Positions 1 through 64,000 of a stretch of 64,000 nucleotides of DNA are shown here, one piece after another (the first letter of the stretch is position 1; each line of letters begins with the position of its first letter). The notes beneath the pieces were generated by a model, which worked only from the letters and a program-made list of their open reading frames with translations, was not told the origin of the DNA and did no database searches. Made by a program: the position numbers and the translations under genes. The DNA comes from Thermus scotoductus DSM 8553 (GTDB taxonomy: Bacteria; Deinococcota; Deinococci; Deinococcales; Thermaceae). The DNA lies in the NCBI RefSeq assembly GCF_000381045.1, contig NZ_KB905735.1:1-64000 (forward strand), written 5' to 3'.

Positions 1-124
1 CGGCGGCCAGGCGGACCATGGCGGCCCAGAGGCGGGTTTTCTTGTGGGTCTTCGGGTCCAGGGAGAGTTCCAGCAGGAGCCGGTCCTCCTCAGGGGTCAG
101 CTGGATCTGAAGAGGGGCTGCCAT
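1..124 (-). CDS. Possible IS630-type transposase N-terminus (partial)
   Basis: Reading from the ATG at 124 leftwards gives 41 residues that run off the window edge, beginning MAAPLQIQLTPEEDRLLLEL. The LTPEE start followed by an Arg/Lys-rich helix resembles the N-terminal helix-turn-helix part of IS630-family transposases common in Thermus, but only this short piece is visible. It lies 28 nt downstream of livM on the same strand. I saw no terminal inverted repeat in the short gap. It could equally be another small DNA-binding protein. Confidence 0.45.
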   Translation of the reverse strand, partial: MAAPLQIQLTPEEDRLLLELSLDPKTHKKTRLWAAMVRLAA

Positions 125-152
125 GTTGACATGATAAGGGGTTGGCACTTAG

Positions 153-1220
153 CTAGTAGGGTAGGGGCCAGGTGCGGAAGTAGTTGCGCATCCTTCCCCA
201 AAGCCCCACCAATCCCAGGGGTTCCAGGATCAGAAAGGCCAGGATGAGGAGGCCGAAGGCCACGTTGCGCCAGGCGGCCAGGGTGGCGGCGTACTGGGGG
301 CCAAGGGCCCCCACCAGGCTGTTCAGAACCTCAGGGATGAGGAGGACGAAGAAGGCGCCCAAAACCGCCCCCAGCACCGTGCCCGCCCCCCCTACGATGA
401 CCATGGCCAGGTACTGGATGCTCACCGTGAGGGGGAAGTACTCGGGGGTTACCGCCTTGTAAAGCTGGGTCAAAAGCCCCCCCGCCACCCCAGCGTAAAA
501 GGCGGAAAGGGCAAAGGCCATGAGCTTCACCCGCACCAGGTCCACCCCCGCCACCCTGGCGGAGAGGTCGTTGTCCCGCACCGCCATGAAGGCCCGTCCT
601 GCCCGGGTCATGAGGAGGCGTTTTCCGTAAAAGAAAAGGGGAAGGGTAAAGAAGAGGACCAGGTACCAAAGCTTCTCCGGCGTGTCCAATGCGAGGCCGA
701 AAAGCTCTGCCGGGGGTAGGGTCCTTCCCCGGATACCCCCGGTGACCCCTTCCCAGTTCTTGAAGACGTAATCGGCCAGGAACTGGAAGGCCAGGGTGGC
801 GATGGCCAGGTAGACCCCCTTGATGCGCAAGGAGGGAAGGCCCAGAACCAGACCCAAAAGGGCGGCGATTCCCCCTCCCAGGAGGATGCCCAGGAAGGCC
901 AAAGGGCCGTAAAGGTGGCTTGCGGTGTAGGCGCCTACCCCCATGAAGGCGGCATGCCCCAAGGAGATCTGTCCCGCACCGCCCACGAGAAGGTGGAGGC
1001 CCAAGGCGCTTAAGGCGCCAATGGCCACCAGGGTGGCCACGTACATGGGGTAGGGGGAGAGAAGGAAGGGTAGGAGCACGAGAAAAAGCAGGAAAACCCC
1101 CAAGGCCAGACGCCCCAAGGGCGTGCTGGCGTAGGCTTCGTCCTCCCGGTAGGTTTCCCGCACCGCCCGGGCGAAGCGGCGGCTAAAGGCATCGGTAAGC
1201 TGTTTGCTAAGAGGGTACAT
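153..1220 (-). CDS. livM: Branched-chain amino acid-type ABC transporter permease (LivM)
   Basis: Membrane permease of 355 aa, the second of two permeases in a LivFGHM-type importer. The chain is hydrophobic with about eight to ten predicted membrane segments. It has the LivM-typical stretch GLHLLVGGAGQISLGHAAFMG near residue 80-100 and the conserved EAA-like loop near SARVAGVDLVRVKLMAFALSA. The N-terminal 35 residues are polar and basic (a cytosolic extension). It begins 1 nt after the stop of the acyl-CoA synthetase gene, so translation is probably coupled. It is the last recognised gene of the operon. The substrate cannot be read from sequence; the embedded ligase raises the possibility of an organic acid rather than an amino acid. 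Confidence 0.9.
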   Translation of the reverse strand: MYPLSKQLTDAFSRRFARAVRETYREDEAYASTPLGRLALGVFLLFLVLLPFLLSPYPMYVATLVAIGALSALGLHLLVGGAGQISLGHAAFMGVGAYTASHLYGPLAFLGILLGGGIAALLGLVLGLPSLRIKGVYLAIATLAFQFLADYVFKNWEGVTGGIRGRTLPPAELFGLALDTPEKLWYLVLFFTLPLFFYGKRLLMTRAGRAFMAVRDNDLSARVAGVDLVRVKLMAFALSAFYAGVAGGLLTQLYKAVTPEYFPLTVSIQYLAMVIVGGAGTVLGAVLGAFFVLLIPEVLNSLVGALGPQYAATLAAWRNVAFGLLILAFLILEPLGLVGLWGRMRNYFRTWPLPY

Positions 1221-1221
1221 C

Positions 1222-3075
1222 CTAGACCTCCTGCACCTCTAAGGTGGCCTCGAGCCTCCCTTCTCCTTCCAGGTAGCGGATGGGAAGCACCACCTCCACC
1301 CTTCCGCCCTCGCCGTAGAGGGCCTGGATCACCGGGCCGTAGCGGGCCTCCACCACCTGGCGGCGCACCTTGCGGGTACGGGTGATCTCCTCGTCGTCGG
1401 GGTGGAGCTCCTTGGGAAGGATGGCGAAGCGCTGGATCTTGAGCTTTTCGGGAAGGGTCTGGTTCACCATGCGGATCTCCTCGGCGATCAAGGCCTTGAC
1501 CTCGGGCCGTTCCGTGAGGGATAGATAGGTGGTAAAGGGAATGCCCCGTTTCCTGGCCCAGTTCTGCACGTTTTCCGGATCCAGCTCGATGAGGGCCGTG
1601 ACAAAGGGTCTTCCGTGCCCCAGCACCACGGCCTCGCGGATATAGGGGGAGTATTTCAGGCGGTTTTCCATAAACTGTGGGGCAAAGCGGGTCCCATCCG
1701 CAAGGGCACCCACCTCCTTCACCCGGCCCAGGATCACCAGATGCCCCCTTTCGTCAAAGAAGCCCGCATCCCCGGTGCGGAAGAAGCCATCCTCGGTGAA
1801 GCTTTCCTCGGTGGCCTTCTCCTGGCGGAAATAGCCCTGGAAGACCTGGGGCCCCTTGACCTGGATCTCCCCTTCCTCGCTGATGCGCACCTCCGTGTGG
1901 GGCAGGGGTGGTCCCACGGTCTCCGGCGGGGCATCCCCGGTGGTGTGGGCGGTGGTGGCGGCTGCGGTTTCCGACTGGCCGTAGACTTGGCGGATGTCCA
2001 GGCCTAGGGCCCGGAAGAAGGTGAAGACCTCGGGGCCTAAAGGGGCACCCCCGGTGACGGCGATGCGGCAGGCGGCAAGGCCTAGCCTGGCCCTTAGGGG
2101 CCTGGCGATGAGGGGGTAGAAGAGGGCCCGCTTTAGGTTGAGCCAAAGGCTCACCTTCTCCCCCCGGAACTCGCGGCTCGCCCCTTCCAGAAGGGCTCCC
2201 ATCCCCACGCGGTAGAAGAAGGCCTTCAGGAGATCGGCATCCACCATGCGGCTTTGGATGAGGCTGGCCATGTCCTCCCAAAGCCTCGGGGGGGCCAGGA
2301 AGAAATCGGGCTGGACCTCTTTCAGATCTTCCCGGAGAGTGGTGGGGTCCTCGGGGAAGTGCACGGTGGATCCTTCCACCAGGCCTTGCACCACGGTGAG
2401 CATCTGTTCCCCGATCCAGGGGAGGGGCAGGTAGCTGAAGACCCAGGCCCCTTTCTGGAAGCCCAGGGCTTCCCGCAGGGCATAATGGCCGGCGAGAAGA
2501 TTCTGGTGGGAGAGCATGGCCAGCTTGCTCCTCCCCGTGGTGCCCGAGGTGGGGGCGAGGAGGGCCACCTCCTCGGGGCGGCGCTTTTTCAGGGCTTCCT
2601 CGCCCACCCTGGGATCCCCGAAGGCCTGGCTGAAGCGCCGCACCTTGCCCTGGAAGTGACGGGACATCCCCGCCTCCTCCCAGACCAGGACGAACTGCAC
2701 CAGGTGCAGGTGCGGGTAGACCTTGTCCAGCTGCTCCTCGTCGGAGACCACGATGCCCTTGGCCCCGGTGAACTCCAGGAAGTAGCCCACTTCCTCGGGC
2801 ATAGCGTCCGCGTAGATGCCCATGGGCAAGGCTCCCAAGGCTTGGGCAGCCAGCTCGGCCTCCACCCACTCGGGGGCGTTGTGCCCAAGAATGGCCAGGA
2901 CCTCACCTTCCCCCAGGCCCAAGGCCCATAACCCCCCGGCCAGGCTTAGGGTGCGGTCCAAAAGGTCCTTCCAGGAGGTCTTCTGCCAGACCCCAAGCCG
3001 CTTCACCCTAAGGGCTGGGGCCTCTGGCTCCCGGCTAGCATGCTGGTACAGGTAAGCGAGCAACGTTCCTTCCAT
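1222..3075 (-). CDS. AMP-forming acyl-CoA synthetase (long-chain fatty acid-CoA ligase type)
   Basis: Adenylate-forming ligase of 617 aa that would activate a carboxylic acid to an acyl-AMP and then an acyl-CoA thioester. Visible motifs are the phosphate-binding TSGTTGRSK loop near residue 175, VYGQSETAAA near 365, and the GYFR...GFFRTGDAG...ILGRVKE block near 410-455. The length and the insertion before the C-terminal domain fit the long-chain/AMP-dependent synthetase group. It lies between livG and livM in the transporter operon (30 nt after livG, 1 nt before livM). This suggests that the imported compound, or its breakdown product, is activated to a CoA ester. The substrate is not known. 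Confidence 0.85.
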   Translation of the reverse strand: MEGTLLAYLYQHASREPEAPALRVKRLGVWQKTSWKDLLDRTLSLAGGLWALGLGEGEVLAILGHNAPEWVEAELAAQALGALPMGIYADAMPEEVGYFLEFTGAKGIVVSDEEQLDKVYPHLHLVQFVLVWEEAGMSRHFQGKVRRFSQAFGDPRVGEEALKKRRPEEVALLAPTSGTTGRSKLAMLSHQNLLAGHYALREALGFQKGAWVFSYLPLPWIGEQMLTVVQGLVEGSTVHFPEDPTTLREDLKEVQPDFFLAPPRLWEDMASLIQSRMVDADLLKAFFYRVGMGALLEGASREFRGEKVSLWLNLKRALFYPLIARPLRARLGLAACRIAVTGGAPLGPEVFTFFRALGLDIRQVYGQSETAAATTAHTTGDAPPETVGPPLPHTEVRISEEGEIQVKGPQVFQGYFRQEKATEESFTEDGFFRTGDAGFFDERGHLVILGRVKEVGALADGTRFAPQFMENRLKYSPYIREAVVLGHGRPFVTALIELDPENVQNWARKRGIPFTTYLSLTERPEVKALIAEEIRMVNQTLPEKLKIQRFAILPKELHPDDEEITRTRKVRRQVVEARYGPVIQALYGEGGRVEVVLPIRYLEGEGRLEATLEVQEV

Positions 3076-3105
3076 GTTTCCTCAAGGTCAGCCTGCATGG
3101 GCTTA

Positions 3106-3855
3106 CTACGCCTGCCCCAGATAGGCCTCCGCCACCTTGGGGTCCTGGCGTACCCCTTGTGGCGGGCCATGGTAGAGCACCTCTCCGTAGGAGAGAACCA
3201 AGACCCTGTCGGAAAGCTCCAAAACGGCCCTTAGGTCGTGTTCTACCCAAAGAAGGGTTACTCCCCATTCCTCCTGGGCATCCAGGAGGAAGCGGGCCAG
3301 GTCCTGCTTTTCCTCGAGGGACAGACCGGCCATGGGCTCGTCCAGGAGGAGGAGTTTGGGCCGACTGGCCAGGGCCCGGGCCACCTCCACCCGCTTTTGC
3401 AGCCCGTAGGGAAGCATGCCCGCAGGGGCGTGGCGGAAGGGGGAGAGGTGGAGGTAGTCCAGAACCTCCTCGGCCCAAGCCCTAATCTGCCATTCCCGCT
3501 GGGCCCGGGGGAGGGCCAGGGGGTAGGTGGACAGGGCTAGCTCGGCCCCTAGCTTCACGTTATCCAAAACGCTCATGCCCCGGAAGATCTCCAAGCCTTG
3601 GAAGGTGCGGGCCAGGCCCATCCGGGCCCTTTCCTGGGGGCTTTTCCCCCGGAGGTTTTGGCCCAGGAAGGTTACCTCTCCCTCGTCGGGCTCGTACACC
3701 CCGGAAAGGACGTTCAAGAGGGTGGTTTTCCCTGCCCCGTTGGGCCCGATCACCGCGAAGAACTCCCCCTCAGCTACGCGGAACTCCACCCCCACCAGGG
3801 CCTTGACCCCCTTGAAGGCGAGGTGGAGGTTCTTGGCCTCGAGGATCACACCCAT
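3106..3855 (-). CDS. livG: Branched-chain amino acid-type ABC transporter ATPase (LivG)
   Basis: ATP-binding subunit of 249 aa. The Walker A motif GPNGAGKTT (Lys43) is followed by the Q-loop and a signature region reading LPYGLQKRVEVARAL, which differs from the usual LSxGQ/LSYGQQ, then Walker B LLLLDEP and the MAGLS D-loop typical of LivG. The switch His is in WVEHDL. Its start overlaps the end of livF by 10 nt. It pairs with LivF to drive the LivH/LivM pore. Confidence 0.9.
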   Translation of the reverse strand: MGVILEAKNLHLAFKGVKALVGVEFRVAEGEFFAVIGPNGAGKTTLLNVLSGVYEPDEGEVTFLGQNLRGKSPQERARMGLARTFQGLEIFRGMSVLDNVKLGAELALSTYPLALPRAQREWQIRAWAEEVLDYLHLSPFRHAPAGMLPYGLQKRVEVARALASRPKLLLLDEPMAGLSLEEKQDLARFLLDAQEEWGVTLLWVEHDLRAVLELSDRVLVLSYGEVLYHGPPQGVRQDPKVAEAYLGQA

Positions 3856-4625
3856 CGCTTCCTCCTGCGGTAGCGCTTGGACTGGCGGAAGCCCACCTCT
3901 TCCTTGCCCAGGTAGAACTCCAACACATCCTGGTCCTCCTGGGCAGCTTTGGCATCCCCCTCAAACACCACCCGGCCCCGCTCCAGCACGTAAACCCGGT
4001 CCACGATGGAGAGGGCCGCCCGGGCGTTTTGCTCCACCAAGAGGAGGCTCAGGTTTTTCTCCCGCCTTAGGGCCTCCAGGGTGCGCATCACCTCTTCCAC
4101 CAGCTTGGGGGCGAGGCCCAGGGAAGGCTCATCCACCACCAGCACCTTGGGCCGGGTGAGAAGGGCCATCCCCAGAAGGAGCATCTGCTGCTCGCCCCCC
4201 GAAAGGTAGCCCGCCTGCTCGTGGCGCCTTTCGTAAAGCCGGGGAAAGCGGGCGAAGACCTCCTCCATGCCCTCTTTGAGCTCCCGTGGGGAAAGGCGGT
4301 GTCCCGCCGCCACCAGGTTCTCCACCGGGGTCAGGTAGCGGAAGATGGGGCGCCCCTCGAGGACCGCGGTAAGCCCAAGGCCCGTGATGCGCACCGGGTC
4401 CAGGTGGGTGGTGTCCTCCCTGAAGAGGCGGACGTGCCCGTCCAGCACCCGCCCTTCAAACTGGGATAGCAGGCCGGCTACGGCCCGCACCAAGGAGCTC
4501 TTGCCGGCCCCGTTGGGGCCCAACAGGGCCACCGCTTCTCCCTCCCTGACCTCCAGGGAGACCCCATCCAGGGCCAGGATCACCCCCCGGTAGACTACCT
4601 TGAGGTTCTCTACAGCTAGGATCAT
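3846..4625 (-). CDS. livF: Branched-chain amino acid-type ABC transporter ATPase (LivF)
   Basis: ATP-binding subunit, 259 aa from the chosen ATG at 4625. The upstream in-frame start at 4682 would add 19 residues without family character, so I rejected it. Walker A GPNGAGKS (Lys42), signature LSGGEQQML and Walker B VLVVDEPSLGLAP are all intact. The C-terminus ends in an unusual very basic tail (RYRRRKRWV), produced by reading 10 nt into livG. It acts with LivG as the ATPase heterodimer of the importer. Confidence 0.88.
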   Translation of the reverse strand: MILAVENLKVVYRGVILALDGVSLEVREGEAVALLGPNGAGKSSLVRAVAGLLSQFEGRVLDGHVRLFREDTTHLDPVRITGLGLTAVLEGRPIFRYLTPVENLVAAGHRLSPRELKEGMEEVFARFPRLYERRHEQAGYLSGGEQQMLLLGMALLTRPKVLVVDEPSLGLAPKLVEEVMRTLEALRREKNLSLLLVEQNARAALSIVDRVYVLERGRVVFEGDAKAAQEDQDVLEFYLGKEEVGFRQSKRYRRRKRWV

Positions 4626-4681
4626 GCTTTGGCAACCTCCATGCCCACGGAGTTTGGAGAAGGGTTCTCCCTGGGTTCCCA

Positions 4682-4699
4682 CCCTGGCGTCAGCCAGGG
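4682..4699. promoter_or_regulatory. Intergenic hairpin between livH and livF
   Basis: CCCTGGC and GCCAGGG form a perfect 7-bp stem around a GTCA tetraloop in the 84-nt gap between livH and livF. No U-tract follows on the minus strand, so it is more likely an mRNA stability or processing structure than a terminator. Confidence 0.4.
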
Positions 4700-4709
4700 C
4701 GGGGTGGTG

Positions 4710-5585
4710 TCACGCCCTCTCAATCTGCCGCTCGCCCAATAGCCCATAGGGCCTCACCAGAAGGACCAGGAGCACCACCACGAAGGGCAGGGCCTCGGTG
4801 AAACCGGGAAGGAGGGGTTCCAGATAGCGCTGGGAGAGGGCCTCGAGGACCCCAAGGATCAACCCCGCCAAAAGCGCTCCCCCCACCGAGTCCAATCCCC
4901 CCAGGATGGCCACGGGGAAGACCTTTAGTCCCAAGAAGACCAGGTTGGGCCCTACCCCGCTGGCCGCAGCCAGAAGGGCCCCGGCGAGGGTGGCCAGGAG
5001 GGCGGAGATCCCCCAAACTCCCGCCAGGATGCGGGCGGTGGGGATGCCCAGGGCCAGCGCGGCCACCTCCCGCTCGGAGATGGCCCGGACCAGGATGCCG
5101 TAGCGGCTCCGCCTTAAGGCGAAAAGGAGGCCCAAGCCCAGGGGCAGGGCCAGGAGCAGATTCCAGACGGCCCGGGAGGAGACGAAAATTCCCCCAGCCT
5201 GAAACCCCAGGTTGGGGAGGCTTCCGGAGAGGTACTTGAGGTCCGGACCCCAAAGGAGCTGCACCACCCCGTCCAAAGCGGCCGCCAGGCCGATGGTGGC
5301 CATGATCACCGCCACCACGCTCCTGCCCAAAAGCGGTCGCACGAAACCCCGTTCCACCAGGAGTCCAAAGAGGAAGGCGAGGGGCAAGGCAGCCAGTATC
5401 GCCAGGGGTAAGGGGAGGAAGAGGGCGAAGGTATAGGTCAGGTAAGCCCCCACCAGGAGGAACTCGCCGATGGCGAAGTTCACCACGCTGGTGGCCCGGT
5501 AGACCAAGACGAAACCCAAGGCCAGAAGGCCGTAGAGGGCTCCGTTGGCTAGGCCGCCGATGAGATACGGTAGAAGGTCGGGCAT
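4710..5585 (-). CDS. livH: Branched-chain amino acid-type ABC transporter permease (LivH)
   Basis: Membrane permease of 291 aa. It has the LivH-typical opening GLANGALYGLLALGFVLVYRATSVVNFAIGEF (residues 11-43) and the C-terminal GGLDSVGGALLAGLILGVLE block. About eight membrane segments are expected. It is the first cytosol-to-membrane component after the binding protein, separated from it by 51 nt containing a strong hairpin. It partners with LivM at the operon end. Confidence 0.92.
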   Translation of the reverse strand: MPDLLPYLIGGLANGALYGLLALGFVLVYRATSVVNFAIGEFLLVGAYLTYTFALFLPLPLAILAALPLAFLFGLLVERGFVRPLLGRSVVAVIMATIGLAAALDGVVQLLWGPDLKYLSGSLPNLGFQAGGIFVSSRAVWNLLLALPLGLGLLFALRRSRYGILVRAISEREVAALALGIPTARILAGVWGISALLATLAGALLAAASGVGPNLVFLGLKVFPVAILGGLDSVGGALLAGLILGVLEALSQRYLEPLLPGFTEALPFVVVLLVLLVRPYGLLGERQIERA

Positions 5586-5599
5586 AGGCGTGTTGGGCT

Positions 5600-5626
5600 G
5601 CCCCCAGGCACGGGAAGCCTGGGGGC
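5600..5626. promoter_or_regulatory. Strong hairpin between binding-protein gene and livH
   Basis: GCCCCCAGGC and GCCTGGGGGC form a perfect 10-bp stem with a 7-nt loop directly after the binding-protein stop. There is no U-run on the minus strand, so partial termination or 3'-end protection of the binding-protein mRNA is more likely than full termination. Such a structure would favour high expression of the soluble receptor over the membrane parts. Confidence 0.55.
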
Positions 5627-5636
5627 GGAACAGGGG

Positions 5637-6821
5637 TCAGGCCAGCTTGATCCAGTCGGTGATGGCGTTGAAGCGCCCGTCCTTCACGCTGGCCCGGTAG
5701 AGCTTGGTATAGGGGAGGCGGTGGTTCACGAACTGGAAGCCCCGCGTTAGGCCCATGGCGTTATAGTCCCCGATCTTCTCCAGTTGCTCCACCAGCCCGG
5801 CCCGGGTGAGCTTTCCCGCCTGGGCTGCCCGGCGCATGGCCTCGGCGATGGCCAAGGCCACGGCCACGCTCCCCATGTAGTAGGTGGGCCGGTAGGAGGT
5901 GTCCCGTCCCTTTTTCTGGCGGAACTTCCTTAGCTCGTTCACCGCCGGCACCAGGGTGTCGTACCAGTAGGCGTTGTGGTAGGTCACGGTGAAGCCCTCG
6001 GCGGCGGGGCCTGCCCGCTGGATGAGGGCCAGCTCTGCCGAGTAGTAGGTGCCCATGAACTGGGCCCTTAAGCCTTGCTCCCTGGCGGTGCGGAGGATCA
6101 AGGGTTCCGCGGAAAGGACGTAGCCCTGGAGGATCACGAAGTCGGGATTGGCCCGGCGCAGGTTGAGGACCACGGGGGTGGCGTCCGTGAAGGCCGGGGG
6201 CGTGACTTCCTCGTGGACTATCTCCATCCCTAAGGCCTTGGCCCGCTCCTTGGCGTAGGGGATGGGATCGCGGCCGAACTCCGTGTTGGAGTAGACCAAG
6301 GCGATGCGGGCCCGGCCCTTTTGCAGGCGTATCTGGCGTAGGAGGGCCTCCATCATGTCGTTGTACGTGGGCCCGAAAACGAAGATGGTGGGGTAGGTCT
6401 TGGGATCGGCCAGCTCGTTGGCGAAGCTGGTGGCGGAGTAGGGAAGGCCCATGCGGGCGATCTCCGGGGCCAAGGCTTTGGAGAGCCCCGTGGAGTCCCC
6501 GTATACGAAGAGGAGCTCATCGGGGCGTTCCCGGGATACCACCCGGTTGAAGGCGGCCGTGCCCTTGGCCACGTCGTAGCCGGTATCCTCCACAATGAGC
6601 TCCAGCTTGCGGCCACCCACGCCCCCCAGGACCTCGTTCACGTAGTCCACCCCATCCACGAAGCCTTCGCGAGAGGCGTTACCTGCAAAGGCGAAGGGTC
6701 CTGTGAGGGGAAGGAGTGTGGCCAGCTTCACCGGTCGAGCCTGGGCGGTGGCGATATAGGGCATGCCCACCGCGGCCAATGCACCTACACCCAGCTTCTT
6801 CAAAAACTCCCTGCGCTTCAT
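5637..6821 (-). CDS. ABC transporter substrate-binding protein (Leu/Ile/Val-binding family), Tat-type signal
   Basis: Periplasmic receptor of 394 aa in the type I periplasmic-binding (Leu/Ile/Val) family. The ATG at 6821 is preferred because AAAGGAGG lies just upstream. An earlier start at 6875 would add 18 residues in front of the signal peptide. The N-terminus reads MKRREFLKKLGVGALAAVG, a twin-arginine motif followed by a hydrophobic core and an ATAQA cleavage site, so export may be by the Tat route. The mature part begins with VKLATLLPLTGPFAFAG, typical of this family. First gene of the liv operon, with its own promoter at 6854-6882. Confidence 0.9.
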   Translation of the reverse strand: MKRREFLKKLGVGALAAVGMPYIATAQARPVKLATLLPLTGPFAFAGNASREGFVDGVDYVNEVLGGVGGRKLELIVEDTGYDVAKGTAAFNRVVSRERPDELLFVYGDSTGLSKALAPEIARMGLPYSATSFANELADPKTYPTIFVFGPTYNDMMEALLRQIRLQKGRARIALVYSNTEFGRDPIPYAKERAKALGMEIVHEEVTPPAFTDATPVVLNLRRANPDFVILQGYVLSAEPLILRTAREQGLRAQFMGTYYSAELALIQRAGPAAEGFTVTYHNAYWYDTLVPAVNELRKFRQKKGRDTSYRPTYYMGSVAVALAIAEAMRRAAQAGKLTRAGLVEQLEKIGDYNAMGLTRGFQFVNHRLPYTKLYRASVKDGRFNAITDWIKLA

Positions 6822-6853
6822 CGTACGCCTCCTTTCGGGTTGTAGTCGGCGAA

Positions 6854-6882
6854 AAGATACCATGCCCGAAGCCACCCGTCAA
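6854..6882 (-). promoter_or_regulatory. SigA-type promoter of the liv operon with flanking inverted repeat
   Basis: On the minus strand TTGACG (6882-6877) and TATCTT (6859-6854) are separated by exactly 17 nt, a near-consensus vegetative promoter 32 nt upstream of the binding-protein start. An exact 7-bp inverted repeat, CCCGAAG (6865-6871) and CTTCGGG (6886-6892), brackets the -35 box and could be a repressor site. Confidence 0.65.
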
Positions 6883-6910
6883 GTCCTTCGGGAAGGTCTA
6901 GGATGAAAGC

Positions 6911-8359
6911 ATGCGTTGGCACACCGTTTACCGCCGCTTTGTCCTGGGCCGCCACTACCGCTTTGCCCGCGAGGCCCTGGTGCCCCATTTCTTTGATGCC
7001 CTGACCGCCTACGCCATGGAGCTTTCCCGGTTGGGCATTCCCAGGGCGGAGGAGGCGGTGGCGGCCCTAAGGGAACTCCGTACCCTTCCGCTTCCCAGCT
7101 TCACCGGTGAGGTGGAGGATGTCTTCTTCTCCATCTACGCCCAGCTTTCCGAGCACTGGGGGGAGGAGGTGGCGGGGGCCATACGCCGGGGGCTATCCCG
7201 GAACGACCTGGACCTCACGGCCTTTCGCGCTTACCTGAGGGACCGGGTGTTGGCCTTGCTGGGGGATTTCCTCCGCCTGCGGGAGGTGCTTTTGCGGGTG
7301 GCGGAAACCCATGCTGGGGTTCCTCTGGTCCTGCGCACCCATCACCGGCCGGCCCAGCCCTCCACCCTGGACCATTACCTTCTGGGGGTAGCGGCCCTTT
7401 TGGAGAGGGATTTCCGCCGCCTGAGGCAGGCTTTGGATACCTTGGACCGCTGCCCTTTGGGGGCCAGTGCCCTGGCGGGGAACCCCTATCCTGTGGACCG
7501 GCGGCGGCTCGCCGCCCTTTTGGGTTTTGCGGGACCGGTGGAGAACACCTTGGATGCCGTGGCCTCTGGGGATTATGCCCTGGAGCTGGCCTCGGCCCTG
7601 GCGGGACTGGGCACCAGCCTCTCCCGTTTCCTCACCGACCTGCTGGCCCTGGCGGAGCGGGGGGCCTTCGTGGTAGGGGAGGGGTTGGCCCAGGGTTCCA
7701 GCTTTATGCCGCAAAAGCGGAATCCCGTGGTGCTGGAGCACGCCCGCATCTATGCGGGCCAGCTGGTGGGTGGAATGGGTACCTTAGCTTTCCTAAACCA
7801 CAATACCCCCTTCACCGACTTGAACGACCACTCCACGGGGGTACTGGAGCCTTTGACGGCCCTTTTGGGAAGCGCCGAGGCGGCGTTGGAGCTTACCCGG
7901 GTGGCCCTCGAGGAAAGCCAGTTTGAGCCAGCCCTCCTCCTGGAGGAGCTCTCCCCGGAGGTCCTGGCCTCGGAGGCGGTGGACCTGTTGGTGCGCAAGG
8001 GGGTGCCCCTTGCCGAGGCGTACCGGCGGGTACAGGGCGCCCTACCCGGGGTCCGGCCCGAGCTCTTAGGGGTGGAGCGGGAGGAACTCATCGCCTGGAT
8101 GAGCCTCGAGGGCTTTTTCGCCCGCCGGGAAGTCCTGGGGGGTGTGGGGCCCAAGGCCCGGGCGGAGGCGATGGCCCGGGCCAGGAAGCGGCTTAAGGAA
8201 GACCGGAAGGCCTTAGTGGCCCTGAGGGCTCGGGTGCGCCTGGCCAGGCGCCTGTTGGCCAAAGGGCCTGAGGGTTTCCAGGCGGAGGAAGGCGAGAAGG
8301 CTACGGATCAGCAGGGGCAGGTAGAAGGCCAGGAGCACCAGGAAGAGCCCCGGGGCTAG
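6911..8359 (+). CDS. Lyase of the argininosuccinate lyase/fumarase superfamily
   Basis: Protein of 482 aa with the superfamily signature [11 protein letters not shown] at residues 262-272. An upstream TH-rich segment, [10 protein letters not shown] near 138-147, matches the first conserved active-site region of argininosuccinate lyases. This group removes fumarate, or a related group, from a substitution product by beta-elimination. The overall sequence diverges from canonical ArgH, so the substrate is open. The last ~30 residues are low complexity (Glu/Gln/Gly) and lie antisense to a small membrane protein gene, so the natural C-terminus may be an artefact of a lost stop. A -10-like TAGGAT lies 6 nt before the ATG. 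Divergent from the liv operon. Confidence 0.75.
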
Positions 8360-8428
8360 GAGGTACAGGAGCCCGCTTCCCCCCATGACCAAGGCGAACC
8401 AGGCGGGGTGAAAGAAACGAGCACTCAT
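8213..8428 (-). CDS. Small membrane protein, unrecognised
   Basis: 71-aa hydrophobic protein starting at the ATG at 8428 ([15 protein letters not shown]). It has two likely membrane helices around residues 10-28 and 30-50 and a Pro/Gln/His-rich tail. It follows the epimerase gene by 33 nt on the same strand. Its start codon and GGGGGG Shine-Dalgarno-like run lie within one arm of a perfect hairpin, so translation may be gated. Its 3' part overlaps the lyase gene on the other strand by 147 nt, so one of the two gene ends is probably misplaced. No family recognised. Confidence 0.5.
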
Positions 8429-8461
8429 ACCCCCCATCATCTGATAGGGGTGGGGGGTATG
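8426..8461. promoter_or_regulatory. Perfect 11-bp inverted repeat after the epimerase gene
   Basis: CATACCCCCCA (8426-8436) and TGGGGGGTATG (8451-8461) are exact reverse complements separated by 14 nt. In minus-strand mRNA the hairpin begins immediately after the epimerase stop, and its second arm contains both the G-run and the ATG of the small membrane protein gene. It could act as a weak terminator or as a lid over that ribosome site. Confidence 0.6.
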
Positions 8462-9394
8462 TCAACGGGTGCGGAAGTATTCCACGGTGAGCCGGATGCC
8501 CTCCTGGAAACCCACCTCGGGCCGCCAGCCGTGGGCCATGAGCTTCAAGGGAGAGAGCACGCTTCTTTCCAGATCACCGGGACGCGGAGGGGCTGGGTTG
8601 ACCTCTGGATGCTTACCGGCGGCCTCGGCCACCGCCAGGAGGACCTCCTGGGTGGTGTGTCCCTCCCCCGTTCCCACGTTGTAGATTCCCTCCAGACCCT
8701 TCAGGGCCAGGTTGTGGGCCCGCACCACGTCGGCCACGTAGATGTAGTCCCGCACGCACCCCTCGTCCCCGGGGGTCCTTCTGGCGTAGAGGGTGACCGG
8801 TTCTCCCTTGAGGATCCTTTCCGAGAAAATGGCCACCACCCCGGCCTCCCCGTGGGGGTCCTGCCGGGGGCCATAGACGTTGCCGTAGCGCAGGGACACC
8901 CACTTGAGCCCGTAGTTTTGCCCGTAGGCGGAGAGGTAGTGCTCAAAGGAGGCCTTGCTGGCGGCATAGGGGCTTTTGGGTTTGGGGGGCCAGGTTTCCT
9001 CGGCCCGTTCCCCTTCGGGAACCTCCCCGTAGATGGCTCCCCCGGTGGAGGCGAAGACCATTTTCTCCGTCCCCCACTTTCGCATGGCCTCGAGGAGGTT
9101 CAAACCGCCCAGGAGGTTCACCTCGAAGTCCAGGGTGGGGTTATCCACGCTTACCTTCACCGAGGCCTGGGCCGCCTGGTGGGAAACGTGGGTGGGGCGG
9201 AACTCCCTAAAGACCCTTTCCAGGCTTTCCTTGTCCCTGAGGTCCACCTTGTAGAAGTAGATGCCTTTGGGGACGTTTTCCCGTCTGCCCGTGGAGAGGT
9301 TGTCCAAGACCGCCACCTCCACACCCTCGCGCACCAGGCTTTCCGCGATGTGGCTACCGATGAAACCTGCTCCGCCCGTTACCAATACGCGCAT
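8462..9394 (-). CDS. NAD-dependent nucleotide-sugar epimerase (UDP-glucose 4-epimerase-like)
   Basis: Extended short-chain dehydrogenase/reductase of 310 aa from the ATG at 9394, which has GGAGG upstream. The earlier start at 9409 adds only five residues. The N-terminus has the nucleotide-binding GGAGFIGSH loop, and the catalytic YxxxK is in YAASKASFEHY near residue 150. RYGNVYGPRQDP matches UDP-glucose 4-epimerases and related dTDP-sugar enzymes. It probably makes activated sugars for surface polysaccharide or glycolipid. The exact sugar cannot be decided. Confidence 0.85.
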   Translation of the reverse strand: MRVLVTGGAGFIGSHIAESLVREGVEVAVLDNLSTGRRENVPKGIYFYKVDLRDKESLERVFREFRPTHVSHQAAQASVKVSVDNPTLDFEVNLLGGLNLLEAMRKWGTEKMVFASTGGAIYGEVPEGERAEETWPPKPKSPYAASKASFEHYLSAYGQNYGLKWVSLRYGNVYGPRQDPHGEAGVVAIFSERILKGEPVTLYARRTPGDEGCVRDYIYVADVVRAHNLALKGLEGIYNVGTGEGHTTQEVLLAVAEAAGKHPEVNPAPPRPGDLERSVLSPLKLMAHGWRPEVGFQEGIRLTVEYFRTR

Positions 9395-9466
9395 GCATAT
9401 CCTCCCCAACCGCCCGTAGCAGGGCGGGGTAAACCGCCTCCATCCTATAAGGCCCTCGTCTGGGGA

Positions 9467-10033
9467 TTAGCCGATTTTGACCTCGGGCTCATTCCCAGGC
9501 CGCCACTTGATGGTGCAGCCGATGGCGGGAGCCTCCTTAAGGGGTGGCTCCTCCCCCCTGAGCAGGGCTTCGATGGCGGCCTCGAGGTCATGGCTTTGCA
9601 CCTGCTCCGGGAACTTGGGGCTGTCGTTGACGCGGCCGTGGTAGCGGAGCAGGCGCCTTTCGTCAAAGAGGAAGACCTCGGGGGTGCGCAGGGCCTTGTA
9701 GGCCTTGGCCACCTCCTGGGTTTCGTCCAGAAGGTAGGGGAAGAAGATGCCGTACTCCTTGGCGAACTCCACCATCTTTTCCGGGGCGTCGTCGGGGTAG
9801 CGCTCGTAGTCGTTGGGGTTGATGCCCACGAAGGCTACCCGGCCCCGGTACTTCTCCGCCAGGCTCACGATCTCCTGGATGGAGCCCTTCACGTAAGGGC
9901 AGTGGTTGCACATGAAGATCACGGCCAAGAGGGGTTCCTGGAACTGGGAAAGCCGGTACCGTCCTCCCCGCGGGTCGGGAAGCTCGGCGTCGATCAAGGG
10001 GCTTCCTAGGGGTAGCTCCGGGTACTGCAGCAT
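9467..10033 (-). CDS. Thioredoxin-like (AhpC/TlpA-type) protein
   Basis: Thioredoxin-fold protein of 188 aa. The redox motif CNHC follows VIFMC near residue 42 and is placed after a beta strand as in AhpC/TSA and TlpA-like proteins. [19 protein letters not shown] is typical of the cytosolic branch often annotated simply as thioredoxin family protein. No signal peptide is seen, so it is likely cytosolic. It is divergent from the P-type ATPase gene. The likely role is peroxide reduction or disulfide exchange; the partner is not known. Confidence 0.8.
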
Positions 10034-10061
10034 GGCGCCATCTTACCGCAGGGCCCAGGCG

Positions 10062-10095
10062 GGGGACAATAAGTCCCCGGCTCTCCAGGTATCAT
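10062..10095 (+). promoter_or_regulatory. Promoter region of the P-type ATPase with palindrome
   Basis: GGGGAC and GTCCCC form a perfect 6-bp inverted repeat around AATAA at 10062-10078. A -10-like TATCAT (10090-10095) sits 6 nt before the ATPase ATG, consistent with a leaderless transcript. The palindrome falls where the -35 region would be and is a possible operator. Confidence 0.4.
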
Positions 10096-10101
10096 GCCCC
10101 T

Positions 10102-12540
10102 ATGCGGGGGCTTACCTCACAGGAGGCGCAAAAACGCTTCGTAGAATACGGCCCCAACGCCCTTCCGGAAAATCCCTCTGAACCCCTTTGGCAACGGTTC
10201 CTGCACCAGTTTCAAAGCCCTCTCATCTACATCCTCCTCTTTGCTTTGGCGGTGGACCTGGGCCTTTGGCTCTATGAGGGAGCCCAGGGGCTTCCCCTGG
10301 AGGCCTTGGCCATTCTGGCCATCCTGATCCTCAACGCTACCCTGGGTACCCTGCAGGAGAAGCGCTCCGAGGAGGCCCTTAGGCGTCTTAAAGCCCTGGC
10401 GGAGCCCATGGCCTGGGTCCTCCGAGATGGTCGCTTCCAGCACCTCCCCAGCCGGGAGATCGTGCCCGGGGATGTGGTGCGCCTGGAGGCAGGGGACCGC
10501 ATACCGGCAGATGGGGTGCTCCTGGAGGCCAGCGGGGTCTTGGTGGATGAAAGCCTCCTTACCGGGGAAAGCGTTCCGGTGGAGAAGAGGGTAGGGGACG
10601 AGGTCTTTTCCGGCACCCTGTTGGTGCGGGGAAGGGCCCTAATGGAGGTAAGCCGTACCGGCCTAAGGAGCGCCATGGGCCGCATCGCGGGGCTTCTTTC
10701 GGAGATGGAGGAGGAAAAAACTCCGCTGGAGCGGCGCCTCGAGGCCTTTGGCCATCGGGTGGCCCGCTGGGTGCTGGTCCTCGCCGCGGCCCTGGTGGTT
10801 CTGGGCTTTCTGGTGGAGGGCCTTTCCGGCAAGGTCCTCCTCTTCGCCGTGGCCCTGGCGGTGGCGGCGGTGCCTGAGGGGCTTCCTGCGGTCCTCACCC
10901 TGGCCTTGGCCCTGGGGGTAGAGCGGATGGCCCGCCGCAAGGCGGTGGTGCGGCGCCTTGCTGCGGTGGAGGCCTTGGGGAGCGTCACCGTTATCGCCAC
11001 CGACAAGACGGGTACCCTCACGGAGAACCGCATGGAGGTGCAAAAGGTGGTGGGGCCGGACCCCCAAAGGGCCCTTCTCGCCATGGTCCTTTGCAACGAC
11101 GCCGACCTGGAAACCGGGGCGGGGGACCCCTTGGAGATAGGCCTTTTGCGTTATGCAGCGGAGCACCTGGACGTGAGGCGGGTCCGCCAAGAAAACCCCA
11201 GGCTTTCCGAAAGACCCTTTGACAGCGCTTGGAAGTACATGCGGGTTACCACGCCCCAGGGTAGCTTCCTCAAAGGGGCTCCCGAGGCCCTTATCCCTCG
11301 CCTTGCTCTAAGCCAAGAGGACAAGGCTTCCCTTTTGGAACAGGCGGAAGCCTATGCAAAGGAGGGCTTTCGGGTGCTGGCCCTAGCCCATGGTGAGGGT
11401 GAGAAGGAAGAGGAGTTAAGTTTTCTTGGCTTTGTCCTCCTCCTGGATCCTCCCCGCCCGGAGGTGCCGGAGGCGGTGGCCCAGGTTTTGAAGGCGGGGG
11501 TCAGGGTGGTGATGGTGACGGGGGACCATCCGGCTACTGCCTTGGCCATCGCCCGTAAGGTGGGCATTCCTGCCGAAGTGGTGGCCACCGGGGAGGAGAT
11601 AGGGGAGCTCTCCGATGAGGAGCTTCTTGAGGTAGACGTCTTTGCCCGGGTCAAGCCGGAAGACAAGCTGAGAATCGTGGAGGCTTTCCAGAAGGCTGGA
11701 GAGGTAGTGGCCATGACCGGGGATGGGGTGAACGATGCCCCGGCCCTCAAGCGGGCGGACGTGGGGGTGGCCATGGGGCAAAGGGGATCGGACGTTTCCC
11801 GGGAGGTGGCGGACCTGGTTCTCATGGATGATAACTTCGCCACCATCGTGGCGGCCATTGAGGAGGGGCGGAGCATCTACGAGAACATCCAGAAGTTCAT
11901 CCGCTTTCTCTTCTCCACCAACCTCTCTGAGGTCTTGGTGGTGGCCTTGGGGATGGTGTTCGCCGCCCTTTTAAACCTGAGGGACGGAGCGGGCCATTTG
12001 CTCCTTCCCCTTACCGCGGTGCAGATTCTCTGGATCAACCTGGTGACCGACGGCCTTCCTGCCCTGGCCTTGGCCTTGGACCGTAATCCCCGGGTATTGG
12101 AGCGGCCGCCCAGGCCCAAGGACAGCCCCCTTTTGGACGCCCCCTCCTTGCGGTTCATCCTCCTCACGGGAACCATCAAGGCCGCCTTTGCCTTGTTGCT
12201 TTTGGCCCTTCTGCCGGGATGGGGACGGATCCAAGCCCCTTTAAGTGCCACCGAGGTGGCGCGTACCGCCACCTTCCACTTCATGACCCTGGGCCAGCTC
12301 TTTTTTGCTTACGCTGCCCGGCACACGCACCTGATACCCCTTCCAAACCCTTACCTGCACGGGGCGGTGGCTCTGGGCATCCTGATCCAGATCCTTCTCG
12401 GCACCCTGGCCCCTGGGGTGTTGGAGGCGGTGCCGGTTCCGGTATGGGTCTGGGGATTGGTTTTGGCGCTTGCCCTCTTGGCTTGGCTCATGGCCGAAGG
12501 GGTGGACCGGTTAATATGGCGGAAGGAGGCTAGGCGATGA
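10102..12540 (+). CDS. Ca2+-type (P2A) cation-transporting P-type ATPase
   Basis: Membrane ion pump of 812 aa. It carries the actuator motif TGES, M4 [16 protein letters not shown], the phosphorylation site DKTGTLT at residues 301-307, and hinge motif [17 protein letters not shown] near 539. Residues expected for Ca2+ binding are visible: Glu in PEGLP, Asn and Glu spaced as in NLSE of M5, and the NLVTD motif of M6. This points to a Ca2+ (SERCA/PMCA-like) rather than heavy-metal or H+ pump, exporting Ca2+ from the cytosol. No metal-binding N-terminal domain. The stop overlaps the start of a decayed CBS/exchanger gene by 4 nt. Confidence 0.9.
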
Positions 12541-12950
12541 AGGCAAGGGATGCCATGACCGGCCCCGTGGTGAGTACATCCCGAAACCACCCTGGCAGAG
12601 GTGGCCCGGCTTATGTTGGAAAAGGGTTGGTCACCACCTTGCCCGAGGCCACCGTGACCCTGGCCGCCGCCCGCCTGGGGGCGGTGGACCTGGCTTTGGG
12701 CAACGTGCTGGGGAGCGTCATGTTCAACACGTTTCTTCTCTCCTATGCCGATCCCCTGTTTCCTGGCCCCCTTTTGGCCCAGGTGGAGGGAAGCCACCTT
12801 TTCAGCGTCTTGGTCCTCTTGGGTATGGCGGGGACGGTGCTTACGGGGCTCATGTACTAGAGCCTGAGGAAGCTTTGGGTTTTGGCCTACGACTCCTGGG
12901 CCATCCTGGTCCTTTATCTACTGGCGGCCTCGCTGCCCCTGGTGCGGTAA
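12537..12950 (+). pseudogene. Chimeric remnant: CBS-domain gene fused by deletion to a Na+/Ca2+ exchanger tail
   Basis: The first codons read [14 protein letters not shown]. Then a one-base shift near 12580 gives PETTLAEVARLMLEKGW in another frame, a recognisable CBS-domain opening. Near 12626 the sequence switches to GLVTTLPEATVTLAAARLG followed by DLALGNVLGSVMFN, the C-terminal alpha repeat of CaCA-family cation/Ca2+ exchangers. An in-frame TAG at 12858 interrupts this, and exchanger-like hydrophobic sequence (LRKLWVLAYDSW...) continues to a stop at 12950. One deletion, one frameshift and one nonsense change together mark it as dead. It overlaps the uspA end on the other strand. Confidence 0.8.
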
Positions 12951-13375
12951 GGGACCACCAGGACCGGCTTGGGGCTACGGCGGACCACCTCCTGGGTCAC
13001 GCTACCCAAAAGCATTGCGTCCAGCCCCGTGCGCCCATGGGTGGCCATGACCAAAAGGTCGTGCTTTTCCGCCTCCTTCAGGATCACCTCTGCCGCCCGC
13101 CCCTCCGGGAGATGGGCTTCAAACCCCACCCCCATTTCCTCCGCCATGCGGGTTGCGCGGTCCAGGGCGGCTAGGCCCTCCTTCCGCATATCGTCCACCA
13201 GGGCCTGGTAATAGGGCAGGGTTTCTGGGCCTAGAAGCAGCCTGGGTCCCAGGGGCTCCAGTGCGTAAAGGAAGGCCACCTTTGCGCCCAAGGCCTTGGC
13301 CAGGCGGAGGCCTTCTTGCACCCCGGCCTCGGCAGCCGGGCTACCGTCCGTGGGTAAGAGGATGCTTTGGTACAT
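12914..13375 (-). CDS. Universal stress protein (UspA family)
   Basis: Cytosolic protein of 153 aa with the UspA fold: N-terminal SILLPTDGS strand-loop and the ATP-binding ATHGRTG...GSVTQEVVRRSPKPVLVVP signature (G-2x-G-9x-G-S/T) near residues 112-143. It probably binds ATP as a dimer and takes part in stress tolerance. It follows rnj on the same strand with 3 nt between them, so it may be co-transcribed with the RNA-decay cluster. Its last 37 nt overlap the exchanger remnant. Confidence 0.9.
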   Translation of the reverse strand: MYQSILLPTDGSPAAEAGVQEGLRLAKALGAKVAFLYALEPLGPRLLLGPETLPYYQALVDDMRKEGLAALDRATRMAEEMGVGFEAHLPEGRAAEVILKEAEKHDLLVMATHGRTGLDAMLLGSVTQEVVRRSPKPVLVVPYRTRGSEAASR

Positions 13376-13378
13376 GGT

Positions 13379-15109
13379 CTACCCCTCTATGACCACGGGC
13401 AGGATTACGGGGTCCCGACCCGTGGCCTTCTTTAAAAACTTCTTTACCGGGAAGTAGATGTCGTCGCGGATGCGCTCCAAGGGTTTTTTCTCCCGCACCC
13501 CGTTTTGCAGGGCCTCGAGGGCCATGCGCTTCACCTCGCCCAAAAGCCGCTCCCCGGCCTTGACAAACCCCCGGGACACCACCTCCACCACCGGGTCCTG
13601 GCTCGCTAAGGCGGTGATGACCACGATTCCCTCCTCGGCCATGTGCTGGCGGTCGACCAGGATCTCCTCGGTGATGTCCCCAACCCCCAGGCCGTCCACA
13701 TAGAGGACCCCGGAGGGCACCTGGCCCACCTTCTCAAAGGTGTCCCGGGTTAAGCGGTAAATGGCCCCGTTCTCCCCGATGAGGGTTTTCTCCGGGGGGC
13801 GGCTCATGGACTCCGCCAGCCACTTGAAGTTGGTCTGGTGGCGCACCTCCCCGTGCCAAGGGAGGAAGAAACGGGGGGTGGTGAGGTTCAGGATGAGCTT
13901 GAGCTCCTCTTGGGAGGCGTGCCCCGAGGCGTGAACCTTGTAGGTAGGGGGGTAGAGGACGTAAGCCCCCAGGGCGTAGAGCCGGTTGATGACCCGGTTC
14001 ACCGCCTCCTCGTTGCCGGGGATGGGGCTACTGGAGAGGATCACCGTGTCCCCGGGCTTGATGGCCATCTTGGCGTGGCCTTCAAAGGCCAGGCGGTGGA
14101 GGACGGACATGGGCTGCCCCTGGCTTCCCGTGGCCAGGATCAGCACCTGGTGGTCGGGGAGGTCCTTGACCTCCTCCAGGGTGTAGAGGCGGTCCTTCAC
14201 CTTGAGGTAGCCCAGCTCCATGGCGATGCGGCTGAACCGCACCATGCTCCGCCCCTCCATGGCCACCTTGCGCCCGTACTTCTCCGCCGCCCAGATCACC
14301 GCCTGGATGCGATGGATGTGGCTGGCGAAGGTGGTGACGAAGACCCTGCCCGGGGCCCGGCCGATGACCCGGTCCAGCTCCTTGGCGATCTCCATCTCGC
14401 TCGGGGTGTAACCGGGGCGCTCGGCGTTGGTGGAGTCGGCGATGAGGAGCAAGACCCCTTCCGCCCCCGCCTGGGCCACCTTGGCCAGGTGGGAGAGTTT
14501 ACCGTCTATGGGGGTGGCGTCCAGCTTGAAGTCCCCGGTGTGCACGATGGTGCCGACGGGGGTGCGGATGACCAGACCGGAGTTATCGGGGATGGAGTGG
14601 GTCATGCGGAAGAGGTCCAGGGTGAAGTAGCGCCCCACGCTGATGCGGTCATCGGGGGAGATCTCCTTGAGGTTGAAGCTTCCTGACCTCAAACCGAACT
14701 CTTCCAGCTTCCCCTTTAGGAGGCCCAGGGTGAGCTTGGCCCCGTAGATGGGCACCTGGCTTTCCTTTCCGAAGACCATGGGGAGGATGAAGGGAAGCCC
14801 CCCGATGTGGTCCTCGTGTCCGTGGGTCAGGATCCAGGCCTTGATGAGGTGCCGGTTTTCTATGAGGTAGTCCACCCGGGGGATGAGGAGGTCCACCCCG
14901 GGCATGGCTTCGTCGGGGAAGGCAAGCCCCCCGTCCAGCACGAAAATCTCGTCCCGGAAGCGGAAAACGGTGATGTTCTTGCCGATCTCCCCCATCCCCC
15001 CTAGGGGAATGATCTCCACATAGTCCTTGCCCTCTCCAAGGCCCAGGGAAGCGGCGTCCGATGGCCTTCTGCGCCGTCTTTTCCTTGGCTTGCGTTCTTT
15101 GTTTTCCAT
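13379..15109 (-). CDS. rnj: Ribonuclease J
   Basis: Metallo-beta-lactamase/beta-CASP ribonuclease of 576 aa with 5'-exonuclease and endonuclease activity in mRNA decay and rRNA maturation. The Zn-binding THGHEDHIGG motif is near residues 93-102. Later landmarks include HTGDFKLD, a beta-CASP DSTNAERPGYTPSE block, the GSQGQPMSVLHR loop and PWHGE. The first 20 residues are extremely basic (KPRKRRRRRPS) and may bind RNA. It lies 57 nt after pnp and the order rpsO-pnp-rnj puts ribosomal and RNA-turnover functions in one transcription unit. Confidence 0.95.
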   Translation of the reverse strand: MENKERKPRKRRRRRPSDAASLGLGEGKDYVEIIPLGGMGEIGKNITVFRFRDEIFVLDGGLAFPDEAMPGVDLLIPRVDYLIENRHLIKAWILTHGHEDHIGGLPFILPMVFGKESQVPIYGAKLTLGLLKGKLEEFGLRSGSFNLKEISPDDRISVGRYFTLDLFRMTHSIPDNSGLVIRTPVGTIVHTGDFKLDATPIDGKLSHLAKVAQAGAEGVLLLIADSTNAERPGYTPSEMEIAKELDRVIGRAPGRVFVTTFASHIHRIQAVIWAAEKYGRKVAMEGRSMVRFSRIAMELGYLKVKDRLYTLEEVKDLPDHQVLILATGSQGQPMSVLHRLAFEGHAKMAIKPGDTVILSSSPIPGNEEAVNRVINRLYALGAYVLYPPTYKVHASGHASQEELKLILNLTTPRFFLPWHGEVRHQTNFKWLAESMSRPPEKTLIGENGAIYRLTRDTFEKVGQVPSGVLYVDGLGVGDITEEILVDRQHMAEEGIVVITALASQDPVVEVVSRGFVKAGERLLGEVKRMALEALQNGVREKKPLERIRDDIYFPVKKFLKKATGRDPVILPVVIEG

Positions 15110-15123
15110 AAACCTCCCATCTC

Positions 15124-15138
15124 CCCGGCCTGGCCGGG
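15124..15138. promoter_or_regulatory. Short GC hairpin between pnp and rnj
   Basis: CCCGGCC and GGCCGGG flank one base in the 57-nt gap between pnp and rnj. A stable GC hairpin here could be an RNA-processing site for the enzymes encoded on both sides. There is no U-tract for termination. Confidence 0.3.
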
Positions 15139-15166
15139 ATCTTGCCCTAAGGAAAACCCCCCAGGG

Positions 15167-17311
15167 CTAGCTGCGCCGCCTGGGAGGGATCTTGCCCTCC
15201 AGCTCGGGCCGGATCAGGTCGATCTTGCCCCGCTCGTCGATGCGGTGCACCTTGACCTTGATCACGTCCCCCACCTTCAAGTGGTCCTCCACCCGCTCCA
15301 CCCGGCCGGGGGCGATCTGGCTGATGTGAAGGAGCCCTTCGGTGCCGGGGAACAGGCTCACGAAGGCCCCAAAGGGGGTGATCTTGGTGACGGTACCCTC
15401 GTAGATCTCGCCCACCTTGGCCTCCAAGGTGAGCTCCTCTATGCGCTTCTTGGCCTTCTGGGCCGCCTCGAGGTCGCTGGAGTAGATGCGCACCGTCCCG
15501 TCCTCCTGGATGTCCACCTCCACCCCAAGCTCCTCGAGGGCCCGCACGTTCTTCCCCCCGGGCCCGATGACGAGGCCGATCTTCTCCACCGGGACCTTTA
15601 GGGAGAGGATGCGGGGAGCGAAGGGTTTGAGCTCGGGGCGTGGGGCAGGAAGGACGCTTTCCATGAGGTCCAGGATCTTCATGCGGGCCTCACGGGCCTG
15701 CATAAGGGCTTCCTTCAGCACCTCCCGGGGAAGCCCACCCACCTTGTTGTCCATTTGCAAGGCGGTGACCCCTTTTCGGGTTCCCGCCACCTTGAAATCC
15801 ATGTCCCCCAGGGCATCCTCCAGTCCCAGGATGTCGGTGAGGATCACCGCCCGCTCCCCCTCCCACACCAGACCCATGGCCACCCCGGCCACCGGGGCCC
15901 GGATGGGTACGCCGGCATCCATCAAGGCCAGGCACCCGGCACAGACCGTGGCCATGGAGCTACTGCCATTGGACTCCAGCACATCCCCCACCACCCGGAT
16001 GGTGTAGGGGAAGGCCTCTTCGGGAGGCAGGACCGCCTTGAGGGCCCGCTTGGCCAGGTTTCCGTGGCCTATCTCCCGGCGGGAAACCCCCCTCAGGCGC
16101 TTGACCTCCCCGGTGGAGAAGGGGGGGAAGTTGTAGTGGACCAGGAACTTTTCCGTTTCGTCAATCCCCAGGTCATCGATGATCTGCTCGTCCCGTCCCG
16201 TGCCCAGGGTGACGGTGCCCAGCACCTGGGTCTCCCCCCGGGTGAAGACGGCGGAGCCGTGGGTGCAGGGCAGGACGTCCACCTCGATCCAGATGGGCCG
16301 GAGGTCCTTGGGTGTGCGCCCGTCCGCCCGCTTGCCCTCCTCCAGGACCAGCCGCCTGAGTTCCTTGCGCACCACCTCGGCAAAGGCGCTCTCGTAAAGG
16401 GGCTTTTTGCTTTCGTCCGGGGTACCGTCTTCCCCCTTCGGCAGGGCCTCGGCCACCAGGGCCTCGGCAAAGGCCTCGAGGGCCCGGCTCCTCTCCCCCT
16501 TGCTGGCGGTTTGGAGCACGGCGGAAAGCCCCCGCTCCACGGCCAAGCGGTAGAAGGCTTCCTTCTCCTCCTCGCTGAGGGCCTCGGGTGGGGTCCAGGC
16601 CATCTTGGGTTTGCCCAGGGCCCGGGCTATCTCCTCCTGCAGGTCCAGGATGGGCTGCATCTCCCGGTGGGCGAACTCCAGGGCCTGGACCAGCATTTCC
16701 TCGTCCACCTCCTGGGCCCCGGCCTCCACCATGAGGATGGCGTCCCGGCTTCCCGCCACCACCAGGTCCAGGGCGCTTTCCGAAAGCTCCTGCAGGGTGG
16801 GGTTCAGGACGAACTGCCCCCCAATGAGGCCCACCCGCACCGCGGCCACGGGGCCTTCCCAGGGAATGTCCGAAAGCATGAGGGCGGCGCTGGCCGCCGT
16901 GGGCCCCAGGATGTCCGGGGGGTTCTTCTGGTCGGCGGAGAGCACGGTGACGATCACCTGTACCTCGTGCCGGAACCCCTTGGGGAAGAGGGGGCGGATG
17001 GGCCGGTCCGTCATGCGGGCGGAGAGAATGGCCTTTTCCCCAGGCCGCCCTTCCCGGCGCATGAAGCTTCCCGGGATCTTGCCCACGGCATAGTGCCGCT
17101 CCTCAAACTCCACGGTGAGGGGAAGGAAGTCCGCCTCTATGGGCTCCTCGGAGGCCTGGGCGGTGGCCAGGACCACGGTGTCGCCGTAGCGCACCAGGAC
17201 CGAGCCCGAGGCCTGTTTGGCGTATTTCCCTGCCTCCAACACCAGGGGGCGGCCAGCCACCTGGGTTTCGTACCTATGGGCCTGTGGGGTGTTGGGTGTG
17301 GCTTCCGGCAT
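15167..17311 (-). CDS. pnp: Polyribonucleotide nucleotidyltransferase (PNPase)
   Basis: 3'-5' phosphorolytic exoribonuclease of 714 aa, normally a trimer in the RNA degradosome. Two RNase PH domains occupy roughly residues 10-230 and 310-545. The N-terminal core has [25 protein letters not shown], and the second core has [27 protein letters not shown] domain with [16 protein letters not shown] follows near 565, then an S1 domain ([31 protein letters not shown]) near 630-705. The C-terminus is basic. Full length for the family. It follows rpsO by 57 nt, the arrangement found in many bacteria. Confidence 0.96.
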
Positions 17312-17368
17312 AGTTCCCTCAAGCGAAAGGCGGAGCCCTAAGGCCCCGCCCCCGACCTGGTTACCAGT

Positions 17369-17638
17369 TTACTTCCTAAGGCCCAGTTTCTCAACCAGGG
17401 CCTGGTGGCGCTCGGGGTCTTCCCGCTCCAGGTAGCGGAGAAGCCTGCGCCTTTGCCCCACCAGCATGAGAAGGCCGCGGTGGGAATGGTGGTCGTGCTT
17501 GTGGACCTTGAGGTGCTCGGAAAGCCGGTTGATGCGCAAGGTGAGTAAGGCCACCTGCACCTCGGTGCTCCCCGTATCCCCGGGGAAGCGGGCGAACTCC
17601 TCTATGACCTTTTGCTTTTCCTCTTTGCTGATGGGCAT
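17369..17638 (-). CDS. rpsO: 30S ribosomal protein S15
   Basis: 89-aa primary rRNA-binding protein of the small subunit platform. The core motif [29 protein letters not shown] (residues 42-70) is the S15 signature, with the final KLGLRK end. GGAGG lies a few nt upstream of the ATG. First gene of the rpsO-pnp-rnj cluster. Confidence 0.97.
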
Positions 17639-17709
17639 CTCTACCTCCGTCAGGGGGGAAGGCGCTTTTGGCCCCTTCCTCCTCGAGGCCCCGAAGGACC
17701 TCTATCAGG

Positions 17710-18860
17710 TTAGGGCCTGGCCCTCCTTCCGTCAAGCAGGAAAAACAGGAGAGCCAAAAGGGCCAGACCCGCCCCCACGCCGAAGGCCAGCTCAGGCCCA
17801 TAACTTTGCCAGAGAAAGCCGAAGATCAAGCTGGCCGGCAGGAGCAAAACCCCCACCACCGTGTGGTAAAGCCCGATGGCGGTGGCCTTGGTCTCAGGGG
17901 GGACCAAGGTGGCCAAGTAGGCGCGGCTTGCCCCCTCGAAGGCGGCGGAGTACAGGGCGTAAAGAAGCAGAAACGCCACACCCCCCAAAGCCGACTGGGC
18001 AAAGGCAAAGCCCAGGTACACCAGGGCATAGAGGGCAAAACCCAAGGCCACCACCCGCCTCAGCCCAATGGCATCGGCTAAGCTCCCGAGGGGATAGGAG
18101 AGGAGGGCATATATCAGGTTGTAACCCGTGTAGGCCAAGGTTACAGCCTCCTGGGAAAGCCCGAGCTCCTTCAGGCGGAGGAGCAGGAAGGCATTGGAGG
18201 ATAGGGCCAGGGCAAAGACGCCGGAAACCAGAAGGAAGCGTCGGTAAGGGGAGGGAAGGGTACCCAGGTAGGTGATGCGGAAGGGGGAAGGCGGGGCCTT
18301 AACCCCTTGGGGCTTGGCTTCCTTTACCCAGAAGAGGGCCATGAAGGCTAGAAGGGCCGGTATGGCGGAGATCCAGAATACCCCCCGGATTCCCAGATGC
18401 GGTAGAAGGAGAAAGGCCAAAAAGGGCCCCACGGTGGCCCCCAGGGTGTCCAGGCCCCTGTGCAAGCCGTAGGCCCGGCCTAAGGCACCCCGGTCCACAC
18501 TCTCTGCCAGGAGGGCATCCCGGGGAGCGGTGCGCAAGCCCTTGCCCGTCCGGTCTAGGAAGCGGTAGAGACGTGCCCAGGGGTTTGGGCGAGGGCCAGG
18601 ATAGGGCGGAAAAGGGCGGGCAGGCCGTACCCCAAGAGAAGGAGAGGTTTTCGCTGGGCCAGGCGGTCGGAGATCCCTCCGCCCACCACCTTGAAAAGGC
18701 TGGCGGTGGCCTCGGCGATGCCTTCTACCAGCCCAAGAACACCTGCGCCTGCCCCCAGGCTGGTTAGGAGGAGGGGCAAAAGGGGATAGACCATCTCGCT
18801 GGCCACATCCATGAGGAAGCTGACCAGGCCCAGCAGGTATACCTGGGGAGGGAGTCTCAT
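17710..18860 (-). pseudogene. MFS transporter with a one-base frameshift
   Basis: Two reading frames together encode one 12-helix major facilitator protein. The first, from the ATG at 18860, contains GLVSFLMDVASEMVYPLLPL and the DRLAQRK loop. After the tetranucleotide G-run at 18580-18583 the sequence continues in another frame with YRFLDRTGKGLRTAPRDALL, the expected next MFS motif. Adding one base there restores an exact 384-codon gene. The start overlaps the stop of the cbaX-like gene (ATGA), so it belongs to the cba operon, where T. thermophilus also has a further downstream gene. It is either a recent null allele or a sequencing error in a C/G run. Confidence 0.8.
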
Positions 18861-19342
18861 GGTCGGTGGCGGAAGTAAAGCCAAAGGAGGAAGGGCTCAG
18901 GGAGGACCATCATCACGGATAAAGGGTCCAGGGGGGCGGGGGAAAGGAGGGCTGGGCCTAGGGGGGTGAGGAAGGGGAGGGGTAGGGTGCGGGTGACCAG
19001 GAAAAGAAGAAGGAAAACCGCCGAAAGCCCAACCCCCACTCCCCAGACCAGGGGGGCGAAGGCGGGGTCCTTACCGGGATACATGAGGCGAAGGACCCAA
19101 AGCACCAAGGCGTAGGTTACCTTCAAGGCCAGGAGGACCAGGAAGAGCTGGCCGTAAAGGTAGTACTCGTTCACCAAGCCGTACATGACCGCCTCAGCTT
19201 CGGAAACCCCCAGGGCGCTTCCGCAAAGCCCCTGGCCCAGCTTATCCCCCAAGCCCAGTCCCAGAAATTGCAGGAAGAAGGGAAGGAGGGAGAGGACCAC
19301 CGCCCAAGGGAGACTCCTACCAGGGATAAACCCCACGCCCAT
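18857..19342 (-). CDS. cbaX: CbaX-like membrane protein, probable ba3 oxidase heme-insertion factor
   Basis: 161-aa hydrophobic protein from the ATG at 19342 (AAAGGA upstream), 65 nt after cbaA. It has four likely membrane helices near residues 12-28, 61-87, 96-118 and 138-158. It has no similarity that I can recognise outside Thermaceae. In T. thermophilus an open reading frame of this kind in the cba operon, CbaX, was shown to be needed for heme a incorporation into the ba3 oxidase, replacing a missing Surf1. The assignment rests on position, size and hydrophobic pattern, not on an alignment. Cys40 in GLCGSAL is the only cysteine. Confidence 0.7.
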   Translation of the reverse strand: MGVGFIPGRSLPWAVVLSLLPFFLQFLGLGLGDKLGQGLCGSALGVSEAEAVMYGLVNEYYLYGQLFLVLLALKVTYALVLWVLRLMYPGKDPAFAPLVWGVGVGLSAVFLLLFLVTRTLPLPFLTPLGPALLSPAPLDPLSVMMVLPEPFLLWLYFRHRP

Positions 19343-19407
19343 AGCCTTTTCCTTTGTGGCAAAAAGGTCAAGGGCCGGAAGTCTCCGGCCCTTGCACCAC
19401 CCATGAT

Positions 19408-21096
19408 CTACCAGAGGCGCATCCCCGGCACCGGGTTCAGGTTGCTGAAGAGCTGCACCAGGGTGGGGCCATAGGCCAGCACCACCAGGATCACCGCCAC
19501 CAGGAACCAGAAGCCGATCCGGTCCATGGCCTGGACCAAGGGACGGTCCTCGGGGCCGGAGATGACCTCGGCGAAGGGCACCGGGGCCTCGGCCAGCTCT
19601 GCCTTGCGCTCCCGGCCCAGAAGGACGCTGAAGAGGCCGTAGATGAAAAGGAGGAGGGCCACCAGCAGGATGATGCCCGCCAGGATGTTGAAAACCATGG
19701 GAAGGGCGGCATGGGTGTAGGCATCCGGCACCTGGGCGATGTAGGACCGACGGGGCACGTTGAGGAGCCCCTGCCAGTGGAGCCCCAGGGCCATGACCAT
19801 CATGCCGATGAACCAAAGCCAGACCACTGCCAGGCCCAGCCGCCTCTGCCCGTCGGAGATGGGCTTGCCAGTGAGGTTGGGGATGAGCCAATAGAGGGAG
19901 CCCATGGCGGTGAGGGTGACGAGGCCCGCCACCTGGAGGTGGAAGTGGCCGGGAATCCAGGCGGTGTTGTGGACCACGTAGTCCAGGGTGAAGCTGGCGT
20001 TCACGATACCCCCCGCCCCTCCCGGGATGAAGCCCAGGAGGCCCAGGACCGGGGCCACGAAGGCGGGGTTGTCCCAGGGGAGGGTTCGGATCCAGCCCAA
20101 AAGCCCCCTGCCACCCCGCATCCTGCCGGCGAACTCCAGGCTGGCGGCAATGGTGAAGGCAGTCATCAAGCTGGGAACGGCTACGAATATGGTGAGGACG
20201 GAGTGGATCATCTTCCAGGTGGGATCGATCCCAGGGTCGGCGAACTGGTGGTGGAACCCCACGGGGGTGGAAAGGAGCAGGAAGAGCAGGAAGGCCAGGC
20301 GGGCCATGGGATCGGAAACCAGCTTGCCTCCCGCCTGCTTGGGCAGCACGGTGTAAATGAGGGCGTAGGCGGGCATGAGCCAGAAGTAGACGATGGGGTG
20401 GCCCGTCCACCAGAAGAGGGTGCGGGCAAGAAGGGGATCCGCACCTTCCACCAGGCCGAAGGACCAGGGCAGGAGAATGAGGACAGCCTCCAGCACCAAT
20501 CCGATGGAGGCGATGAACCACATGAGCCAGAAGACCACCGCCATGTAGGTGGCCAAGGGGGTCACCTTGCCGGGATTCTGGGCCTTCCAGCGCCGCCAAA
20601 GATCCAAGACGAGGTAGATGCTTACCCAGGTGGACAGGACGAAGATGCTGGCCCCAAGGTAGAAGGCCCAGTGGCCTTGGAGGGGAGGGTAGAAGGTGTA
20701 AAGGACAGTGGCCTCGTTGGCCAACAAGGGCAAGGCGGCCATGACCAGGCCGATAAAGGCCATCCACCAGGAGAGCCACATAAGCCCCATGTTGGGGCGC
20801 ATGTTCAGCTCCCTGGCGGGTAGATAAACCATGATGGCCTGGGCGAAGAGCTGGGTAAAGACGATGGCGTTCAGCACCCCGTGCAGGGTCAGGCCCTGGT
20901 AGTAGGACTGGACAAAGGGGAGAAGGCGCTTAAGCAGAGGGTAGGCGTCCACGTTCCCGTAGTTCAGGGCCTGGAAGGGGCCGAAAAGGCTCCCGATGAT
21001 AAGGGCGATGAAGCCCAGGACCAGGAAGTAGAGGGTGGCCTTCTTTTCCGGGTAGGCCTCGTAAACTCGGCTGAAATCAGAGGTACGCACCGCCAT
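19408..21096 (-). CDS. cbaA: Cytochrome c oxidase ba3 subunit I
   Basis: Catalytic heme-copper oxidase subunit of 562 aa, a B-type oxidase that reduces O2 and pumps protons. His72 in LHGVLN is the low-spin heme b ligand. GHPIVYFWLMPAY carries the CuB His and the cross-linked Tyr. The HH pair of FHHQFADPG supplies two more CuB ligands. HFHLQVAG supplies the heme ligands. Thirteen membrane helices are expected. It lies 3 nt after cbaB. The residue numbering matches the T. thermophilus enzyme, so this is a functional low-oxygen terminal oxidase. Confidence 0.97.
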   Translation of the reverse strand: MAVRTSDFSRVYEAYPEKKATLYFLVLGFIALIIGSLFGPFQALNYGNVDAYPLLKRLLPFVQSYYQGLTLHGVLNAIVFTQLFAQAIMVYLPARELNMRPNMGLMWLSWWMAFIGLVMAALPLLANEATVLYTFYPPLQGHWAFYLGASIFVLSTWVSIYLVLDLWRRWKAQNPGKVTPLATYMAVVFWLMWFIASIGLVLEAVLILLPWSFGLVEGADPLLARTLFWWTGHPIVYFWLMPAYALIYTVLPKQAGGKLVSDPMARLAFLLFLLLSTPVGFHHQFADPGIDPTWKMIHSVLTIFVAVPSLMTAFTIAASLEFAGRMRGGRGLLGWIRTLPWDNPAFVAPVLGLLGFIPGGAGGIVNASFTLDYVVHNTAWIPGHFHLQVAGLVTLTAMGSLYWLIPNLTGKPISDGQRRLGLAVVWLWFIGMMVMALGLHWQGLLNVPRRSYIAQVPDAYTHAALPMVFNILAGIILLVALLLFIYGLFSVLLGRERKAELAEAPVPFAEVISGPEDRPLVQAMDRIGFWFLVAVILVVLAYGPTLVQLFSNLNPVPGMRLW

Positions 21097-21099
21097 GGC

Positions 21100-21606
21100 T
21101 CACTCCTTCACCACGATCTTGCCGAACATGTTTTGATGGCCGAGGCCGCAGTACTGGTTGCAGATGATGCGGTATTCCCCCGCCTTCTTGAAGGTGTACC
21201 GCACCGTGGAAACCTCTCCAGGAAGCACTTCTACATTGATGTTGGTGCCTTCCACGTGGAAGCCGTGAATAACATCGGGGCTGGTGATCTTGAAGATGAT
21301 CTCCGCTCCCTTGGGCACCTCAATGGGGTTGGGCTGGTAGCCGAAGGCAAAGGCCAGGGCGTAGACCGTGTACTGGTTGGGGCCGGTCTGCACCACCGCC
21401 TGGGTAGGATCGGCCCACGGGCCTTCTGTACGCACCTTGGTGGGATCAACCCGCTCCAGTTGTCCTGCGGGGATGACCCCGGCGCTGTGGGTGGCCAGGG
21501 TGTAGGCGATGAGGGCGATGAAGACCACCAGCATCACCAGAGAAAAGGCCAGCCACCCCTTCTCGTAGGCCAGGATCGCTTTGTGGGCTTTGTGCTCGTC
21601 CACCAT
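21100..21606 (-). CDS. cbaB: Cytochrome c oxidase ba3 subunit II (CuA subunit)
   Basis: 168-aa CuA subunit that accepts electrons from cytochrome c552. A single N-terminal membrane helix lies at about residues 17-38, followed by a periplasmic cupredoxin domain. All CuA ligands are present: His114, Cys149, Cys153, His157 and Met160 in IICNQYCGLGHQNM. Starts 3 nt after the cbaD stop. Confidence 0.97.
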   Translation of the reverse strand: MVDEHKAHKAILAYEKGWLAFSLVMLVVFIALIAYTLATHSAGVIPAGQLERVDPTKVRTEGPWADPTQAVVQTGPNQYTVYALAFAFGYQPNPIEVPKGAEIIFKITSPDVIHGFHVEGTNINVEVLPGEVSTVRYTFKKAGEYRIICNQYCGLGHQNMFGKIVVKE

Positions 21607-21609
21607 ACC

Positions 21610-21714
21610 CTACCCCCTAGCGAAAAAGATGGCGTATACTCCCAACCAGAAGACCAGGATGGTGAGGGTAAGAACCACTATCACTCCAATTGCGCCGACC
21701 GGTTTTTCCTCCAT
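21610..21714 (-). CDS. cbaD: Cytochrome c oxidase ba3 subunit IIa
   Basis: A 34-residue single-helix subunit that is easy to miss. It begins MEEKPVGAIGVIVVLTLTIL and ends VYAIFFARG. This closely matches the known IIa subunit of T. thermophilus ba3 oxidase, which packs against subunits I and II. A strong GGGAGGAAGGG ribosome site precedes the ATG. First gene of the cbaD-cbaB-cbaA operon. Confidence 0.95.
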   Translation of the reverse strand: MEEKPVGAIGVIVVLTLTILVFWLGVYAIFFARG

Positions 21715-21727
21715 ACCCTTCCTCCCT

Positions 21728-21749
21728 TACGGCAGGTTGCCGTATACGG
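21728..21749 (-). promoter_or_regulatory. Inverted repeats in the cba operon leader/promoter
   Basis: TACGGCA and TGCCGTA are exact reverse complements around GGT (21728-21744). Overlapping this is a perfect 10-bp palindrome, CCGTATACGG (21740-21749), containing a -10-like TATACG on the minus strand. Both lie between the cbaD ribosome site and the presumed promoter, so they are candidates for an operator controlling this oxygen-responsive oxidase. Confidence 0.5.
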
Positions 21750-21844
21750 GGCCCATGTTAGCCCAAAGCTGAGAAAAGGGTGAAGTACATTTGTCCCTAC
21801 ATGAGAAGGTACTGAGGGAATGAGAGCTCCATGCGAGAAAATAA

Positions 21845-21867
21845 GGGCGAGGCATCAGGCCTCGCCC
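21845..21867 (-). terminator. Rho-independent terminator after mglA
   Basis: GGGCGAGGC and GCCTCGCCC form a 9-bp stem with a 5-nt loop. On the minus strand the stem is followed by TTATTTTCTC. It ends the mglB-mglA transcript before the cba operon. Confidence 0.8.
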
Positions 21868-21884
21868 CTTGGGAAGGGAGATCC

Positions 21885-22472
21885 CTAAGTGCTTCCCACT
21901 CGGGCCAGCACCTGGCGGCTCACTTCCTTTAGGGTTTCAAAAACTCCTTTACCCTCTGTAGCCACGGCCTCAAAGACAGGAAAGCGCCCTTCGGGGTCCA
22001 CCACCGCCTGGATCATCTCCACGGGCAGGGCGTCGGGGAGGTCCCGTTTGTTCACCTGGAGCACCACCGGGATGTCCTCCACTTTGAGCCCGTATTCCGC
22101 CAGGTTCTCCCGCATGTTGCGCATGCTCTCGGCGTTGGCCCTAAGGCGGTTTGGGGCGGAGTCCGCCACGAAAACGATGCCATCCACACCCCTCAGGATC
22201 AGCTTGCGGCTGGCGTTGTAGAAGACCTGCCCCGGCACGGTGTAAAGATGGAAGCGGGTCTTGAAACCCTTGACCTCACCCAGGTCCAGAGGAAGAAAGT
22301 CAAAGAACAGGGTGCGCTCGTCCTCGGTGGCCAGGGAAACCATCTCCCCTTTGCGGCCTTCGGGGATGCGGCTGTATATCCACTTGAGATTGGTGGTTTT
22401 CCCGGAGAGCCCCGGGCCGTAGTAGACGATTTTGAAGTTGATCTCGCGGTTAGCGAAGTTGATGGTGCTCAT
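21885..22472 (-). CDS. mglA: MglA-like small Ras-type GTPase
   Basis: 195-aa bacterial Ras-like GTPase. P-loop [10 protein letters not shown] with Lys25, a [12 protein letters not shown] switch region, and a G4 motif NKRDLP near residue 140. MglA proteins set cell polarity and direct pili or motility machinery; a T. thermophilus MglA is well studied structurally. It lies directly after mglB (1 nt apart), which encodes its GTPase-activating partner. In Thermus the likely output is polar type IV pilus control and twitching, though that is inference. Confidence 0.93.
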
Positions 22473-22473
22473 G

Positions 22474-22965
22474 CTAGTTGCCGAAGAGTTCGTCCAAAAG
22501 GGCCTTGGCCTCCTCGCGGTACTGGGTGTCCAGGTTCAGCTTGGGTGGGTTGGCCAGGGCTTCCTCGGCCAGGCGGGCCAGGGTTTCCGCCGCCCGCTTC
22601 CCGTGGAGCTTGATCTTGCCCAGGGGAGCGTTCTCGTCAAAGACCAGGACCAGGAGGGCCGCCTCGCCGGCTTCGTCCACATAGAGCCCCATGTGTTCCC
22701 CTTGGTGCACCACCTCTTGGAAGCGTGCCTCTCCCAGCAGCTTGGCCAGGGCTTGGGTGGCGGCGGCGTTTCCCGCCACCAGGGTGGCCAGGGAATCCAG
22801 GGGCGGAGGCTTGGGGGCCCATAGGGCCTCTTTATGGGCCAGGACGAATCCCTTGCGGTCTATGAGGAGGGCGTAGCGGGCCCCGGTTTCCTGAAGAGTG
22901 TCTTGCAAAATATCCATGGCCCGCTGGTATAGGGCTCCGTAAAGGACCAGGGTGGGTTCCACCAT
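22474..22965 (-). CDS. mglB: MglB-like Roadblock/LC7 GTPase-activating protein
   Basis: 163-aa protein with one Roadblock/LC7 domain (about residues 12-130), including the [18 protein letters not shown] strand-turn-strand and [23 protein letters not shown] helix. MglB dimers stimulate GTP hydrolysis by MglA. Cotranscribed with mglA. Its start codon is only 17 nt from the divergent peptidase gene. Confidence 0.92.
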
Positions 22966-22966
22966 A

Positions 22967-22973
22967 GTATGCT
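22967..22973. promoter_or_regulatory. Shared divergent -10 region between mglB and the M20 peptidase gene
   Basis: TATGCT at 22968-22973 is 9 nt before the plus-strand peptidase ATG. The same bases read on the minus strand give CATACT immediately before the mglB ATG. Only 17 nt separate the two start codons, so both transcripts would be nearly leaderless and transcription from the two sides would compete. Confidence 0.4.
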
Positions 22974-22982
22974 CAGTGTACC

Positions 22983-24308
22983 ATGAGGGCTTTTGTGGAG
23001 GAGGCCAGGGTGCTTTTGGAGGAGCTGGTGGCCTTGCCCACGGTGAGCGCGGAGGGAAGGGCCCTCGAGGAGGGTGCGGCCAAGGTGGCCGAGGTGCTTC
23101 AGGACCTGGGCCTTAAGGCAGAGCTCCATCGGGGTTATGGGCCCCCGGTGGTCTACGCCGAGGGGGGTGAGGGGGAAAGGGTCCTTTTGTTTTACAACCA
23201 CTACGATGTTCAGCCCCCTGATCCCTTGGAGTTATGGGAAACCGAGCCCTTTCGCCTGGTGGAACGGGACGGCCTCTGGTATGGCCGAGGTACCCACGAC
23301 GATAAAGGGGAGCTGGTGGCCAGGGTCATGGCCCTGCGCTTATTCCGGGAAAAGCACGGCTTTCTTCCCCGGGTGAAGTTCGTGGTGGAGGGGGAGGAGG
23401 AGGTGGGAAGCCCCCACCTGGCGGACTACGTCCGGGATAAAAAGGACCTCCTGAAGTCCGGGGCCATCGTCTGGGAGGCAGGGGGGGTGGACGCCAAGGG
23501 GCGCCCCTACCTGTATGCGGGCCTTAAGGGCATCGTGACCCTCGAGCTTCGGGTGCGCACCGCTGCCTTTGACCTGCATTCCTCCTACGGGGCGGTGGTG
23601 GAAAACCCCATTTACCGCTTGAGCCGGGCCATCGCCAGCCTGCGGGATGAGGAGGGAAGGGTCCTCATCCCGGGTTTTTACGACCGGGTCCGCCCCCTTT
23701 CGCCCAAGGAGATGGAGGTGCTGGCGGAGATTCCCGATGAATCGGAAGCCCTGAAGGAAGCCTTTGGCGTGCGGGACTTCCTGGGCGGGGCCAGGAACCT
23801 GGAGTTCCATCAGCGCCTTTATGCGGAGCCCTGCGTCAACGTGAACGGTTTCCACTCGGGGTATGGCGGCCCGGGGTCCAAGACGGTCTTGCCCGCTGAG
23901 GCCTTCGCCAAGCTGGACTTCCGCCTGGTGCCCGACCAGGACCCTGAGGAGATCCCTGGGCTTTTGAAGCGGCACCTCGAGGCCCAGGGCTTCCACGACG
24001 TGGAGGTGGTGGTCCTGGAGAAGGGAGAGCACCCGGCCCGCTCGGATCTTTCCCATCCCTTCGTGGGCATGGTCCAAAGGGCTTTGGAAGAAGCCTTTGG
24101 GGCGAAGGCGGTGCTTTACCCCAACATGGCGGGGTCCGGTCCCATGCATCCTTTTCTGCACCACCTGGCAGCCCCGGCGGTGGGACTGGGGGTGGGGTAT
24201 CCGGGAAGCCGGGTCCATAGCCCCAACGAGCACATCCGCATCCAGGATTTTGAGCGGGGCACCTTGGCCCTTCTTCGGCTTTTAGAGCTTTACTTCCTTG
24301 GGCGCTAG
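22983..24308 (+). CDS. M20-family metallopeptidase (dipeptidase/deacylase type)
   Basis: 441-aa M20/M25/M40 (ArgE/DapE/CPG2) hydrolase. The metal-binding segments are FYNHYDVQPPDP near residue 78 and GRGTHDDKGELVARV near 102. The general-base Glu is in VEGEEEVGSPHL near 135, and a bimetal-ligand His is in the C-terminal GSGPMHPFLHHL block. It hydrolyses dipeptides or N-acyl amino acids in the cytosol; substrate unknown. Two-domain length is normal. Followed 32 nt later by the ureohydrolase gene. Confidence 0.88.
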   Translation: MRAFVEEARVLLEELVALPTVSAEGRALEEGAAKVAEVLQDLGLKAELHRGYGPPVVYAEGGEGERVLLFYNHYDVQPPDPLELWETEPFRLVERDGLWYGRGTHDDKGELVARVMALRLFREKHGFLPRVKFVVEGEEEVGSPHLADYVRDKKDLLKSGAIVWEAGGVDAKGRPYLYAGLKGIVTLELRVRTAAFDLHSSYGAVVENPIYRLSRAIASLRDEEGRVLIPGFYDRVRPLSPKEMEVLAEIPDESEALKEAFGVRDFLGGARNLEFHQRLYAEPCVNVNGFHSGYGGPGSKTVLPAEAFAKLDFRLVPDQDPEEIPGLLKRHLEAQGFHDVEVVVLEKGEHPARSDLSHPFVGMVQRALEEAFGAKAVLYPNMAGSGPMHPFLHHLAAPAVGLGVGYPGSRVHSPNEHIRIQDFERGTLALLRLLELYFLGR

Positions 24309-24340
24309 TAGGGGGTCTCATCTGCTAGGCTCTTAGGGGT

Positions 24341-25213
24341 ATGCGTCTGGTCTTTGGCGAGCGCGATACCCCTTACGAGGAGGCCCGGGTGGTGGTCCTG
24401 CCCGTGCCCTACGACCTTTCCCTCTCCTTCTTGCCGGGGGCAAGGCGGGGCCCTGAGGCCATCCTCTTGGCCAGCCGGGAGCTGGAGCCCTTTCTCTTGG
24501 AGCTTGGAGTAACCCCGGAAGAGGTGGGCATCCATGCCGCAGAGCCGGTTCCCTGGGTGGCGGGAAGCGCGGAGGAAAGCCACGCCTTGATCCGGGAGGC
24601 GGCCCTTGGCCACCTGCGGGCGGGCAAGTTCGTGGTCTCTCTTGGGGGCGACCATTCCATCACCCATCCCCTGGTCCAGGCCCACCGGGAGGTCCTGGGG
24701 GAGTTTTCCCTTCTCCAGATGGATGCCCACGCCGACCTTTACCCGGTGTGGCAGGGTTCTATTTACTCCCACGCCTCTCCCTTTTACCGCCTGGTGGAGG
24801 AAGGGTTCTCCTTGGTCCAGGTGGGGATCCGGGCCATAGACCAAGACTCCTTGGCCTGGGCCAGAGGGAAGGGAGTTGCCCTTTTCCCCGCTCACCGCCT
24901 GCACCGGGAGGGGCTTCCTATAAGGGAGATCCTGGAGGCCTTGGGGGAAAGGGTGTATATCAGCCTGGACTTTGATGCCCTGGACCCCAGCGTCATGCCC
25001 AGCGTGGGTACCCCCTTGCCCGGAGGGCTTACCTACCGCCAGGTGGTGGACCTTCTGGAGGCGGTTTTCCGGGAAAAGGAGGTGGTGGGCATGGACTTCG
25101 TGGAACTATCCCCCACTGGCCAGTTCCACGCGGAGATGACCGCGGCCCAGTTGGTCTATCACGCCATAGGTCTAAAGGGTCTACAGGCCGGCTGGCTCGA
25201 GGCTCACGGCTAA
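24341..25213 (+). CDS. speB: Ureohydrolase (agmatinase / aminopropylagmatinase)
   Basis: 290-aa arginase-family enzyme. The Mn-binding motifs are GGDHSITHP near residue 106, MDAHADLY near 127 and SLDFDALDPSVMPSVGTP near 207-224. In Thermus the enzyme of this family acts on N1-aminopropylagmatine in spermidine synthesis, releasing urea, which is the most likely role here. Agmatine itself or formiminoglutamate are alternatives. No regulatory element recognised. Confidence 0.87.
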   Translation: MRLVFGERDTPYEEARVVVLPVPYDLSLSFLPGARRGPEAILLASRELEPFLLELGVTPEEVGIHAAEPVPWVAGSAEESHALIREAALGHLRAGKFVVSLGGDHSITHPLVQAHREVLGEFSLLQMDAHADLYPVWQGSIYSHASPFYRLVEEGFSLVQVGIRAIDQDSLAWARGKGVALFPAHRLHREGLPIREILEALGERVYISLDFDALDPSVMPSVGTPLPGGLTYRQVVDLLEAVFREKEVVGMDFVELSPTGQFHAEMTAAQLVYHAIGLKGLQAGWLEAHG

Positions 25214-25249
25214 ACCACCTTCTCCCCTGGCCTTGGCCCTTATCCTGGG

Positions 25250-26146
25250 GTGGTGGTTCGCTGGATCCTGGGTCTGGGGTTGCTCCTCCAGGGGATGGGG
25301 CAGGCCCAGCCCCTCACCATTCCTGACCTCTGGAAGAGGACCTACGGGGAAGGGGGGTTCCGGATAGAGAAGGTCCTGGAGGAGAAATCTCGTTTCAGCC
25401 GGGTCCAGTTTTCTTACCTTTCCGATCATCTCCGGGTCCACGGCTTTGCCAACGTGCCCAAGGGCAGGGGCTCGTTCCCCGTGGTGGTGGTGCTCCACGG
25501 GTACGTGGAGCCGAGCCGCTATCGGCTGCTGGCCTACACTACTCCCTACGCCGACTTCCTGGCGGAGGAAGGGTATCTGGTACTGCATCCCAACTACCGG
25601 GGCCACCCGCCTTCCGAGGGGAAGCCGGCCACGGGCCTGCGCCACGCCTACGCGGTGGATGTGCTGAATCTATTGGCCGAGGTGCGCAAGGGCGTCCTGC
25701 CCCAGGCGGATGGGAGGCGCATCGGCCTCTTCGGCCACTCCATGGGTGGGGGGATTGCCCAGGTGGTGGCCCTGGTGGATCCCCGCCTGAAGGGTGTGGT
25801 GCTTTACGGGAGCATGAGCGGGGACGAGAGGCGGAATCTGGAGCGGATCCGCTACTGGTCGGGGGGTACTCGAGGCCAGGAGCTTCTCACCCTTCCTCCC
25901 AAAACCCTGGCGGAGGCTTCCGCCTGGACCTACCTGGAGAGGGTTGCCGTGCCCTTCAGCGTCCACCATGGCATCCGGGACGCCCAGGTGCCCCCGGAGT
26001 GGTCATGGGAGCTTTGCCGAAGGCTTAAGTCCTTGGGGAAGCCAGTGGAGTGCTTCAGCTACCCGGCGGGCCACCTCTTCCGCGGTCCGGTGGACCAGGC
26101 GTTCCGCCAAAGGGTTCTGGCCTTTTTCGGACGGGTCTCGCGGTAA
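25250..26146 (+). CDS. Exported alpha/beta hydrolase (prolyl oligopeptidase/dienelactone hydrolase type)
   Basis: 298-aa protein. The GTG at 25250 is followed by a short hydrophobic signal ending near GMGQAQP, so it is probably exported. The catalytic nucleophile elbow is GHSMGGG near residue 165. The oxyanion VVVLHGY is near 83, and the acid/base pair probably lies in HGIRDAQVPPEWS and PAGHLFRG at the C-terminal end. It likely cleaves esters or peptides. Substrate not known. Confidence 0.82.
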   Translation: MVVRWILGLGLLLQGMGQAQPLTIPDLWKRTYGEGGFRIEKVLEEKSRFSRVQFSYLSDHLRVHGFANVPKGRGSFPVVVVLHGYVEPSRYRLLAYTTPYADFLAEEGYLVLHPNYRGHPPSEGKPATGLRHAYAVDVLNLLAEVRKGVLPQADGRRIGLFGHSMGGGIAQVVALVDPRLKGVVLYGSMSGDERRNLERIRYWSGGTRGQELLTLPPKTLAEASAWTYLERVAVPFSVHHGIRDAQVPPEWSWELCRRLKSLGKPVECFSYPAGHLFRGPVDQAFRQRVLAFFGRVSR

Positions 26147-26155
26147 CCTTGGGCC

Positions 26156-26320
26156 ATGCAGGCCTTCTTTGAGAACCTCGAGGCCCTCTTCTTCGCCCTT
26201 GCCTTCGGGAGTGTGGTCTTTGGCCTTCTAGCCCGCCTGCTGGGGGTGCGGCGCACCTGGCCCTTCTTCCTGCTCGCTGCCCTTTGGCTGGTCCTTGGCT
26301 TCCTCCTTCGGTTAGAATAG
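26156..26320 (+). CDS. Small two-helix membrane protein, unrecognised
   Basis: 54-aa protein starting MQAFFENLEALFFALAFGSV and ending LGFLLRLE. Two hydrophobic helices flank a basic RLLGVRRTW turn. It sits between the hydrolase and the next gene with 9 and 6 nt gaps and has the compact, uninterrupted layout of a real gene. No family recognised. Confidence 0.6.
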   Translation: MQAFFENLEALFFALAFGSVVFGLLARLLGVRRTWPFFLLAALWLVLGFLLRLE

Positions 26321-26326
26321 CCCTTC

Positions 26327-27229
26327 GTGGCCAAGCGCGTGGTTTCCGTGTCCCTGGGGGCTAGCCGCCGGGACTCCGTGGTCCAGGTGGAGCTCCTTGG
26401 GGAGGAAGTGGTGTTGGACAGGCGGGGCACGGATGGCGACTTCCAGAAAGCCTTGCGCCTCATTGCTGAGCTGGATGGAAAGGTGGACGCCATCGGCCTC
26501 GGGGGCATTGACCTTTACCTTTGGGCAGGGGGGCGGCGCTACACCATCCGGGATGCCAAAAGGCTTAAGGAGGCGGCCCGTAAAACCCCGGTGGTGGATG
26601 GCTCGGGCCTCAAGCACACCTTGGAGCGCCGGGCGGTGGCCCAGCTGGCGGGGCTGATAGACTGGAAGAGTACCAAGGTGCTTCTACCCTCCGCCGTGGA
26701 CCGCTTCGGCCTGGCCGAGGCCCTGCACGAGGCCGGGGCCAAGGTTCTTTACGGGGACTTCATCTTTGCCCTGGGTTTACCCATCCCTCTTTACTCCCTC
26801 TCCTTCCTGCAGAAACTGGCCTTCGTCTTCCTCCCGGTCCTTACCCAGCTTCCCTTCCAGCTTCTTTACCCTATAGGGGAAAAGCAGGGGAAGCGGGCGG
26901 TGGACTGGCGAAGCCGCTACTACGCCTGGGCGGACCTGGTGGCGGGGGACTGGCACTACATCAAGCGGCACATGCCCGACGAGATGCGGGGGAAGATGGT
27001 GCTCACCAACACCACCACGGAGGAGGACGTGGCCTTCTTGCGGGAGAGGGGGGTGAAACGCCTCATCACCACCACCCCCCGCTTGAACGGGCGAAGCTTT
27101 GGCACCAACGTCATGGAGGCCCTTCTGGTGGCCCTGGCCGGGCGGGAGCTTGGGGAAGAGGAGTACCTCCGGTATATTGACCTCTTAGGGCTTAGGCCCC
27201 AGGTCCTGGACCTTCAGGAGGAAACATGA
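26327..27229 (+). CDS. Conserved Thermus/Deinococcus protein (sometimes named quinate 5-dehydrogenase); function uncertain
   Basis: 300-aa protein with a GTG start at 26327. It opens with RVVSVSLGASRRD and has GGIDLYLWAGGRRYTI near residues 63-78 and a C-terminal Rossmann-like region ending in GVKRLITTTPRLNGRSFGTNVMEALL. Annotations in related genomes call it quinate 5-dehydrogenase, but I see no motif that proves a reaction. TAGAAT 8 nt before the start is a plausible -10 for a leaderless transcript. Its stop overlaps the efp start by 4 nt. Confidence 0.65.
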   Translation: MAKRVVSVSLGASRRDSVVQVELLGEEVVLDRRGTDGDFQKALRLIAELDGKVDAIGLGGIDLYLWAGGRRYTIRDAKRLKEAARKTPVVDGSGLKHTLERRAVAQLAGLIDWKSTKVLLPSAVDRFGLAEALHEAGAKVLYGDFIFALGLPIPLYSLSFLQKLAFVFLPVLTQLPFQLLYPIGEKQGKRAVDWRSRYYAWADLVAGDWHYIKRHMPDEMRGKMVLTNTTTEEDVAFLRERGVKRLITTTPRLNGRSFGTNVMEALLVALAGRELGEEEYLRYIDLLGLRPQVLDLQEET

Positions 27230-27780
27230 TCAGCGTGACCGACCTTAGACCCGGAACCAAGGTGAAGATGGAGGGCGGCCTTTGGGAGTGCGTGGAGTAC
27301 CAGCACCAGAAGATTGGCCGCGGGGGGGCCAAGGTGGTGGCCAAGTTCAAGAACCTGGAAACGGGGGCCACCATCGAGCGCACCTTCAACTCCGGGGAGA
27401 AGCTGGAAGACATCTACGTGGAAACCCGGGAGCTCCAGTACCTGTACCAGGAGGGGGACGACCTGGTCTTCATGGACCTGGAGACCTACGAGCAGTTCCA
27501 CCTGCCCAAGGATCAGGTGGAGGCTGCCCGGTTTCTCAAGGAGGGCATGACCGTTCTGGGGGATATGTACGAGGGGCGACCCCTGAAGATTACCCCGCCC
27601 ACCGTGGTGGAACTCAAGGTGGTGGACACGCCCCCGGGGGTGCGGGGGGATACGGTCTCCGGCGGGAGCAAACCCGCCACCTTGGAAACGGGAGCGGTGG
27701 TGCAGGTGCCCCTTTTCGTGGAGCCCGGCGAGGTGATCAAGGTGGATACCCGCACGGGCCAGTACGTGGGCCGGGCCTAG
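27226..27780 (+). CDS. efp: Elongation factor P
   Basis: 184-aa translation factor that relieves ribosome stalling at proline stretches. Three beta-barrel domains, with the KOW-like start ISVTDLRPGTKVKMEGG and the tip loop HQKIGRGGAKV. The tip residue is Arg32 rather than Lys, as in T. thermophilus EF-P. The C-terminal GAVVQVPLFVEPGEVIKVDT is typical. Starts 4 nt within the previous gene's end. A terminator follows at 27791. Confidence 0.96.
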   Translation: MISVTDLRPGTKVKMEGGLWECVEYQHQKIGRGGAKVVAKFKNLETGATIERTFNSGEKLEDIYVETRELQYLYQEGDDLVFMDLETYEQFHLPKDQVEAARFLKEGMTVLGDMYEGRPLKITPPTVVELKVVDTPPGVRGDTVSGGSKPATLETGAVVQVPLFVEPGEVIKVDTRTGQYVGRA

Positions 27781-27790
27781 GCCAGGATAA

Positions 27791-27815
27791 GGGGCCTGGG
27801 GGAATCCCAGGCCCC
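27791..27815 (+). terminator. Rho-independent terminator after efp
   Basis: GGGGCCTGGG and CCCAGGCCCC form a perfect 10-bp stem with a GGAAT loop, followed by TCTTGCC. Probable partial terminator between efp and accB. Confidence 0.75.
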
Positions 27816-27897
27816 TCTTGCCTCCGGCATATTTTGACCGAGTACAAAAGCCGTTTCGTGGGCACATGGGGTAAGCTTTATGCCGCGAGGTGTACCC

Positions 27898-28428
27898 ATG
27901 ACGCCTAAGGAGCTGAAACAGATCCTGCAGGCCCTGGTGGAGCACGGGGTGAGCGAGCTCACCCTGGAAACCCCTGATTACAAGCTGACCGTGCGCCGAG
28001 GAGGCGAGGTGCAGGTGGTGGCCTTGCCGCAACCGGTAACTGCCCCTGCGGCCCCGCCTCCCTCCCTGCCCACCCCCACCGCTCCCAGCGTCCCTGCCCC
28101 TGCGGATTTGGCTCCGGCAGCCGGAGCCCCGGGCCTCGAGGCCCAGGAGGCCAAGGGAGCCAAGGAGGCCAAGGACGAGTGCGCGGGTTGCGTGGAGGTG
28201 AGGGCTCCCATCGTGGGTACCTTCTACCGGGCACCGGCCCCGGATGCCCCCCCTTATGTGGAGGAAGGGGACCGGGTGGAAAAGGGACAGGTGCTTTGCA
28301 TCATCGAGGCGATGAAGCTCATGAACGAGATTGAGTCGGAGGTTTCCGGGATCGTCAAGAAGATCCTGGTGAAAAACGGGGAACCCGTGGAGTACGGGCA
28401 GCCCCTCTTCCTCATCCAGCCCCTATGA
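27898..28428 (+). CDS. accB: Biotin carboxyl carrier protein of acetyl-CoA carboxylase
   Basis: 176-aa biotin carrier from the ATG at 27898 (GAGGTG upstream). The earlier in-frame ATG at 27880 adds six residues. N-terminal helix, then a Pro/Ala-rich linker at about residues 45-95, then a biotinyl domain with [13 protein letters not shown], where the Lys of AMKLM is biotinylated. It carries biotin between AccC and the carboxyltransferase in fatty acid synthesis. The stop overlaps accC by 4 nt. Confidence 0.95.
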
Positions 28429-29762
28429 AGAAGGTGCTCATCGCCAACCGGGGTGAGATCGCCCTCAGGATCATACGGGCGGCCAAGGAGCTCGGCCTCA
28501 AGACCGTGGTGGCCCACTCCACCGCCGACGAGAAGAGCCTTCCCGTGCTCCTGGCGGACGAGGCCATCTGCATCGGACCTCCTCCTTCCGGGCAGAGCTA
28601 CCTGAACATCCCTAACCTGCTTTCCGCGGCCATCGTGACCGGGGCCGACGCCATTCATCCCGGTTACGGCTTCCTGGCGGAGAACGCCACCTTTGCCGAG
28701 ATGTGCCGGGACCACGGCATCACCTTCATCGGTCCCACCCCGGAGAATATGCGGGCCCTTGGGGACAAGGCCACCGCCAGGAAGGTGGCCCGGGAGGCCG
28801 GGGTGCCCACGGTTCCGGGGACGGATGAGCTTACCAGCGTGGAGGAGGCCAAACGGGCCGCCCAGGAGATCGGCTATCCCGTGATCCTTAAGGCCTCCGC
28901 CGGGGGCGGGGGCAGGGGCATGCGGCTGGTGCACACCGAGGAGGAGCTGGAAAGGGCGGTCCAGCAGGCCCAGGAGGAGGCCCGGGCTGCCTTTGGCAAC
29001 CCCGCCATCTACCTGGAGAAGTACATCGAGGAGCCGAAGCACATAGAAATCCAGGTTCTGGGGGACGGGGAGAACGTCATCCACCTTTGGGAACGGGACT
29101 GCTCCATCCAACGCCGGCACCAGAAGCTCTTGGAGGAAGCCCCCAGTACCTTGCCTTGGGAAACCCGGAAGGCCATTGCCGAGGCAGCCGCCCGGCTTGC
29201 CCGGCACGTGGGGTACGTGTCCGCGGGCACTCTGGAGTTCCTGGTGGATAAGGAGGGGAACTTCTACTTCATAGAGATGAACACCCGCATCCAGGTGGAG
29301 CACCCCGTGACCGAGATGATCACCGGCATTGACCTGGTTCAGGCCCAGTTCCGGATCGCCATGGGGGAGAAGCTTTGGCTCAAGCAGGAGGAGGTGGAGG
29401 TGCGGGGGCACGCCATAGAGGTGCGCATCAACGCCGAGGATCCGGAGAAGGGCTTCAGGCCCTCCATCGGCAAGGTGGAAACCTTGCTTTTCCCCGGGGG
29501 GCCAGGGATCCGGGTGGACAGCCACCTCTATGCGGGCTACCAGATCCCGCCCCACTACGACAGCTTGATCGCCAAGATCATCGCCTGGGCTCCCACCCGG
29601 GAGGAGGCCATCAAGCGCATGGAAAGGGCGCTTTCTGAAACGGTGATCGAGGGGCCCGGCCTCAAGACCACCATTCCCTTCCACCAGAAGGTGTTGCAAA
29701 ACGCCTTCTTCCGCCGGGGGGCGGTCTACACCAACTTCGTGGCCCGGCGGATGGAGATGTAG
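28425..29762 (+). CDS. accC: Biotin carboxylase subunit of acetyl-CoA carboxylase
   Basis: 445-aa ATP-grasp enzyme that carboxylates biotin on AccB. It begins with [23 protein letters not shown], has the ATP-grasp Gly-rich loop [11 protein letters not shown] near residue 160, the [18 protein letters not shown] block near 228-246, and the catalytic [16 protein letters not shown] near 285. Full length and intact. Confidence 0.97.
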
Positions 29763-29774
29763 ACTGGGCGTGTG

Positions 29775-30104
29775 ATGGTGGAGTACGAGATCAGCGACCA
29801 TGCCCTCGAGGGGCTGGTGGCCCATGCCCTTTCCGACCTTCAGGGGGTGCGGCTCTTGGAAACCGCTCCCCGCTCCCTGGGGGAGGTTTTCCGCCGCATG
29901 AAGCCCATCAAGGTGGAGCGCACCCCCGAGGGGTTCACGGTGGACCTGGTGCTCTCCGTGGACTACGGGGTTTCCATTCCCGAGGCAGCCCAGGCGGTGC
30001 AAAAAGCCGTGGCGGAAGCCCTTTACCTGGCCACGGGGGAGAAGGTGCAGGCGGTGAACCTCACCGTGGCCCAGGTGGAGTACCGGAAGGAGGCCCATGC
30101 TTAG
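29775..30104 (+). CDS. Asp23/Gls24 family envelope-stress protein
   Basis: 109-aa protein of the Asp23/DUF322 family, often found between acc genes and nusB. VEYEISDHALEGLVAHAL and a C-terminal VNLTVAQVEY strand are typical. Probably a cytosolic protein linked to the cell envelope; biochemical role unknown. The ATG at 29775 is preceded by an in-frame GTG at 29772. The stop overlaps nusB by 8 nt. Confidence 0.82.
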   Translation: MVEYEISDHALEGLVAHALSDLQGVRLLETAPRSLGEVFRRMKPIKVERTPEGFTVDLVLSVDYGVSIPEAAQAVQKAVAEALYLATGEKVQAVNLTVAQVEYRKEAHA

Positions 30105-30552
30105 GCGAGCCAGGGAACTGGCCATGCGGGCCTTATTCGCCCATACCCAGGGGGGGGTGGATCTGGAGGAGGCCTTCCGCCACGCCTTGGAGGAGATGGG
30201 GGGCGAGGAGGACTCCTATGGGGATTCCCTGGACCAGGAGGGCGTGGCCTTCGCCCGGCGCTTGCTGGAGGGATACAAGGCCCATGCGGAAGAGGTGGAC
30301 CAGGTGCTACGGGATACGGTGGAGGGCTGGGACTTCGCCCAGATGTCCAAAACCGATCTCACGGTGTTGCGCCTGGCAGCCTACGAGATGCTCTACGAGC
30401 CCACCCCCTTCGCCCCTTTGATCGAGGTGGCGGTGAAGATCGCCAACCGCTACGGGGGAGAGCACTCGGGAGCGTTTGTCAACGGGGTGCTGGGCCGCTT
30501 GTACCGGCGGATCCAGGGGGGTGAGCTGAAGGCGGTGCCCAAGGAGGACTGA
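30097..30552 (+). CDS. nusB: Transcription antitermination protein NusB
   Basis: 151-aa all-helical protein. The N-terminal ARELAMRALF and the C-terminal ANRYGGEHSGAFVNGVLGRLYRR are the NusB signatures. It binds boxA RNA with S10 in rRNA antitermination. It overlaps the upstream gene by 8 nt and ends 1 nt before folD. Confidence 0.95.
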   Translation: MLRRARELAMRALFAHTQGGVDLEEAFRHALEEMGGEEDSYGDSLDQEGVAFARRLLEGYKAHAEEVDQVLRDTVEGWDFAQMSKTDLTVLRLAAYEMLYEPTPFAPLIEVAVKIANRYGGEHSGAFVNGVLGRLYRRIQGGELKAVPKED

Positions 30553-30553
30553 G

Positions 30554-31405
30554 ATGACCCTTGCCCGTACCCTTTCCGGCCATGAGGTGGCGGAGACCGT
30601 GTATCGGGAGCTGAGGGAAACCCTTAGCTCCCTGCCCTTTGTACCCTCCCTCAGGGTGATCCGCCTAGGAGAGGATCCCGCCTCGGTGTCCTACGTGCGC
30701 CTTAAGGACAAGAGGGCCAGGGAGCTTGGACTTTTGAGCCAGGTGGAGGTGTTCCCCGCGGATACCCCGGAGGAAGCCCTACTCGGGCGCATAGAGGCCC
30801 TTAACCAGGACCCGGAGGTGGACGGCATCCTGGTCCAGCTCCCCTTGCCCGCTCACATCCGCACGGAGCGGGTTTTGGAGGCCATCTCTCCCCTTAAGGA
30901 TGTGGATGGTTTTCATCCCCTCAACGTGGGGAAGCTTTGGAGCGGGGGAGAGGGGCTTTTCCCCTGCACGCCCCTGGGTGTCGTCCACCTGCTCAAGCAT
31001 TACGGGGTGGAGCTAAGGGGCAAGGAGGTGGTGGTCCTGGGCCGGTCCAACATCGTAGGGAAGCCCCTGGCAGGCCTCCTCCTGCGGGAGGACGCCACGG
31101 TGACCGTGGTCCATTCCCGTACCCGGAACCTTCCCGAGGTGACCCGGCGGGCGGAGGTGCTGGTGGTGGCGGTGGGGCGGCCCCATCTGGTGCGAAAGGA
31201 GTGGGTGCGGCCCGGGGCCATCGTGGTGGACGTGGGGGTGAACCGGGTGGAGGGCAAGCTTCTGGGCGATGTTCACCCCGAGGTGGCCGAGGTGGCCTCT
31301 GCCCTCACCCCTGTGCCCGGGGGCGTGGGGCCCATGACCGTGGCCATGTTGATGGCCAATACCGTGAAGGCGGCGTTGCTTAGGCGGCATGGAGCTCCTC
31401 GCTAA
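30554..31405 (+). CDS. folD: Bifunctional methylenetetrahydrofolate dehydrogenase/cyclohydrolase
   Basis: 283-aa cytosolic folate enzyme that interconverts 5,10-methylene-, methenyl- and 10-formyl-tetrahydrofolate using NADP. Landmarks are YVRLKDKRARELG (the YxxxK-type motif with Lys near residue 54), DGILVQLPLP near 95, and the nucleotide loop VVLGRSNIVGKPLAGLLL near 160. The C-terminal PVPGGVGPMTVAMLMANT is typical. Its end overlaps the next gene by 17 nt. Confidence 0.96.
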   Translation: MTLARTLSGHEVAETVYRELRETLSSLPFVPSLRVIRLGEDPASVSYVRLKDKRARELGLLSQVEVFPADTPEEALLGRIEALNQDPEVDGILVQLPLPAHIRTERVLEAISPLKDVDGFHPLNVGKLWSGGEGLFPCTPLGVVHLLKHYGVELRGKEVVVLGRSNIVGKPLAGLLLREDATVTVVHSRTRNLPEVTRRAEVLVVAVGRPHLVRKEWVRPGAIVVDVGVNRVEGKLLGDVHPEVAEVASALTPVPGGVGPMTVAMLMANTVKAALLRRHGAPR

Positions 31406-31844
31406 CCAGGTCTTTTGGACAGCCATCCTGGCCAACTTCCTGGCCCAGACCCTAAAGCTTTTCTTTTACTACCTGCTGGAGGGCCGGTTCCAATGGGAGC
31501 GCTTCCTGGAAACCGGGGGGATGCCCAGCTCCCACTCTGCTACCGTCAGCGCCTTAGCCATGGGCGTGGGCTTCCAGGAAGGCTTTGGCAGCACCCTGTT
31601 CGCCGTGGCCGCCGTCTTTGCCCTCATCGTCATGTACGATGCCACGGGAATCCGCCGGGCGGCTGGCCTGCACGCCCAGCTCCTAAACCAGTTGGTTCAG
31701 GAGCTGCAACAGGTGCTGCAGAAAGGTCCTGCCCCTGAACCTCTTAAGGAACTCTTGGGCCACACTTACCTCGAGGTCCTGGTGGGTGCGCTTTTGGGGG
31801 CTCTGGTGGCCTATGTGGCGTTTCACCTCTTCCCGGCAGCGTAA
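31389..31844 (+). CDS. Divergent PAP2-family membrane protein
   Basis: 151-aa DUF212/divergent PAP2 protein. The signature TGGMPSSHSATVSALAMG is at residues 37-54 and MYDATGIRRAAGLHAQLLN follows. About four membrane helices. It lacks the full three-block phosphatase motif of classic PAP2 enzymes, so its activity is unknown. Last plus-strand gene of the efp-acc-nusB-folD run. Its 3' end overlaps a minus-strand gene by 22 nt. Confidence 0.87.
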   Translation: MELLANQVFWTAILANFLAQTLKLFFYYLLEGRFQWERFLETGGMPSSHSATVSALAMGVGFQEGFGSTLFAVAAVFALIVMYDATGIRRAAGLHAQLLNQLVQELQQVLQKGPAPEPLKELLGHTYLEVLVGALLGALVAYVAFHLFPAA

Positions 31845-32023
31845 AAGGCCAGGGTCTGTCCCAGGAGGAAGACGAGGAGCCCAAGCACGGGGGAGAGAAA
31901 GAAGGTGAAGAAGCCTGCGAACAAGGCCAGCACCAGGGGCAGGAGGGGCTTCTTGAAGCGGTGGAAGACCCAGAGGTTCAAAAGGCCGAAGAAGAGGAGG
32001 ACGCCGAAGGCAACCGTTTCCAC
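31823..32023 (-). CDS. Small membrane protein, unrecognised
   Basis: 66-aa hydrophobic protein starting METVAFGVLLFFGLLNLWVF. It has two helices separated by HRFKKPLLP, then a third hydrophobic run to LAFYAAGKR. It converges with the PAP2-like gene, overlapping it by 22 nt, and is divergent from the Fe-S oxidoreductase gene. Family not recognised. Confidence 0.55.
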   Translation of the reverse strand: METVAFGVLLFFGLLNLWVFHRFKKPLLPLVLALFAGFFTFFLSPVLGLLVFLLGQTLAFYAAGKR

Positions 32024-32042
32024 GGGGTTTTATTGTACGCCC

Positions 32043-32070
32043 TTGCCAGCTTGGTGGGATGGGGTAAACT
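32043..32070 (+). promoter_or_regulatory. Probable promoter of the Fe-S oxidoreductase gene
   Basis: TTGCCA (32043-32048) and TAAACT (32065-32070) with 16-nt spacing, 27 nt before an ATG that has AAGGAGG in front of it. Confidence 0.5.
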
Positions 32071-32097
32071 TTTACTGAGTATAAGGAGGTCGTACCC

Positions 32098-34083
32098 ATG
32101 CTGACCTTACCGGAGAAAATCCTCTTTATCCTACTCCTGGCCGGAAGCCTCTACTATGCCTACACGGGGTTTCGCCGGGTGTACCTGGCCATCCGCCGGG
32201 GACGGGCCGAGGATCGCTTTGACCGCTTGCCCGAGCGCATTGGCCGGGCCCTTTGGCTTACCCTTACCCAGCAGACCGTGTTCAAGAGGCGGCCTCTGGT
32301 TTCCCTCCTCCACGCTTTCGTCTTCTACGGCTTTGTCTACTACCTCCTGGTCAACCTGGTGGACCTTCTGGAGGGGTACTTCCCCCTGCACACTCGTGGG
32401 GGGCTTTGGAATCCCTATAACCTCGTGGCCGATCTCCTCACCGCCGCCATCCTGGTGGGCATCCTGGGGCTCATGCTCCGCCGCTACCTTCTCGCACCCC
32501 AGGATTTCACCTGGAATCCCAAGGTGCCTCTCCACGAACGGGTACGCCAGGGAATCCCCCGGGACTCGGCCATCGTGGGGGCCTTCATCACCTTCCACGT
32601 GGGAAGCCGCCTGCTTTCCAAGGCAGCGGGCCTGGCCCAAGGGGAGCCCGACCCCTTCCAGCCCGTGGCCAGCTTTCTGGCCACCCTGCTTGCGGGCCTT
32701 TCGCCCTCCAGCCTGGTGGTGTTGGAACATTTCTTCTGGTGGGGTGCGTTGGGTTCCATCCTCCTCTTCCTTCCCTACTTCCCCCGCTCCAAGCACATCC
32801 ACCTGATGATGGGGCCCATCAACCTGGCCTTCCGCCAGGAGAAGCCCGGGGCCCTCTTGCCCCTGGACTTTGAGAAGGAGGAGGAAAAGTTCGGGGCGGA
32901 GAAGCTGGAAGACCTTTCCTGGAAGCGGCTTCTGGACGCCTATGCCTGCATCATGTGCAACCGCTGCCAGGAGGCCTGCCCAGCGTATACCACGGGCAAG
33001 GCCCTTTCCCCTGCGGCCATCGTCATCTCCGAGCGCTACGAGCTAAACGAGATCCTTCCCGCCTTTGCCAGCGGGCAGGAGAGCCCGAGGCCCCTCATGG
33101 ACTTCGCCCTGAACGAGGAGGCCCTCTGGGCCTGCACCACCTGCATGGCCTGCGTGGAGGTCTGCCCGGTGGGCAACGAGCCCATGCTTCACATCCTGGA
33201 TGTGCGCCGGGCCAAGGTGCTCATGGAGGGGGAGTTCCCCCAGGAGCTCAACAACGCCTTCCGGGGCATGGAGCGCTCGGGCAACCCCTGGGGCATTGGC
33301 CAGGATAAGCGCCTGGACTGGGCCGAGGGACTCAACGTGCCCACCGTGGAGGAGAAGCCTCATCCTGAGGTCCTCTACTGGGTGGGGTGTGCGGCCAGCT
33401 ACGACCCCAGGGCCCAGAAGATCGCAAGAAGCATGGTGGAGATCCTGAACGCCAGCGGGGTGGACTGGGCGGTCCTGGGCCGAAAGGAAAAGTGCACGGG
33501 GGATTCCGCCAGGCGGGCGGGCAACGAGTACCTGTTCTTCCAGCTGGCCACGGAAAACGTGGAAACCCTAAACCAGGTGGCTCCCAAGACCATCGTCACC
33601 ACCTGCCCCCACTGCTTCCACACCCTGGGCAACGAGTACAAGGCCTTTGGCGGGGAGTACCGGGTGGTCCACCACTCGGAGTTCATCGCCGAGCTATTGC
33701 GCGCGGGCCGGCTTAAGGTTTCCGAGGAAACCCAGCGGGTGGTCTTCCATGACCCCTGCTATCTGGGCCGGCACAACGGGGTGTACGAAGCACCCCGGGA
33801 GGTGCTCAAAGGGGTGGGCTTCGTCCTCAGCGAACCCCCCAGGAACCGGGAGCGGAGCTTCTGTTGCGGGGCCGGCGGAGCCCAGTTCTGGAAGGAGGAG
33901 GAACCCGGGGCCATGCGGGTTTCGGAAAACCGCTACCGGGAGCTTAAGGGCACGGGGGCGGAGGTCATCGCCACCGGCTGCCCCTTCTGCATGGCCATGA
34001 TGAACGTGGAGGTGGCCCAGGACGAGACACCCCCGGAGGTTTTGGACATCGCCGAGCTGGTGGCCCGGGGCCTTAAGGCCTAG
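32098..34083 (+). CDS. Membrane-anchored (Fe-S)-binding heterodisulfide reductase-like oxidoreductase
   Basis: 661-aa fusion. The N-terminal ~250 residues have about five membrane helices, like the NarI/respiratory gamma subunit, and probably bind heme b. Two 4Fe-4S motifs follow: CIMCNRCQEACP near residue 283 and CTTCMACVEVCP near 346. Then come two CCG domains, seen as VGCAASYD...EKCTGDSARR...TCPHCFHT and HDPCYLGRHN...CCGAGGAQFW. Such proteins link quinone and soluble thiol or flavoprotein electron carriers. The partner is unknown. The gene stands alone with its own promoter. Confidence 0.87.
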   Translation: MLTLPEKILFILLLAGSLYYAYTGFRRVYLAIRRGRAEDRFDRLPERIGRALWLTLTQQTVFKRRPLVSLLHAFVFYGFVYYLLVNLVDLLEGYFPLHTRGGLWNPYNLVADLLTAAILVGILGLMLRRYLLAPQDFTWNPKVPLHERVRQGIPRDSAIVGAFITFHVGSRLLSKAAGLAQGEPDPFQPVASFLATLLAGLSPSSLVVLEHFFWWGALGSILLFLPYFPRSKHIHLMMGPINLAFRQEKPGALLPLDFEKEEEKFGAEKLEDLSWKRLLDAYACIMCNRCQEACPAYTTGKALSPAAIVISERYELNEILPAFASGQESPRPLMDFALNEEALWACTTCMACVEVCPVGNEPMLHILDVRRAKVLMEGEFPQELNNAFRGMERSGNPWGIGQDKRLDWAEGLNVPTVEEKPHPEVLYWVGCAASYDPRAQKIARSMVEILNASGVDWAVLGRKEKCTGDSARRAGNEYLFFQLATENVETLNQVAPKTIVTTCPHCFHTLGNEYKAFGGEYRVVHHSEFIAELLRAGRLKVSEETQRVVFHDPCYLGRHNGVYEAPREVLKGVGFVLSEPPRNRERSFCCGAGGAQFWKEEEPGAMRVSENRYRELKGTGAEVIATGCPFCMAMMNVEVAQDETPPEVLDIAELVARGLKA

Positions 34084-34615
34084 GATTTTGATAGACGGCG
34101 AAGACCCGGTAGCCCTCCATCCACCCATCCCCGAAGGCCCGCAGCACGAGGCCTGGGGGAGGGGTGAGGAGTTCGTAGGGCTCCCAGTAGAAAGGGCTTT
34201 CCGGCCTGTTGCGCCGCACGGCTTCCCGGCGGCTGAAGCCTTCCACCAGGAGAAGTCCCCCTGGGGCCAAGAGGGGAGGAAGGGCCTTAAGGAGAGGGCG
34301 GTTGACGTAATAGCTCATGAGGATGGCGGCGAAGGGGCCTTTGGGAAGGTGCATAAGGGCGTTGGGGTCCTCGAGGTCCAGCTCCACCAGGGTCAGGCCG
34401 CGGATGCCTTTAAGCTTTCTTAGGGCCTCGAGGCTCCTTTCCACCAGGGTCACGGGGTGGCCCCTTTGTAGGAAGTAGCGGGCATTCCGCCCCAGGCCCC
34501 CCGCCAGGTCCAGGACCGGGCCCCTTGGGACAAGGGGTCCATAGGCCCGCACCACAAAGGCGGGGGCGCGCTCCGCAGGGTTTTGGCGGTAAAACGCATC
34601 CCAGTCCCTAGGCAT
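34073..34615 (-). CDS. Class I SAM-dependent methyltransferase
   Basis: 180-aa Rossmann methyltransferase. Motif I VLDLAGGLGRNARYFLQRG is near residues 34-52, the acidic motif II VERSLEAL near 59, and LVELDLEDPN follows. It has the DWDAFYRQNPAERAPAFV opening seen in TehB-like and Thermus methyltransferases. Substrate unknown. Its start overlaps the truncated TerC gene by 8 nt, and its 3' end overlaps the Fe-S gene by 11 nt on the other strand. Confidence 0.8.
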   Translation of the reverse strand: MPRDWDAFYRQNPAERAPAFVVRAYGPLVPRGPVLDLAGGLGRNARYFLQRGHPVTLVERSLEALRKLKGIRGLTLVELDLEDPNALMHLPKGPFAAILMSYYVNRPLLKALPPLLAPGGLLLVEGFSRREAVRRNRPESPFYWEPYELLTPPPGLVLRAFGDGWMEGYRVFAVYQNPRP

Positions 34616-34912
34616 GCTTGCGCAAAGCCAGAAGACTTCCCCCCAAGAGGATGAGGAAGGTTACACCCCAGAAGACAGGTTTCGGCAGGCGCCAGGCCAG
34701 CTCCGGGCGATGCAGGAGCTCCGCCAGGGTGGCGCTTCCTTCCAGGAGGAGCTTGACCCCGGCCCAGCCCACCAGAGCGTAGGCTACCTTCTCCAGGCTG
34801 GGATAGCGTTCCATCACCGCCACCACATAGCCTGCCAGGACCAAGGCGTTGTCCCCGGAGAGGAGGGCCTCGAGGGCCGCCACGGAAAGAAGCGCCAAAA
34901 GGGCTTCCTCGT

Positions 34913-34916
<4 letters not shown>
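34608..34916 (-). pseudogene. TerC-family membrane protein shortened by an internal deletion
   Basis: 102 aa, less than half of a usual TerC protein (about 200-330 aa). The N-terminus LEALLSGDNALVLAG is the first TerC signature. It then jumps directly to RYPSLEKVAYALVGWAGVKL, which belongs near the C-terminus of the family. The middle third, including the second conserved Asp motif, is absent, while the reading frame stays open. This is best explained by an in-frame deletion of about 100 codons. A natural minimal variant cannot be excluded. It overlaps its neighbours by 8 and 4 nt and so keeps operon coupling. Confidence 0.6.
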
Positions 34917-37665
<2,749 letters not shown>

Positions 37666-37695
37666 GGCTTTAAGCTTACGCCAAGGGTGGGGCCT

Positions 37696-37724
37696 TTGTG
37701 CTAAAGCCCATGATGCAGTAAACT
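37696..37724 (+). promoter_or_regulatory. Probable lon promoter
   Basis: TTGTGC (37696-37701) and TAAACT (37719-37724) with 17-nt spacing, 51 nt before the lon start. An overlapping TTGACA at 37724-37729 lacks a -10 at the right distance. Confidence 0.45.
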
Positions 37725-37775
37725 TGACATAGGTAGGCTTAGGATATGGACGAGATCAAGGAAAGGAGGGAAACC

Positions 37776-40202
<2,427 letters not shown>

Positions 40203-40237
40203 GGGTGATCTCTAGCGGGTTAAGGGGTGCCCTTTCT

Positions 40238-40264
40238 CCCCGCCGGGTGGCTTGCCCGGCGGGG
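40238..40264. terminator. Bidirectional terminator between lon and bshA
   Basis: CCCCGCCGGG and CCCGGCGGGG form a perfect 10-bp stem with a 7-nt loop. It is followed by CTTTGTT on the plus strand and preceded by a pyrimidine-rich stretch on the minus side. It sits between two convergent genes. Confidence 0.8.
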
Positions 40265-40272
40265 CTTTGTTC

Positions 40273-41370
40273 CTATGATTCAAGGGCCTTTTGGTACACC
40301 TCCAGGTAGGCCTGGGTGATCCTTTCAGGGTGAAAGCGGGCGATGGCGTACTCCCGGGCGGCCTTGCGCATGCTGGGGAGCTTGGGATGGGCGAGGAGGT
40401 CCAGCACCGCCTGGGCGAAGCCTTCCAGGTCCCCAAGCTCCACCAGCCGACCCACCTCGGGCCGTACCAGCTCGGGAACCCCTCCCACGGCGGTGGCCAC
40501 CACGGGAACCCCGCTGGCCAGGGCCTCGAGGGCCGCCTGCCCGAAGGATTCCTCCTCCGAGGCCAGCAGGAAAAGATCGGCGGCTCCCAGGATCTCCTCG
40601 GGATGGGGAGTGGGGGGATGGAAGGTGACCCAGCGTTCCACCCCGAGTTCTTCCGCAACCCGCTTCGCCTCCCCTTCCTCCGGTCCCTTCCCCAGAAGAA
40701 GGAGCCTGGCCTGCACCTTCCTCCGCACCTTGGCGAAGGCCCGCACGATATCCGGCACCCTTTTGATGGGGCGGAAGTTGGAAGCGTGCACCAAAAGCCA
40801 CTCCCCTTCCTCCGCGTAGAGCTTCTTGCGCTCCGGCCTGGGGTAGAAGCGGTCCGGGTCCACGGCGTTATGGATGACCACGGGGCTGACCCCGAAGGCC
40901 TTCTGCGCCTCCTGGGCTAGGGCCCGGCTCACCGCGGTGGTGGCCTTGGCTCTTTGGAGGGCCTTTCGGGTGGGTCCGTGGAAGGCCGGGTCCATCCCTA
41001 GCACCGAGACATCGGTGCCGTGGAGAGTATGCACCAGGGGGAGTTCCTCGCCAAGCCCCAGGTAGGCGGCGGCGGCGTGGGGGATGGCGTAGTGGGTGTG
41101 AACCAGCTCCAGGCCGAGCCGCCTGGCCTCCCGCTCCAGCACCCCGGCCAGGGAGAGGGTGTAAAGGGGGCCGGGGAAGACAGGGTAAAAGGGCAGGTCC
41201 ACGGGGATGTAGACCACAGGGCTATCCTTGGGCAGGCGGAAGGGCCTTTCCGTGGCGAAGAGGTAAACCCGGTGGCCCATCTGGGCCAGGCGGTGGGCCA
41301 GCTCCGTGGCCACGATGCCGCTACCCCCGAGGCCAGGGTAGGCCACCAGGCCCAGCCTCAGCACCCTCAC
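40273..41370 (-). CDS. bshA: BshA-like glycosyltransferase (bacillithiol pathway)
   Basis: 365-aa GT-B family 4 glycosyltransferase. The GTG at 41370 is preferred over the 12-residue longer start at 41406. LGLVAYPGLGGSGIVATELAHRLA near the start, HTHYAIPHAAAAYLG near residue 97, and the C-terminal SEEESFGQAALEALASGVPVVAT near 286-308 with the E-x7-E motif are typical of N-acetylglucosaminyl-L-malate synthase. It would start bacillithiol biosynthesis, the low-molecular-weight thiol of Deinococcus-Thermus. No bshB or bshC is visible in this window. Confidence 0.85.
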   Translation of the reverse strand: MRVLRLGLVAYPGLGGSGIVATELAHRLAQMGHRVYLFATERPFRLPKDSPVVYIPVDLPFYPVFPGPLYTLSLAGVLEREARRLGLELVHTHYAIPHAAAAYLGLGEELPLVHTLHGTDVSVLGMDPAFHGPTRKALQRAKATTAVSRALAQEAQKAFGVSPVVIHNAVDPDRFYPRPERKKLYAEEGEWLLVHASNFRPIKRVPDIVRAFAKVRRKVQARLLLLGKGPEEGEAKRVAEELGVERWVTFHPPTPHPEEILGAADLFLLASEEESFGQAALEALASGVPVVATAVGGVPELVRPEVGRLVELGDLEGFAQAVLDLLAHPKLPSMRKAAREYAIARFHPERITQAYLEVYQKALES

Positions 41371-41509
41371 GCCCAAACCCGCAAAAGGGGAGAGGAGAGA
41401 ACCCATTCCCCCGGACCCTTGCCCATGGGAGACGCACCTTTAGGATGTTCCCCGATTGGTTGGCCAAAGAAGGTCATGCCCCCAGTTTACCGTAGGGGAC
41501 GGGGAGCGC

Positions 41510-42007
41510 TCAGGGCCGCCAGCCTGAGGGGCTTGCGGGATAAGGGGGATTGGCCCCGCGGGGAACCTCGAGGCGGAATAACCGCGATAGAAGGACCACG
41601 CCCCCGGTGGTTTGAGCCTGGGTAAGGGCCTGGTGCAGGAGTTGAGAAAGCTCCAGGAGGAAGCGGTCTTGCCGCTCCTTGGGCACAGGAAGGGCTCCAA
41701 AGGTGAAGCAAGCAGGGTTCACCGCTGGGCAGTGGGGTTCAAGCCTTAGCTTCCCCCCCAGGAAGTAAACCCGCCAGGCCCCGAGGTCCACCCGGTATCC
41801 CGCGCGCAGGTGGTCCTGGTACTGGCTGGAAAGCTTGCGCCAAAGCTCCTGGGCTTCCTTGCCCGAAGGGCCAAGGGTGTACCGCCATTCCCGGGCCCCC
41901 GCCTGGGTTAGGGTTTGGCTGCGGGTAAGCCGCCAGTCTTGGGCCAGGGCCCCAGGTAGGGCCAGGAGGGCCAGGATCGCCAGCCACCTGGATATCCGCG
42001 CGCCCAT
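41510..42007 (-). CDS. Exported hypothetical protein
   Basis: 165-aa protein from the ATG at 42007, with a clear signal peptide (ARISRWLAILALLALPGALAQ). The mature part has two Cys (HCPAVNPAC near residue 115), possibly a disulfide, and no family that I recognise. It is the last gene after the MoxR-MNT-HEPN-VWA group on the same strand, 81 nt after the previous gene, so it may be a separate unit. Confidence 0.6.
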   Translation of the reverse strand: MGARISRWLAILALLALPGALAQDWRLTRSQTLTQAGAREWRYTLGPSGKEAQELWRKLSSQYQDHLRAGYRVDLGAWRVYFLGGKLRLEPHCPAVNPACFTFGALPVPKERQDRFLLELSQLLHQALTQAQTTGGVVLLSRLFRLEVPRGANPPYPASPSGWRP

Positions 42008-42088
42008 GCCTTCATGGTGCCATGACAGGGGCAAAGGGCATGTGAGGAATGGGCCTGAATCTTGGAATAAAGAGGATGCCCTAGCCCC

Positions 42089-42355
42089 TCAAAGACTTCT
42101 CAGGATTTCCTCCCCCTCCTCCATGTAGGCATCCCAGGGAATCAACACGTACTCCTGGCCTGAACGGGCAGCGTAGTAGGAGAGGTCCAGGCGGAGGGGT
42201 TGGTGCACCTGCTTAAGCTCCTGCACCAGGGTGGGAGGGGGTTTTAGGTAAACACGAGGACGGAGCCTTTCCAGAAGAAGGCTCAAGCGGAAAACCCAGA
42301 GGGTTTTCCCGTTCCCCTTCCGGTGGGAGGCTCCCTGGCGCTTGAGGGGCTTCAT
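42089..42355 (-). CDS. Hypothetical protein in the MoxR-VWA operon
   Basis: 88-aa basic protein beginning MKPLKRQGASHRKGNGK, with LVQELKQVHQPLRLDLSYYA in the middle and an acidic end (MEEGEEILRSL). No family recognised. It starts 3 nt after the VWA gene, so co-translation is likely. Confidence 0.55.
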   Translation of the reverse strand: MKPLKRQGASHRKGNGKTLWVFRLSLLLERLRPRVYLKPPPTLVQELKQVHQPLRLDLSYYAARSGQEYVLIPWDAYMEEGEEILRSL

Positions 42356-42358
42356 GGC

Positions 42359-43582
42359 TCAGTTCCTTTGGACCTTCTTGTTCAGGAAGTCCAGGAGCAG
42401 GTACCGGCCGATGTTGCCGGGGTGGGTGAGGTAGGCCTTACCCCGGGTGATCTGGGAAAGCCTTTTCACGAAGGCCAGGAGCTCGGGTTCCCGGGCCAGC
42501 ATGAAGGTGTGGATGGGGATGCCTTCCTTACGGGCTAGGGTGGCTTCCTTTAGGGTTTCCGCCAGGATCAGGGGATCGAGGCCCCAGGCGTTTTTGTAGA
42601 TCTCCCCGCTGGGAAGGGTGATGGCCGAGGGCTTACCGTCGGTGATGAGGATGATCTGCCGCATCTCCCCGCCCATCTTTTTCAAGAGGGTCCTGGCCAG
42701 TTCCAGCCCCGCCTTGGTGTTGGTGTGGTAAGGGCCCACCTGGGCCAGGGGGAGCCGGGAAAGGGGGATCTCCTCGGCGGTGTCGTGGAAGAGGGCGAAG
42801 CGCACCCGGTCCCCGGGGTACTGGGTGCGGATCAGATGGGCCAAGGCCAAGGCCACCTTCTTGGCAGGGGTGAAGCGGTCCTCCCCGTAGAGGATCATGG
42901 AGTGGGAGCAGTCTAAGAGGACCACAGTGCTCATGCTGGCGGTGTACTCGGAGAGGTCGATGACCAAGTCCCCGTGGGAGAGTTCCGTAAGCCCCTTGGC
43001 CATGGCCTTTTTGAGGGTTTCCGGCACGTTGAGCTCCAAGGGGTCTCCCCACTCCCACTCCTTGGTTTCCCCTGTCTTCTCCACCCCTGGGGCGTGGTGG
43101 GGAGTGGGGTGGAGCCCAGGAGCGTTTCGGCCCAGAGCCCCGAGGAGCTCCCGCAGGCTTTTTAGGCCCAGGAAATCCGAGGCCTTTTCCGTGAGCTCAA
43201 AGCGGGCCTCACCTGCCTCGCCCTTGTACCCGCCTTGCGCGGGGTTGGTGGGATCCTCTCCGGGAAGGCGGATATACCCGGCTTCACGGAGCTTTTCCAT
43301 CAGGCGGGTAATGGCCTGATGGAGCCGGGTTTCCTCCTTGCGGTCGGCGAAGCGGGCTTCCCTAAGCCAGTCCTCCGGCACTAGCTCGTTTTTGAGGAGG
43401 GCCTCGAGGAGCGCATCGTAGAGATCCTCCAGGGTGGGCTGGCGCTCGGGGTCAGGGTCGTAGCGCTGGAAGGGATCGGAAAACCCGGAGTCCAGGAGGA
43501 AGTCCTCGAGGAGGCTCAGGATCTCCTCGGGGGAGAGGTCCTCGAGGCTTCCCTCGTAGCGGCTATAGCGGATGGCCTTCAT
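42359..43582 (-). CDS. VWA-domain protein, partner of MoxR ATPase
   Basis: 407-aa protein. The first 200 residues are charged and mostly helical ([21 protein letters not shown]). A von Willebrand A domain follows with MIDAS motif LLDCSHSM near residue 229, the Thr in NTKAGLEL, and the final ITDGKPSA near 317. MoxR ATPases and VWA proteins commonly act together as a metal-loading or assembly chaperone. The start overlaps the HEPN gene by 4 nt (ATGA). Confidence 0.85.
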
Positions 43583-43965
43583 CTTTGCAACCTTCCCAAG
43601 ACCTGTTCCATAAGCCTAGCGTATTCCGGAAGCCGCAGGAAGAGGGCCCGGGCCAGGCTTTCGTTATAGGTGTGGACCGTGAGGTTGCGGTCGTCCACCA
43701 TGCCTAAGGCCAAGCGGGCCTCTTCCTCTTCCAAAAGCCCCACCTCGCGGGCTAGGCGGATGACCCTTTTGGGGCTTGCTCCCTCCAGCCCCTCCACTTC
43801 CCGAAGGTAGGCTTGGAGAGCTTTCCAAAAGGCCTCGAAGGTGTACTCAAAGCGCTGGATGGCCGCGTCCCGCTCCACGGGGCTTGGGTCTTTGAGGAAG
43901 GCAAGCTCTGCTAGGGTGGCCAGGGCCTTTTCCGCCACCCGGATCCGCTCTAGAGCTCGGCCCAC
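43579..43965 (-). CDS. HEPN-like (HI0074/nucleotidyltransferase-associated) protein
   Basis: 128-aa helical protein of the HI0074/HEPN type. The Rx4-6H motif is visible as RNLTVHTYNE near residue 93, and FEYTFEAFWKALQAYLRE near 40 is typical. In HEPN-MNT modules the HEPN protein is usually an RNase toxin silenced by adenylylation or binding by the MNT partner. It overlaps the MNT gene by 16 nt and the VWA gene by 4 nt. Confidence 0.83.
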   Translation of the reverse strand: MGRALERIRVAEKALATLAELAFLKDPSPVERDAAIQRFEYTFEAFWKALQAYLREVEGLEGASPKRVIRLAREVGLLEEEEARLALGMVDDRNLTVHTYNESLARALFLRLPEYARLMEQVLGRLQR

Positions 43966-44252
43966 AGGATTCCCTCCCTAAGCACCCGCTCCCGGAAGGC
44001 GGGCTCGGCCTCGGTGAGGTCCACCAGGTCCACCCGCCGCACCACGGGGGCCTCCTCCAGGGCCTCCTTAAGGAGGGGCAGGAGGTCCCTAAGGGGCCTT
44101 TCCGAGAGGAGGGCGAGGTCCAGGTCGGAGGCCTGCCGCCCTTCCCCCCGGGCGAAGGAGCCGAAGAGGTAAAGCCGGGTTCCCGTGCCCTGGAGGTAGG
44201 GCCTTAGGGCGGTAAGGACAGCCTCTTTGTCCGACTCCAGGCTAGTTGCCAT
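43950..44252 (-). CDS. MNT-type nucleotidyltransferase (antitoxin-like)
   Basis: 100-aa minimal nucleotidyltransferase from the ATG at 44252. Active-site motif [19 protein letters not shown] near residues 31-49 has both catalytic Asp residues. A later VDLVDL supplies the third carboxylate. Pairs with the HEPN gene as an MNT-HEPN toxin-antitoxin-like module; transfer of AMP to HEPN tyrosines is known for such pairs. Its start overlaps the MoxR stop by 11 nt. Confidence 0.84.
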
Positions 44253-45636
44253 AGCTCCTCGGGCGCTCTGCCGCCTGGTAGCTCGCCTCGCCCCGGGCAA
44301 GCTTCCTCCTCCCCACCAGCCCCTCCAGGACGAACTCCGCCGCCGAAAGGAGCACCTCGGGCTCCTGGCTTTCCGCCAGGGTCCTTGCCGCCTCCAGGAG
44401 GCCCGGCACCTCCTCCATGGCCTTTAGGGCTTCCTCCACGCTTCCCTCGGGCAGGGTGAGGAGGTTTCCCTCTTCAAAGTAGGCCACGATGGCATCGGTC
44501 CTCGGGCGGTAGCGGGGGAGGACCATGCCGAAGGCCCTTTGCACCAGGTCCCGGGCCACCTTTTCCGCCCCCTGGAGCTCCCCTTCGTACTCCAGCTCCA
44601 GCTTCCCGGTGATGGCGGGAAGCCCCGCATAGAGATCCAGGGGGCGGGCCACAGGCCGGGTGCCCTGAAGAAGGGCCCGCCTTTCGGCGCTGGCGGCCAC
44701 CACCTCCAGAAGGCTTATAGAAAGGCGCTGGGAGACGCCGGCCGTCTGGTCCACCCGGCGGTCCTCCCGGGCGGCGAAGGCCACGGCCTCCACGGAAAGG
44801 CGGATCCACTCGGGGAGCACCACCTCTTCCGGCACGTAGGCCTCCTGGGCACTGATCCTAAGGCCCTCCTCGAGGGTTTTGGGGTAATGGGTGCGGATCT
44901 CGCTGCCGATGCGGTCTTTGAGGGGGGTCACGATCCGTCCCCTGGCCGTGTAGTCCTGGGGATTGGCGGTGAACACCAGCCAGACATCCAGGGGCAGGCG
45001 GATGGGGTAGCCCCTGATCTGCACGTCTCCTTCCTCGAGGATGTTGAACAAGGCCACCTGCACCTTGGGGGCCAGGTCCGCCAGCTCGTTCACCGCAAAG
45101 ATGCCCCGGTTGGCCCGGGGAAGAAGGCCAAAGTGGATGCTTTCCAGGTCCGCCATCCCCGTTCCCTTGCGGGCTGCCTTGATGGGGTCCATGTCCCCCA
45201 GGAGGTCGGCCACCGTGGTGTCGGGGGTGGCGAGCTTTTCCACATAGCGCTCCTCCCGGGTTATCCAGACGATGGGAGCCTCGTCTTTGGCCTCCTCCAG
45301 AAGCCGCTTCCCTTCGGGCGAGATGGGCCATAGGGGGTTGTCCCTAAGCTCGGTGGCCAGGGCGGGGATCTCCTCGTCCAGAAGGTTAACCAAGCTGCGA
45401 AGGATGCGGCTTTTGGCCTGGCCCCGGGTGCCCAGGAGGATGAAGTTTTGCTTGGCCAGGATGGCCTGGACCAAGGCGGGGATGACGGTGTCCTCGTACC
45501 CGTGGATGCCTGGGAAAAGCCGCTCCCCTTTGCGGAGCTTTTCCTTGAGGTTTTCCCGGGCCTCGTCCTTGACGGTGCGCTTAAGCTTACCCAAGGGATA
45601 GGTGCGCCGGAGTTCGCCGAGGGTCTTGGCCTTCAC
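44242..45636 (-). CDS. MoxR/ChlI-like AAA+ ATPase
   Basis: 464-aa AAA+ protein with GTG start at 45636 and GGAGGGG upstream. Walker A GTRGQAKS near residue 69, Walker B region [12 protein letters not shown] near 178, and the sensor [20 protein letters not shown] near 230 resemble magnesium-chelatase subunit I and MoxR. The N-terminal 40 residues are basic. Forms a likely hexameric chaperone with the VWA protein encoded three genes later. A TAAACT -10-like box lies about 9 nt before the GTG. Confidence 0.85.
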
Positions 45637-45775
45637 CCCTCCAGTTTAGTCCGTGCGGCTTTGAAGGAGGGTATTCCCCCTTTCGAACGGGAGGAGGCCT
45701 GGGCTCGCCTGAGGGGCCTGGCATCCTTCCCCTCATAACCCTCGCCTAACGCCCTTCTCATCCCCTAGGGGTAAG

Positions 45776-46327
45776 GTGCCTCTCGTGGAGATCCATGGCA
45801 CTACCATCTTGGCCGTGCGCAAGGATGGGGTCACCGCCTTGGCCGGGGATGGCCAGGTTACCTTCGGCCAGACCGTTCTCAAGCGGGGGGCGGTGAAGGT
45901 GAGGCGCCTCGAGGTGGGGGAGGGCATCCTGGTGGGTTTTGCCGGTGGGGTGGCGGATGCCTTAAGTCTCCTCGAGCGCTTTGAGGAGAAGCTCAAGGAG
46001 GCCAGGGGCAACCTGCTCAAGGGGGCGGTGGAAACCGCCAAGCTCTGGCGCACCGACCGGGTGTTGCGTCACCTCCAGGCCATGATCATCGCCGCCGACC
46101 GGGAGGGGATGGTGCTCCTCTCCGGGAGCGGCGAGGTCATCACCCCGGAAGAACCTCTTTTGGCGGTGGGGTCTGGGGGTCCCTACGCCTTGGCGGCCGC
46201 CAAGGCCCTGTACCGGCACTCCAGCCTTTCCGCTCGGGAGATCGCCGAGGAGGCCCTTAGGATTGCGGCTGAGGTGGACCTTTACACCTCGGGCCAGGTT
46301 ACGGTCCTCACCCTGGGGGAAGCATGA
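45776..46327 (+). CDS. hslV: ATP-dependent protease subunit HslV
   Basis: 183-aa peptidase of the HslUV (ClpQY) proteasome-like protease. The GTG at 45776 is used. The catalytic Thr (first T of TTILAVRKDGV) is preceded by eight residues, so an N-terminal propeptide must be cleaved, as in some Bacillus and Thermotoga homologs. GDGQVTFGQTV and VGFAGGVADALSLLE are typical. Stop overlaps hslU by 4 nt. Confidence 0.94.
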   Translation: MPLVEIHGTTILAVRKDGVTALAGDGQVTFGQTVLKRGAVKVRRLEVGEGILVGFAGGVADALSLLERFEEKLKEARGNLLKGAVETAKLWRTDRVLRHLQAMIIAADREGMVLLSGSGEVITPEEPLLAVGSGGPYALAAAKALYRHSSLSAREIAEEALRIAAEVDLYTSGQVTVLTLGEA

Positions 46328-47574
46328 ACCTCACGCCTGCGGAGATCGTCCGGGAGCTTTCCAAGCACATCGTGGGACAGGAGGCGGCCAAGCGGGCGGT
46401 GGCCGTGGCCTTAAGAAACCGGTACCGCCGGAAGAAACTTCCGCCCGAGGTGGCCCGGGAGGTGACCCCCAAGAACATCCTCATGATCGGGCCCACAGGG
46501 GTGGGCAAGACGGAGATCGCCCGCCGCCTGGCCCGCCTGGCGGGGGCTCCTTTTGTCAAGGTGGAGGCCACCAAGTTCACCGAGGTAGGCTATGTGGGCC
46601 GGGATGTGGACGCCATCGTGCGGGACCTGGCCGAGGCCAGCTACCAGCTGGTGATGGAGGAAATGAAGAAGAAGGTGGAGGAAAGAGCCCTGGCCTTGGC
46701 CGAGGAGGAGCTGGCCACCCTTCTGCGCGCCTCCGTGACCGAGGTGCGCGCGGGGCGGCTGGATAGCCTCTCGGTGGAGGTGCAGGTGGAGGAGGAGATG
46801 AGCCTGCCCTTCATGGGCGTCCTCGGGGGTGAGGGCTTTGGCGGCATGGGGGAGATGCTTAAGGGCCTTCTTCCCAAGCGGCCGGTGCGCAAGCGCATGA
46901 CGGTGAAGGAAGCCCGGGAGGTCCTCAAAAACCAGCACGCCGAGCGCCTCATCGACAAGGAGGAGTTGAAGGAGGAGGCCAGGAGGCGGGCCCAGGAGGA
47001 CGGAATCGTCTTCATCGACGAGATCGACAAGGTGGCCCGCCGGGAGGGTACGGTGGGGCCGGATGTGTCCGGCGAGGGGGTCCAGCGGGACCTCCTGCCC
47101 ATCGTGGAGGGCACGGTGGTTTCCACCCGCATCGGTCCGGTCTCCACCGAGCACGTGCTCTTCATCGCTGCGGGAGCCTTCCATGTGGCTAAACCCTCGG
47201 ACCTGATCCCCGAGCTCCAGGGCCGGTTCCCCATCCGCGTGGAGCTTTCTCCCTTGGGCCCGGAGGAGTTTTACCGCATCCTGAAGGAGCCGGAAAACTC
47301 CCTGATCCGCCAGTACACGGAGCTTTTGAGGGCAGACGGCACGGAACTCGTCTTTCACGAGGACGCCCTGAAGGCCATTGCTGAAGCGGCCTACCGGGCC
47401 AATCAGGAGCTCGAGGACATCGGAGCCAGGAGGCTGGCCACGGTCTTGGAGCGGGTGCTGGAGGAGGTCAGCTTCCAGACGGACCTGGGCCGGGTGGAGA
47501 TCACCCGGGCCTATGTGGAGCAAAGGCTCGAGGCGGTTTTCGCCTCGCCCGACCTGACGCGGTTCGTGCTATAG
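46324..47574 (+). CDS. hslU: ATP-dependent protease ATPase subunit HslU
   Basis: 416-aa AAA+ unfoldase partner of HslV. LSKHIVGQEAAKRAVAVALRNRYRR near the start, Walker A GPTGVGKTE near residue 61, the pore motif in GYVGRDVD, an I-domain insertion at about 110-210, and Walker B FIDEIDKVARR near 238. Ends with DLTRFVL, the C-terminal tail that docks into HslV. Confidence 0.96.
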   Translation: MNLTPAEIVRELSKHIVGQEAAKRAVAVALRNRYRRKKLPPEVAREVTPKNILMIGPTGVGKTEIARRLARLAGAPFVKVEATKFTEVGYVGRDVDAIVRDLAEASYQLVMEEMKKKVEERALALAEEELATLLRASVTEVRAGRLDSLSVEVQVEEEMSLPFMGVLGGEGFGGMGEMLKGLLPKRPVRKRMTVKEAREVLKNQHAERLIDKEELKEEARRRAQEDGIVFIDEIDKVARREGTVGPDVSGEGVQRDLLPIVEGTVVSTRIGPVSTEHVLFIAAGAFHVAKPSDLIPELQGRFPIRVELSPLGPEEFYRILKEPENSLIRQYTELLRADGTELVFHEDALKAIAEAAYRANQELEDIGARRLATVLERVLEEVSFQTDLGRVEITRAYVEQRLEAVFASPDLTRFVL

Positions 47575-47583
47575 GAGGGAAAG

Positions 47584-48651
47584 ATGCGCTGGTTCCTTTT
47601 GGCATTAGGTTTGTTAGTGGTACCCGGCCTGGCCCAGACCCCGCCTCCGCCAACCAACCAGGTGGAAAAGCAGGATCCCTTGAAGCTGGGCGTGCAGCTT
47701 TACGCCCTGGGCCGGTACGAGGCGGCGCTGGAACTCTTTGAGCGCGCCTTGCGGGAAAGGCCTCAAGACCCCGATGTCCTGTACTGGTTGGCTCGGGCCC
47801 AGCTGAAAGTGGGGCTTTTGAACCCAGCTTTGGAAAACGCCAAGGGCCTGGTGGCCCGGAACCCCCGGTACATTGGGGGATACATGGTTCTTTCCGAGGC
47901 CTATGTGGCCCTCTATCGGGCCTCGGAGGACCGGGAAAAGGGAAAGGCTTATCTGGAGCAGGCTCTGACCGTGCTGCGGGATGCCGAGCGGGTGAATCCC
48001 CGCTACGCCCCCCTCTTTGCCCAGCGGGGCTTGGTCTACGCTTTTTTGGGCCAGGTGGACAAGGCGGAGGAGGCCTTTAAGAGGGCCCTTAGCCTGCAGG
48101 ATTCCGCAGAGGTGAGGGCGGCCTTGGCCGAGCTCTATCTGGCCGCGGGCCGGTTGGACGAGGCCCTAGAGCAGTACGCCAAGGCGGTGGGGCTTTCCCC
48201 CAAGGATGGAAGCTTGCGGGTGCGTTATGCCTCGGCCCTTATGGTGAAGGGGCGGGCCGAGGAGGCGGTGCGGGTTCTGGAGGAGGGGCACCGGCTCAAG
48301 CCCCTGGACGCGGAGGGCTGGTACACCCTGGGCCAGGCCTATTTCGTCCTGGGCCGCCATAAGGAGGCAGGGGTGGCCCTGGAGAATGCGGTGGCTTTGG
48401 CTCCCTTGCGCTTCCCCGCCGCTTACTACTACTTGGGCCAAGTCTACCTGGCTTTAGGGGATGCCCAGAAGGCCAAAAGCCGCCTTACGGTGGCGGTGCG
48501 CCTCGAGCCCAAGCGGGCCGAGTACCGATACCAGCTCTGCCTGGCCAACGAGAAGCTGGGGGACAAAGAGGGTGCCCGCTACCAGTGCAAGGAGGCTTTA
48601 AAGTTGAAGCCCGGCTACAGGGAAGCGGAGGAGGTGCTTAGGCGCCTGTAG
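47584..48651 (+). CDS. Exported tetratricopeptide-repeat protein
   Basis: 355-aa protein with signal peptide (residues 1-17, ending GLAQ) followed by a Pro-rich PPPP stretch. At least seven TPR units cover residues 30-350, seen as repeated GRYEAALELFERAL, GQVDKAEEAFKRAL and GRLDEALEQYAKAV patterns. It is probably a periplasmic scaffold. It follows hslU by 9 nt and is likely in the same operon. A terminator lies 31 nt downstream. Confidence 0.82.
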   Translation: MRWFLLALGLLVVPGLAQTPPPPTNQVEKQDPLKLGVQLYALGRYEAALELFERALRERPQDPDVLYWLARAQLKVGLLNPALENAKGLVARNPRYIGGYMVLSEAYVALYRASEDREKGKAYLEQALTVLRDAERVNPRYAPLFAQRGLVYAFLGQVDKAEEAFKRALSLQDSAEVRAALAELYLAAGRLDEALEQYAKAVGLSPKDGSLRVRYASALMVKGRAEEAVRVLEEGHRLKPLDAEGWYTLGQAYFVLGRHKEAGVALENAVALAPLRFPAAYYYLGQVYLALGDAQKAKSRLTVAVRLEPKRAEYRYQLCLANEKLGDKEGARYQCKEALKLKPGYREAEEVLRRL

Positions 48652-48681
48652 GGTATTGGGTGTGGAAAATGTAACGGGTGG

Positions 48682-48706
48682 ACTCCTGGCTTCCAGTGCC
48701 AGGAGT
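48682..48706 (+). terminator. Terminator after the hslV-hslU-TPR operon
   Basis: ACTCCTGGC and GCCAGGAGT form a perfect 9-bp stem with a 7-nt loop, followed by AACCTTTATT on the plus strand. Confidence 0.7.
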
Positions 48707-48846
48707 AACCTTTATTGGGGGAAAGAGGATATGGAGGTTTGAAGGAGGCTGCACCTACCCGGGGCTCCCGAGAGGGGGGTGGGGGTGCGGGATAGCGGTT
48801 GCGCTGCGGGGCTACGCTATGGTGAACCCAGGCCAGGCTTTCCCCC

Positions 48847-49206
48847 TTGCCGAAGATACCCCTGGATCCCGAACTTCCCCTGGAGCTCATGGCCCAACTG
48901 CACCAGCATGCGGTGCGCTACGCCTGGACCCGGGGCATACATGGAGCGGCCCTCTTTGACCTTTCCGGACAGCTTCTCTACCTCAACGAGGATATCGGCC
49001 GCCACAACGCCGTGGACCGCTTGGCAGGGTACATGCTCCTGGAGGGCGTACGGCCTCCCGTGCTCTTGGCGGTAACCGCAACAGCCCCTGCGGTGAGCCT
49101 GGCCCAACGCTACGGCCTGGCCCTGGCCGCCTATGTGCGCCCAACAGGCTACCGCCTCTACGCCCCAGGTGGTATGCCGGTGCCCGAGGGAGTCCTCAGG
49201 CCTTAG
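48847..49206 (+). pseudogene. fdhD: Remnant of formate dehydrogenase accessory sulfurtransferase FdhD
   Basis: 119 residues from a TTG match only the C-terminal half of FdhD. TRGIHGAALFDLSGQLLYLNEDIGRHNAVD is the signature around the catalytic site. The usual SGRxS...K segment that follows is missing, since LLEGVRPPVLLAV joins directly to TATAPAVSLAQRYGLALAAYVRP. The N-terminal half with the substrate-binding loop is absent upstream. A truncated protein could still be translated but is unlikely to work. Its end overlaps the tatA end by 11 nt. Confidence 0.78.
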
Positions 49207-49360
49207 GCTCTTCCTTCTTCTCCTCGCCTTCCTGGAGGCCCTTTTTGAACTCCTTGGCCGACTGGCCAATGCCCCGGGCCAGCTCGGGGAGCTTCTTGGC
49301 GCCGAAGAGGAGGAGGATGACGAGAAGGATGAGGAGGATTTCCACCGGACCTAATTGCAT
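49196..49360 (-). CDS. tatA: Twin-arginine translocase subunit TatA/E
   Basis: 54-aa single-helix subunit of the Tat export pore. The ATG at 49360 starts [33 protein letters not shown]. The longer upstream frame runs through the tRNA genes and is not coding. The FGxKKLPEL hinge and amphipathic helix are diagnostic. The window contains at least one probable Tat substrate, the binding protein of the liv operon. Confidence 0.94.
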
Positions 49361-49366
49361 GGGGCC

Positions 49367-49408
49367 ATTGTAGCACGCCTTGACCCTCTTGAGGTCAAGT
49401 GTTATCGT
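49367..49408. promoter_or_regulatory. Divergent promoter region of tatA and tRNA-Pro with inverted repeat
   Basis: On the plus strand TTGACC (49380-49385) and TATCGT (49403-49408) have 17-nt spacing, leading into the tRNA operon. CTTGACC (49379-49385) and GGTCAAG (49393-49399) are an exact inverted repeat. The second arm gives a TTGACC on the minus strand upstream of a TACAAT near 49367-49372 that would serve tatA, although at a 20-nt spacing. Confidence 0.45.
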
Positions 49409-49432
49409 GGCCTCTGGGGTGGCCTTAGGCCC

Positions 49433-49509
49433 CGGGGCGTAGCGCAGGCCGGTAGCGCACCTGCTTTGGGAGCAGGGGGTCGCCCGTTCAAATCGGGCCG
49501 CCCCGACCA
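49433..49509 (+). tRNA. tRNA-Pro (anticodon TGG)
   Basis: Complete cloverleaf of 77 nt. Acceptor arms CGGGGCG and CGCCCCG pair fully and the encoded ACCA end is present. The anticodon stem CCTGC/GCAGG encloses TTTGGGA, so the anticodon is TGG. T-loop GTTCAAATC present. Confidence 0.97.
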
Positions 49510-49510
49510 C

Positions 49511-49586
49511 GCGGGAGTAGCTCAGTTGGTAGAGCATCGGCCTTCCAAGCCGAGGGTCGCGGGTTCGAGTCCCGTCTCCCGCTCCA
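49511..49586 (+). tRNA. tRNA-Gly (anticodon TCC)
   Basis: Complete cloverleaf of 76 nt. Acceptor GCGGGAG pairs with CTCCCGC and an encoded CCA end follows. The anticodon loop CTTCCAA gives anticodon TCC. T-loop GTTCGAGTC present. Separated from tRNA-Pro by one base, so probably one transcript. Confidence 0.97.
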
Positions 49587-49590
49587 GATG

Positions 49591-49614
49591 GCCGGGGTGA
49601 AGGTTCACCCCGGC
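49591..49614 (+). promoter_or_regulatory. Hairpin between tRNA-Gly and tRNA-Arg
   Basis: GCCGGGGTG and CACCCCGGC form a 9-bp stem with a six-base AAGGTT loop. It is followed only by TTCG, so it may be a processing signal or weak terminator. Confidence 0.45.
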
Positions 49615-49623
49615 TTCGCGTAT

Positions 49624-49699
49624 GGGCCCGTAGCTCAGGGGACAGAGCAGCCGCCTTCTAAGCGGTAGGTCGGGGGTTCGAATCCCTCCGGGCCCGCCA
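49624..49699 (+). tRNA. tRNA-Arg (anticodon TCT)
   Basis: Complete cloverleaf of 76 nt. Acceptor GGGCCCG pairs with CGGGCCC and an encoded CCA end follows. Anticodon loop CTTCTAA gives TCT, decoding AGA/AGG. T-loop GTTCGAATC present. Confidence 0.97.
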
Positions 49700-49721
49700 T
49701 TTCCAGGACGCAATGCTTTAC

Positions 49722-49747
49722 CCCCCGGTAGCATGGCCGGGGGTCTT
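49722..49747 (+). terminator. Terminator after the tRNA cluster
   Basis: CCCCCGG and CCGGGGG form a 7-bp stem with an 8-nt loop, followed by TCTTT. Confidence 0.65.
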
Positions 49748-49852
49748 TGGTACGGTTGAGGTACTGCTTTTGCCGGCGGTTCCCCTTGCCGAGGGGGCTG
49801 GGAAGCGGGCTCAGGCGTGGTATCCTCAAGGCCGGCCCTCGAGGCCCGATCC

Positions 49853-51322
49853 ATGCTGAAGCTGGAGAACATCACTAAGCGCTTCGGTTCCGTGGTGGCC
49901 AACCGCCGCATCACCCTCGAGGTGGCCCCGGGAGAGGTTCTGGCCCTCCTGGGGGAGAACGGGGCGGGGAAGACCACCCTGGTGAGCATCCTCTACGGCC
50001 TTTATGCCCCGGATGAGGGGAGGATTCTGCTGGAGGGCAAGGAGGTGCGGATCCCGTCCCCCAAGGCCGCCCAGCGCCTGGGCATCGCCCTCGTGCCCCA
50101 GCATCCTGAGCTTATCGAGGCCCACACCGTGGCCGAGAACCTGGCCTTGGGGCTTGACCTTCCGGCCGTGTTCTCCCGCCGGGCCTTGGTGCGGCGGCTT
50201 AGGGCGCTATTGGAAGGCCACCCTTTGGGCGTGGACCTCGAGGCGCCCGTGGCCCGGCTTTCCGCGGGGGAGAAGCAGCGGGTGGAGCTTTTGCGCGCCC
50301 TCCTGAACCGCCCCAAGGTCCTCATCCTGGACGAGCCCACCAGCGTCTTGACCCCCAAGGAGGCGGAGGCCCTTTTCCAGGAGATCCAACGCCTGAAGGC
50401 CGTGGGCCTTTCCGTGATCTTCATCAGCCACAAGCTGGACGAGGTTCTGGCCATTGCCGACCGCATCGCCGTCCTCCGGGCCGGGGAAAAGGTGGGGGAG
50501 GTCTTGCGCCAGGAGGCCGACAAGGACCTCCTGGTGCGCCTCATGGTGGGCCGGAGCCTGGCCCCGCCCCCCAAGGTGCCCCCGCCCCGGGAGGAAGTGA
50601 TCCTCGAGGTGGAGGACCTTCTGGTGCCCCGGCACGGTTTCCCCGTCCAGGGGGTTTCCTTCAGCCTAAGGGCAGGGGAGGTCTTGGGGATAGCGGGGGT
50701 GGCGGGAAGCGGACAGGCCGAGCTGGTGCAGGCCTTGGCGGGCCTTAGGCCCTTCCGGGGAAGGATAAGGTTTAGGGAAGGCCCGTGGCCCCGGGACCCG
50801 GCCCGGCTTTTCGCCCTGGGGGTGGCCCACATTCCCGAGGAGCGGAGCATGGGCGTGGTGGAGGGCATGAGCGTGGCGGAGAACCTGGCCTTGAGGACCT
50901 ACCGCCGCTTTGCTCCTGGGGGCATCCTGAACCACCGGGCCATGGAAAAAGAGGCGGAGGCCCTCATCGGGCGCTACGGCATCCGTACCCCCTCCCCCCG
51001 GACCCCTGTGCGTTTCCTTTCCGGTGGGAACGTGCAAAAGGTCATTTTGGCCCGTGAGCTCCAGGTAAGCCCCCGCTTGCTTCTCGCCATGCACCCCACC
51101 TATGGGGTGGACGTGGGGGCCAGCGAGGAGGTCCACGGACGCATCCTGGACCTGGTGCAGGCAGGCTCGGCCGTGCTTCTGGTGAGCGAGGACCTGGATG
51201 AGATCCTAAGCCTTTCCCACCGGGTGGCGGCCTTGTACCATGGCCGCTTCGTGGGACCCATTCCCCGGGAAGAGGCGGACCGGGAGCGCCTGGGGCGGAT
51301 GATGACGGAGGGGCGGGTATGA
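49853..51322 (+). CDS. Nucleoside-type ABC transporter ATPase (tandem ATPase, BMP/NupA type)
   Basis: 489-aa tandem ATPase from the ATG at 49853; an earlier frame start at 49817 adds 12 residues. The first half has Walker A GENGAGKTT near residue 38 and LSAGEKQRVELLRALL. The second half lacks a normal Walker A (GVAGSGQAE) but keeps FLSGGNVQKV, as in sugar/nucleoside importers of the YufO/RbsA type. It sits first in an operon with two permeases and a BMP-family binding protein, so nucleosides or purines are the likely cargo. Confidence 0.9.
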   Translation: MLKLENITKRFGSVVANRRITLEVAPGEVLALLGENGAGKTTLVSILYGLYAPDEGRILLEGKEVRIPSPKAAQRLGIALVPQHPELIEAHTVAENLALGLDLPAVFSRRALVRRLRALLEGHPLGVDLEAPVARLSAGEKQRVELLRALLNRPKVLILDEPTSVLTPKEAEALFQEIQRLKAVGLSVIFISHKLDEVLAIADRIAVLRAGEKVGEVLRQEADKDLLVRLMVGRSLAPPPKVPPPREEVILEVEDLLVPRHGFPVQGVSFSLRAGEVLGIAGVAGSGQAELVQALAGLRPFRGRIRFREGPWPRDPARLFALGVAHIPEERSMGVVEGMSVAENLALRTYRRFAPGGILNHRAMEKEAEALIGRYGIRTPSPRTPVRFLSGGNVQKVILARELQVSPRLLLAMHPTYGVDVGASEEVHGRILDLVQAGSAVLLVSEDLDEILSLSHRVAALYHGRFVGPIPREEADRERLGRMMTEGRV

Positions 51323-52368
51323 GGTGGGAGCTGGAGCCAAACCCCACCCGGGGAAAGGTGTTGGGAGCCTATGCCCTCTTTCTCCTCCTGGCCCTTTTTC
51401 TTTTGGGCCTCATTTTCCTGGCTTACGGCGTACCCCCACTTAAGGCGTACGCCCTCCTTTTCTCCCCCCTCACGGATACCCTGGGCTTGGCGGAGGTGGC
51501 GCGGCGCACCATCCCCCTTCTCCTCATCGGCTCGGGCCTAGCCCTGGCCTTCCGGGTGGGCTTTTTCAACATCGGAGCGGAGGGGCAGCTCCTTTTGGGG
51601 GCGGTGGGGGCCGCTTACGTGGCCCTTTTCCTTCCCCCGGGTCCTTGGACCCTGCCCCTGATGTTTCTCCTGGGGGGTAGCCTGGGAGCAGTATGGGTGG
51701 GGATTGCCGCTTGGCTTCGGGTGCGCTTCGGGGCCAACGAGATCCTCACCACCCTCATGCAGAACTACCTGGCTTACTACCTGGTGGTTTACCTGGTGGC
51801 CGGTCCCTGGAAGGGAAGGCAGGTTTTCGGCTTCCTCTATACGGACCGCTTTCCCCCCGAAGCCCAGCTTCCCCGCCTGGGGGATACCTTGGTGCACTGG
51901 CCCACCCTGGTTTTGGGGATCGCAGCAGCCTTGCTCCTTCAGACTCTCCTTTTCCGCACCCCTTTGGGCTTTGAGTGGCGCATCCTGGGCGAAAATCCCA
52001 AGGCGGCGCGGTACCTGGGCTTGAAGCAGGGAAGGCTCCTCCTTCTGGCCGCGCTTTCTTCCGGCCTCCTAGCTGGGCTTTCGGGGGTGGGGGAGGTGGC
52101 GGGGATCCACCTGAGGCTTTTGGAGCCGGCCCAGATCTCCCTGGGCTACGGCTTCACCGCCATCCTGGTGGCCTGGTTGGCCAGGGGGAGGCCTCTCGGG
52201 GTTCTCCTCACCGCTCCCCTCTTGGGGCTGGTCCTGGCGGGAGGGGATGCGTTGAAGCTTGCCCTTTCCATGCCCTTCCGGGTGGTGGACGTGGTGGCGG
52301 GGCTTTTGCTTTTGAGCTTCATCGGGGCGGAGGCCTTAAGCCGCCACCGCCTGGTCTGGAGGCGCTGA
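51319..52368 (+). CDS. Nucleoside-type ABC transporter permease 1
   Basis: 349-aa integral membrane protein, about ten helices, of the RbsC/YufP permease family. FRVGFFNIGAEGQLLLGAVG near residues 77-96 and the ILGENPKAARYLG loop near 220-233 are characteristic. Overlaps the ATPase gene by 4 nt, and its TGA overlaps the ATG of the next permease. Confidence 0.9.
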   Translation: MRWELEPNPTRGKVLGAYALFLLLALFLLGLIFLAYGVPPLKAYALLFSPLTDTLGLAEVARRTIPLLLIGSGLALAFRVGFFNIGAEGQLLLGAVGAAYVALFLPPGPWTLPLMFLLGGSLGAVWVGIAAWLRVRFGANEILTTLMQNYLAYYLVVYLVAGPWKGRQVFGFLYTDRFPPEAQLPRLGDTLVHWPTLVLGIAAALLLQTLLFRTPLGFEWRILGENPKAARYLGLKQGRLLLLAALSSGLLAGLSGVGEVAGIHLRLLEPAQISLGYGFTAILVAWLARGRPLGVLLTAPLLGLVLAGGDALKLALSMPFRVVDVVAGLLLLSFIGAEALSRHRLVWRR

Positions 52369-53201
52369 TGGAAGAGGCCCTTTTGCGTGCGGTCCTTTTC
52401 GGTACCCCCATCCTGCTGGCCTCGCTCGGGGCCCTTCTCTCCGAGCGGGGCGGGGTGGTGAACCTGGGGGTGGAGGGCATGATGGCCCTTGCCGCCCTGG
52501 CGGCCTTTGCCGTGGGTCTGGAAGCCCACCCGGTCCTGGGGGTGCTGGCCGGGGTGGGGGTGGGGTCTTTGCTGGGGTTATTCCTGGGGGTGTTCGCCGT
52601 TTCCCTGAGGGCCAACCAGTTCGTGGCGGGGCTGGCCCTGGCCGCCTTGGGGCTTGGGGCCTCGGGGCTTTTGGGGAAGCGGTACGAGGGGGTGCCCCTC
52701 CCCAACCCCTTGCCGGAAGGGGTTTTGGCGGCGCTGGCTTTGGCCTTGGCCTTCGGCCTTCACCTCCTTTTCTTCCGCACCCGGTTTGGCCTTTACCTGA
52801 GGAGTGTGGGGGAAAACCCCAAGGCGGCGGATCTCTTCGGGGTCAGCGTGGATGGGGTGCGCTACGGGGCCTTGGCCCTGGGAGGCGGGCTTATCGGGAT
52901 GGCGGGGGCCTACCTTTCCCTGGCCTACCGGCCTTCCTGGACGGATGGCATGACCTCGGGGCTGGGGTGGGTGGCCATCGCCTTGGTGATCCTGGCCGCC
53001 TGGCAGCCCCTAAGGGCGGTTTTCGGGGCCTATCTTTTTGGCCTTTTGTTCTTCCTGCAGTTCCGGTTGCAGGGCAGTGTACCTATACCGTCGGAGGCCT
53101 TCGCCGCCATGCCCTACCTTTTGGTTATCCTGGTTCTGGCCCTTTCGGGCCGTGCCCGGGCCCCTAAGGCCCTGGGCCAGCCCTTTGACCGGGGGAGGTG
53201 A
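52368..53201 (+). CDS. Nucleoside-type ABC transporter permease 2
   Basis: 277-aa integral membrane protein of the YufQ type from the ATG at 52368, which overlaps the preceding stop as TGATG. LSERGGVVNLGVEGMM near residue 22 and SVGENPKAADLFGVSVDGVRY near 145 are conserved. A longer reading of this frame that begins within the previous permease is not credible. Ends 3 nt before the binding-protein gene. Confidence 0.9.
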   Translation: MEEALLRAVLFGTPILLASLGALLSERGGVVNLGVEGMMALAALAAFAVGLEAHPVLGVLAGVGVGSLLGLFLGVFAVSLRANQFVAGLALAALGLGASGLLGKRYEGVPLPNPLPEGVLAALALALAFGLHLLFFRTRFGLYLRSVGENPKAADLFGVSVDGVRYGALALGGGLIGMAGAYLSLAYRPSWTDGMTSGLGWVAIALVILAAWQPLRAVFGAYLFGLLFFLQFRLQGSVPIPSEAFAAMPYLLVILVLALSGRARAPKALGQPFDRGR

Positions 53202-53204
53202 AGG

Positions 53205-54344
53205 ATGAGGAAGGCATTAGGCGTTTTGTTGCTGGCGTTGGGGTTGGCATGGGCCCAAGGGGATAAGCTCAAGGCCTGTTTCATCTACGTGGGGCCCATC
53301 GGGGATGCCGGGTGGACCTACGCCCACGACCAGGGGCGTAAGAAGGCGGAGGCAGCCCTTCCCTGGCTGGAAACCCGGTATGTGGAAAGCGTGCCCGAGG
53401 CCCAGGCCCTTCCGGTCATGGACCGGTTCGTGAAGGAAGGGTGCCAGGTGATCTTTGCCACCAGCTTTGGGTACATGGAGGCGGTCCTCGAGGGGGCCAG
53501 GAAGTACCCGAACGTCATCTTCGCCCACGCCACCGGGATCAAGCGGGCCCCCAACGTGGCCACCTACATGGCGGACTTCTACCAGGTCTACTACCTGAAC
53601 GGCCTGGCGGCAGGGGCCCTTTCCAAGACGGGCAAGGTGGGGTATGTGGCCGCCTTTCCCATCCCTGAGGTGAAGCGGCACATCAACGCCTTCGCCCTGG
53701 GGGTCCGGGCGGTGAACCCCAAGGCCCAGGTTTTGGTGCGCTGGATCAACGCCTGGTACGACCCGGCCAAGGCCCGGGAGGCCACCGAGGCCCTTTTGGC
53801 CCAGGGAGCGGATGTCTTTGCCTTCACCGAGGACACCCCCACGGTGATCCAGACGGCGGCCAAGAAAGGAGCCTATTCCTTCGGCCACTACACCCCCATG
53901 CTGAAGTTCGCCCCGGGCCACGTGGTTTCCGGCCAGATCGTGCGCTGGGAGGTGATCTACATTGACTTCCTCAAGAAGGTCAAGGAGGGGGTTTACACCG
54001 CCAAGAACCTGGAGAACGTGGACTACTTCTGGCTCCTCCAGCATAAGGCGGTGGAGATGGGGGCGGACTACGGGGTGCCCATCAACCCCAAGCACGTTCC
54101 CCTGTTGCAAAAGGCCAGCCTGACGGTGGGCGGGAAAAAGGTGAGCGTCTACGACCGCATCATGACCCTGCTTAAGGACATGCAAAGCCCCAAGCCCACC
54201 TTTGATCCCTTCACCGGCCCCATCCAAGACCGCAAGGGAGTGGTGCGCATCCCCGCCGGGAGGAAGGCCAGCCTAGAGGAGCTCCTCACCATGGAGTGGG
54301 CGGCCCCTGGGGTGGTGGGGGACTGGCCCGGGGAACCCAGGTAG
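53205..54344 (+). CDS. BMP-family substrate-binding protein
   Basis: 379-aa periplasmic receptor of the basic membrane protein (BMP/Med) family. Signal peptide ends near WAQG, with no lipobox Cys. KACFIYVGPIGDAGWTYAHDQG near residues 23-44 and CQVIFATSFGYMEAV near 83 are family hallmarks. Aromatic residues around the ligand site suggest a nucleoside or purine, as in the PnrA/YufN proteins. Strong GGGGGAGGTGAAGG site precedes the ATG. Last gene of the transporter operon; a terminator follows. Confidence 0.9.
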   Translation: MRKALGVLLLALGLAWAQGDKLKACFIYVGPIGDAGWTYAHDQGRKKAEAALPWLETRYVESVPEAQALPVMDRFVKEGCQVIFATSFGYMEAVLEGARKYPNVIFAHATGIKRAPNVATYMADFYQVYYLNGLAAGALSKTGKVGYVAAFPIPEVKRHINAFALGVRAVNPKAQVLVRWINAWYDPAKAREATEALLAQGADVFAFTEDTPTVIQTAAKKGAYSFGHYTPMLKFAPGHVVSGQIVRWEVIYIDFLKKVKEGVYTAKNLENVDYFWLLQHKAVEMGADYGVPINPKHVPLLQKASLTVGGKKVSVYDRIMTLLKDMQSPKPTFDPFTGPIQDRKGVVRIPAGRKASLEELLTMEWAAPGVVGDWPGEPR

Positions 54345-54360
54345 AACCGAGAAGGCCTGG

Positions 54361-54384
54361 GGGCCAGGGATATTTCCCTGGCCC
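54361..54384. terminator. Bidirectional terminator after the BMP transporter operon
   Basis: GGGCCAGGGA and TCCCTGGCCC form a perfect 10-bp stem with a TATT loop, followed by a pyrimidine-rich CTCCCTTCTT on the plus strand. Lies between the convergent binding-protein and aminotransferase genes. Confidence 0.75.
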
Positions 54385-54416
54385 TCCCTTCTTGATCCCG
54401 CCCGCGAAAGCTAGGA

Positions 54417-55715
54417 CTAGAGGGCTTGGAAGACCGCCTCGAGGATCTCCAACCCCATGGCCGCCTCCTCCTCCTTGAGGATGAGGGGCGGGGCGATGCG
54501 GAGGGCGGAAGGCCCGGCGGGGAGGAGGAGAAGCCCCTTCTTGAAGGCCAGCTCCACGGCCTTGTCCCTGAGGTCGGGCCGCTCCTCCTCTTGGGTGCCG
54601 AAGTCCAGGCCGATCATGAGCCCCCTCCCCCGCACGTCCCCCAGGAAGGGGAAGCGGGCCTGCATGGCCTTGAGCTCCCTGAGGAGGTAGGCCCCCACCT
54701 GCCTGGCGTTTTCCATGAGGCCCCCTTCCAAAAGGTCCAAGGTGGCGTGGGCGGCGGCGGCGGCCACCGCCTGGCCGCCGAAGGTGGTGCCGTGGGCCCC
54801 GGGGCGCCAGCTTGCGAGCTCCTCCCGGAAAAGAAGGGCGCTCAGAGGGTAGCCGGAGGCCAGGCCCTTGGCCAGGACGTAGACGTCCGCCTTGACCCCC
54901 TCGTGCTCGAGGGCGAAGAAGTGCCCGGTGCGGCCAGCGCCCGACTGCACCTCATCCGCCACCAGGAGGATGCCGTAGCGTTCCAGAAGAGCCTTGAGCT
55001 CGGGGATGAATCCCGGCGGAGGCACCAAATATCCCCCTTCGCCCTGGATGGGCTCCAAGAAGAAGGCGGCCACCTCCTCCGGGGGAACCACGGTGCGGAA
55101 AAGGTGCTCCAGGTATTCCAGCACCGCTTTCCCCACCTCTTCCGGCCTTGCCCCCAGGGGGGGGCGGAAGGGATTGGGGAAGGGGACGTGCACCACCCCG
55201 GGAAGGAGAGGGGAGAAGCCCTTGCGGTAGGCGCTTTTGCTGGCGGTGAGGGAGAGGGCCCCAAGGCTTCTTCCGTGGAAGGCCCCGGTAAAGGCCAGGA
55301 GGTAAGGCCTTCCCGTGTGGTGGCGCACCAGCTTGATGGCGGCTTCGATCCCCTCGGTGCCGGAGTTGCCGAAGAAGACCCGGTACCCTCCGCCAAGCCT
55401 TCCCACCAGCCTTTCCGCCAGGGAAAGGGTGGGCTCGTGGGTGAAGTCGGAGAAGCACACGTGGGCGAAGCGTTCCGCCTGGGCCCGCACCGCCTCCAGC
55501 ACCCGGGGGTGGGCGTAGCCGGTGGTGTTCACCGCTATCCCCGCCATGAAGTCCAGGAAGATGTTCCCGTCCACGTCCTCCAGGAATACCCCTTGCCCGC
55601 GAGCGGGCACGAAGGGATAGGGCCGGATGTAGGAGGTGGAAAGGACCGCCTGGCCCCTTTCCAGGAGGGCCTGGGCTTTGGGTCCCGGCAGGGGGGTGTG
55701 GATCCTGGGTTTCAT
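54417..55715 (-). CDS. Class III aminotransferase (4-aminobutyrate/ornithine type)
   Basis: 432-aa PLP enzyme. FGNSGTEGIEAAIKLVRHHTGRP near residues 117-137, the PLP-phosphate region AFHGRSLG, the Asp in LLVADEVQSGAGRTG near 255, and the Schiff-base Lys in VLAKGLASGYP near 285. It is distinct from the lysine/arginine-pathway LysJ or ArgD because it lacks the shorter acetylornithine length. It most resembles archaeal-type GABA or ornithine aminotransferases and related omega-transaminases. The substrate is uncertain. TAGACT about 10 nt before the ATG is a plausible -10. Confidence 0.85.
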   Translation of the reverse strand: MKPRIHTPLPGPKAQALLERGQAVLSTSYIRPYPFVPARGQGVFLEDVDGNIFLDFMAGIAVNTTGYAHPRVLEAVRAQAERFAHVCFSDFTHEPTLSLAERLVGRLGGGYRVFFGNSGTEGIEAAIKLVRHHTGRPYLLAFTGAFHGRSLGALSLTASKSAYRKGFSPLLPGVVHVPFPNPFRPPLGARPEEVGKAVLEYLEHLFRTVVPPEEVAAFFLEPIQGEGGYLVPPPGFIPELKALLERYGILLVADEVQSGAGRTGHFFALEHEGVKADVYVLAKGLASGYPLSALLFREELASWRPGAHGTTFGGQAVAAAAAHATLDLLEGGLMENARQVGAYLLRELKAMQARFPFLGDVRGRGLMIGLDFGTQEEERPDLRDKAVELAFKKGLLLLPAGPSALRIAPPLILKEEEAAMGLEILEAVFQAL

Positions 55716-55783
55716 ACGGGGCCAGTCTACCAGGGGACGGATCCCTTTCCCAGGCGCATTTTATGCGGGGAAGGTGGCGCTTT

Positions 55784-56335
55784 TTACACCAGAAGGCCCT
55801 CGGCCTTAAGGTAAGGCCGGGCGTAGAAGAGGGTAAGGGCGGTGGAGGCATCCTGGATTTCCCCCGTTTCCAGGAGGCGGTAGACCTCCTTTAGGGAAAG
55901 CTCCACCGTTTCCAAAAGTTCGCCGTCCTCGAGGGCCGGCCTTCCCACCACCTCCGCCTCCAGGGCCAAAAAGGGATGGAAGACTACGGCGGTGAAGGAG
56001 GGCTGGGGGTGGAAGGGGGGAAGGGGGAAGAACCGCCTGGCCTCGGCGCCCACCTCCTCCAGAAGCTCCCGTTGGGCGGCCTCCAGGGGGGTTTCCCCGG
56101 GATCCACCTTGCCCGCAGGGATCTCCAGGAGGAACTTGCCCGTGGGGTGGCGGTACTGGCGGATGAGGAGGGCGGTGGCCTTGTCGGTCACGGGAAGGAC
56201 GAAACTCGCCGCCACCGGCCCCGGGCGGTAGATGTAGGTGAGCTCCTTCCCGGTGTGGGTGCGCACCCTCTCCTTCACCAGCCTCACCGGCTCGGTGAGG
56301 ATCTCCTCCAGCTCTATCCGTTCCCAAGGGCTCAT
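55784..56335 (-). CDS. Nudix hydrolase, ADP-ribose pyrophosphatase type
   Basis: 183-aa enzyme with a full Nudix box, GKVDPGETPLEAAQRELLEEVG, near residues 74-95. The N-terminal strand-rich region and FLLEIPAGKV lead-in match the ADP-ribose pyrophosphatase subgroup known from T. thermophilus (hydrolysis of ADP-ribose to AMP and ribose-5-phosphate). Its start overlaps the yqeY-like stop by 4 nt. Confidence 0.87.
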   Translation of the reverse strand: MSPWERIELEEILTEPVRLVKERVRTHTGKELTYIYRPGPVAASFVLPVTDKATALLIRQYRHPTGKFLLEIPAGKVDPGETPLEAAQRELLEEVGAEARRFFPLPPFHPQPSFTAVVFHPFLALEAEVVGRPALEDGELLETVELSLKEVYRLLETGEIQDASTALTLFYARPYLKAEGLLV

Positions 56336-56718
56336 TTCGCTAAGCGCTCGATGACCCGCCGTACCTTCTCCCCGGGGGCCCTGGGGCCCAGGGCCTTGGT
56401 CACCACCCCGATGGCCGCCAGGGGGGTCTTGAACTGGGACAGGTCTATGTTTTCCCGGATCCAGGCCTCGATCTCCTCCTCGCTCATCTCCTTGGGGAGG
56501 AAGCGGTCCAAAAACTCCACCTCAAAGGTGTTGCCCTGCTCCAGGGCGATCTCGCGCAGGGCCTTGAGCACCTTCACCGCCTCGACATCGGGCAGGGGCT
56601 TACCATCCCCTTTTCGGTCCAGCTCCGCCTTCACCACCCGGGCGAAGTCCAGGGTCTTCTGGTCCCGGGCCTTCATGGCCTCCTTGATGGTTTCCTTGAT
56701 GGCCTCGTAGATGCTCAT
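56332..56718 (-). CDS. GatB/YqeY domain protein
   Basis: 128-aa protein from the ATG at 56718. Residues 1-60 are helical, and LDRFLPKEMSEEEIEAWIREN near 70-90 plus the C-terminal GVVTKALGPRAPGEKVRRVIERL are the YqeY signature. Members resemble the tRNA-binding tail of GatB, but the role of stand-alone YqeY is unclear. Divergent from purH by 31 nt. Confidence 0.85.
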   Translation of the reverse strand: MSIYEAIKETIKEAMKARDQKTLDFARVVKAELDRKGDGKPLPDVEAVKVLKALREIALEQGNTFEVEFLDRFLPKEMSEEEIEAWIRENIDLSQFKTPLAAIGVVTKALGPRAPGEKVRRVIERLAK

Positions 56719-56749
56719 CCCCCTTAGTGTAGCCGGTAGAATGCGCCTT

Positions 56750-58240
56750 ATGTGGGCGCTTCTTTCCGTTTCCGACAAGAGGGGGCTCGTGCCCTTCGCC
56801 CAAGGGCTTTTAAGGCTTGGTTATAGGCTCTTGGCCACGGGGGGCACCCACAGGGCCTTGGTGGAGGCGGGGTTTCCCGTCACCTACATCTCGGACTTCA
56901 CGGGTTTTCCCGAGGTCCTCGAGGGCCGGGTCAAGACCCTCCACCCCAAGGTGCATGCCGGGCTTCTCGCCCGGCCCGACCAGGAGGAGGAGCTCAAGGC
57001 CCTGGGCTTTGAGCGGATCAGGGTCCTGGCGGTCAACCTCTATCCCTTCCGGGAGACGGTGGCCAGGGGAGCGGATTTCGCCGAGGCCCTGGAGCAGATC
57101 GACATCGGGGGCCCCGCCATGCTCCGGGCGGCGGCCAAGAACCACATGGCGGTCCTGCCCGTGTGCGACCCTGAGGACTACCCTCGGGTGCTTCAGGCCC
57201 TCGAGGAAGGCCCTTCCCTCGAGTTCCGCAGGGAGCTTGCCCGCAAGGCCTTCGCCCACACCGCCAGCTACGACGCCGCCATTGCCGAGTGGCTTGCCGG
57301 GGAGAAGTTCCCCCCCGAGAAGTTTTTGGTCCTCAGGCGGGAAAGCCCCTTGCGCTACGGGGAAAACCCGCACCAGGAAGCGGCCCTTTACCGGGTGTAT
57401 GGAGAAAAGGGGCCTCTTTTGGAGGCCCGGGTCCTCCAGGGCAAGGCCATGAGCTTCAACAACTACCTGGACGCCGAGGCCGCCTGGAACCTGGTCTCGG
57501 AGTTTGAGGGCCCTGCCTGCGTGGCCATCAAGCACCAGAACCCCTGCGGGGTGGCCTTGGGGGAAGGTCCTTTGGAGGCGTACCGGAAGGCCTACGAGGC
57601 GGACCCGGTTTCCATCTTCGGGGGCATCGTGGCCTTTAACCGGGAGGTGGACGGACCCACGGCGGAGGCCATGAGGGAGGTCTTTTTGGAGGTGGTCCTG
57701 GCCCCGGGCTTCACCCCGGAGGCCCTGGCGGTCTTTTCCCGCAAGAAGAACCTCCGGCTCCTCGAGGTGCCCTTCCCTGCAGAAGGCCCCTACCTGGACC
57801 TCCGCCGCCTGAGGGGCGGGGTGCTTCTCCAGGATGCGGATACCCTGGATCCCATGGAGCCCAAGGTGGTCACGCAAAAGGCCCCCACCCAGGAGGAGTG
57901 GCAGGACCTCCTCTTTGCCTGGAAGGTGGTGAAGCACGTGCGGTCCAACGCCATCGTGGTGGCCAAAGGGGGCCAGACCCTGGGCATTGGGGTGGGGCAG
58001 ACCAACCGCTACGCCTCCGCCAAGCATGCCCTGAAGACCGCCAAGGAGAAGGCCAGGGGGGCGGTATTGGCCTCGGATGCCTTCTTCCCCTTCGACGACG
58101 TGGTGCGCCTGGCGGGGGAGTTTGGCATCAGCGCCATCATCCAGCCCGGGGGAAGCGTGCGGGACGAGGATTCCATCCGGGCGGCGGACGAGCTGGGCAT
58201 GGCCATGGTGTTCACCGGGGTGCGGCACTTTAAGCACTAG
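56750..58240 (+). CDS. purH: Bifunctional AICAR transformylase/IMP cyclohydrolase
   Basis: 496-aa enzyme of the last two steps of IMP synthesis. Chosen start ATG at 56750 gives [18 protein letters not shown]; an upstream ATG at 56741 adds MRL. The N-terminal cyclohydrolase domain has [11 protein letters not shown] and [24 protein letters not shown]. The transformylase domain has [13 protein letters not shown] near residue 205, [11 protein letters not shown] near 262, the [16 protein letters not shown] block near 400, and DAFFPFDD near 443. Full length. Confidence 0.95.
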
Positions 58241-58253
58241 GCGCACATGGAGT

Positions 58254-58505
58254 ATGATGTTACGTGTGAAAGCCCATGTGCGCTACACCATAAGCCTGGA
58301 TCCTATCCTGGCGCAGTACGTGGAGGAGATGCGCACCCGCCTGGGCCTTACCAGAAGCGAGGTGTTCGCCTTGGCCCTGAAGCGTTTGAGAGAGGTGGAG
58401 CTTGCCCAGGGGTACCGCGACCTAGCCAAGGATGCTGATTTTCTCCAGGATCCCCTCCTGGACTCCGGCTTGGAGGAAACCCTGGCAGAGACCTCGTGGA
58501 GCTGA
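58254..58505 (+). CDS. MazE-like antitoxin (ribbon-helix-helix type)
   Basis: 83-aa protein starting MMLRVKAHVRYTISLDP. The beta-strand followed by QYVEEMRTRLGLTRSEVFALALKRL fits a ribbon-helix-helix DNA-binding domain. The acidic C-terminal half (KDADFLQDPLLDSGLEETL) would wrap the toxin. It starts 13 nt after purH and overlaps the toxin gene by 10 nt, the usual antitoxin-first layout. It probably represses the pair's own promoter. Confidence 0.72.
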   Translation: MMLRVKAHVRYTISLDPILAQYVEEMRTRLGLTRSEVFALALKRLREVELAQGYRDLAKDADFLQDPLLDSGLEETLAETSWS

Positions 58506-58837
58506 GAAGGGGCGACATCCTCCTAGTAGACTTTGACCCGGGAAGTCCCGGGGAGGCCGCCAAGGTGCGGCCCGCCATCCTGGTGACCAACGATGTGGCC
58601 AACGCTTACTCCCCGGTTCTGGTGGTGGTGCCCTTAACTTCCAACATTTCCCGGATTTATCCCTTTGAGCTATTCCTTCCTGCAGACCGCACCGGTTTGG
58701 ACCGGGACAGCAAAGCCCAGGTCCAGCTCATCCGCCATGTTCACCGCAGAAGGGTTAGGGCGCACCTGGGGACGCTTCCTGGGGATCTTCTAGAGGCTTT
58801 GGACATTCGGATTCGGGAGCATTTGGGTCTTGAGTAA
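58496..58837 (+). CDS. MazF/PemK-family endoribonuclease toxin
   Basis: 113-aa protein with GTG start at 58496. RRGDILLVDFDPGSPGEAAKVRPAILVTND contains the conserved VDFDP and KVRPAIV motif with the catalytic Arg. VVVPLTSN and SKAQVQLIRHVHRRRV near residues 43-85 complete the MazF pattern. It would cleave mRNA at short motifs when free. Intact and full length. Confidence 0.9.
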   Translation: MELRRGDILLVDFDPGSPGEAAKVRPAILVTNDVANAYSPVLVVVPLTSNISRIYPFELFLPADRTGLDRDSKAQVQLIRHVHRRRVRAHLGTLPGDLLEALDIRIREHLGLE

Positions 58838-58841
58838 CCAA

Positions 58842-58865
58842 AAAGGAGCCCCGCAGGGCTCCTTT
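58842..58865. terminator. Bidirectional terminator after the toxin gene
   Basis: AAAGGAGCCC and GGGCTCCTTT form a perfect 10-bp stem with a CGCA loop. A-rich on the left and T-rich on the right, so it works in both directions between the convergent toxin and desaturase genes. Confidence 0.9.
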
Positions 58866-58881
58866 AAACCCAAGGGAGCGC

Positions 58882-59916
58882 TTAGTAGGCCTTCTTGCCT
58901 TGGGCTTCCCGCAGGCGCTGGTGAGCCTCCTTAAAGCCCACCAGCTTCCGGCTTTCCTCATCGTAGAGGTGCATGTCGGCGAAGGCGATTTTGAAGGCAT
59001 CCTTGAGGGTAACCGTGGGGGCCACCTTGACCAGGTCCACCTCCTCCTGCACCTTGGGCAGGAGGTAGTTGGGGATCTTGGGGGCCAGGTGGTGGATGTG
59101 GTGGAAGCCGATGTTCCCGGTGAGCCACTGGAGCACCTTGGGGAGCTTCAGGTAGGTGCTTCCCTCCATGGCCGCCTTCAAGTGCTCCCAGCGAGGGTTG
59201 TGCTCCCAGTAGACATCCTCAAACTGGTGCTGCACGTAGAAGAGGAAGATGCCGATCATTCCCGCCAGGTACTGGATGGGCAGGTAGACGAAGAGGAGGG
59301 TCTTAACCCCGAAGAAGGCCACGATTCCGGCCAGCAGAAGGGCTAGGAAAAGGTTGGTGAGGGCCACGGAGTTGCGCACAGAAGGCTTGTCCGAGCCGTA
59401 GCCCAGAGGAAGCCGGTAGGAGAGCATAAAGACGTAGATGGGCCCCAGGAAGAACATGATCCAGGGGTTCCGGTAAAGGCGGTACTTGAGCCTGTCCCAG
59501 GGGCTGGCCTTGAGGTACTCCTCCAGGGTCATGGTGTAGATGTCCCCCACCCCCCGTTTGTCCAGGTTGCCGCTGGTGGCGTGGTGCCGGGCGTGGGATA
59601 GCTGCCAGTGGTGGTAGGGAACGAGGGTCAAGACCCCGGCGAGGAAGCCCAGGAGGTCGTTCATCCACTTCTTGGGGAAGAAGGAGCCGTGACCGGCGTC
59701 GTGCTGGAGGATGAAGAGGCGCACCAGGAAGAGGGCGGCCAGGGCGTCTAAGGCCAGGGTAAGGAAGAGGGAGACCGAAAGGGCCCGGTGGGCCAGGTAG
59801 AAGAGGAGGAGGAGGGGGAGGAGGGTGTTCGCCACCTGGCGGAGGCTTCTGGCCACGTTGGGCTTGGTATAGGGCTTAATAAGGGGGATCCAGTCCCTGG
59901 GTTCTATCTTTTTCAT
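58882..59916 (-). CDS. Membrane fatty acid desaturase
   Basis: 344-aa di-iron membrane enzyme from the ATG at 59916 (an earlier start at 59946 adds 10 residues). Three His boxes are visible: HDAGH near residue 72, HARHH near 108 and HHIHH near 270. Four or more membrane helices surround them. It would introduce double bonds into acyl chains. A carotenoid-modifying relative is possible, since the boxes are shared. The C-terminal region ends with a Lys-rich tail. Confidence 0.85.
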   Translation of the reverse strand: MKKIEPRDWIPLIKPYTKPNVARSLRQVANTLLPLLLLFYLAHRALSVSLFLTLALDALAALFLVRLFILQHDAGHGSFFPKKWMNDLLGFLAGVLTLVPYHHWQLSHARHHATSGNLDKRGVGDIYTMTLEEYLKASPWDRLKYRLYRNPWIMFFLGPIYVFMLSYRLPLGYGSDKPSVRNSVALTNLFLALLLAGIVAFFGVKTLLFVYLPIQYLAGMIGIFLFYVQHQFEDVYWEHNPRWEHLKAAMEGSTYLKLPKVLQWLTGNIGFHHIHHLAPKIPNYLLPKVQEEVDLVKVAPTVTLKDAFKIAFADMHLYDEESRKLVGFKEAHQRLREAQGKKAY

Positions 59917-59979
59917 CTTTACCCCGTGCCCGGGAGCACGCCCCATTCTCCCCGGGGCCAGGGTGAGAGGGGTGAGAGG

Positions 59980-60438
59980 CTACCTCGGCCTAAGGCGCTC
60001 CTCCGAGTCCAAAAGGAGGGTGACGGGGCCGTCGTTCACCAGGTGGACCCGCATGTGGGCCCCGTAGATGCCGGTTTCCACGTGCACGCCCTGTTCCAAG
60101 AATGCCTCTATGGCGGCCTCGTAGAGCCTTTTCCCCACATCGGGGGGTGCGGCCTTGATAAAGGAGGGGCGGTTGCCCTTGCGGGTGTCGGCGTATAGGG
60201 TGAACTGGCTCACTAAAAGCACCTCCCCCCCCACCTCCTTGAGGGACCGGTTCATCTTGCCGGCTTCGTCCTGGAAGATGCGCAAGCTTACGATCTTGCG
60301 GGCCAGGTAGTGGGCGTCCTCCACGGTGTCCTTTTGCCCCACCCCCAGGAGGACCAGAAGCCCGAGGCCGATCCTCCCCACCTCCTCGCCCTCCACCTCC
60401 ACGAAGGCCTCGGTGACCCGTTGCACCACCGCCCGCAT
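59980..60438 (-). CDS. dtd: D-aminoacyl-tRNA deacylase
   Basis: 152-aa homodimeric quality-control enzyme that removes D-amino acids, and glycine mischarged on tRNA-Ala. [17 protein letters not shown] near the start, [17 protein letters not shown] near residues 77-93 and the NDGPVT motif near 137 (usual NxGPxT) are diagnostic. It starts 3 nt after the DegV gene stop. Confidence 0.95.
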
Positions 60439-60441
60439 GCT

Positions 60442-61284
60442 TCACCCCCTGGGCCCGGCGAAGAGGGCCACGGTGCCCGGGCCCGCGTGGACGCTCACCG
60501 CAGCCCCTGCCCGCAAGGTGCCCAAGACCTCCACGCCTTCCGCCCTCAGGGCCTCGCCCAAGGTCCTGGCGCCCTCCGGGTTGCCCGCATGGGCCAGGTA
60601 AACGAGTCCCCCATCCGGGAAGTCCCGGCGGAAGAGCTCCACCAGCCTGCGCAGGCCCTCCTTGAAGCCCCGCACCCGGGGGCCAGCCAGGACCCGGCCC
60701 CCCTTGACCTCCAGCACCGGAAGGATGCTGAGAAGCCCGCCCATGAACCTCTGCAGGCCGGAGATCCGCCCGGAGCGGTGCAGGTAGATAAGGGTTTCGG
60801 GGAGGACATAGCCCCGCACCCTCTCCCGGTAGGGGGCAACGGCTTCCTCCAGGTGTTCCCAGGCCACCCCTCTTATCAGAAGCCGGCGGGCTTCCTCCAG
60901 CACCAAGAGGAGGCCCCCGTTCAGGGACCAGGAGTCCAGCACCTTGACCCTTTCCCCGAACTCCCGGGCCACCGCCATGGCGGTGGCCACGGTTCCCGAG
61001 AGGTGGCCGGACACGTGGACGGAAAGAACCCGCTCGTGGGTTTGCAGTAGGGTTTCATAGGTGGAGCGCAGGTCCTCGAGGGCCACCTGGCTGGTGGAAA
61101 GCCGCTCCCCTCGGCGCAGGAGGTCTAGGACCTCCTCGTCGGTGATGTCCAGCTGGTCGCGGAGGGTTCTATTCCCCCAGATCACCTGCTGGGGCACCAC
61201 GTGAATGCCCTGTTTTAAGGCCTCTTCGGGGCACAGGCCTAAGGTGGAGTCGGCCACGAAGGCTACTTTAGAGGCTGTAGGCAT
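60442..61284 (-). CDS. DegV-family fatty acid-binding protein, second copy
   Basis: 280-aa DegV protein. KVAFVADSTLGLCPEEALKQG near the start, the TSQVALEDLRSTYETLL motif with Ser near residue 62, and SVHVSGHLSGTVATAMA near 83. In firmicutes such proteins bind fatty acids for phosphorylation by the FakA kinase. Its start overlaps the preceding DegV gene by 17 nt. Divergent enough from its neighbour to be an old duplicate. Confidence 0.87.
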   Translation of the reverse strand: MPTASKVAFVADSTLGLCPEEALKQGIHVVPQQVIWGNRTLRDQLDITDEEVLDLLRRGERLSTSQVALEDLRSTYETLLQTHERVLSVHVSGHLSGTVATAMAVAREFGERVKVLDSWSLNGGLLLVLEEARRLLIRGVAWEHLEEAVAPYRERVRGYVLPETLIYLHRSGRISGLQRFMGGLLSILPVLEVKGGRVLAGPRVRGFKEGLRRLVELFRRDFPDGGLVYLAHAGNPEGARTLGEALRAEGVEVLGTLRAGAAVSVHAGPGTVALFAGPRG

Positions 61285-62110
61285 AGAACCCGTAGGCTCC
61301 GGGGCCGATGTGGCTGGCGATCACCGCCCCCAGCTCGCTCGCCAGGGCTTCCTCCACCGGCAGGCCCGAAGAGAGGACCATTTCCTTCAGTTCCCTGACC
61401 GCACCCTCCTCGGCGCTATAGAGGAAGAAGGCCCGGATATGTTCCCTTCCCCTGGCCCAGGCTTGGAAGTCCTTTAGGATTTCCTCCTTAGCCTTCCTTT
61501 CCCCCCGGGCCCGGCCCGCCGCCTCCGCCCGGCCCTCCTTTACGGTCAGGATGGGCTTGATGCCCAGGAGGGTACCCAACAGGGCCTGGGCCCCGCCGAT
61601 CCGCCCGCCCCGCTTTAAAAACTCCAGGGTGGCCACGCTGAAGCGCACGAAGTGATCCTGGCGGATGCGCTCAAGCTCGCGGATGACCTCGGGCAGGGCC
61701 TGGCCTGCTTGCAAGAGCTCGTGGGCCCGCAGGAGCATCATGCCTATCCCCAAGGAAGCGGCCTGGCTGTCAAAGACGGTGATCCGCTCCGGAAAGTTTT
61801 GCGCCGCAAGAAGGGCGGACTGCACGGTGCCCGAGAGTTTGGCCGAGATGTGGATGGAAAGCACGTGGTCGGCCTCCTGCAGGGCCTCCTGGTAGGCTCG
61901 CTGGAAATCCTCAGGGGAAGGCTGGCTGGTGGTGGGAAAGGCCTCCCCCTCCCGCACCTTCTTGAAGATCTCCTCGGGGGTGATCTCCTCCCAGTCCCTG
62001 TAGATGCGTCCTCCCAGGTTCACGTAAAGGGGCACCACCCTTACCCCCAGGCGTTCCCTTAAGGCCCTGGGTAGGTCAGAGGTGGAGTCGGTGATCAAGG
62101 CTACCTTCAT
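61268..62110 (-). CDS. DegV-family fatty acid-binding protein, first copy
   Basis: 280-aa DegV protein from the ATG at 62110, which has AGGAGGAG just upstream. A longer reading from 62203 adds 31 unrelated residues. VALITDSTSDLPRALRERLG at residues 3-22, FPTTSQPSPEDFQRAYQEAL near 58 with the conserved TSQ, and SIHISAKLSGTVQSALLA near 82. Tandem with a second DegV, then dtd, all on the same strand. No FakA-like kinase is in this window. Confidence 0.88.
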   Translation of the reverse strand: MKVALITDSTSDLPRALRERLGVRVVPLYVNLGGRIYRDWEEITPEEIFKKVREGEAFPTTSQPSPEDFQRAYQEALQEADHVLSIHISAKLSGTVQSALLAAQNFPERITVFDSQAASLGIGMMLLRAHELLQAGQALPEVIRELERIRQDHFVRFSVATLEFLKRGGRIGGAQALLGTLLGIKPILTVKEGRAEAAGRARGERKAKEEILKDFQAWARGREHIRAFFLYSAEEGAVRELKEMVLSSGLPVEEALASELGAVIASHIGPGAYGFYAYSL

Positions 62111-62209
62111 ATCTCCTCCTTGTGCTCCCGGACAAGATACCACAGGCTTGTGGTGTAGTGTACCGGGCTTGTTGCTGGAAGAGGGGCTTTCTGCTAGGGT
62201 CAAGGGTAT

Positions 62210-63775
62210 ATGTGGCGGGTCCTGGTTTCCGACGAGATGCGGCTTGGGGATGTGAAGTACCCAGGGGTGCTTTTGGACTACCGGCCGGGGATCGGGCGGG
62301 AGGAGCTTTTGGAGATCATCCCCGCCTACGATGCCCTCATCACCCGGAGCCGAACCCAGGTGGATGCTGAGCTACTGAAGCGGGGCAAGCGGCTCAAGGT
62401 GGTGGGACGGGGCGGGGTAGGCGTGGACAACGTGGACCTCGAGGCGGCAAGCCGCCTGGGCATCCTGGTGGTCAACGTTCCCGAGGCCAACACCCGCTCG
62501 GCGGCGGAGCTGGCCTTTGGTCTTCTCTTGGCGGCGGCCCGGGGCATCGCCCTTTCCGACCGCAAGATCCGCGCCGGGGAGTGGGACCGGAAGTTCCTGG
62601 GCCTGGAGCTTAAGGGGAAAACCCTGGGCATCGTCGGCCTGGGGAGGATCGGAAGCCAGGTGGCCCGCTTCGCCAAGGGGTTTGAGATGCGGGTCTTGGC
62701 CTACGACCCCTACATCCCCCGGACCCGGGCGGAGAGCCTGGGAGTGGAGCTCCTGGAGGACCTTTCCGACCTCCTCCGTCAGAGCCACTTCCTCACCGTC
62801 CACACCCCCCTCACCGAGGAAACCTGGGGGATGATCGGGAGGAGGGAACTCTACCTCCTCCCCCGGGGGGCGGTGGTGGTGAACGCCGCCAGAGGGGGCA
62901 TCGTGGACGAGAAGGCCCTGTTGGAGGTGTTGGAGGAAGGCCACCTGTTCGCCGCGGGTCTGGACGTGTTTGCCCAGGAGCCTCCTCCCAAGGACCACCC
63001 GCTTCTTAACCACCCGAAGGTGGTCCTCACCGCCCACCTGGGGGCCAACACCTTTGAGGCCCAGGACCGGGTGGGGGAGGCGGTTTTGGAGCGGGTGGTG
63101 CGCACCCTGGAGGGGGATCTTTCCTATGCCCTGAACACCGGGTTTGATCCCGAGGCCCTCGAGGCCCTGAGGGGATTCCTGCCCCTGGGGGAGGCGTTGG
63201 GGAAGCTTCTTGCCCAGATCACCCGGGGCCGGCCCGAGGTGCTGGAGGTAAGCTTCCTGGGCCGGTTTGAAAAGGACCCCGAGCCCGTGGCCAGTGCCGT
63301 GGCCAAGGGCTTCCTCTCCCGGGTGCTGGGGGAGGAGATGGTGAACCTGGTTTCCGCCAGGCCCCTCCTTAAGGACCGGGGCATCCGGCTCGTCACCCGC
63401 AGGCAGGAGGAGGCGGGGGAGTACACCAGGCTTCTGGAGGTGCGCCTTGCCACCGACCAGGAGGAGCGCCGGGCCCGCGGGGTGGTGATGGCGGGTAAGC
63501 CCCGCCTGGTGGGCATCGACGACTATGCCCTCGAGGTGGTGCCGGAGGGGTACATGCTGGTCTGCGTCAACTACGACCGGCCGGGGGTGGTGGGCCAGGT
63601 GGGAACCCTCCTGGGCGAGGCCGGGGTCAACATCGCCGGGATGCAATTGGGCCGGGATGTGCCGGGGGGAAGGGCCCTTTTTGTTCTCACCGTGGACGAG
63701 AAGCCAAGCCCGGAGGTGCTGGAGGCCCTTAGGGCCCTCCCCGTGCTGGAACGGGTGGACCTGGCGGAGGTTTAG
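62210..63775 (+). CDS. serA: D-3-phosphoglycerate dehydrogenase
   Basis: 521-aa NAD-dependent enzyme of serine synthesis, the long form. Substrate lobe with RSRTQVDAELLKRG, NAD loop LGIVGLGRIGSQVARFAKG near residue 140, and PRGAVVVNAARGGIVDE near 218-234 with the catalytic Arg. Then HPKVVLTAHLGANTFEAQ near 265 with the catalytic His. Intervening (ASB) domain at about 310-450, and ACT domain at the end (VNYDRPGVVGQVGTLLGEAGVNIAGMQLGR) for allosteric serine binding. Full length. Confidence 0.95.
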   Translation: MWRVLVSDEMRLGDVKYPGVLLDYRPGIGREELLEIIPAYDALITRSRTQVDAELLKRGKRLKVVGRGGVGVDNVDLEAASRLGILVVNVPEANTRSAAELAFGLLLAAARGIALSDRKIRAGEWDRKFLGLELKGKTLGIVGLGRIGSQVARFAKGFEMRVLAYDPYIPRTRAESLGVELLEDLSDLLRQSHFLTVHTPLTEETWGMIGRRELYLLPRGAVVVNAARGGIVDEKALLEVLEEGHLFAAGLDVFAQEPPPKDHPLLNHPKVVLTAHLGANTFEAQDRVGEAVLERVVRTLEGDLSYALNTGFDPEALEALRGFLPLGEALGKLLAQITRGRPEVLEVSFLGRFEKDPEPVASAVAKGFLSRVLGEEMVNLVSARPLLKDRGIRLVTRRQEEAGEYTRLLEVRLATDQEERRARGVVMAGKPRLVGIDDYALEVVPEGYMLVCVNYDRPGVVGQVGTLLGEAGVNIAGMQLGRDVPGGRALFVLTVDEKPSPEVLEALRALPVLERVDLAEV

Positions 63776-63893
63776 CCCAGGAGACGGGCACGCTTTTCCT
63801 TCGGCTTTGTGGCCTGGCTAAAGGGGTGGGTTTGGGTGAGACAACAGGCACGAGCAGCTTGAATCGTGAAGCAAAGCACTAACGCTTGGGGTG

Positions 63894-64000
63894 CTAACGC
63901 TTTTTCCCGAACCCGTAGACCAGTTCCTCCCCCTTGCGCACCACCAGGAGGATGGCGGACCGGCCCAGGCTGTCCTTGAGGAGGTAAAGGCTTCGCACCT
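63894..64000 (-). CDS. C-terminal end of an unrecognised protein (partial)
   Basis: The minus strand shows 34 residues before a TAG at 63896, reading VRSLYLLKDSLGRSAILLVV and ending GEELVYGFGKKR. It runs off the window edge and I cannot assign a family. The alternating beta-like pattern suggests a folded domain end. A GTG at 63998 could even be its start. Convergent with serA, 118 nt away. That gap holds a doubled CTAACGCTT but no clear terminator. Confidence 0.4.
   Translation of the reverse strand, partial: VRSLYLLKDSLGRSAILLVVRKGEELVYGFGKKR

Follow-up and report, generated by a model that had tools for sequence, protein, structure and literature searches.

Pseudogenes that arise when a deletion fuses two genes are a general class known in bacteria. 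The locus described here carries such a fusion directly behind a gene for a P-type ATPase, whose closest relatives of solved structure are Listeria LMCA1 (lmo0841), SPCA1 and SERCA1. It differs from LMCA1 and the SPCA and SERCA pumps in missing the curated NCBIfam cut-offs for Ca2+-ATPase equivalogs, although these models rank first (TIGR01522, 555.4 against 798.3; TIGR01116, 497.9 against 703.4), so Ca2+ is only its presumed substrate. The DKTGT and PEGL motifs are present in this protein. The second family concerned is the CaCA exchangers (PF01699; NCBIfam TIGR00367 and PRK10734), with which the intact relatives share two Na_Ca_ex stretches, whereas the locus studied here retains part of one repeat only. 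The exchanger of an intact relative lies far below the NCBIfam cut-offs (TIGR00367, 77.6 against 179.65 bits), indicating that this exchanger is a divergent CaCA protein. No report on this locus was found among article titles and the opening parts of abstracts.

The window, that is, the whole stretch of 64,000 nucleotides that was analysed, comes from Thermus scotoductus DSM 8553 (G000 below). The following features of the locus were identified in it.

10102 to 12540, plus strand: intact gene for a P-type ATPase of the type II (Ca2+-like) group, 812 aa, with Pfam E1-E2_ATPase, Cation_ATPase_C/N and Hydrolase matches over the cut-off
12537 to 12860, plus strand: open reading frame of 107 aa that starts CBS-like and ends in an exchanger tail
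12537 to 12623, plus strand: 5' remnant of a CBS-domain gene (first ~29 codons, from the alignment with seven relatives), overlapping the ATPase stop through ATGA
12573 to 12585, plus strand: interval of a 2-bp loss, missing relative to 7/7 aligned relatives
12624 to 12626, plus strand: deletion junction inside GGG; each ancestral end has a G run at or close to it, and 996 bp present in seven relatives are absent
12624 to 12950, plus strand: 3' remnant of a CaCA exchanger, from the second half of the alpha-2 repeat to the C-terminus, with the natural stop TAA at 12948-12950
12858 to 12860, plus strand: nonsense codon TAG, a Gln codon (CAG or CAA) in 7/7 aligned relatives
12914 to 13375, minus strand: intact, convergent universal stress protein (USP) gene (Pfam Usp, E 2.2e-30), overlapping the exchanger 3' end by 37 bp

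In the segment at 12537-12950, 87 bases from the start of a CBS gene are joined to ~109 codons from the end of a CaCA exchanger gene. The segment's ATG at 12537 shares ATGA with the end of the ATPase gene, and it thus lies directly behind the pump gene, as the first-pass annotation had stated. The N-terminus is CBS-like, as that annotation had also read it: it aligns with the CBS gene of relatives over the first ~29 codons, and their CBS proteins begin MKAKDAMTSPVV at the aligned start. No Pfam CBS (PF00571) match was found in the remnant ORF, because only ~29 of 149 codons survive and the domain pair is absent. From the junction on, the translation reads LVTTLPEATVTLAAARLGAVDLALGNVLGS... and residues 31-67 of the ORF match profile positions 45-81 of the 151 in Pfam Na_Ca_ex (E 2.3e-8), in agreement with the proposed join near 12626 to the C-terminal alpha repeat of an exchanger. 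Exchanger positions ~214-321 alone are left in the window, short of the two alpha repeats that characterize PF01699.

Seven Thermus relatives (G001, G002, G015, G007, G008, G022 and G009) were aligned across the locus, the comparison that the first-pass annotation had suggested. In all seven, the ATPase and convergent USP genes flank an intact CBS gene and an intact CaCA gene, and each relative has exactly 996 extra bases at the junction. The difference is accounted for by a single deletion with its left end near codon 29 of the CBS gene and its right end near codon 214 of the exchanger gene, which bears out the earlier proposal that the end of one gene and most of the next had been removed. 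This ancestral arrangement is the typical one in the genus and is represented by G001, in which an intact CBS gene of 149 aa (Pfam CBS, two stretches, E 2e-37) and an intact exchanger of 321 aa (Pfam Na_Ca_ex, two stretches, E 5.8e-25) are joined by ATGA overlaps and followed by the USP and RNase J genes. The flanking ATPase, thioredoxin-like, USP and RNase J genes are conserved. The tail shares 84-90% DNA identity with the exchangers of five relatives which, together with the 996 extra bases, shows that its likeness to an exchanger is not due to chance. In the five relatives inspected, a short G run follows an A run in the CBS gene and another lies in the exchanger just 5' of the matching bases, so the breakpoint can be placed anywhere within the G run.

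The deletion alone does not join the two frames, since 996 is a multiple of three and the CBS and exchanger genes overlap by ATGA in different frames. The 2-bp loss, whose gap the alignment with the seven relatives places after 12573 with an ambiguity to about 12585, acts as a one-base shift and places the start of the CBS gene and the exchanger tail in one reading frame, leaving a chimeric ORF of 107 codons open up to 12858. The first-pass annotation had described a one-base shift near 12580; the change of frame is real, and the lesion behind it is a loss of two bases. At 12858, where a nonsense codon had been noted, CAG is changed to TAG, after which the exchanger frame continues to its natural stop, which lies inside the 3' end of the USP gene on the opposite strand. 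The remnant therefore bears three separate lesions, namely the 996-bp deletion, the 2-bp loss and the nonsense codon.

Elsewhere in the window, a check for broken genes returned 7/47 non-intact queries against G007 and 15/54 against G008. Several of these queries look like antisense shadow ORFs, and only a gene for an MFS-type transporter (17713-18860, minus strand) was retained as broken; it has a frameshift near 18570, whereas its counterparts in G007 and G008 have an open frame of ~384 aa. The promoter scan returned 0 promoters. The terminator scan gave 8 terminator-like sequences against 4.9 (sd 2.3) in shuffles, which was not useful.

The assembly of G000 is a draft of 84 contigs, and one contig, C51 (L168), looks chimeric: its start repeats the start of contig C5 over about 904-907 bases with 98.9% identity. 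These features, together with the frameshifted MFS-type gene, leave some room for sequencing or assembly error at the locus, in which case the organism would have an intact CBS gene and exchanger that were collapsed in the draft. Against this, a PF01699 search of the G000 assembly returned only a different exchanger on C51 and the tail itself, and the missing middle and first half of the exchanger are nowhere else in the assembly. Moreover, a collapse would not typically convert a conserved Gln codon to a stop or remove 2 bp where there is no homopolymer, and both flanking genes, for the ATPase and the USP, are open. We consider such an artefact very unlikely.

The full-length exchanger on C51 (L168:2715-3671) has a counterpart with 99% identity in G058, from another genus (g4) of the same family, and, judged from sequence, may stem from contamination, misassembly or very recent transfer. 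It was considered as a compensating gene and dropped in view of this match and of the C5 duplication; as C51 looks chimeric, no second exchanger is claimed for the organism. The C51 exchanger adjoins a transposase-like ORF, and at positions 1-1557 of the same contig 74 residues from the start of rdgB (Ham1 family) are fused to an Amidase_3 domain, which again looks like a misjoin or contamination. A putative second type II ATPase is encoded on contig C43 of G000.

A short chimera kept by selection, encoding a small membrane protein that regulates the pump and is translated in coupling with the ATPase, would be expected to recur in relatives, and the first-pass annotation had named such recurrence as the result that would speak against decay. 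The chimera was sought in 27 genus genomes, including that of the window, and is absent from the 26 relatives. A 76-base query spanning the junction matches somewhere in 18/27 genomes, with a full-length match in G000 only; the rest are partial, and each match at the relatives' own loci is confined to one flank of the junction. Among the genomes sampled, continuous junction DNA occurs in G000 only, which refutes conservation of the chimera in this set. The ORF is also cut by a nonsense codon, and other species have lost the region with different remnants. What speaks for selection is the 107 codons left open from a start at ATGA, and a tail whose private changes show no nonsynonymous excess. 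Counted at sites that are uniform in the other five relatives, these changes are 9 synonymous and 5 nonsynonymous (one being the nonsense codon) in the tail, against 12 and 9 in the ATPase (Fisher p 0.74). That the counts do not show relaxed constraint is a point against the reading as decay; the comparison has low power and the locus is mosaic, and the counts are compatible with relaxed as well as unrelaxed constraint on the tail. Taken together, a selected function for the chimera is extremely improbable.

The locus is mosaic because its parts have different nearest relatives: the tail is nearest to G001 (89.7% DNA identity), and the ATPase to G007 (93.0%). Such different histories would also result if the remnant had been imported by recombination from a lineage already lacking the genes, a variant of decay by deletion and not exclusive of it. 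However, the same junction is found in no sampled genome, and mosaic ancestry predating the deletion fits the same data. Import of the remnant thus seems unlikely.

Collectively, the intact pair in relatives, the 996-bp excess in 7/7 of them, the conserved flanks, the three lesions and the lack of a junction match in 26 relatives make it very probable that the locus is a decayed operon, in which one 996-bp deletion turned the CBS and exchanger genes into a pseudogene that also bears a 2-bp loss and a nonsense codon. The intact pair was found at the locus in 14/27 genus genomes. The first-pass annotation had likewise seen a calcium-handling operon that lost its exchanger and CBS partner, and the intact pair does follow the ATPase in relatives, with a presumed role in Ca2+ transport.

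The reading as a decayed operon also draws on the rest of the genus, where decay states differ among genomes. The 27 genomes, with G000 as the one genome of its species, were scored as follows.

CBS and exchanger genes both open: 14/27 (G001, G002, G005, G007, G008, G009, G011, G012, G013, G015, G017, G019, G022, G023)
Exchanger open, CBS gene degraded or not found: 2/27 (G018, G025)
Truncated exchanger ending after ~residue 248, then unrelated sequence near a contig end: 1/27 (G006)
ATPase kept (frameshift-split in G024), exchanger lost or decayed: 8/27 (G000, G003, G004, G010, G016, G021, G024, G026)
Whole cassette absent: 1/27 (G014)
Too fragmented to score: 1/27 (G020, 65% complete)

The remnants differ among the eight losses: nothing recognisable is left in G004, exchanger positions from ~241 remain in G003, and ~60 CBS codons in G026. 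The ATPase is open and near full length in 23/27 genomes; G024 has it split by a frameshift, G005 and G014 have lost it, and G020 shows no full match. In G014 the whole ATPase-CBS-exchanger-USP block is missing between the thioredoxin-like and RNase J genes (L174, 1157-3515). G005 (L086, L175) is the reverse case, in which the ATPase is cut to two ends around an inserted sequence (part of it N) and the CBS and exchanger genes are open. No PF01699 match was found anywhere in 7/27 genus genomes, indicating that the CaCA family is dispensable.

A tree was built from the thioredoxin-like, ATPase, USP and RNase J proteins (25 rows, with G014 and G020 omitted and G006 scored as exchanger kept). On this tree the eight exchanger losses require at least 6 changes; 10/22 inner branches are well supported, and the tree may be distorted by recombination because it is built from genes of the locus. 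G000 is placed as sister to G004 with weak support (59/61), and these two genomes may therefore share an older loss.

To retrieve related loci outside the genus, the ATPase alone was used as query. A total of 79 loci were retrieved, 70 of them not from Thermus, and 48 of these 70 have at least 1500 bp on both sides. An exchanger relative (tblastn, E at most 1e-3; with Thermus proteins as queries, more distant exchangers would be missed) was detected in 13/48, belonging to Acidobacteria, Chloroflexota and Proteobacteria. All 13 are on the same strand as the ATPase at a distance of 12-796 bp, 11 downstream and 2 upstream. No exchanger relative was detected by tblastn with the Thermus queries in the remaining 35/48. 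Four loci with shorter flanks also have an exchanger, on the same strand in L118, L126 and L166 and on the opposite strand in L149. Two acidobacterial loci (L164, L165) show the Thermus-type order ATPase-CBS-exchanger outside Deinococcota. In a broader interpretation, ATPase-(CBS)-CaCA would be an unnamed two-pump Ca2+ export cassette of Deinococcota, Acidobacteriota, Chloroflexota and Proteobacteria, with the CBS protein gating the exchanger, and its parallel loss in Thermus would be adaptive in some springs and not merely tolerated. We regard this interpretation as doubtful.

The ancestral operon, as shown in relatives, was a head-to-tail array of three genes with ATGA overlaps, coding for the P-type ATPase, a protein with two CBS domains and an exchanger of a divergent CaCA type. 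In this lineage, a single illegitimate deletion of 996 bp then fused CBS codon ~29 to exchanger codon ~214; the form of the junction suggests that it probably ran from one short G run to another. The 2-bp loss and the nonsense codon were acquired as well, in whatever order. With its alpha-1 repeat gone, its alpha-2 repeat incomplete and its CBS pair missing, the remnant gives no working exchanger and yields at most a translationally coupled by-product of 107 aa. The ATPase remains open and presumably exports Ca2+ alone. ATP-driven and gradient-driven Ca2+ export would overlap in function, so that the exchanger and CBS protein may be dispensable in some habitats, and such redundancy would be the simplest cause of the repeated loss.

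The locus can be compared across the genus, with one ancestral three-gene set, at least 6 changes that broke the exchanger and a single case of the reverse, in which the pump was lost, and allows a simple test of the redundancy of ATP-driven and gradient-driven Ca2+ export. The pairing of ATPase and exchanger across phyla also hints at the function of a divergent group of CaCA proteins beyond the curated NCBIfam models. The feature in the window itself is ordinary gene decay, and the repeated loss of the gene pair across the genus is the more interesting part. Compared with bacterial deletion-fusion pseudogenes, the remnant shows the same join of a 5' truncate to a 3' truncate, with short junction homology and an additional frameshift and stop. 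It is of the same kind as these; what sets this case apart is the independent decay of one operon in several species.
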